From: Myxococcales bacterium
GTDB taxonomy: Bacteria > Myxococcota_A > Polyangia > Polyangiales > Houyiibacteriaceae
Reading direction: 5' to 3'
Length of the DNA stretch: 34,036 bases
Assembly (NCBI GenBank): GCA_024643985.1
Contig: JAHELW010000010.1
Coordinates: 1 to 34,036 of the forward strand
The position numbers were made by a program, and so were the translations under genes. The notes under the pieces were generated by a model. That model did no database searches, was not told the origin of the DNA, and saw only the letters and a list, made by a program, of their open reading frames with translations. Below, in pieces: positions 1-34,036 of this stretch (positions within the stretch are counted from its first letter, which is position 1; each line of letters begins with the position of its first letter).

Positions 1-185
1 TCGCCGCGCAGAGGCGCGCGGACCTCGGTCTCGAGCGCCAAATCCACGAGCTTGCAGATCGGGTCAATCAATACCGCGTCGAGGCGGCCAAGGCCGAGGA
101 GGACGGCCTCGCATCGACCGCGGTAACCGAAGGGTTGATTCGCCTCGGCAGGAAGACCAAGGACGGGAAGCTCGTCCGAGTTTGA
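1..185 (+). CDS. C-terminal end of an unidentified protein (5' end outside window)
   Basis: The frame that begins at base 3 is open from the window edge and ends at TGA 183-185. It encodes about 60 residues that are charged and Arg/Glu/Lys rich (for example RQIHELADRVNQ), which suggests a helical or coiled C-terminus. The stop lies only 11 bases before the ATG at 197 of the next gene, and the next gene's Shine-Dalgarno (GAAGGGG) overlaps this stop, so the two are probably cotranscribed. In relatives, the partner of the downstream gene is often a large BadF/BadG-type ATPase activase fused to DUF2229. That identity would fit here but cannot be seen in these 60 residues. I do not recognise the family from sequence alone. 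Confidence 0.6.
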   Translation, partial: AAQRRADLGLERQIHELADRVNQYRVEAAKAEEDGLASTAVTEGLIRLGRKTKDGKLVRV

Positions 186-196
186 AGGGGCTAGAC

Positions 197-2092
197 ATGG
201 CTGACGGTTTCGGAATCGACATCGAAAAAGAGCTCGCCGCATTCGAAGCAGAGGAGAGGGCCCGGCTCGGGCTCGACGAACGCCGTGAGCAGTGGACGGA
301 CTCGATGGTCAATCCGTTCTTTTCCGCGAAGGAGCGGCAGACGACCACGATTCTCAACGGAGGGCTCACGATGGCTCACGATGAGTTCGTCGCCGCCGCG
401 CTCAAGGGCATCGGGTACAACACCCGGCCGATGGAGTGCGCCGACGTCGCGGCGCTCCGCTTCGGCAAGGAGTTCGGCAACAAGGCGCAGTGCAATCCGA
501 CGTACTTCACCGTCGGAAACTTGGTCAAAGAGCTCACTAGGCTTCGCGACGAAGAAGGCCTGACATCTCGAGAGATCATCGACCGCTACGTCTTTCTCAC
601 CGCGGGCGCGTGCGGCCCCTGCCGGTTCGGGATGTACGTGACCGAGTACCGCAAAGCCTTGCGCGATGCAGGCTTCGACGGTTTTCGGGTGGTTCTCTTT
701 CAGCAGCAGGCCGGCTTCAAGCAGGCAACCGGCGAAGAGGTCGGGCTCGTCCTGAATCCTCAGTTCTTCATGGCGCTGGCACGCGGGCTCTTCGCGGGCG
801 ATGTCATCAACGTGCTGAGCTATCGGATTCGGCCCTACGAAGTGGAAGAAGGCGCCGCCGACCGAGCGATTGCCGAAGTGAAGCGCGAGGTTCGGGAAGC
901 CCTCGAGAACAACCAGAGCGTCCTCCGCGCGCTCTGGCGGGGCCGGAAATACCTCGAGGCCGTCGAGGTCGATCGTCTCCGAGCGAAACCGAAGGTCGCG
1001 ATCATCGGTGAGTTTTGGGCCATGACGACGGAGGGCGATGGAAACTACCACCTCCAGCGCTTCGTCGAGTCAGAGGGCGGCGAGAACGACATTCAGACGC
1101 TGGTCAACTGGCTTCTGTACACGCTGTGGGAAATGCGCCACGACACCGAGCTGCGCATGACGCTTCGCGATACGGACGAGTCCTATTACGGGCTCGAGGG
1201 CTCCGACGTCGGCTACAAGATGGCAGGTGTCTGGCTCGGTGAGCTCGCGTTGCGTGCGACGTTCGCGACGTTCTGCGCGGTGTCGGGTCTGAAGCGCCAC
1301 AAGCTTCCGGACATGGACGAGATCGCGAAGGTCGGTCACAGCTTCTACAACAACGAGCTTCGCGGCGGCGAAGGTCACATGGAAGTCGCGAAGCTCGTGC
1401 TGAACGTCGCAAAGCAAAAGGCTCACATGACGCTCAGCGTGAAGCCCTTTGGCTGCATGCCGAGCTCCGGGGTGTCCGACGGAATTCAAACCGTCATCAC
1501 CGAGCTTCATCCCGACGCGATTTACTGTCCGGTCGAGACCAGCGGCGACGGTGCAGTCAACTTCTACTCTCGCGTGCAGATGTACATGTTCAAGGCCCGC
1601 GAGCGCGCCCGCCAGGAGTACCAGGATGCGCTTGCCCACCACGGCATCACCGAAGAACAAGCGCGCGAGTTTCTCGAGAAGAACCGCCGGTACAAGGGCA
1701 CCTTTTACAAGGCTCCCCACGTGGTCGCTGGCACCGGCGCCGACTTGATCCACGAAATCGGTCCTCTCGTCGGAAAGAGCCGAATCGGTAGAGCCAAGGT
1801 GCATGCGGCCCGCGCGGCCGCGCGCGCGAAGGGTGTGCTGACCGACGATCTGCCCCGCGCCAAACAGACGTACGACAAGATGGCGCCCTACCTGCCATCC
1901 CTCGCACGCTTGGTCTTCGTCGAGCTCAAGGAAAAGGTGCCCGCCCCGAGAGAAGCGTGGCAGAACCTGATGAAGCGGGTGGTCCCGAAAGCCGAACAGG
2001 AAGAGATCCCAACCGCGTTCGAGTATGTGAAGCCCCCGACGCCACGCGCCGATCGAGAGAACGGCATGACCCAGCTCGACGTCGTGAGCTGA
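197..2092 (+). CDS. 2-hydroxyacyl-CoA dehydratase/activase-related protein (COG3581-type)
   Basis: This 631-residue protein resembles the D-component-like half of the large 'acyl-CoA dehydratase activase-related' proteins, relatives of 2-hydroxyglutaryl-CoA and benzoyl-CoA reductase systems. Those systems use ATP-driven electron transfer through 4Fe-4S clusters to reduce or dehydrate acyl-CoA substrates. Candidate cluster ligands are the Cys in KAQCNPTYF (about residue 99) and the pair in AGACGPCRFGMY (about 139 and 142). Further Cys lie in VKPFGCMPSSG and AIYCPVETSGDG. ATG 197 is chosen over an in-frame TTG at 182 because GAAGGGG sits 6 bases upstream of the ATG. No BadF-type ATPase motif is seen in this polypeptide, so the ATPase would have to be the upstream gene or another locus. 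The substrate is unknown. The family call is fairly secure; the reaction is not. Confidence 0.7.
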   Translation: MADGFGIDIEKELAAFEAEERARLGLDERREQWTDSMVNPFFSAKERQTTTILNGGLTMAHDEFVAAALKGIGYNTRPMECADVAALRFGKEFGNKAQCNPTYFTVGNLVKELTRLRDEEGLTSREIIDRYVFLTAGACGPCRFGMYVTEYRKALRDAGFDGFRVVLFQQQAGFKQATGEEVGLVLNPQFFMALARGLFAGDVINVLSYRIRPYEVEEGAADRAIAEVKREVREALENNQSVLRALWRGRKYLEAVEVDRLRAKPKVAIIGEFWAMTTEGDGNYHLQRFVESEGGENDIQTLVNWLLYTLWEMRHDTELRMTLRDTDESYYGLEGSDVGYKMAGVWLGELALRATFATFCAVSGLKRHKLPDMDEIAKVGHSFYNNELRGGEGHMEVAKLVLNVAKQKAHMTLSVKPFGCMPSSGVSDGIQTVITELHPDAIYCPVETSGDGAVNFYSRVQMYMFKARERARQEYQDALAHHGITEEQAREFLEKNRRYKGTFYKAPHVVAGTGADLIHEIGPLVGKSRIGRAKVHAARAAARAKGVLTDDLPRAKQTYDKMAPYLPSLARLVFVELKEKVPAPREAWQNLMKRVVPKAEQEEIPTAFEYVKPPTPRADRENGMTQLDVVS

Positions 2093-2121
2093 GCCAAAGG
2101 CATCTTCTTCGTCCGAGAACG

Positions 2122-3150
2122 CTAAGTCTTCTTCGGCATCCGCGCGTGCGCCGGGAGCTCACCGGTCAGGCTCTTGAGGAACGTCACGATGCTGTTGACC
2201 TGCGCGTCGCTGAGGTCGCGACCGAGCTGATACTTGCCCATGACCTTGACGGTCTCTTCGAGCGCGGCCCGCGACCCGTCGTGCAGGTACGGCGGGGTCA
2301 GCTCCACGTTGCGCAGGGTCGGTACCTTGAAGAAGTGCTTGTCTTCGGGTTTCTTGGTGACGTTGAAGCGTCCGAGATCCGCCTCGGTGATCTCGGTGCC
2401 CCGGTCTTTGAAGTAGTCGCTCACGAGGCCCATCTTTTGGAACATCGTCCCGCCGGCGAGAACGCCCGTGTGGCAAGCGGTGCAGCCGACCTCTTTGAAG
2501 GTCGCGTAGCCCTTCTTTTCCGCATCGGTGATCGCCGTCGCATCGCCTTTGAGGTATGCGTCGAAACGAGACGGGGTGATCAGCGACTTCTCGTACTCGG
2601 CGATGGCGTCGGTTGCGTTGGCTTTGGTGACTCCGTCCTCGTAGAGCTTGGCAAAGGCAGCCGCGTACTTCGCGTCTTTCTTGAGCGTCTCGACCACGTC
2701 CGGCCACTTCGCGCCCATCTCGATGGGATTTTCGACCGGCCCTGCGGCCTGCTCCTGCAGATCCTTCGCCCGGCCGTCCCAGAACTGCACGAAGTTGTAA
2801 GACGAGTTCAGAACCGTCGGCGAGTTGATCGGACCCACTTGTCCCTTGATTCCGGTCGACGTCTTTCGCGGCTCCGCTCCGCCGTGGTCGAGCGAATGGC
2901 AGGTCGCGCATGAAACGGTTCCATCTCCGGAAAGGGCCGTGTCGAAGTAGAGGCTTCGCCCAAGCAACACCTTCTCCATGTTCACGTCGACCTCGTCGGG
3001 AAGCGGCAGAATGGGCTCGGTGGGCGCCTTGGGCTGCGTCTTCTCAGCCGCGGCTTTGTCTTCCGCGGCCGGTGCGGCTGGTTCCTCTTTCTTGCAGGCC
3101 ATGACCCCAACCGCGGTCACGACGACGATGATCCACGTCATGCTTTTCAT
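2122..3150 (-). CDS. di-heme cytochrome c peroxidase / MauG-family lipoprotein
   Basis: The 342-residue protein has two CxxCH heme c sites, CATCH at residues 81-85 and CTACH at 223-227. This is the arrangement of bacterial cytochrome c peroxidases (CCP/MauG family), which reduce H2O2 to water in the periplasm with electrons from small cytochromes. Family motifs such as GPINSPTVLN, FWDGRAKDLQEQA and LRNVELTPPYLHDGS are present. The N-terminus is a short hydrophobic segment ending in VMAC (Cys19), a slightly atypical lipobox. It is followed by a low-complexity Ala/Glu/Lys/Pro linker, so membrane tethering is likely. ATG 3150 is used; the frame also extends to a TTG at 3171 with less support. 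It faces the preceding gene tail-to-tail with a 29-base gap and no clear terminator. Catalytic peroxidase and MauG-like oxidase roles cannot be separated here. Confidence 0.9.
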   Translation of the reverse strand: MKSMTWIIVVVTAVGVMACKKEEPAAPAAEDKAAAEKTQPKAPTEPILPLPDEVDVNMEKVLLGRSLYFDTALSGDGTVSCATCHSLDHGGAEPRKTSTGIKGQVGPINSPTVLNSSYNFVQFWDGRAKDLQEQAAGPVENPIEMGAKWPDVVETLKKDAKYAAAFAKLYEDGVTKANATDAIAEYEKSLITPSRFDAYLKGDATAITDAEKKGYATFKEVGCTACHTGVLAGGTMFQKMGLVSDYFKDRGTEITEADLGRFNVTKKPEDKHFFKVPTLRNVELTPPYLHDGSRAALEETVKVMGKYQLGRDLSDAQVNSIVTFLKSLTGELPAHARMPKKT

Positions 3151-3210
3151 GCGCTGGAACCTAGCACCCAAAGCGCGACTGGGTAGCCGCTGCTATGCTG
3201 CGCTCGTGTG

Positions 3211-3894
3211 ATGAACAGGCGTAGGGTGTACTTGGCGAGACACGGTGCCGTGTCCTACTTCGAACCCGGTCAGGATCTCGGGGACTCCGATCCGCCGCTC
3301 AACGAGACCGGATTTGCCCAGGCGCGCGCCCTCGGCCAGCTCCTCTCGGACGTGCCCATCGACTTGGCCGCCTGCACGGGGCTGCTTCGGACCCGCCAGA
3401 CGGCCGAGCTCGCCACGGCGCCGCGGCCCCTCGATGTCCAGGTCATCGAAGGCCTGAGCGAGGCGGAGCCCGGCACGTTCGAAGACGTCGAGACCGCCGA
3501 GGAGATGGAGGCTGTCTTCGTCGAGGCTTTCGAAAACGCCGAGGTGCCGGGCGCCCGCTTCCTCACCGGGGAGCCTTACGCGGACGTTTGGGAACGCGTC
3601 GCGCGCGCGTGGCAATCGCTGCTGGCCCGCGGCGACTGGGAGCATGCCTTCGTCGCAGCGCACGGTGTGGTCAATCGGACGATCCTCGCTCAAGCACTCG
3701 ACGCTGGCCCGCAGATCTTCAAGCATCTCGAGCAGGACACTGGTTGTCTCAACGTACTCGACATCGAAGGGCAAGGAAGCAGCGCGCGCGTCGCCTACGT
3801 GCGGTTGGTGAACTTCACGCCCTACAACGCCACCAAGGCCGGTATGAGCCAAACGACCTTGGAAATGCTGTGGGAGCAGTTCAACGGCAGCTAG
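3211..3894 (+). CDS. histidine phosphatase family protein (phosphoglycerate mutase-like)
   Basis: The 227-residue protein begins with the phosphohistidine motif YLARHG (His11). It then shows a tRTRQTAEL-type segment (LLRTRQTAEL), an acidic stretch, and the second catalytic His in FVAAHGVVNR (about residue 151). These are the hallmarks of the RHG/branch-1 histidine phosphatase superfamily, which contains cofactor-dependent mutases and many small-molecule phosphatases such as CobC and SixA. The length suits a phosphatase. The substrate cannot be inferred. GTG 3208 directly precedes ATG 3211 and either could start translation; no strong Shine-Dalgarno is visible. The stop codon overlaps the stop of the convergent flavin reductase in the palindrome CTAG. 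Confidence 0.85.
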   Translation: MNRRRVYLARHGAVSYFEPGQDLGDSDPPLNETGFAQARALGQLLSDVPIDLAACTGLLRTRQTAELATAPRPLDVQVIEGLSEAEPGTFEDVETAEEMEAVFVEAFENAEVPGARFLTGEPYADVWERVARAWQSLLARGDWEHAFVAAHGVVNRTILAQALDAGPQIFKHLEQDTGCLNVLDIEGQGSSARVAYVRLVNFTPYNATKAGMSQTTLEMLWEQFNGS

Positions 3895-4376
3895 TCGTCG
3901 CATCCGAACGAGCGATAGCCGCCGTCGTAGTAGAGCAGGGGAGTCGCGTCCGTCGTGTGCACGGCTTCGACCTGACCGATGTAGATCGTGTGGCTGCCCT
4001 CGTGGTGTGCGCTGGCGACCCTGCACTCCAGCGAGGCGAGCGCCTCGTCGATCAGGGGCGCACCGGTCTTTCCTTCCGTCCACCCAACGCGCTCGAGCCG
4101 CGAATCCTCGAGCTCGGACGAGGCGAAGAGCTGCGACACGTCCTGCTGATGCTCTGCCAGGATGTTCACCGCAAACACGCCGCCGTCTTCGATGACGCCA
4201 TGCGTGAGCGACGCCCGGTTCGCGCAAACCAAGACCAGAGGCGGCTCTGCAGAGACGCTCGAGAACGCCGACACGGTCATCCCGTGGACCCTTTTTCCCG
4301 CCCTCGAAGTGACGACCGTCACGCCGCTAGCCCATCCGCGAAGCGCTTCCTTGAATGCGGCTGAATCGATTGGCAC
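3891..4376 (-). CDS. flavin reductase family protein (FMN-binding split barrel)
   Basis: The 161-residue protein has the typical start of the family, a helix followed by WASGVTVVTS, then HGMTVSAFSSVSAEPPLVLVC and the FAVNILAEHQ segment. The C-terminus carries the HTIYIGQVEAV and PLLYYDGGYRSF elements that pack against flavin in small flavin reductases (HpaC/ActVB type). These enzymes use NAD(P)H to reduce free FMN or FAD and supply partner monooxygenases. No monooxygenase is adjacent, so the physiological partner is unknown. The start is GTG 4376 with a good GAGGGAG Shine-Dalgarno 7 bases upstream. It is divergent from the acidic protein at 4488 and convergent with the histidine phosphatase, overlapping it by 4 bases. 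Confidence 0.85.
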   Translation of the reverse strand: MPIDSAAFKEALRGWASGVTVVTSRAGKRVHGMTVSAFSSVSAEPPLVLVCANRASLTHGVIEDGGVFAVNILAEHQQDVSQLFASSELEDSRLERVGWTEGKTGAPLIDEALASLECRVASAHHEGSHTIYIGQVEAVHTTDATPLLYYDGGYRSFGCDD

Positions 4377-4487
4377 GACGAGACTCCCTCGAATTCGGAC
4401 TCCGACCGGGTCTAGGCAAGAATAGAACGTGTTTCAAGTCGACGCTCGGCTGTCGCCTCGTCGAAATTGGGCTACTTTGCGCCCTCC

Positions 4488-5693
4488 ATGCCGCAGCAGG
4501 CGTTTCTAAAGGGAATCCGGGCGTACTGGGATGCTCTCGGTCAACCTGGCGAGCCACCCGAGCTGGGTGAGTCCCGCATCGATGCGTTCGTCGATCTCCT
4601 GCACGTCACGGCTGGAGCGGAACACGCGTTTCGGTTGCTGAAGGTTCTCGACTCTCCATACGCCGGAATCGCCGTCGGCGATCAGAGCCGCCCTTGGCGT
4701 CTTCACTGGGCGATTCAAGTGGCGGAGGTCGAGGCATTCGTCGCTCCCAACCTGGAGGGCGTCGTGTTTCTCGCGGACACGATCGCCGACGAGGCAGGAC
4801 GTCATCGCGTCTACACGCTCAAGGATGGAATGCGCGGCGACTTCGAGTTTGCCGACCTCGCGGGCGTGCTTCGGTGGATGACGGCGCAGGTCCAGCACGC
4901 CAAGGGCGACGTCGACGGCGCCGAGCTTCAGGAGATTCAAAGCGACGCCTCGGCGCTGCTCGACGACGACTGGGAAGACGGGCCGACCTCTGCGCTCTTC
5001 ATCGTCGAGGAGCTCCTCGACACGCCCCTCGTCGAGGCCTGGGATGCGATTTCGCGAGGCCAGTGGCCTTTGGTGGAGTCCGACGGCAGCGAAGCGCCGG
5101 TCGACCGGGAGGACGGCTGGCAGCGCAGGCTGTCCCTTTGGCTCACGCGGAGATTTCTCGCGAACCGTAGCCTCGAGCTGCCGTCCGACATCGCGGTGTC
5201 GGACATGGATGCCGTGCATCGGTCGCTGGTCGACCATTTGATCGATTTCGAGCAGGCGATTCACGCCGGCGACGTGCCGAAAGTAGTCGACGAGGCAGCC
5301 GGCGGCCCCGACTCGCGGCTTGCGGCGTTGGCGCTCGACTGGATCGAACGCCACGACAGCTGGCGCACGGCGGCAAACGTTCCCGCCCCCGACGAGGACG
5401 AAGCATTTCAAGAAGAGCCCGCGCCTTTTCAGCACACTCCTTTCACCCGAAAGCTGATGCAGGCGCTGTCGGGCTCGCTCGATGGCATGGTGCAACGGGG
5501 TGAGCTCGAGCTCGACCCCGACCGCAAGGAGGCGCTGCTGATCGAGCTCGTGACTGCCGGCTCCGACGCGAGATCCGTCAAGCACATGCTGAAAAAGCTC
5601 ACGACGACGCTAGTCGACTCCGAGCACGTCGAAGAGATCTATCCGAGCGACGGCAAGATTCAGGACCGCCTCAAGGCAGATCTCGGCGGATGA
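4488..5693 (+). CDS. acidic protein of unknown function
   Basis: The 401-residue protein is acidic, soluble-looking and without a signal peptide or membrane segment. I do not recognise a catalytic family. It is mostly predicted helix, with Trp- and Asp-rich stretches such as SRPWRLHWAIQVAEVEAFV and ALLDDDWEDG. The last 80 residues (from about TPFTRKLMQAL onward) look like a separate charged helical domain. ATG 4488 is chosen; an in-frame TTG at 4467 is less likely. The stop overlaps the start of the hydrolase gene as ATGA at 5690-5693, so the two are translationally coupled and probably act together. No function is assigned. Confidence 0.7.
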   Translation: MPQQAFLKGIRAYWDALGQPGEPPELGESRIDAFVDLLHVTAGAEHAFRLLKVLDSPYAGIAVGDQSRPWRLHWAIQVAEVEAFVAPNLEGVVFLADTIADEAGRHRVYTLKDGMRGDFEFADLAGVLRWMTAQVQHAKGDVDGAELQEIQSDASALLDDDWEDGPTSALFIVEELLDTPLVEAWDAISRGQWPLVESDGSEAPVDREDGWQRRLSLWLTRRFLANRSLELPSDIAVSDMDAVHRSLVDHLIDFEQAIHAGDVPKVVDEAAGGPDSRLAALALDWIERHDSWRTAANVPAPDEDEAFQEEPAPFQHTPFTRKLMQALSGSLDGMVQRGELELDPDRKEALLIELVTAGSDARSVKHMLKKLTTTLVDSEHVEEIYPSDGKIQDRLKADLGG

Positions 5694-6307
5694 GCTCGAC
5701 GCGGGCTGCCGACCACCTCGTCGTTCTCCTACACGGCCTCGGCCGAACGCGGCGCTCTCTCGCTCGGATGGATCGCGCGCTGGTGCACGCCGGCTTTTCT
5801 ACGATGCGCATCGATTACCCGAGCACTCGACGGCCAATCGAGCGACACGCCGAGGCCGTTGCCGAGCAGCTCTCCCGAGCGCCCGTGCCGGCAAAGCTGT
5901 CGTTCGTCACGCACAGCCTCGGGGGCCTCGTCTTGAGACAGCTCTGCACGTACGAAGCGCCCTGGCGTGAGGCGATGGCACGCGTCGTGATGCTCGCTCC
6001 CCCGAACCAGGGGGCTTCGCTCGCTGCAACGCTCGACAAGGGCGGTTTGATTCGCGCGATCTTGGGTCCCTCCTTTGGGCAGATCGCAAGCGGCCGCGCG
6101 GAGACACTGCCGGCCCCCGACGTGCCTTTCGCGATCTTCGCGGGCAACGCCCCGGGAGTTCCCGGCGACGGTCTGCTGAGGATCGAAGAAACGCGGCTCG
6201 AGGGGGCGGCGGAGCATCACGTCGTCCCGACGATTCATACGTTCATCATGAACCACCCAGCGGTCATCGCCGGCACGATCGCGTTTCTACGGGGCTCCCC
6301 AGACTGA
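5690..6307 (+). CDS. alpha/beta-hydrolase, lipase/esterase-like
   Basis: The 205-residue protein has the alpha/beta-hydrolase signature. VVLLHGLGRT supplies the oxyanion region. The nucleophile elbow is VTHSLGGLV, with Ser76 as predicted nucleophile (a THSLGG variant of GHSLGG). The segment MLAPPNQGASLA is typical of the PGAP1/EstA-like lipase group. The probable acid lies in GDGLLR and the catalytic His in HTFIMNH near the C-terminus. There is no signal peptide, so it should act in the cytoplasm. Its start overlaps the stop of the acidic upstream gene (ATGA). Its last 21 bases overlap the 3' end of the epimerase gene on the other strand. The substrate is unknown; a short-chain ester or acyl group is plausible. 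Confidence 0.8.
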   Translation: MSSTRAADHLVVLLHGLGRTRRSLARMDRALVHAGFSTMRIDYPSTRRPIERHAEAVAEQLSRAPVPAKLSFVTHSLGGLVLRQLCTYEAPWREAMARVVMLAPPNQGASLAATLDKGGLIRAILGPSFGQIASGRAETLPAPDVPFAIFAGNAPGVPGDGLLRIEETRLEGAAEHHVVPTIHTFIMNHPAVIAGTIAFLRGSPD

Positions 6308-7270
6308 GGCGGACGGGCGAAGGATTCCTCTAGCCCGATCGTGGCCCGCACCGGTGCGGTCGGTTTCGAGGAGCAGCGGCCCGTCCAAATCCACGTAGGC
6401 GGCATCTCGGGTGAGAATCAGCGCGGGCTCGACTGCGAGCGAGGTGCTCACCATGCAGCCGACCATGAAGGGAATCCCGAGCCGGCGAGCCTCGGCGCTG
6501 CAGGCGAGCGCTTCGGTGAGACCACCGCTCTTGTCGAGCTTGACGTTGACCATGTCGTATCGGCCTCGAATCGCGGAAAAGGAGCTCCGGTCGTGGAAGG
6601 ACTCGTCTGCGCAGATTGCCACCGCGTGCTCGAGCTCTTCGAGCGCCTCGTCCTCCGCCGCTGGCAGCGGCTGTTCCAGCACCGTCACCCCCAGTCGTCG
6701 CAGCTCCGGCAGCATTCGTGCCGTCTGGTCGTAGGTCCATCCCTCGTTTGCATCGACGACGAGCTCGGCCGCCGGCGCGCCCTCGTGGACCGCCGCGATC
6801 CTCGCGAGATCGTCTCTGCCGTCCACCTTCACCTTGATCACCGCGGCGGCGCCGAGCTTTGCGGCCGCGTCTTTCATGCCCGCTGGGGTCGAGACGCTCA
6901 CCGTGCGCATCGTGCGGACGGGGCGCGGAGCCGCCGAGCAACCGGCCAAAGACCAAACCGGCGAGCCCTCGCGCTTGGCGCGGAGGTCCCACATCGCGCA
7001 GTCCAACGCGTTTCGCGCCGCGCCGGGAGGCATCGTCGAGATCCGGCGCATGACCTCGCCGCTCGCGACACCCGCGCAAGCCGACTCGATGCTGGCGGCC
7101 ACGGCCTCGATCGTTTCCCCGTAGCGGCCATAGGGCACGCACTCCGCACGGCCGACGAAACCTGCATCGTGAAGCTCGAGCACGACGACCTCGGCCGCCG
7201 TCCGGGCACCTCGGGCGATTCGAAACTCTCCCCGAATCGGCCAGGACTCGACCCGCACGACCGCCTTCAT
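6287..7270 (-). CDS. dipeptide epimerase (L-Ala-D/L-Glu epimerase-like, enolase superfamily)
   Basis: The 327-residue protein has the muconate-lactonizing-enzyme-type enolase fold. Visible catalytic elements are IKVKVDG (Lys146 and Lys148), metal ligands Asp173 in VDANEGW, Glu199 in LEQPLP and Asp222 in CADESF, and the opposite-face Lys247 in KLDKSGG. A C-terminal DLDG (Asp294, Asp296) matches the DxD signature of dipeptide epimerases, where it holds the substrate's free amino group. The known role of close relatives is epimerising L-Ala-D-Glu during murein peptide recycling, though the subgroup includes other dipeptide specificities. ATG 7270 lies 8 bases after the stop of the upstream DUF3553-like gene, so the two form an operon. 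The 3' end overlaps the hydrolase gene by 21 bases. Confidence 0.85.
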   Translation of the reverse strand: MKAVVRVESWPIRGEFRIARGARTAAEVVVLELHDAGFVGRAECVPYGRYGETIEAVAASIESACAGVASGEVMRRISTMPPGAARNALDCAMWDLRAKREGSPVWSLAGCSAAPRPVRTMRTVSVSTPAGMKDAAAKLGAAAVIKVKVDGRDDLARIAAVHEGAPAAELVVDANEGWTYDQTARMLPELRRLGVTVLEQPLPAAEDEALEELEHAVAICADESFHDRSSFSAIRGRYDMVNVKLDKSGGLTEALACSAEARRLGIPFMVGCMVSTSLAVEPALILTRDAAYVDLDGPLLLETDRTGAGHDRARGILRPSASVWGAP

Positions 7271-7278
7271 GGCGACGT

Positions 7279-8241
7279 CTATGCTACGCCGGTGGCTTCT
7301 TTGATCGCCTTGGGACTGAGGGTCTTACAGACGAATACGTGGACGTCCCAGAGATCTCGTGGACGTTGGCCCGCTTCCTGGAGAAGCTCCATCGTGCGCT
7401 TTGCCGCCTCGAGGAACTGCTCGTAGGTCGTTGCGTTCGGCGTCGTGTCGTACTTCGGGTCGATGTCCAGGATCAACGCCTGCTTCTTGAAAAACGTCGG
7501 CTTCACGAACACGTGGTCGGCCGGATAAACCAACGCCGGCAGCAGCGTCGTCAACGGCCACGTCGCACCGCCCTCGATGTCGAGCGCGGCGACCAAGGAG
7601 TCGAACCGAATCGGGTAGGTCCGTTCGCCGTAGAGCAGCTCGTAGATCGACTGCGCGAAAGTCTCGCGCATCTCCTCGGACATGTTCTTGAAGCGCGTGG
7701 CTTCGGCTTTCTGAGTCGTGCTCTTGGTGCTCGTCAGGAACTCGTAGATCATCTGGTGGAAGTCTTCGTAGCTCCCAGAGTCGAGCATCTCGCGGAGATT
7801 CTTCTGAGAGAGCAGATCCTCCGCGCGCTCGAGCGCCGCGTCTTTGAGCTTCTCCGCGCCCTTGGCGCCCGGCTCGCCGCGCTCGGCCTTGATGTACGCC
7901 TCGTCCTCGAACCCGACCGGGTAGAGCTTCATGAAAAAGGCGACCTGTTGCTCGAACGTGATGTCGGGCTTCTTCGGCGGCGCTTTGGACTTGCGGGTAG
8001 ATCCAGGGGCAGGCGCCTGGTTTCGGCGGGCGAGGCGGTCGATTCGAACGGCCTCGTTCACCTGCACTTCGATGATCTCCATCTTGTGCCAGTAATCGGG
8101 ACGAAAGCTGCGTTCCGCACCGTCTTCGAACAAGAAGGTGCGCTTGTCCGGAATCTCCTGCAGGAGCACCGAACGCCCCCAGTCCTTGCGGCTGGTGTGC
8201 TCGAAAATTCTTGGTGGGACGGAAGGAGTGGTCTCTGCCAT
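7279..8241 (-). CDS. protein of unknown function with an N-terminal DUF3553-like segment
   Basis: In this 320-residue protein, residues about 10-50 (FEHTSRKDWGRS, then FLFEDGAERSF) resemble the small beta domain DUF3553 seen in helicases and other bacterial proteins. This similarity is by eye and needs a profile search. The rest is helical, with a basic Pro/Lys-rich linker (about residues 75-90) and a long region containing MKLYPVGFEDEAY and TYPIRFDSLVAAL. The C-terminal part includes HVFVKPTFFKKQAL and YEQFLEAAKRTMELLQ. No enzymatic motif is recognised. ATG 8241 has GAGGAA 8 bases upstream, a convincing start. It is first in a two-gene operon with the dipeptide epimerase. Confidence 0.7.
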   Translation of the reverse strand: MAETTPSVPPRIFEHTSRKDWGRSVLLQEIPDKRTFLFEDGAERSFRPDYWHKMEIIEVQVNEAVRIDRLARRNQAPAPGSTRKSKAPPKKPDITFEQQVAFFMKLYPVGFEDEAYIKAERGEPGAKGAEKLKDAALERAEDLLSQKNLREMLDSGSYEDFHQMIYEFLTSTKSTTQKAEATRFKNMSEEMRETFAQSIYELLYGERTYPIRFDSLVAALDIEGGATWPLTTLLPALVYPADHVFVKPTFFKKQALILDIDPKYDTTPNATTYEQFLEAAKRTMELLQEAGQRPRDLWDVHVFVCKTLSPKAIKEATGVA

Positions 8242-8407
8242 CGGTTACAGTTCCTCGGGCTCGGGTGGAAAGAAGGCCCCAGGCCCCCAAAAGCGAGCCC
8301 GTCGTGTATCACGGACCCAACGGCCTTGCATCCGCTTGCGGTCAGGGCGATGTGGCCGTAGGAGCAGGGACTCGCAAAGCCTCGTTCTCATTGAGTTTTA
8401 ACCAAGG

Positions 8408-10803
<2,396 letters not shown>

Positions 10804-10807
<4 letters not shown>

Positions 10808-11427
10808 CGAGCGAGCCGAGCGCCGAGTGGGTTCTCGCAACCCACAACCGCGGCAAGCTTCGTGAGCTTCGTGACCTCTTTGCGGGCTTCCCGATCACCC
10901 TGCGGTCGGCCGGCGAGCTCGACCTCCCCGAGCCCGACGAGACCGGCTCGACGTTCGAGGAGAACGCGGAGCTCAAGGCCCGAGCGGCATCGGCGGCGAC
11001 CGGGCTCGTTGCCCTGTCGGACGACTCCGGCGTCGAGGTGGAGGCGCTCGGGGGGGAGCCGGGCATCCATACCGCAGACTGGGCCGGCCCGGACCGCGAC
11101 TTTGCGCTGGCCCGCCGGAGCGTCGAGGAGCGTCTCGCCGAAATCGGACCAGGCGCGAGCCGACGCGCGACCTACGTCTGCGTCCTTTGTCTCGCATGGC
11201 CCGACGGGCGCACCCAGACCTTCCGCGGCAACGCGGGTGGAGAGTTGGTTTGGCCGATTCGCGGAGAGCTCGGCCACGGCTTCGAGCCGATGTTCCTTCC
11301 CGACGGCTACGCGATCACCTACGGCGAGATGACCCCGGAGCATCGCCTCCGGGTCAACGCACGGGCGCGGGCGATTCGAAAGCTCCGATCGGCGCTGTTC
11401 GGGCCGGCGCTCAGGGCCGGCACTTGA
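10804..11427 (+). CDS. rdgB: RdgB/HAM1-family non-canonical purine NTP pyrophosphatase
   Basis: The 207-residue protein starts [17 protein letters not shown], the substrate-binding THNxGK motif of the ITPase family. It continues with the catalytic acidic stretch [19 protein letters not shown]. The family hydrolyses dITP, ITP and XTP to monophosphates and so keeps deaminated purines out of DNA and RNA. Two motifs differ from the classical enzymes. The usual GFGYDPxF is GHGFEPMF, and the base-recognition SHR is EHR in [16 protein letters not shown] related but altered specificity is possible. The gene overlaps the preceding DUF255 gene by 4 bases and the convergent murein endopeptidase gene by 17 bases. 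Confidence 0.85.
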
Positions 11428-12697
11428 GATCCGAATAGGGGCAGACGAATCGCACGTGCAAATGGTCCTCGTGGTTCGGAAAGTGCCGAATCACGCCGTT
11501 CGGCTCGTACCTGCCGCGTGGGTATTGGATCCATCGCTCGAGCTCGGCTTTGCTGACGCCGCGCCGCTTTGCGTAGCGGTATAGCTTTGCCTGCAGGCGA
11601 TAGTCGACGAAGATCATCTCCGCCTGATCGTTTCGGAGCCAGTGTTCGAGGAGCGCCCATTGGCGCGCAACGTCGAGCTCCGAGGCCCTGAAATCGGCAA
11701 ACCGGCAGCCGCTCGCTCCGCACTCCTCCTGGTAGTAGCTGATGTCCACATCCCGACCGTTCTGGTGACTCTTGTGGTCCCGGAGCTTCCCGCCATCGCG
11801 GTCGCTGATGTCGTGGATCCGAACCACTTTCGTGTGTTTGAACCTTCGCTCCACAGCGTCGAACGCATCGACGATCCATCGAATCGTTTCCTCGGTCCCG
11901 TACGCGCGCGCCGGGGTGCGAACCACGTATCCACGATGAGCGGGCAAGCGAGCCGCGCTCTCGAGGCGCCCTCGATTGGTGGGGCCGATCGCCTCCGAAG
12001 CGCTCACCGGATCGCGCGTGTAGATGCGGATGGGCGTACCGGGCCGCGGGTTCCGGGTCTTCAACCTCGTGTTCCATCTCGCGATGTCACGGGAGCTGAC
12101 GCCGTATCGGCTGGCTGCTGCGAGGAGCGTGTCTCCCCGCTCCAGCTTGAACACCACTTCCGGCCGCGGGCTCCCGATGTCGATCGTTTGGCCCGGGTAG
12201 ATCCGGGTGGGGTGAAGGCCGGGGTTCGTCTTCAGCAGCTCGGCTACGGTCGTGTTGTGCCGAAGCGCGATTCCGTTGAGCGTGTCGCCTTTTTGGACCC
12301 GATACGTCCGGCCGCGCTTCTTCTCGGGCTTCGCGGCATCCGTCGGCCGAGCAGCCACGGCGCTGCTCGGATCGCGGGCCGCGATCGGCGCCGATCGGGA
12401 ATGCGCGGGCTTCTCGTCCTTCGCCCCGTGGTCGAATGGTGGTGTCCAATCGATTCCCTCGTCATTGGGTGCGCGCCCGACGCCGCGCGGCCTAATGACG
12501 AGCTCTTGGCCGATGCGGATCATGTCCTCGCGCAGCCCGTTCCAGCGCTTGAGCTCCGCGACCGAAACGTTCGCGCGCTTCGCGATCGCGATCAGCGAAT
12601 CCCCGCGGCGGACGACGACGGTGGGCGCCTCAGCTGCCACTCGGGTCGGAGCCAGCGCGGCAAGGCACAGCAGGGCCATCCCGAGAGCTCGGAGCAT
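11411..12697 (-). CDS. secreted murein endopeptidase: three LysM domains fused to a MepA-like (M74) peptidase
   Basis: ATG 12697 gives a 428-residue protein with a signal peptide ending near TRVAAEA (about residue 22). The frame stays open for 69 codons upstream, but that part overlaps the divergent gene. Three LysM domains follow: residues 27-68 (RRGDSLIAIAK), 131-174 (VQKGDTLNGIA) and 182-226 (LERGDTLLAAA), with a long Pro/Ala/Lys linker between the first two. The C-terminal half is a penicillin-insensitive murein endopeptidase domain with HKSHQNGRDVDI (His308, His311, Asp316, Asp318) and DHLHVRF near the end, the zinc-binding motifs of LAS-type peptidases. It probably binds glycan and cleaves D-Ala-mDAP crosslinks in the periplasm. 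E. coli MepA lacks LysM domains, so the fusion is notable. The 3' end overlaps the rdgB-like gene by 17 bases. Confidence 0.88.
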   Translation of the reverse strand: MLRALGMALLCLAALAPTRVAAEAPTVVVRRGDSLIAIAKRANVSVAELKRWNGLREDMIRIGQELVIRPRGVGRAPNDEGIDWTPPFDHGAKDEKPAHSRSAPIAARDPSSAVAARPTDAAKPEKKRGRTYRVQKGDTLNGIALRHNTTVAELLKTNPGLHPTRIYPGQTIDIGSPRPEVVFKLERGDTLLAAASRYGVSSRDIARWNTRLKTRNPRPGTPIRIYTRDPVSASEAIGPTNRGRLESAARLPAHRGYVVRTPARAYGTEETIRWIVDAFDAVERRFKHTKVVRIHDISDRDGGKLRDHKSHQNGRDVDISYYQEECGASGCRFADFRASELDVARQWALLEHWLRNDQAEMIFVDYRLQAKLYRYAKRRGVSKAELERWIQYPRGRYEPNGVIRHFPNHEDHLHVRFVCPYSDLKCRP

Positions 12698-12792
12698 GCG
12701 GATCCGGTGTATCGAACTTCCCGAGCGCCACCAAAAAACCCGTCCGATTGGCAAGATGTGGCGTCCGCCTTCACTCCTGATACTTTGATCGG

Positions 12793-13560
12793 ATGCGCGT
12801 GGAGGTTCGGTTCGCGACTGTCGTGTCGATCGCAGCACTTCTCTCGTTGACGTCGTGCCGCCCAGGTTCTTCACCGACCGCACGGTACGTCGAGTCGGGT
12901 CCACCGCGCTACGAGATCGTCTGTCCAGTAGACGAAGTCTGCGACGAGTCGGTTGCGCTACTGGTCGGGCTTTCAGCCCCTGTCGAGCCCATGCGCTGCA
13001 CGGCGGCGCTCATCGGTCCGACGACTGCGGTGACGGCCGGCCACTGCATCGCGTGGGAGCTCGCGATGGGGGAGCGCTGCACCGACGTCTGGCTTGGCTT
13101 CGCGTCGACCGGCGGTCGCCCCACGGAATGGGTCGGCTGCGAGCGGGTCACCTCGGTCCGCAGGGCGGCCGGGACCCCGCTCTCGCCCGACTACGCCGTG
13201 CTGGAGCTTGCTACGGCAGTGGATCGACGGCCGATTCCACTGGCGCACGGAGGCATTGCGGCGGGCGATGTCGTTCGCATGGTTTCCGTCACGGCGGATC
13301 GATTCTACGACGACCGGCACGAGGTCCGGAGCCGACGATGTGTCGTCGACGAGAATCGAAACCTCGCTCCGTGGAGCCCGGTGGCGCCGCCCTCGGTTCG
13401 GTTGCTCTCGTCGTGCCCGGTGCGGGAAGGCAGCTCCGGCGCCCCGGTGCTCGATCGCCGCGGACGGATGCACGGTCTCATCCATGGCGGCGGACCGCGC
13501 TACTTCGCGTACGGGCTGATGACGCTACTGCCGCAGCCAATCGAGCACGACCACCGTTAG
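12793..13560 (+). CDS. trypsin-fold serine protease, lipoprotein
   Basis: The 255-residue protein has a hydrophobic leader with a good lipobox, LTSC (Cys22), so it should be lipid-anchored. The S1-family catalytic triad is visible: His84 in VTAGHC, Asp133 in SPDYAVLEL, and Ser215 in REGSSGAPVL. The canonical GDSGGP is replaced by GSSGAP, closer to V8/glutamyl-endopeptidase-type S1 enzymes, where zymogen activation through the Asp before Ser is not used. Paired Cys residues at about 50, 69, 85 and 90 suggest disulfides. The gene is divergent from the LysM endopeptidase (95-base gap) and its last 36 bases overlap the 3' end of the convergent kinase gene. Only a weak Shine-Dalgarno is visible. 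The substrate is unknown. Confidence 0.82.
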   Translation: MRVEVRFATVVSIAALLSLTSCRPGSSPTARYVESGPPRYEIVCPVDEVCDESVALLVGLSAPVEPMRCTAALIGPTTAVTAGHCIAWELAMGERCTDVWLGFASTGGRPTEWVGCERVTSVRRAAGTPLSPDYAVLELATAVDRRPIPLAHGGIAAGDVVRMVSVTADRFYDDRHEVRSRRCVVDENRNLAPWSPVAPPSVRLLSSCPVREGSSGAPVLDRRGRMHGLIHGGGPRYFAYGLMTLLPQPIEHDHR

Positions 13561-14799
13561 CGCGGTCACGACTCCAATTACCATCACCAGGACACTTGCT
13601 GGTACGGACGGAGCTCGCTGAGGACGGTTCGCCGACGCGGTCTGCGGGATCGAGATGTGACGCCGGCCGCTCTTGTCGCGGGGGGCCAGAGGCGCTTCGG
13701 AGAGCCTCGAAGCATCGCTCGTCTTGGCGATCTCCATGAGCCGCCGCTTGTGCGTCTCCCCATCGGGAAAGAGCTCGCTCATCCAATCGGCGAGCTCTGC
13801 CGGACCGACGAGCTCCTCCTGCTGCGACAGCACGCGCCGGAGGGCTTTGCCCATCTCTCGAGCGGTCTGCCACCGCTCGTCCGGATTTCTGCAAAGCGCC
13901 TTGAGCACGATCTCGTCCAGCTCGGGCGACACGTCGCTTCGATGTTTCGACGGCCGCTCGATCTCGCTCGAGAGCACCGCGTACATGGTATTCACGTCCG
14001 TGTCGCGCAGGAACAACCGGCGAAGCGTCAGGAGCTCCCAAAGGACGGCTCCGAGCGCCCAGACGTCGACCCGACGGTCGACCGATGCGGCCGTCATTTG
14101 CTCCGGCGCCATGTAGGGAAAGGTTCCCTTTACCTGGCCGGAGTCCGTGCTGTGCAACCGCTGCCGCGCGTGCGCGATCCCGAAGTCGACGATCTGCGTC
14201 GTACCGTCGTACGTGACGACTAGGTTCTCGGCGGAGACGTCGCGATGCACCACCTCGAGCGACGCGCCGCTCGCGTCTCGAAGCTCGTGCGCAGCGTGCA
14301 AGCCCTCACACGCCTGGGCGATGATGCGCGCCATGCGCGCCGGCAGCAGGGGCGATGTTCGTTGCTCCGTGTTCGCCATGACCCGGCGATGCACACGGGA
14401 GAGCGACTCACCGAGCAGATACTCCATGGCGATGAAGTACTCTCCGTCGGCCTCGCCGAAATCGAATACGCTGCACACGTTCGGATGCGTGATGCTCGAA
14501 GCGATCCGCGCCTCGTCGAGGAACATGTCGACGTACTCCTGCTCTCTCGCGAGGTGCGGATGAATCCGCTTGAGGGCGACGAGCTTCTGGAAACCCGGCG
14601 AGCCTTCTGCCCGCGCGAGGTGCACGCTCGCCATTCCCCCCGAAGCAAGCTCGAAGCAGAGCCGGTAGCGGCCGATGGTCTCTGGGGTCGATGGAAGCGG
14701 CGCGCGCGGGACGCCTGACCGCACCGTCCAGCGGCTAGAGTCCGCCCTCGCCAGGCCGTCCACGCTCAGCTTCTTCATCGATATCCCAAACGGGGGCAT
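13525..14799 (-). CDS. Ser/Thr protein kinase with C-terminal membrane anchor
   Basis: The 424-residue protein contains a complete Hanks-type kinase domain at about residues 44-310. The glycine loop is LASGGMASV (51-59), with ATP-binding Lys77 in VALKRI. The catalytic loop is VVHRDVSAENLVV (Asp187, Asn192), and DFG is at 205-207, followed by GTFPYMAPEQM. The DVSAEN loop and the Gly-Met segment are typical of myxobacterial kinases. A hydrophobic segment at about residues 398-420 is the single membrane span at the very C-terminus, leaving almost nothing outside. The kinase domain is therefore cytoplasmic with no periplasmic sensor. ATG 14799 is used because GGGGG lies 5 bases upstream; ATG 14778 is an alternative. 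The substrate is unknown. Confidence 0.92.
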   Translation of the reverse strand: MPPFGISMKKLSVDGLARADSSRWTVRSGVPRAPLPSTPETIGRYRLCFELASGGMASVHLARAEGSPGFQKLVALKRIHPHLAREQEYVDMFLDEARIASSITHPNVCSVFDFGEADGEYFIAMEYLLGESLSRVHRRVMANTEQRTSPLLPARMARIIAQACEGLHAAHELRDASGASLEVVHRDVSAENLVVTYDGTTQIVDFGIAHARQRLHSTDSGQVKGTFPYMAPEQMTAASVDRRVDVWALGAVLWELLTLRRLFLRDTDVNTMYAVLSSEIERPSKHRSDVSPELDEIVLKALCRNPDERWQTAREMGKALRRVLSQQEELVGPAELADWMSELFPDGETHKRRLMEIAKTSDASRLSEAPLAPRDKSGRRHISIPQTASANRPQRAPSVPASVLVMVIGVVTALTVVVLDWLRQ

Positions 14800-14810
14800 C
14801 TGAACCCCCG
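14791..14810 (-). promoter_or_regulatory. hairpin over the kinase ribosome-binding site and start codon
   Basis: The 20 bases CGGGGGCATCTGAACCCCCG form a perfect 6-bp stem with an 8-base loop. In the kinase mRNA the GGGGG Shine-Dalgarno is in the left arm, AUG is at the loop edge, and CCCCC just after AUG is the right arm. This could limit initiation. It is seen directly in sequence; the regulatory role is inferred. Confidence 0.45.
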
Positions 14811-14828
14811 ATTACTGTTCTTACTAAA

Positions 14829-14855
14829 GTATTACATCATTTATTCAATCCTCAA
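14829..14855 (-). promoter_or_regulatory. possible sigma-70-type promoter for the kinase gene
   Basis: On the minus strand, TTGAGG (14855-14850) and TAATAC (14834-14829) are separated by 15 bases, shorter than the optimal 17, within a locally AT-rich stretch of an otherwise GC-rich region. The match is suggestive only. Confidence 0.3.
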
Positions 14856-14882
14856 GCCGATTTGACGCAGCCTTCGGGGGGT

Positions 14883-14911
14883 TTGACTTATTCGGGCACC
14901 TACCCTATCTA
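14883..14911 (+). promoter_or_regulatory. probable sigma-70 promoter of the Lrp/AsnC-gltB-gltD operon
   Basis: TTGACT (14883-14888) and TATCTA (14906-14911) are separated by exactly 17 bases, close to the TTGACA/TATAAT consensus. Transcription would start near 14917, about 20 bases before the ATG at 14937. The region is AT-rich relative to its surroundings and lies between divergent genes. Confidence 0.5.
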
Positions 14912-14938
14912 TTAGGATTCTGGCGGGGCTAGCCTAAT
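14911..14938 (+). promoter_or_regulatory. inverted repeat between promoter and start codon, operator-like
   Basis: ATTAGG (14911-14916) and CCTAAT (14933-14938) form a 6-bp inverted repeat separated by 16 bases. It spans the predicted transcription start and the Shine-Dalgarno region (GGCGGGG), and its right arm runs into the ATG. It could be a site for autoregulation by the Lrp/AsnC protein encoded next, or an mRNA hairpin that masks the ribosome-binding site. Confidence 0.35.
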
Positions 14939-15488
14939 GAATTTAGGAGAAACGTACGTTCTAGATGGAATTGATCGGCAGCTGCTGGAAGCGCTGCAGA
15001 CGGATTCCAAGCGCTCGCTCAAAGACATTGGGGCGGAGGTCGGCCTGAGCGCGCCCTCGGTCATGGAGCGCGTCCGAAAGCTCGAAAACGCTGGAATCAT
15101 CAAAGGTTACCATGCGCTGCTCGATGCCCGGAAGGTCGGGCTCGACATCTCGGCCTTCATCGGTGTCTCGATCAGCAGCCCGCCGTACCTCTCGGCCTTC
15201 GAGAAATGGGTCGAGTCGATCGCGCAGATCCTGGAATGCCACCACGTCACGGGTGGTCACACCCTGCTTCTCAAGGTAAAGACGCGGAATACCGAGGATC
15301 TGGAGAAGCTGATCAGTCGCATCCGGTCCATGGAGGGCGTCGCGAGCACCGAGACCATGGTGGTGCTTTCGACCCATACGGAGAGGGTTGAGCTGGCCCT
15401 ACCTCCGAGCGGCACCGCTCCCGATGGGCGGCGTCGCAAGCGTTCCCGCCGCAAAGCGGATTCCCCCGAAACCCAGAAAGCCTCCTGA
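14937..15488 (+). CDS. Lrp/AsnC-family transcriptional regulator
   Basis: The 183-residue protein has the classical N-terminal helix-turn-helix: LDGIDRQLLEALQTDSKRS, then GLSAPSVMERVRKLENAGI, then IKGYHALLD. A RAM (amino-acid-binding) domain follows, with HHVTGGHTLLLKVK and LEKLISRIRSMEGV up to about residue 145. A basic tail of about 30 residues rich in Arg and Lys ends the protein and is longer than in most family members. Family members bind amino acids and form octamers or dimers that wrap DNA; E. coli Lrp activates gltBD. It lies 14 bases upstream of gltB on the same strand, so it very likely senses an amino acid and controls the glutamate synthase operon and itself. Which amino acid it binds is unknown. 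Confidence 0.9.
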   Translation: MNLGETYVLDGIDRQLLEALQTDSKRSLKDIGAEVGLSAPSVMERVRKLENAGIIKGYHALLDARKVGLDISAFIGVSISSPPYLSAFEKWVESIAQILECHHVTGGHTLLLKVKTRNTEDLEKLISRIRSMEGVASTETMVVLSTHTERVELALPPSGTAPDGRRRKRSRRKADSPETQKAS

Positions 15489-15502
15489 TACCTCGAAACA
15501 GC

Positions 15503-20095
<4,593 letters not shown>

Positions 20096-20098
20096 ACG

Positions 20099-21571
20099 AT
20101 GGGCAAGCCAACCGGTTTCAAGGAATTTCCCCGGGAGACGATCCCGTATGGCGATCCGATCGAACGGATTTCGGGGTGGGACGAGTTCCTGGTCGACGTT
20201 CCCGTGGAGCACCTGAAGAAGCAGGGCGCACGGTGCATGGACTGCGGGGTTCCGTTCTGCCAATCGGCGACCGGCTGTCCAATCGACAACCTCATCCCGG
20301 AGTGGAACGACCTCGTCTATCGCGGCCGGTGGCGAGAGGCGCTCGACCGGCTTCACAAGACCAACAACTTCCCCGAGTTCACCGGCCGTGTGTGCCCTGC
20401 ACCGTGCGAGGGCGCCTGCGTGCTCGGCATCAACGAGCCGGCGGTCGCGATCAAGAACATCGAGTGCGCGATCGTCGACAAAGGCTTCGAGGAGGGCTGG
20501 ATTCAACCCGAGCCGCCCGAGGAGCGAACCGGAAAGAAGGTCGCAATCATCGGAAGCGGACCGGCGGGGCTCACCGCGGCACAACAGCTGAATCGCGCCG
20601 GGCACACCGTGACGGTCTACGAGCGAGACGACCGCATCGGCGGCCTTCTCACATACGGCATTCCGAACATGAAGCTCGACAAAGACATCGTCGAGCGGCG
20701 CCTCGACATCATGCGTGCCGAGGGCATCGAGTTCGTCACCAATGCGCACGTCGGCGTGAACAAAGACGCGCAAAAGATTCGGAGCGAAAACGACGCTCTG
20801 GTCCTTGCCTGTGGGGCGACCCGGCCGCGCGACCTCCCGATTCCGGGGCGCAAGCTCAATGGAATTCACTTCGCCATGGATTTCCTGCTCAAGAACACCA
20901 AGAGCCTCATGGACAGCAAGCTCGAGGACGGTGCGTACATCAGCGCCAAGGGCAAGCGCGTGATCGTCATCGGTGGAGGTGACACGGGAACAGATTGCAT
21001 CGGCACATCGTTGCGCCACGGATGCACCTCGCTCGTGAACTTCGAGCTCTTGCCGCGGCCCCCCGGGGAGCGTGCGCCCGACAACCCGTGGCCCGAGTGG
21101 CCGGTGGTCTTCCGCGTCGACTACGGTCACGAGGAAGCGGCTGCCAAGTTTGGAAAGGACCCACGGGAGTACCGCATCTTGAGCAAGCGCTTTCTCGACG
21201 ATGGGAATGGAAACGTCGCGGGCGTAGAGACCGTGCGCGTCGAATGGTCGAAGGACGATGAAGGCAAGTGGCAGATGGGCGAGGTTCCAGGCAGCGAAGA
21301 GATCTTCGAGGCGGACCTCGTCTTCCTGGCGATGGGCTTTCTCGGTCCCGAGGACACGCTCGCGGAGCAGCTCGGTCTCGAGCGCGATCCGCGAAGCAAC
21401 TTCAAAGCCGAGTACGGTGACTACGCAACCACTACCGAGGGCGTGTTCGCCGCGGGCGACTGCCGGCGCGGCCAGTCCCTCGTCGTATGGGGCATCGCCG
21501 AAGGCCGAGGCGCCGCCCGCGCGGTCGACACCTACCTGATGGGCCGCTCCGACCTCCCCGCCCCCGACTAG
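20099..21571 (+). CDS. gltD: glutamate synthase small subunit, NAD(P)H-oxidising
   Basis: The 490-residue protein supplies electrons to GltB. The N-terminal domain has the Cys cluster for two 4Fe-4S centres (Cys46, 49, 54 and 60 in [18 protein letters not shown], then [12 protein letters not shown]). Two Rossmann folds follow: FAD-binding [21 protein letters not shown] and NAD(P)H-binding [15 protein letters not shown]. The end [21 protein letters not shown] is the characteristic flavin-contacting stretch. ATG 20099 follows the gltB stop by 3 bases, with GGAG about 6-7 bases upstream, so translation is probably coupled. The TAG stop at 21569-21571 directly abuts the nested palindrome. Confidence 0.97.
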
Positions 21572-21736
21572 GGGGACATTCTCCCCCTCCAAAACCCCAA
21601 CCCTTTCAACCACTTACGACCCACACCGCGAAAACCCAACCCGCACCTCTGCGCAGCGGAGCCGCGCCTCGGGTTTTCGCGGTGTGGGTCGTAATGTGTT
21701 GAAATTAGATGGGTTTTGGGTGGGGAGAATGTCCCT
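21572..21736. repeat. 164-bp nested imperfect palindrome (REP/MITE-like element)
   Basis: Two 65-base arms, 21573-21637 and 21671-21735, are inverted copies of each other without gaps. I count 54 of 65 matching positions, and the innermost 24 bases (ending at CGCGAAAACCC) are identical. Each outer tip is itself a small palindrome: GGGGA-CATTC-TCCCC on the left and GGGGA-GAATG-TCCC on the right. The 33-base loop contains CTGCGCAG. The element fills almost all the space from the gltD stop to the next gene. No transposase is encoded, so it would be non-autonomous. It may also act as a 3' stabiliser or attenuator for gltBD mRNA; there is no U-tract of an ordinary intrinsic terminator. Confidence 0.8.
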
Positions 21737-21751
21737 GTTAGAGTTTCATAC

Positions 21752-23737
21752 GTGGGACGGGGCTTGGCTTTTGGGGCGCTGCTTTGGGCGCTGACGTGGA
21801 GCGGCGTGGCGCTGGCGCACGGCACGTTCGTCGTCAACACGACCGACGACCACGACGACGGTGCCTGCGAACCGGCTCCGGAAGGGGACTGCACGCTGCG
21901 CGAAGCGATCCTCGCCGCGAACGCTCTGGTGAACGATCATCCCGACGCGCCGGACACGGTTGGCTTCGATTTCGGACTCGGCGCGCAGAGCCCTTTCACG
22001 ATCGCGCTCGAGTCGCCTCTTCCGCCCGTGATCGAGGGCACCTCGTTCAACGGAGGCTCCGAGCCTCGGTACATCGTCGGCACCGATCACGTGCCCGTCA
22101 TCATCATCGATGCCGGGGGCTTCGATCACGTCTTCGAGCTTCGTTCCGATGCAACGCTCGTCATCGCGCTTGCCTTCACCAACGCCGCGGTGTCCGCGAT
22201 CGATGCCGAGGGTGCTGACTACGTTCTAATTCAGGGATGCTACTTCGGTGTCGATCCGCAGACCGGAGTGCCGCTTCACTCCTCGATCGCGTCGCCAGCG
22301 TTCGGCTCTCACGCAATTCACGTTCGCGACACGTTTCGGCCGCGCATCGGCGGATCGACCGAGATTTCCAGAAACGTGTTCGGTGGTGCAGGCGCGGAGG
22401 CCGTTCTCGTCGAGCGCTCTGACTCGCTCCTGCTCGAAGGCAACTTCATCGGAGTCGATGGCACGGGCTTCGAGGGGCGGCCCAACGCTCTGCTCGACAC
22501 CTCGGCCTTTTCGGTCGGGGTTTTCGACTCGAGCTCCGTCGACGTTTGGGACAACGTGATATCCTCGGGATTCGGCGGCGGACTTCAGCTCGTCGACGCG
22601 CCTGATGCTTCCATCGAACGGAACCTCATCGGCCTCGATGCCGTTGGGCGCACGGGTCTCGCGAACGGCGCCACCGGCATTTCGATCGCGGGCGACGTTG
22701 CGGGTCTCGCGATTTACGACAGCGTCATCAGCGCCAACCAGGGTCCCGGCGTAACGTGCGAGCCCGCCACCACCGGACCGTGGCGCATGGAGCGCAGCGT
22801 CGTCGGCGTAGACGCCGCGCAAAGCGACGTCGTTCCGAACGCGGGCGACGGCGTGCTGATCGAGTCGACCTGCACCGAGGCCACCATAGGCTCGGACCGT
22901 TCGAGAAAAGGCAACCTGATCGCGCACAACGAAGGCGCTGGGGTGCGGTCCGTGGATGGGGTTGCAACGGTTCGCGGCAACACGATCTTCCTCAACCAGG
23001 GGCTGGCCATCGACACCGGACCCGCGGGCAGAAACTCGAACGATGGTGCTCCGGGTACTCCGCCCATCAACTATCCTGACTCCGGCGAGCTAACCTTGGA
23101 GGATGCAAGCCTCACCGTACGAGCGTGCGTCTCACCGGGCGCAACCGTCGAGGTATTCGAGGCACTCTCGAGCGAAACGGAGCCAGTGGGTGCCCTCCGC
23201 TACCTCGGTGCGGCGGTCGAAGGCAGTGAGCAGGATACGGATGCCGCTACCGGGTGTAGCGTTGCGAACGACGCCGGTTTCGAGGTCACGCTTGCCGTCG
23301 AAGCGCCCGTCGCCGCCCTCGTGCTGACGGCGACGCATGAACAACACACGTCGGAGCTCTCCGACCCGATCGCGCCAGCGACTCCGGTCGAGCCTTCGGA
23401 CTTTTGCGAGAGCAGCGCCGACTGCACGATCGATGCGCCGATTTGCGACACCGTGTTTCGACGCTGCGTGGCTTGTATTGACGACGCGGGCGAAGGCCAA
23501 GTGGACTCCGGGTGCCTGCCCGAGCGTCCTCAATGCGACGGGGGCTTCGCGGGGCGGGGCTGCATCGAGCTGCCCGGCGATCCTTCTCCACCAAGACCGC
23601 AACCGCCGTCGGGTGCTGCTTCCGGGGGCTGCGCGACTACCCCGATGGGTGGGTCGAGTTGGTCGTTTCTGCCCTGGATCTTGGTCGCTTTAGTCACTCT
23701 GCGAAAAAAGCGGAATTTATTACGCAGTATTTATTGA
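21752..23737 (+). CDS. secreted CSLREA-type beta-helix protein with MYXO-CTERM-like sorting tail
   Basis: GTG 21752 gives a 661-residue protein with a signal peptide ending VALA near residue 22; the upstream in-frame TTG would place coding sequence inside the palindrome. VNTTDDHDDGAC and CTLREAILAANA (about residues 29-58) match the CSLREA N-terminal domain found on surface beta-helix proteins. Residues about 100-420 hold irregular right-handed beta-helix turns (SIERNLIGLDAVGRT, RGNTIFLNQG, LLEGNFIGVDGTG). A Cys-rich segment lies at about 550-610. The C-terminus has Gly-Gly-Cys (about Cys627), a hydrophobic span and a Lys/Arg cluster, the layout of MYXO-CTERM-type sorting signals. It is probably displayed on the outer surface, in tandem with a second protein of this type 85 bases downstream. 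Confidence 0.82.
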   Translation: MGRGLAFGALLWALTWSGVALAHGTFVVNTTDDHDDGACEPAPEGDCTLREAILAANALVNDHPDAPDTVGFDFGLGAQSPFTIALESPLPPVIEGTSFNGGSEPRYIVGTDHVPVIIIDAGGFDHVFELRSDATLVIALAFTNAAVSAIDAEGADYVLIQGCYFGVDPQTGVPLHSSIASPAFGSHAIHVRDTFRPRIGGSTEISRNVFGGAGAEAVLVERSDSLLLEGNFIGVDGTGFEGRPNALLDTSAFSVGVFDSSSVDVWDNVISSGFGGGLQLVDAPDASIERNLIGLDAVGRTGLANGATGISIAGDVAGLAIYDSVISANQGPGVTCEPATTGPWRMERSVVGVDAAQSDVVPNAGDGVLIESTCTEATIGSDRSRKGNLIAHNEGAGVRSVDGVATVRGNTIFLNQGLAIDTGPAGRNSNDGAPGTPPINYPDSGELTLEDASLTVRACVSPGATVEVFEALSSETEPVGALRYLGAAVEGSEQDTDAATGCSVANDAGFEVTLAVEAPVAALVLTATHEQHTSELSDPIAPATPVEPSDFCESSADCTIDAPICDTVFRRCVACIDDAGEGQVDSGCLPERPQCDGGFAGRGCIELPGDPSPPRPQPPSGAASGGCATTPMGGSSWSFLPWILVALVTLRKKRNLLRSIY

Positions 23738-23760
23738 TTTTTCCTTTGAAGACGTAATAC
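23731..23760 (+). promoter_or_regulatory. candidate promoter before the giant repeat protein
   Basis: TTATTG (23731-23736) and TAATAC (23755-23760) are 18 bases apart in the most AT-rich stretch of this part of the window. A 7-bp inverted repeat, TATTACG (23719-23725) with CGTAATA (23752-23758), overlaps the -10 and could be an operator or a weak 3' hairpin for the upstream gene. Weak evidence. Confidence 0.3.
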
Positions 23761-23822
23761 CTTGGGTGGACTGGGAGTCGCGAGGCAGCTCCGCTTCGCG
23801 CCAAGAGCCTTGGGGGTATCAC

Positions 23823-26800
23823 GTGCGAAATTTCCTTGTCGGCCGACTCGCCATCGCGTGTCTGACGCTCGCAGCAGTCTCCGGATGGTCGGGGGAAGCC
23901 AGCGCGAGCCACTTTCGCCATGGCACAATCAACTGGCGAACACCCGACCCGGACGACTTCCCACTGCGCGTCGAGTTCACCGTCACGACCAGCTGGCGGA
24001 GCAGCTTCGTCGGGTCGACCAATTTGGACTTCGGAGACGGCACGCTGAACGGCTCCGTGCTCGGCACCACGATCGGTACCGGCGTCGACAACAACGGCAA
24101 CGCCTACACGACGACGCAGTACGTGGTCACTCACGACTATGCGACCGAAGGCGAGTACACCGCGTTCTTCGCTTCCTGTTGTCGCGTTGCTGGGCTCGTC
24201 AACGGCTCCGAGCAGAATTTCCGCGTAGAGACGACGGTCGGCCTTGGTGATGGAAACACCGCACCACTCGCGACTGCATCAACCGCGATTCTCCAACTCG
24301 AGCGGGGTGCGGTTCGCACGCACGACTTGGTGATGTTTGACGCCGACAGCGATCCGGTCAGCTGCCGTTTCGCCACCGCGGCCGAGTCGGGTCTCAACCC
24401 GGGAGATGAGATTCCGGCTGTCCCGGCCGACGGCGAACAACCCACCACCAGCACTCCGTCCGCAAATCAGTGCCGCATCACTTGGGACCTCACGAACGCC
24501 GTGGGTGGGCAGCAGTACGTGCTCCACGTCGTGCTCGAATCGACGCACGGGAGCCCTTCGATTCAGAGCAAGACCGCACTCGACCTGCTCGTCGAAATCA
24601 CCTCGGAGCCGATCCCCGCGTGCCCGGGAGGGGGCGTCTACTCGATTCCCGTGAGCACTCCGTTCAGCCGGGTGCTAAGCGCCTCCGACCCCGGCAACGA
24701 TCTGACGCTCAGCGCGATCGGACAGCCCTCCGGGTCGACTTTCGCGCCCGGTCTGGGGACGACGGCTCCAAGCCCATTGAGCACCACGTTCGACTGGACG
24801 CCCGGCGTTTCGTTCAGCGGAACGACACAGTTCATGCAGGTCAACTTCACCAATCCGCAAAACGTCACCGGCACCTGCGCGCTCGTCCTCTTCGTCGAGC
24901 CGATCTGCGGCAACGGTGACCGCGAAGTGGGCGAGGCATGTGACGACGGAAACAACCTTCCCGGCGATGGCTGCAACCCGATGTGTCTTCTCGAGCTCAC
25001 CGAGATCTGCAACAGCGACGGCGAGTGCGAGAGCGGCGTCTGCGACCTCACCGAAACGACACCAGTCTGCGAGCCTGCCGACGTCTGCGGCAACAGCAAA
25101 GTCGAGACGGGAGAGGGCTGCGACGATGGCGGGATCACCGCGGGAGATGGCTGCAACGCCGTTTGCCTCGTGGAAGACGGCTCCGAATGCGGAGCCAGCG
25201 CCGATTGCGAAAGCGGGGTCTGCGACCCGAACGAGGCACCACCCGTGTGCGAGCCGGCGGACACGTGCGGCAACGGGACCGTGGAATCCGGAGAGACCTG
25301 CGATGACGGCAACGCGTCGGCGGGCGATGGTTGCAACAGCAGCTGCTTCAAGGAGCTCGGGGCGGCCTGCAGCGCGAGCGCGGAGTGTGCGAGCACCGTC
25401 TGCGACACGGTCGGCAGCAATACCTGTGAACCTGCCGACACGTGCGGAAACGGCGTCGTAGAGCTGGGCGAGGTCTGCGACGACGGCGGCACTGCAACCG
25501 GCGACGGCTGCGACGCGAGCTGCCTCCTCGAGGTGGGCTCCGCGTGCACGTTGGGCGCCCAATGCGCCACGGGGCTCTGCGATGCTGGCGGCCTCGGCTG
25601 CGTCGTCTGCTTCGACGATCAGGCGGGGACGGCCGTCGATTCGGGGTGCGGAGGCGTGGCGCCGTACTGTGACGCGAGCGGCGTCTTCCCGCTGTGCGTA
25701 GCCGGCTGCGCCGATGACGGCGCCGGCGCAACCGATATCAACTGCTCTGGCAGCGACAACGCCTGCGATGAGAGCGGCACGAATCCGGTCTGCGTCGACT
25801 GCACGGAAACAGCCGACTGCGCGGTCGGTGACGCGTGCAACGTCGCAACCAACGCCTGCGTAGAAGGCTGCTTCGATGACACCGACTGTCGTACGCCGGG
25901 ACTTGCCGTCTGCGACACGTCGAGCTCCACGCCCGGTGCCTGCGTGACTTGCATCAACGACCAGGTCGGCGCCGTCTCCGACGAGGGATGCATCGATGCC
26001 GGTCTCCCCGTGTGCAACGGCGCGCCGGGTGAGGCGGGAACCACCTGTTCCTTCTGCATCGACGACATGAGCGGTCTCTCGATGGACACGGGCTGTACGA
26101 GCTCCGGGATGGCGCTTTGCGACACCTCGGTGCCCGGCGGCGCCTGCGTCGAGTGCCTTTTCGATGACGACTGTCCGGGGCTTCAGGTCTGCACCGTGGA
26201 TCAAGAGTGCGACTACCCAGATACCGATGGGGACGGCCTCAACGACGTCATCGACGTCGACGATGACGGCGACGGGATCCTCGACGTCGACGAGGGCGGC
26301 GGTACGGACTGGTCGCTCGACGGCGATGGCGACGGCGTTCCCGACTACGCTGACCCGGATGCCGTGAGCTGCACCGACGGAGATGGCGACGGCATTTGCG
26401 ACACGCTTCCAGTCGAAGTCGATTCCGACGGCGACGGCGTGCCGAACCACCGCGACCTCGACAGCGACGGCGATGGTCTTCCGGATACCACCGAAGCAAA
26501 CGACGCGAACGGCGACGGCATCGCGGACGTGGCCCCGGTTGGAAACGATGCCGATGGTGATGGCCTCGATGACGCATTTGATGCGGATTGCGCCGGCATG
26601 CCTCTCGGGTGCGCCGCGGATGGAGTCGTAGCGGCCGAGCCCGACCGCGACGCCGACGGCGCTCCTGACTACCTCGATGCCGATAGCGACAACGATGGTC
26701 TTCTCGACCGCGTCGAGGGCTTCGACGGCAACGCCGATGGCGTTCCCGAGGTCATCCCGAGCGGCATTGACGCGGATGGCGACGGCGTCGACGACGCCTT

Positions 26801-28916
26801 CGACGTCGACCAAGGAGGGATCGGCCCGACCGGTCAGGATCAGGACTCCGATGGGCTACCCGACTACATCGATCAAGACAGTGACGGCGACGGTATCGCC
26901 GACCGCGCTGAATGCGAGAACCCGACGAGCTGTCCGGACACCGATGGCGACGGCACTCCCGACGTGCTCGACGTCGACTCGGACGGCAACGGAGTGCCCG
27001 ACTCGATCGAAGGTCACGATGGTGACGCGGATGGCCAGCCGGATTTCCCACCGCTTGGAGTGGATGCGGACGGGGACGGCCTCGATGACGCCTACGACCC
27101 GGACATGGCTGGCGGCGTTCCAGCGACGCTGCCCGACCTCGACGCGGACGGCACGCCCGACTTCCGAGACCCAGACGACGACGGGGATGGGATCGTATCC
27201 GATTTCGAGTGCACCGATTGGCCGGGCGATTGCCCTGACGGGGATGGCGACGGTGTACCCGACTACCTCGACCCGGATGACACACCCGTCGACACGGATG
27301 GCGACGGCATACCCGACCTCATCGAGTGCGATGGCGATATCGCGAGTTGCGGCGACAGCGATGGCGACGGCGACGCCGACTACATGGACGCGGACGATGA
27401 CGACGACGGGATTCCCACGGCAACGGAGTGCGCGGTTCGCCTCGACGCCTGTGATACGGACGGTGACGGCCTTCCCGACCATCGTGACACCGATAGCGAT
27501 GGCGACGGAATCGAAGACGCCCTGGAATGCAGCGCGGTGGTCTGTGAAGACAGCGATGGTGACGGCGCTCCGGACTATGTCGACCTCGACGCTGACGGCG
27601 ACGGGCTTCCGGACGTCGTGGAGGGTCACGACGCCGACATGGACGGCGTGCCTGATTCGACACCGCTTGGAACCGATACCGACGGCGATGGCCTCGACGA
27701 CGCGTTCGATCCCGACGACGGAGGGACGGCGGCGCCCGCTGGAGACACGGATGGCGACTCCGTGCCGGACTTCCAAGACCCGGACGATGACGGCGACGGC
27801 ATCGACACGGTGTTCGAGTGCGGCGATCCGGGCGCCGGTTGTCCCGACGGCGACGGCGACCTGGTGCCAGACGCCCTCGACCCGGACACCACGCTCAATG
27901 ACACCGATGGCGACGGAATCCCCGACGTCGTCGAATGCCCGCCGCCGGGCGATCCGGTTTCCGATCCGTTTGGTTGTCCCGATACCGACGACGATGGGTC
28001 GCCCGACTTCAACGACTCCGACGATGACGGCGACGGGATCGACACAGCTGCTGAAAACTATGATGGCGACAACGATCCCACCGACCAAGATTCGGATCGT
28101 GACGGCACGCCGGACTACCTCGACACCGACGACGACGGCGACGGTCTTCTGACTTCGGACGAATGCCCGGACGCTGGAGCCGGATGCAACGACAGCGACG
28201 GCGACGGACGGCCAGACTACCTCGGCGTGTGCGGGGACGACTTCGTCAGCGTCATCGACATCAGTACCGGCTGGGAGGAGTGCGATGACGGGAACGCGGT
28301 CGAAGGAGACGGCTGCGACGCGAGCTGTCGCCGAGAAACCGACGTGCCCGACAGCGACGGGGACGGGATCCCGGACGACGTCGAGTGTCCTGCGCCAGGC
28401 AGCCCGCTTCAGCCGAGCACCTGTCCGGACACCGATGGCGACGGCGATCCCGACTTCGACGATGCGGACGACGATGGTGACGGTATCGATACCGTCGACG
28501 AAAGCCCGGATGGGGACTCCGATCCGACGGATGACGATACCGACGGGGACGGTGTGCCGAACTATCTCGACGAGGACGACGACGGCGATGGGATTGACAC
28601 CGCTGACGAGGTCGCGTTGTCGAGTGAGCTCGAAAACGACGACGTCGATGGGGACGGCCTTCCAAACTGGCTCGACACCGACAGCGACGGCGACGGGATC
28701 GACGATTCCGACGAAGCCGACCTAGACGAAAACATGAACGGCGTTCCCGACTACCTCGAGGACGCAGACGAGGTCGGACTCTATGACGGCCTCTACATCT
28801 CTGGCGGGCGCGCTGCCGGTTGTCGCGTGGGGGCGATGACACCGGATGCGTCCGTCCACGTTCTTCTTCTGATGCTTGCCTTGTGCTTTGGGATTCGCCG
28901 CTGCCGGCGCAATTAG
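23823..28916 (+). CDS. giant secreted Cys-rich and Asp-rich repeat protein with MYXO-CTERM-like tail
   Basis: GTG 23823 follows GGGGG by about 7 bases and gives 1697 residues. A signal peptide ends near GEASA (about residue 30). Next is an N-terminal domain of about 320 residues starting SHFRHGTINW, partly PKD/Ig-like. Four DUF4215 repeats (CGNG..E.GE.CDDGN...GDGC) cover about 362-570. Cys-rich modules follow to about 795. About 47 Asp-rich calcium-binding-type repeats such as DTDGDGIPDY run from about 796 to 1650. Another DUF4215 copy sits inside that array at about 1470-1504. The tail has Gly-Cys (about 1667), a hydrophobic span and IRRCRRN, a MYXO-CTERM-like signal. It is likely a calcium-stiffened surface stalk or adhesin; the ligand is unknown. 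The long frames on other strands here are composition artefacts. Confidence 0.85.
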   Translation: MRNFLVGRLAIACLTLAAVSGWSGEASASHFRHGTINWRTPDPDDFPLRVEFTVTTSWRSSFVGSTNLDFGDGTLNGSVLGTTIGTGVDNNGNAYTTTQYVVTHDYATEGEYTAFFASCCRVAGLVNGSEQNFRVETTVGLGDGNTAPLATASTAILQLERGAVRTHDLVMFDADSDPVSCRFATAAESGLNPGDEIPAVPADGEQPTTSTPSANQCRITWDLTNAVGGQQYVLHVVLESTHGSPSIQSKTALDLLVEITSEPIPACPGGGVYSIPVSTPFSRVLSASDPGNDLTLSAIGQPSGSTFAPGLGTTAPSPLSTTFDWTPGVSFSGTTQFMQVNFTNPQNVTGTCALVLFVEPICGNGDREVGEACDDGNNLPGDGCNPMCLLELTEICNSDGECESGVCDLTETTPVCEPADVCGNSKVETGEGCDDGGITAGDGCNAVCLVEDGSECGASADCESGVCDPNEAPPVCEPADTCGNGTVESGETCDDGNASAGDGCNSSCFKELGAACSASAECASTVCDTVGSNTCEPADTCGNGVVELGEVCDDGGTATGDGCDASCLLEVGSACTLGAQCATGLCDAGGLGCVVCFDDQAGTAVDSGCGGVAPYCDASGVFPLCVAGCADDGAGATDINCSGSDNACDESGTNPVCVDCTETADCAVGDACNVATNACVEGCFDDTDCRTPGLAVCDTSSSTPGACVTCINDQVGAVSDEGCIDAGLPVCNGAPGEAGTTCSFCIDDMSGLSMDTGCTSSGMALCDTSVPGGACVECLFDDDCPGLQVCTVDQECDYPDTDGDGLNDVIDVDDDGDGILDVDEGGGTDWSLDGDGDGVPDYADPDAVSCTDGDGDGICDTLPVEVDSDGDGVPNHRDLDSDGDGLPDTTEANDANGDGIADVAPVGNDADGDGLDDAFDADCAGMPLGCAADGVVAAEPDRDADGAPDYLDADSDNDGLLDRVEGFDGNADGVPEVIPSGIDADGDGVDDAFDVDQGGIGPTGQDQDSDGLPDYIDQDSDGDGIADRAECENPTSCPDTDGDGTPDVLDVDSDGNGVPDSIEGHDGDADGQPDFPPLGVDADGDGLDDAYDPDMAGGVPATLPDLDADGTPDFRDPDDDGDGIVSDFECTDWPGDCPDGDGDGVPDYLDPDDTPVDTDGDGIPDLIECDGDIASCGDSDGDGDADYMDADDDDDGIPTATECAVRLDACDTDGDGLPDHRDTDSDGDGIEDALECSAVVCEDSDGDGAPDYVDLDADGDGLPDVVEGHDADMDGVPDSTPLGTDTDGDGLDDAFDPDDGGTAAPAGDTDGDSVPDFQDPDDDGDGIDTVFECGDPGAGCPDGDGDLVPDALDPDTTLNDTDGDGIPDVVECPPPGDPVSDPFGCPDTDDDGSPDFNDSDDDGDGIDTAAENYDGDNDPTDQDSDRDGTPDYLDTDDDGDGLLTSDECPDAGAGCNDSDGDGRPDYLGVCGDDFVSVIDISTGWEECDDGNAVEGDGCDASCRRETDVPDSDGDGIPDDVECPAPGSPLQPSTCPDTDGDGDPDFDDADDDGDGIDTVDESPDGDSDPTDDDTDGDGVPNYLDEDDDGDGIDTADEVALSSELENDDVDGDGLPNWLDTDSDGDGIDDSDEADLDENMNGVPDYLEDADEVGLYDGLYISGGRAAGCRVGAMTPDASVHVLLLMLALCFGIRRCRRN
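24906..25532 (+). repeat. four tandem DUF4215 (Myxococcus Cys-rich) repeats
   Basis: The coding sequence has four copies of CGNG/CGNS-x-VE-x-GE-x-CDDG-x5-GDGC-x3-C, each separated by a spacer with the pattern GxxCxxxxxCxxxxCD. Each unit is 140-190 bases at the DNA level and diverged at third codon positions, so the duplications are old. Confidence 0.85.
26215..28760 (+). repeat. Asp-rich thrombospondin-type-3-like repeat array in the giant protein
   Basis: About 2.5 kb of coding DNA consists of GAC/GAT-rich units encoding DxDGDGxPDxxD. I counted about 47 units by eye. Units are not identical at the DNA level, since GAC/GAT and GGC/GGG vary, so this is not a young tandem duplication. Two higher-order modules alternate, as described in the findings. 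Each Asp ladder is expected to bind Ca2+ outside the cell. Confidence 0.85.
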
Positions 28917-28938
28917 CGGTTGAAGCTTGCTTGCAGTG

Positions 28939-28980
28939 CGCCGGGTGGATTTGCTGGTCCACCCGGCGTTTCTTTTTTCC
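28939..28980 (+). terminator. intrinsic (Rho-independent) terminator after the giant repeat protein
   Basis: A perfect 11-bp GC-rich stem pairs CGCCGGGTGGA (28939-28949) with TCCACCCGGCG (28958-28968). The loop has 8 bases and the tail TTTCTTTTTT follows directly. It lies 22 bases after the stop at 28916 and just before the 3' end of the convergent lipoprotein gene at 28981. The T-tract is only on the plus side, so it is one-directional. Confidence 0.92.
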
Positions 28981-30279
28981 TCAGAAGGGAGGCTCGAAGT
29001 CCTCTTCCGGCGTCTCTTGCTGCGAAGCGCCGCCGTCTGAGGCTCCAAGGGCAATGACCGCGGGTAGAACCGCCAGCGCCCCGAGCGTCACCAGGGTCGA
29101 CTTGTGCGACGAGGCCGTATTCGAGGTGAAGAGAAGCCCATCGGGTTCGCTTCGCACGACCCAACCCGTTGGGTATCCGGCGACAGGCAGAAAGAACCGA
29201 GCCAGCAGTGCGGCTACGGGCGGTCCGCCGGCGGCGAGAACCTCATCCACGATCGCATGCATCTCCCGCGTCATCTCGGCGGAGAAATAGGTGAGCCCGT
29301 TCCCGACTTGGGGGAGCTCCGCAAACGCTTGCGTGAAATCCGGGTCGCCGCGGACCCCGTCCCCTCCGTCGAGGCAACGCCTGAGGAACGCGGGCGAGCT
29401 GACGACGTAGAGCCGACCGGTTGCGAGCTCCTTGACCAGCGCAGGCTCGTACGCATTCCACGGGGGCGGCAGCCGCACTGCGGGACTTACGACGATCCAA
29501 TCTTTCGTGCGCGAAGACCGAATGAAGGGGTCCGAGCTCGCGCGTTCGATGATCGCGTCTGCGAGCAGCCCCATTCCGTCGACGCGAAACAAGAAATCGG
29601 TGAACGGGAACGTCACCGACTCGCCGGGAAACCAAAGATTGCGGCTTCCGTCGAGTGCCAAGATCAGCGCGGCGGTGACATCAGCCCGCTCGACGAGCTG
29701 GCGAAGGGTGACGTCGAGCTCGAGAAACCGCTGGTCGAGCGCCTCGTCCAGCGCTTCCGGCGTGATGCCAACCCCTACCTCTCCGAGCGCGCGAACGACA
29801 TCGAGGAGTGCGCCGAGGTCGATCTGCTGTTCCCAGATCATGTCCACACCGGCAGGCGCCACGTCGAGCGTGCTGAATCCCGCTGGCTCGCCACCGAACA
29901 CGCGCAGCAGGCCTGCCCGCGCGCCGAGGTGATGGATGAACGTCCGATTGTGGTACAGCTCTTCGCCGCGTTCGAACGAGCTCATGCCGACCGCTTTCAC
30001 CATGTCGAGACCCAGGATGCGAACGAGCGCGGTGGCGCTGAGCGTCCTCACACCTCGCGCAGGCGAGATCTCGGGGTGGTCTCGGAGCAGCGTGAGCATG
30101 AAGTCTGCTGCGCGCGCCGCGTCACCGTCGATGTCGGCGTACGCATAGACCGTTCCCCCGAGGTGAAGCTGCGCCGTCACAGCATCGAAGTACGGTGACT
30201 TCGAAGGCGCCATCGGGACGCCGCCGCGCGCGCAACCCGCGAGAAGAACCAGAAAAGCGACGCTCAACGACTGCCTCAT
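28981..30279 (-). CDS. lipoprotein of unknown function with C-terminal hydrophobic segment
   Basis: ATG 30279 gives 432 residues with a clear signal and lipobox LLAGC. It is the only start giving a well-placed leader; an in-frame start at 30306 adds CARG before it. I do not recognise the family. The body is mixed alpha/beta, with TVYAYADIDGDAARAADFML and segments such as FRVDGMGLLADAII and LATGRLYVVSS. The overall style is like large unknown lipoproteins of Myxococcota. About 35 residues from the C-terminus is a hydrophobic stretch (TLGALAVLPAVIALGA), then an acidic tail EEDFEPPF. An N-terminal lipid plus a C-terminal helix would be an unusual two-point anchoring. A small hairpin (GGTGC/GCACC, 30283-30299) places AGAGG in its loop just before the ATG. 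Confidence 0.72.
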   Translation of the reverse strand: MRQSLSVAFLVLLAGCARGGVPMAPSKSPYFDAVTAQLHLGGTVYAYADIDGDAARAADFMLTLLRDHPEISPARGVRTLSATALVRILGLDMVKAVGMSSFERGEELYHNRTFIHHLGARAGLLRVFGGEPAGFSTLDVAPAGVDMIWEQQIDLGALLDVVRALGEVGVGITPEALDEALDQRFLELDVTLRQLVERADVTAALILALDGSRNLWFPGESVTFPFTDFLFRVDGMGLLADAIIERASSDPFIRSSRTKDWIVVSPAVRLPPPWNAYEPALVKELATGRLYVVSSPAFLRRCLDGGDGVRGDPDFTQAFAELPQVGNGLTYFSAEMTREMHAIVDEVLAAGGPPVAALLARFFLPVAGYPTGWVVRSEPDGLLFTSNTASSHKSTLVTLGALAVLPAVIALGASDGGASQQETPEEDFEPPF

Positions 30280-30386
30280 GGCGGTGCCTCTGGCGCACCT
30301 TAGCACTGCTTTTGCGGCCAGCGTTTGGTTTTGGTGCGGGAAAGGCTATGGTCTGCGCCGTCTTCTTTGGCGTAGCGAGGTGACCC

Positions 30387-33056
30387 GTGGCTCTGCGATC
30401 GACTCTTGTTCTCTTGGTTCTTGGACTTGCAACCCTCGGCTGCAGCAGCAGCGACGGCACAGGCGGCGGCGGCACGATGGGTGACCTCGAGTGGCCGCCC
30501 GACGCGACCGTCTACTTCGACTCGGCTCGCGTATTCAATGCAGACTGCGCAACCGACGAGGACTGCGCGATGGCGTTGGGCTACTACCACGCGTTCGATC
30601 GCTTTGCGCAGATGGACATTCGACGCCGGTTTGCGACGGGTCGCTTCGCGGGAATTCTCGATCCGGGCCTTGCGAGCGTGGTGGCGGATGGCTTTGCCGA
30701 CCTCAGGGCGTTGTTCTCGACCCGGGAGGGAGAGCCCGCCGAGGACGTGCTCTACGAGGAAGCGTCGGAAAAGACGAAGGCGCTGCTCGACGCATACGCG
30801 GTTGGCGTGAACAAGTGGATCGAGGACCTTCAAAACGGCGAAAACGGAGCCACTTTCCCGCGTGAGTTCAACCACCCGCTCTTCAACTATACGGCAGAGT
30901 CGATTCCAGCATGGCGTCCGCAGGACAGCGTGGCCGCGGTGCTCGCGTTGGTCGAAAACCTCACGAACGACGAGAGCGATCAGATCAACGGAGGGGAGGC
31001 TCGTGTTGCGATCGACGACGACGCGAAATTCTCCGATCTCTGGGCGCGGCGTCCGCACGAGCCTTCCGCGATCCTCCCGCTCGATTGGGTACCTCCGGCG
31101 CCGCCGACGGAGGCATCTGCAAAGCGGCTGCCGCCCGACTCGATTCGCCGGAGACCGATTTACGAGCGTCCGAGCGTGCGCCCCGTGATGCGCAGGCTGC
31201 AAACGAAGCTCCAGGTGATTCAGTCCCTTCGGAGCATGAGCCTCGGGTCGAGTCGAGAAAGCGGGGACATCGGCTCGAACAACTGGGTCGTCGGACCCTC
31301 ACTTACGGTCGACGGGAACGCGCTTCTTTCGAACGACCCACACCTCGGCATGACGCAGCCGGCGACTTGGTACGTGGCGCATCTCGACGCGGTGACCAAC
31401 GGGCGCGGAGAGATTCACACTGCGGGAATGACCTTTGCCGGCCTTCCGTGGGTCATCGTCGGCCAAAACGAGCAGATCGCGTGGGGCGTCACCACGACCA
31501 ACATGGATTTCAGCGACGTCTACATCGAGACGCTCACCGCCGATGGGAACGGAGTGGTGTTCCGCGGAGAGGACGTTCCTTTCACCCGCGTTCCTTTCGA
31601 GATCCGATTCAGCGATGGCTCGGTCGACGAACGGGAGCTCTTGTTCGTTCCACATCACGGCCCGGTGCGGGAAATCGACACCGACCTCGGCACCGCGATC
31701 ACGCTTCGCTGGACGGGCAACGATCTCGATAGCGACATCAACGTGCTGACCGATCTCGCGCGAGCCGCGACCACCGAGGAAGCTCGCGTTGCGCTTCAGC
31801 AGGTCACCTCGATCGGCCAGAACTGGGTGGTCATCGACCGCGAAAACAACATCGGGTGGTATCCATACAATCGCCTTCCCAAGCGAACGTGGGCAACCAA
31901 TCTGGAAGGGGACGCCCCCGCGTGGCTGCCCCTCGATGGGAGCAGCGGCGACTACGAGTGGGATGAGTACTTTGCTCTCGAGGAGCTCCCGCAGGCGACC
32001 AACCCCGAGTCGGGCTACATCGCAACCGCGAACAACGACATGACCGGGGCGCTTTTCGACGAGGACCCAACCACGCTGCCGAGCGGCGCGTCACAGCCGC
32101 CCTACCAGTCGAGCGCCGTTGCGGGCTTTCGGCACGCCCAAATCGTCAATCTCATCGAAGGGATTGGAGACCAGCACACGCGCGCGACGATGGATGCGAT
32201 CGTGAGCGACGTCTACTCGCTAATCGGAGACCGCATGGTGCCGGGCATGCTGGAAATCGCCAACGACGCGCAGACCTCGCCTGGCGTCAACGGGCTCAGG
32301 GTGATCAGCGCGCTCGAGTCGTGGGACTACACTTGCCCCTCTGGGCTCGACGGAATCGATGCGGATGACTCGCCTCTCGTCGCCGATGCGGCAGAGCTCT
32401 TGGCGGCGTCGGGCTGCACGGCCTTTCACGCAATGTTGATCGAGCTTCGGGCGCGCATCGAAGAAGGCGAGAACGCGCCGAACGGCCGCAAGCCGAGCAT
32501 TGCCGTGTTCGAGTCGATCGCGAATCCGAGTGACCCGCAGCTCTTCGGCGGAGACGTCTACTGGGACAACCCCACCACGCAGGATGTCGAGACCAAGTTC
32601 GAGGTGATGTCCGATTCACTGCAGGTGGTCGGCGACTTCCTCGACGGTGAGCTCGGGCCAGACGAAACCCGCTGGGCGTGGGGCCGGCTTCACGGTCTCC
32701 TGCTCGAGTTCGATCTCAGCTCCCTCCTCGACGCGTTTCGCGTGTTCGACAATCCGCCGACGCCTCCGGGAGGGCCGCTTTTTGCAAACGACGGCGGGCT
32801 CTTCACGGTGGACGTGGCAAACCCCGGTCAGACGGACTTCGTGCAGACCGCCGGCCCCTCGACGCGCTTCGTCTGCGAGTCGTCGGTCGACGGGCCTTCG
32901 TGCACCTTCCAGCTGCCGGGCGGACAGTCGAGCGATATCGACTCGCCGCACTACGAGGACCTGCTCGTCGGGTACCTCGCCAATACGCCGGTTCCGCTGG
33001 TGTTCGACATCGCCGAAGCGCAGCAGAACGCGGTCGATACGATCACGTTCGAATGA
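30387..33056 (+). CDS. penicillin acylase family (S45) lipoprotein
   Basis: The start GTG 30387 has GAGG 6-7 bases upstream. The 889-residue protein has a signal ending LATLGC, an approximate lipobox, then a Ser/Gly linker. Family landmarks are the alpha-chain (MALGYYHAFDRFAQMDIRRR), a spacer, and the autoprocessing site GSNNWVVG, where Ser297 should become the N-terminal nucleophile of the beta-chain. Further landmarks are LLSNDPHLGM, WGVTTTNMDFSDVYIE and WAWGRLHG. The family self-cleaves to a heterodimer and hydrolyses amide bonds, from penicillin G to acyl-homoserine lactones; the substrate here is unknown. The gene is divergent from the unknown lipoprotein (107-base gap), where TTGGTT-N16-TATGGT (30325-30352) is a weak promoter candidate. 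Confidence 0.9.
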   Translation: MALRSTLVLLVLGLATLGCSSSDGTGGGGTMGDLEWPPDATVYFDSARVFNADCATDEDCAMALGYYHAFDRFAQMDIRRRFATGRFAGILDPGLASVVADGFADLRALFSTREGEPAEDVLYEEASEKTKALLDAYAVGVNKWIEDLQNGENGATFPREFNHPLFNYTAESIPAWRPQDSVAAVLALVENLTNDESDQINGGEARVAIDDDAKFSDLWARRPHEPSAILPLDWVPPAPPTEASAKRLPPDSIRRRPIYERPSVRPVMRRLQTKLQVIQSLRSMSLGSSRESGDIGSNNWVVGPSLTVDGNALLSNDPHLGMTQPATWYVAHLDAVTNGRGEIHTAGMTFAGLPWVIVGQNEQIAWGVTTTNMDFSDVYIETLTADGNGVVFRGEDVPFTRVPFEIRFSDGSVDERELLFVPHHGPVREIDTDLGTAITLRWTGNDLDSDINVLTDLARAATTEEARVALQQVTSIGQNWVVIDRENNIGWYPYNRLPKRTWATNLEGDAPAWLPLDGSSGDYEWDEYFALEELPQATNPESGYIATANNDMTGALFDEDPTTLPSGASQPPYQSSAVAGFRHAQIVNLIEGIGDQHTRATMDAIVSDVYSLIGDRMVPGMLEIANDAQTSPGVNGLRVISALESWDYTCPSGLDGIDADDSPLVADAAELLAASGCTAFHAMLIELRARIEEGENAPNGRKPSIAVFESIANPSDPQLFGGDVYWDNPTTQDVETKFEVMSDSLQVVGDFLDGELGPDETRWAWGRLHGLLLEFDLSSLLDAFRVFDNPPTPPGGPLFANDGGLFTVDVANPGQTDFVQTAGPSTRFVCESSVDGPSCTFQLPGGQSSDIDSPHYEDLLVGYLANTPVPLVFDIAEAQQNAVDTITFE

Positions 33057-33071
33057 GCTGCGACGCGAGGC

Positions 33072-33965
33072 TCACGTCGAGGGCGCGCCCGTAGCGAGGT
33101 GTTCTCGCCGCAGGGTGTGCGCGGTCTTGCCGCTTCCGTCCTCGGTCCAACCTGGCGGCATGACTAGATAGCCGAGGCGACCCCGCCACGTTTGGGCGTT
33201 CCACACGTCCCCGAGCATGGAGCCCCACTCGTGAAAGGCGATGCGCACGGGGTTGTACGTGTGGATGTTCTTGGTGAGGCCGTAGTCGACCGGTTCGCTC
33301 TCGGGCTCGAAGGTGCCAAACAGCTTGTCCCAGATGATGAAGATGCCCGCATGGTTGCGGTCGAGGTAGATCGGGTTTCGGCCGTGGTGCACGCGATGGT
33401 GCGAAGGCGTGTTGAACACCACGCCGAACCAGCCGAGCTTGCCGATGAGCTCGGTGTGAAGCCAGTACTGGTAGAGCAGGCTGATCGACTTCTGAATCAA
33501 GATCATTTCAATCGGGAAGCCGAGCAGCGGCAGCGGCGCCCAGAACACGAAGCCCGTGAATGGGGTGGTCCACGATTGGCGAAGTGCGGTCGTGAGGTTG
33601 TAGCGCGTGCTCGAGTGGTGGTTGACGTGGGCGGCCCAGAGCGTGCGCACCTCGTGATGCAGGCGGTGGAACCAGTAGTAACAAAAGTCTTCCGCGAACA
33701 GCAGTAGGACCCACGACCACCATACGACCGGGATGTCGAAGAGCCGGAACTGGTAGAGCCACGCGAGGCCTGCGAAAGGCAAGAGCTTCAGGCTGATCTC
33801 GACGACCAGGAACCCCACGCCCATCGCCAAGCTGGCGAAGGAGTCTTTCGTGGTGTGGCCGGCGAGCCTCTCGCCATCCCTTTTTCGTTCGCGTCGGCCG
33901 ACGAGCCACGCCTCAAGCCCGACGGTCGCGAGAAAGAACGGGATTGCGTAGTAGATCAAGCCCAT
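33072..33965 (-). CDS. sterol desaturase / fatty acid hydroxylase family membrane protein
   Basis: ATG 33965 gives 297 residues; the frame also extends 12 codons upstream to a TTG at 34001, and no convincing Shine-Dalgarno decides between them. Several hydrophobic spans are visible (IYYAIPFFLATVGLEAW, VGFLVVEISLKLL, VVWWSWVLLLF). The non-heme di-iron His motifs of the family are in order: FHRLHHE (about 100-104), HVNHHS (about 113-117) and HHRVHHG (about 189-194). Members hydroxylate or desaturate lipids using O2, for example sterol, carotenoid or alkylglycerol substrates, so it likely acts on a membrane lipid. The 3' end lies 15 bases from the convergent acylase gene. The remaining 35-71 bases to the window end show nothing else. 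Confidence 0.9.
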   Translation of the reverse strand: MGLIYYAIPFFLATVGLEAWLVGRRERKRDGERLAGHTTKDSFASLAMGVGFLVVEISLKLLPFAGLAWLYQFRLFDIPVVWWSWVLLLFAEDFCYYWFHRLHHEVRTLWAAHVNHHSSTRYNLTTALRQSWTTPFTGFVFWAPLPLLGFPIEMILIQKSISLLYQYWLHTELIGKLGWFGVVFNTPSHHRVHHGRNPIYLDRNHAGIFIIWDKLFGTFEPESEPVDYGLTKNIHTYNPVRIAFHEWGSMLGDVWNAQTWRGRLGYLVMPPGWTEDGSGKTAHTLRREHLATGAPST

Positions 33966-34036
33966 CGGCTGAGATGTACGATCATCGGCGAGCGCGCTCA
34001 ACCGCGGCTGGGCCAGGCGAAGGCGTCGGACGCGAT

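Follow-up and report, generated by a model that had tools for sequence, protein, structure and literature searches.

A palindrome abutting the gltD stop codon in a Myxococcota MAG as a probable dimer of Y1 transposon ends

Introduction

In a MAG from the Myxococcota, a 165-base palindrome fills most of the space between gltD and the gene of a surface protein. Is this structure a regulatory hairpin that evolved with one of these two genes, or is it a copy of a mobile element? The original prediction, made from the DNA letters alone, preferred a mobile repeat, comparable to REP/BIME units moved by Y1 (RAYT) transposases or to a small MITE. The window, meaning the whole stretch of 34,036 nucleotides that was analyzed, is contig C138 of the source MAG, G000 (3.52 Mb, 288 contigs, 80.6% complete). 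The relatives used for comparison are represented by one genome per species and are mostly MAGs.

A stable palindrome flush with the gltD stop codon

The palindrome covers positions 21572-21736. As had been claimed, it starts one base after the gltD stop codon, which ends at 21571, and finishes 15 bases before the next GTG, at 21752. An inverted-repeat search ranked one inverted pair, of 80 nt around a 3-nt centre, clearly first in the whole window. The prediction of 54 paired bases out of 65 in ungapped arms was right about the palindrome and slightly off in the count, since 53 of 65 or 54 of 66 positions of the outer arms are paired (62 of 80 when extended). Both of the predicted tip hairpins are present; the complementarity of their loops does not count as a separate feature, since each tip is an inverted copy of the other. 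Folding both strands confirmed a very stable structure: the minimum free energy as RNA is -115.8 kcal/mol for the + strand and -121.9 for the - strand (z about -15 each, equalled by 0 of 200 shuffles), and the DNA fold gives a z of -15.3. The left tip hairpin also folds by itself as single-stranded DNA. Searches of Rfam and of solved structures gave no match. The features of the region are as follows.

20099..21571, + strand: gltD, glutamate synthase small subunit, whose TAG stop abuts the element (TIGR01317, 794 bits)
21572..21736, no strand: putative complete non-autonomous element with two inverted 66-bp ends and a short centre (end-to-end dimer), from the fold, the arm matching and homologous full-length copies
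21572..21586, + strand: left tip hairpin GGGGA-CATTC-TCCCC (106 exact GGGGACANNCTCCCC copies in the MAG; single-stranded DNA fold)
21587..21613, no strand: variable spacer of the left end, little conserved between copies among the listed ends
21614..21637, + strand: left inner box TTACGACCCACACCGCGAAAACCC, conserved in the MAG copies; CACACCGCGAAAAC-type inner ends are also found at type-A Y1 elements (G010, G012, G006)
21638..21670, no strand: GC-rich dimer centre without coding capacity, replaced in longer copies by 400-700 bp of other sequence
21671..21694, - strand: right inner box, an inverted copy, from the sequence and the list of ends
21722..21736, - strand: right tip hairpin, AGGGACATTCTCCCC on the - strand; both tips confirmed present
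21752..23737, + strand: CSLREA / right-handed beta-helix surface protein gene, starting 15 nt past the element (TIGR04214, PF13229)

A large repeat family in the source MAG

BLASTN with the palindrome gave 84 matches in G000, so that the sequence is a multi-copy repeat and not unique to this site. These include two further full-length copies of 162-165 bp (C225:15104-15265 and C165:10278-10442), a 154-bp copy in C181 and dozens of full 66-bp ends. The tip GGGGACANNCTCCCC occurs in 106 exact copies, while its reversed control pattern gives 0. The listed ends have a common architecture, in which a variable spacer separates the tip from an inner box near TTACGACCCACACCGCGAAAACCC, and paired ends are separated by 30 to about 700 bp. 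Several copies of 530-600 bp (C1, C100, C170 and C256) have largely similar interiors, and many contigs terminate inside such copies. Genomes were compared using a related 17-base tip pattern (the 15-base pattern with 106 copies was counted in G000 alone), which gave 59 matches in G000 and 0-14 in each relative. Tips with the loop CATTC were found in G000 only, among the matches listed, and both results fit a recent expansion in G000. We looked for target duplications in 14 paired copies and found at most TA or CTA, in two of them. Target duplication as a rule was thus rejected, and its lack in most paired copies agrees with what is expected of Y1 enzymes.

The same MAG contains a second palindromic repeat family, with ends CGGAAAAAACRCGACGYGGG (68 exact copies of the end motif, control 0) that lie about 175 bp apart when paired, for example at C1:37204-37380 (L031) and C256:1433-1608 (L009). 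It is found nested within the longer composites and also outside them, and a similar sequence without GGGGACA ends is present in G005 at the site equivalent to C224 (L268). Two loci of G000, C149:7012-7732 (L051) and C284:2367-3166 (L008), have apparent coding frames between inverted ends instead of repeat sequence; these are either chance neighbours or captured passenger genes.

Ends of the same type bracket Y1 transposase genes in relatives

The 66-bp end is present in 16 of 18 congeneric genomes and in G025, another genome of the family, and was absent from the remaining searched genomes of the family and order. In G025, G010 and G012, its matches adjoin PF01797 (Y1) genes. In most of the same-family loci examined, the Y1 gene, coding for about 210-220 aa, has inverted GGGGACA ends on both sides, some 800-880 bp apart; around a 219-aa Y1 gene in same-genus relatives, ends about 820 bp apart carry the same tip and the inner box CACACCGCGAAAAC. 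Only one end was recognised beside the Y1 gene at two loci (L099 and L106), and two others with unrelated Y1 proteins (L111 and L112) have no GGGGACA-type ends. The tip is common to two types of element and the inner box follows the type of transposase. Type-A Y1 proteins (G010, G012 and G006; 83-87% identical) go with the inner box type of the window, CACACCGCGAAAAC, and type-B proteins, 46-49% identical to type A, go with AAAGATCGCAGCGAC. The proteins score above the PF01797 cut-off and reach 53-62 bits with the NCBIfam model REP_Tyr_transpos, under its cut-off of 80. The NHxH (HUH) motif and a tyrosine in the TAYxxxNP region are conserved in them. Among distant Y1 relatives from Burkholderiales and Omnitrophota, GGGGTCA or GGGGTCG ends are found at many, not all, of the loci examined. 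In one congeneric genome, a different Y1 gene, coding for 217 aa (L101, G012:C95), is flanked on either side by GGGGACAGTCCCCTTTT, apparently a second REP/RAYT system of the genus.

In the source MAG itself, the PF01797 profile gave no match within the 80% of the genome that is assembled, in fragments, and the type-A protein as query retrieved no more than two Y1-like proteins, distant ones of 300 aa without tips nearby. The missing cognate gene is weak evidence against a Y1 origin, because the MAG is 80% complete and many of its contigs break inside repeats; loss of a short contig is a plausible reason.

Taken together, the roughly 100 copies of the end family, the congeneric Y1 genes bracketed by the same end type and, as described below, a gltD site that is empty in most relatives and an excess of ends at stop codons over the control lead us to a main reading, to which we give a probability of about 0.88: in the palindrome, the terminal repeat of a TIR-flanked Y1 (HUH, single-tyrosine) transposon of the REP-associated type ('TIRtron') is present as an inverted dimer, which makes up a non-autonomous mobile element. 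The transposase would recognise the tip hairpin on single-stranded DNA, the inner box would give element-specific recognition, and cutting and rejoining would occur near the base of the tip without target duplication. The dimer would be copied in trans, and the surviving copies would accumulate at gene 3' ends, where they are least harmful. The predicted link to a Y1 enzyme is thus supported, the genes bracketed in relatives being Y1 and not DDE genes. What does not hold is a reading as a GTAG REP, since the ends belong to the TIR-flanked TIRYT/TIRtron branch with its GGGGWSAS ends.

Ends lie at stop codons

The position of the palindrome directly after a stop codon is shared by many copies. 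We analyzed 108 distinct ends of G000 whose outer flank is 250 nt or longer, following frames open for at least 70 codons that read into the element. A stop codon lies within -12 to +1 of the tip at 69 of these ends, compared with 4.8% of control positions, a control that measures the false genes to which calls based on open-frame length and GC3 can lead. An alternative gene call by GC3 placed 57 of the 108 ends within -15 to +3. The right-hand end of the window's own copy illustrates the limits of this test, since only a probably spurious antisense frame brings it into the 69. Offsets of -2 (28 ends), where TA and the first G of the element form TAG, and of -3 (16 ends) are the most frequent. 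Stop codon usage is shifted to TAG: the 69 element-adjacent stops are 45 TAG, 12 TGA and 12 TAA, against 36, 47 and 4 in the 87 other long frames used for comparison (p = 6e-6 for the three stop codons together). Since the first G of the element re-makes TAG, an insertion inside a TAA or TAG stop leaves the protein unchanged. CTA is found in the flank of 36 of the 69 stop-adjacent ends and of 4 of the 39 others; CTA or CTAG as an intrinsic target motif was mostly rejected, given these 4 of 39 flanks away from stops.

Small gaps between convergent genes account for part of this placement. They do not cover the gltD case, because relatives have more than 100 bp between gltD and the CSLREA gene. 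We consider it possible, though rather unlikely, that stop codons, or the nearly abutting 3' ends of convergent genes, are active targets of the transposase system, rather than selection alone being at work; meeting transcripts might, for example, expose single strands on which such targeting acts at the TA of a stop codon.

Ends are found single at stop codons and as pairs at two convergent stops. This distribution, together with arms that differ in the variable spacer in some pairs, could mean that each 66-bp end is a separate repeat of gene 3' ends and that inverted pairs arise only from the convergence of neighbouring genes. We regard this as improbable, for the same long two-ended composite is repeated at C1, C100, C170 and C256 and spacers within C1 match closely, indicating that pairs move as units, and the pair in the window lies between tandem, not convergent, genes.

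Occupied and empty sites across the genus

The gltD site was compared among relatives. Nine genomes with a readable gltD end have no such palindrome: G005 and G010 have the same CSLREA gene after gltD with an ordinary spacer, G001, G008, G012, G013, G015 and G018 also lack it, and G016 has an unrelated small palindrome, AAAAAGGGGACAGTCCCCTTTTT, in its place (L129). The latter sequence or a close variant is also found in intergenic gaps of G013 and G015 (L260 and L264). In G017, the contig ends before the site. A decayed full palindrome of the same design directly follows the gltD stop codon in G007, and a partial copy is found at this stop in G004. In the gltD tree, G000 is not a neighbour of G007 and G004, and at least two changes are needed; one old insertion followed by losses and repeated insertion at the same stop codon both fit this.

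These data bear on the possibility that the palindrome arose at gltD itself, as a regulatory RNA hairpin or as a terminator serving gltBD or the surface-protein gene. A very stable fold placed exactly after a stop codon would suit such a role, as would the copies kept in G007 and G004. However, nine relatives lack the structure, the copies in G007 and G004 are decayed and partial, the same sequence stands at about 100 other places, and neither an Rfam match to the palindrome nor a U-tract terminator on its + strand was found. A gltD-specific hairpin is therefore very unlikely, and the conserved gltD-linked structure that would have favoured it was not observed. Least probable of all is that a classical DDE insertion sequence gave rise to the palindrome as its MITE, the 66-bp ends being the terminal inverted repeats; this would fit the long inverted ends and the variable centres (30 to about 700 bp) but not the lack of target duplication in most copies, the hairpin tips, which are a requirement of Y1 enzymes, or the Y1, not DDE, genes bracketed in relatives.

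The transposon-end reading can be followed at a second site, the gap of a convergent gene pair that we take, from the translated gene ends, to be mglA-like and leuS. In G012, G010, G007, G004 and G011 the site is empty and the two stops are 7-22 bp apart. The gap holds a type-B Y1 element in seven genomes, and probably also in G013, and a transposase-less dimer in G000 (276 bp) and G014 (160 bp). Solo tip-like sequences, GCGACACGCTCTCC and GGGGAGAGTGTCGCCC, remain in the gaps of G010 and G011 (L251 and L255) and are possibly excision or deletion scars.

Relation to TIRtrons, REPINs and GTAG REPs

Di Nocera et al. (2013, PMC3733652) gave the name 'TIRtrons' to Y1 genes flanked by long TIRs; they noted that these have a GGGGWSAS motif in common and that some genomes contain dispersed TIR dimers. 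The family described here resembles these TIRtrons/TIRYT (TIR-associated tyrosine transposases; PMC3733652) in the bracketing of the Y1 gene by long terminal inverted repeats in relatives, in the dispersal of transposase-less TIR dimers in the genome, and in the GGGGWSAS motif, which appears as GGGGACAC/G in relatives and in part of the G000 copies. The tip of the window copy, GGGGACAT, found in many G000 copies, departs from GGGGWSAS at the last position. The family differs from TIRtrons in that its ends are 66 bp long, with an invariant hairpin tip and an inner box that varies with the type of transposase, and in that one genome, in Myxococcota, contains more than 100 tips.

With REPINs and their RAYTs (Bertels and Rainey 2011, PMC3116915; Nunvar et al. 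2010, PMC2817692), it shares two inverted palindromic units in one hairpin, multi-copy and extragenic, that a Y1 enzyme is believed to mobilise in trans, and whole composites repeated in G000, as expected if the pair moves as a unit. Unlike in REPINs, there is no GTAG-tagged REP core of 20-40 bp: the GTAG tetranucleotide 5' of the hairpin is not a feature of the flanks of the 108 ends, and CTA or CTAG is found in flanks mainly at stop codons. The arms are also longer, and the MAG, which is 80% complete, yielded no cognate Y1 gene. The window copy is thus a transposase-less, REPIN-like end-to-end dimer of the TIRtron/TIRYT branch of REP-associated tyrosine transposases.

Stop-codon placement, the most interesting part of the case, is not new as such, because REPs close (within 20 bp) to both 3' ends of convergent genes, and GTAG REP termini that often supply the TAG stop, have already been reported (PMC3733652). 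Our family behaves like GTAG REPs in both respects; unlike in that report, the placement is measured here on a TIR family, and relatives provide empty sites with gaps of 7-22 bp. With this analysis, Myxococcota gain a large population of TIRtron-derived repeats. Its sites, some occupied and others empty over 19 congeneric genomes, make a good natural experiment for target choice by Y1-moved palindromes. With ends flush at stop codons and a shift to TAG, the question of active targeting or selection becomes directly testable.

Possible effects on the flanking genes

A strong hairpin behind a housekeeping operon may be mobile DNA and not an evolved terminator. An influence of the element on gltBD mRNA ends and on CSLREA expression, as predicted, is plausible. 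As a side effect, insertion would add a strong hairpin to the transcript after gltD, probably protecting or limiting the 3' end of the gltBD mRNA, and the native spacer before the CSLREA gene would for the most part have been lost or displaced. A search of 21450-21850 for sigma-70-like promoters found none, nor was a U-tract terminator found on the + strand of this interval. Most readable gltD orthologues have a TAG stop at the corresponding position. That the CSLREA gene truly starts with the GTG at 21752 is backed by the G005 and G010 orthologues, whose N-termini have nearly equal length up to the FxVNT motif. In these two genomes, a GGGGGG ribosome-binding-like stretch lies just before the CSLREA ATG, and it is missing in G000. 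Directly after the CSLREA gene, positions 23766-28916 of the window contain an open frame of 1716 aa rich in D-x-D-G-D repeats, and its product looks like a calcium-binding repeat surface protein.
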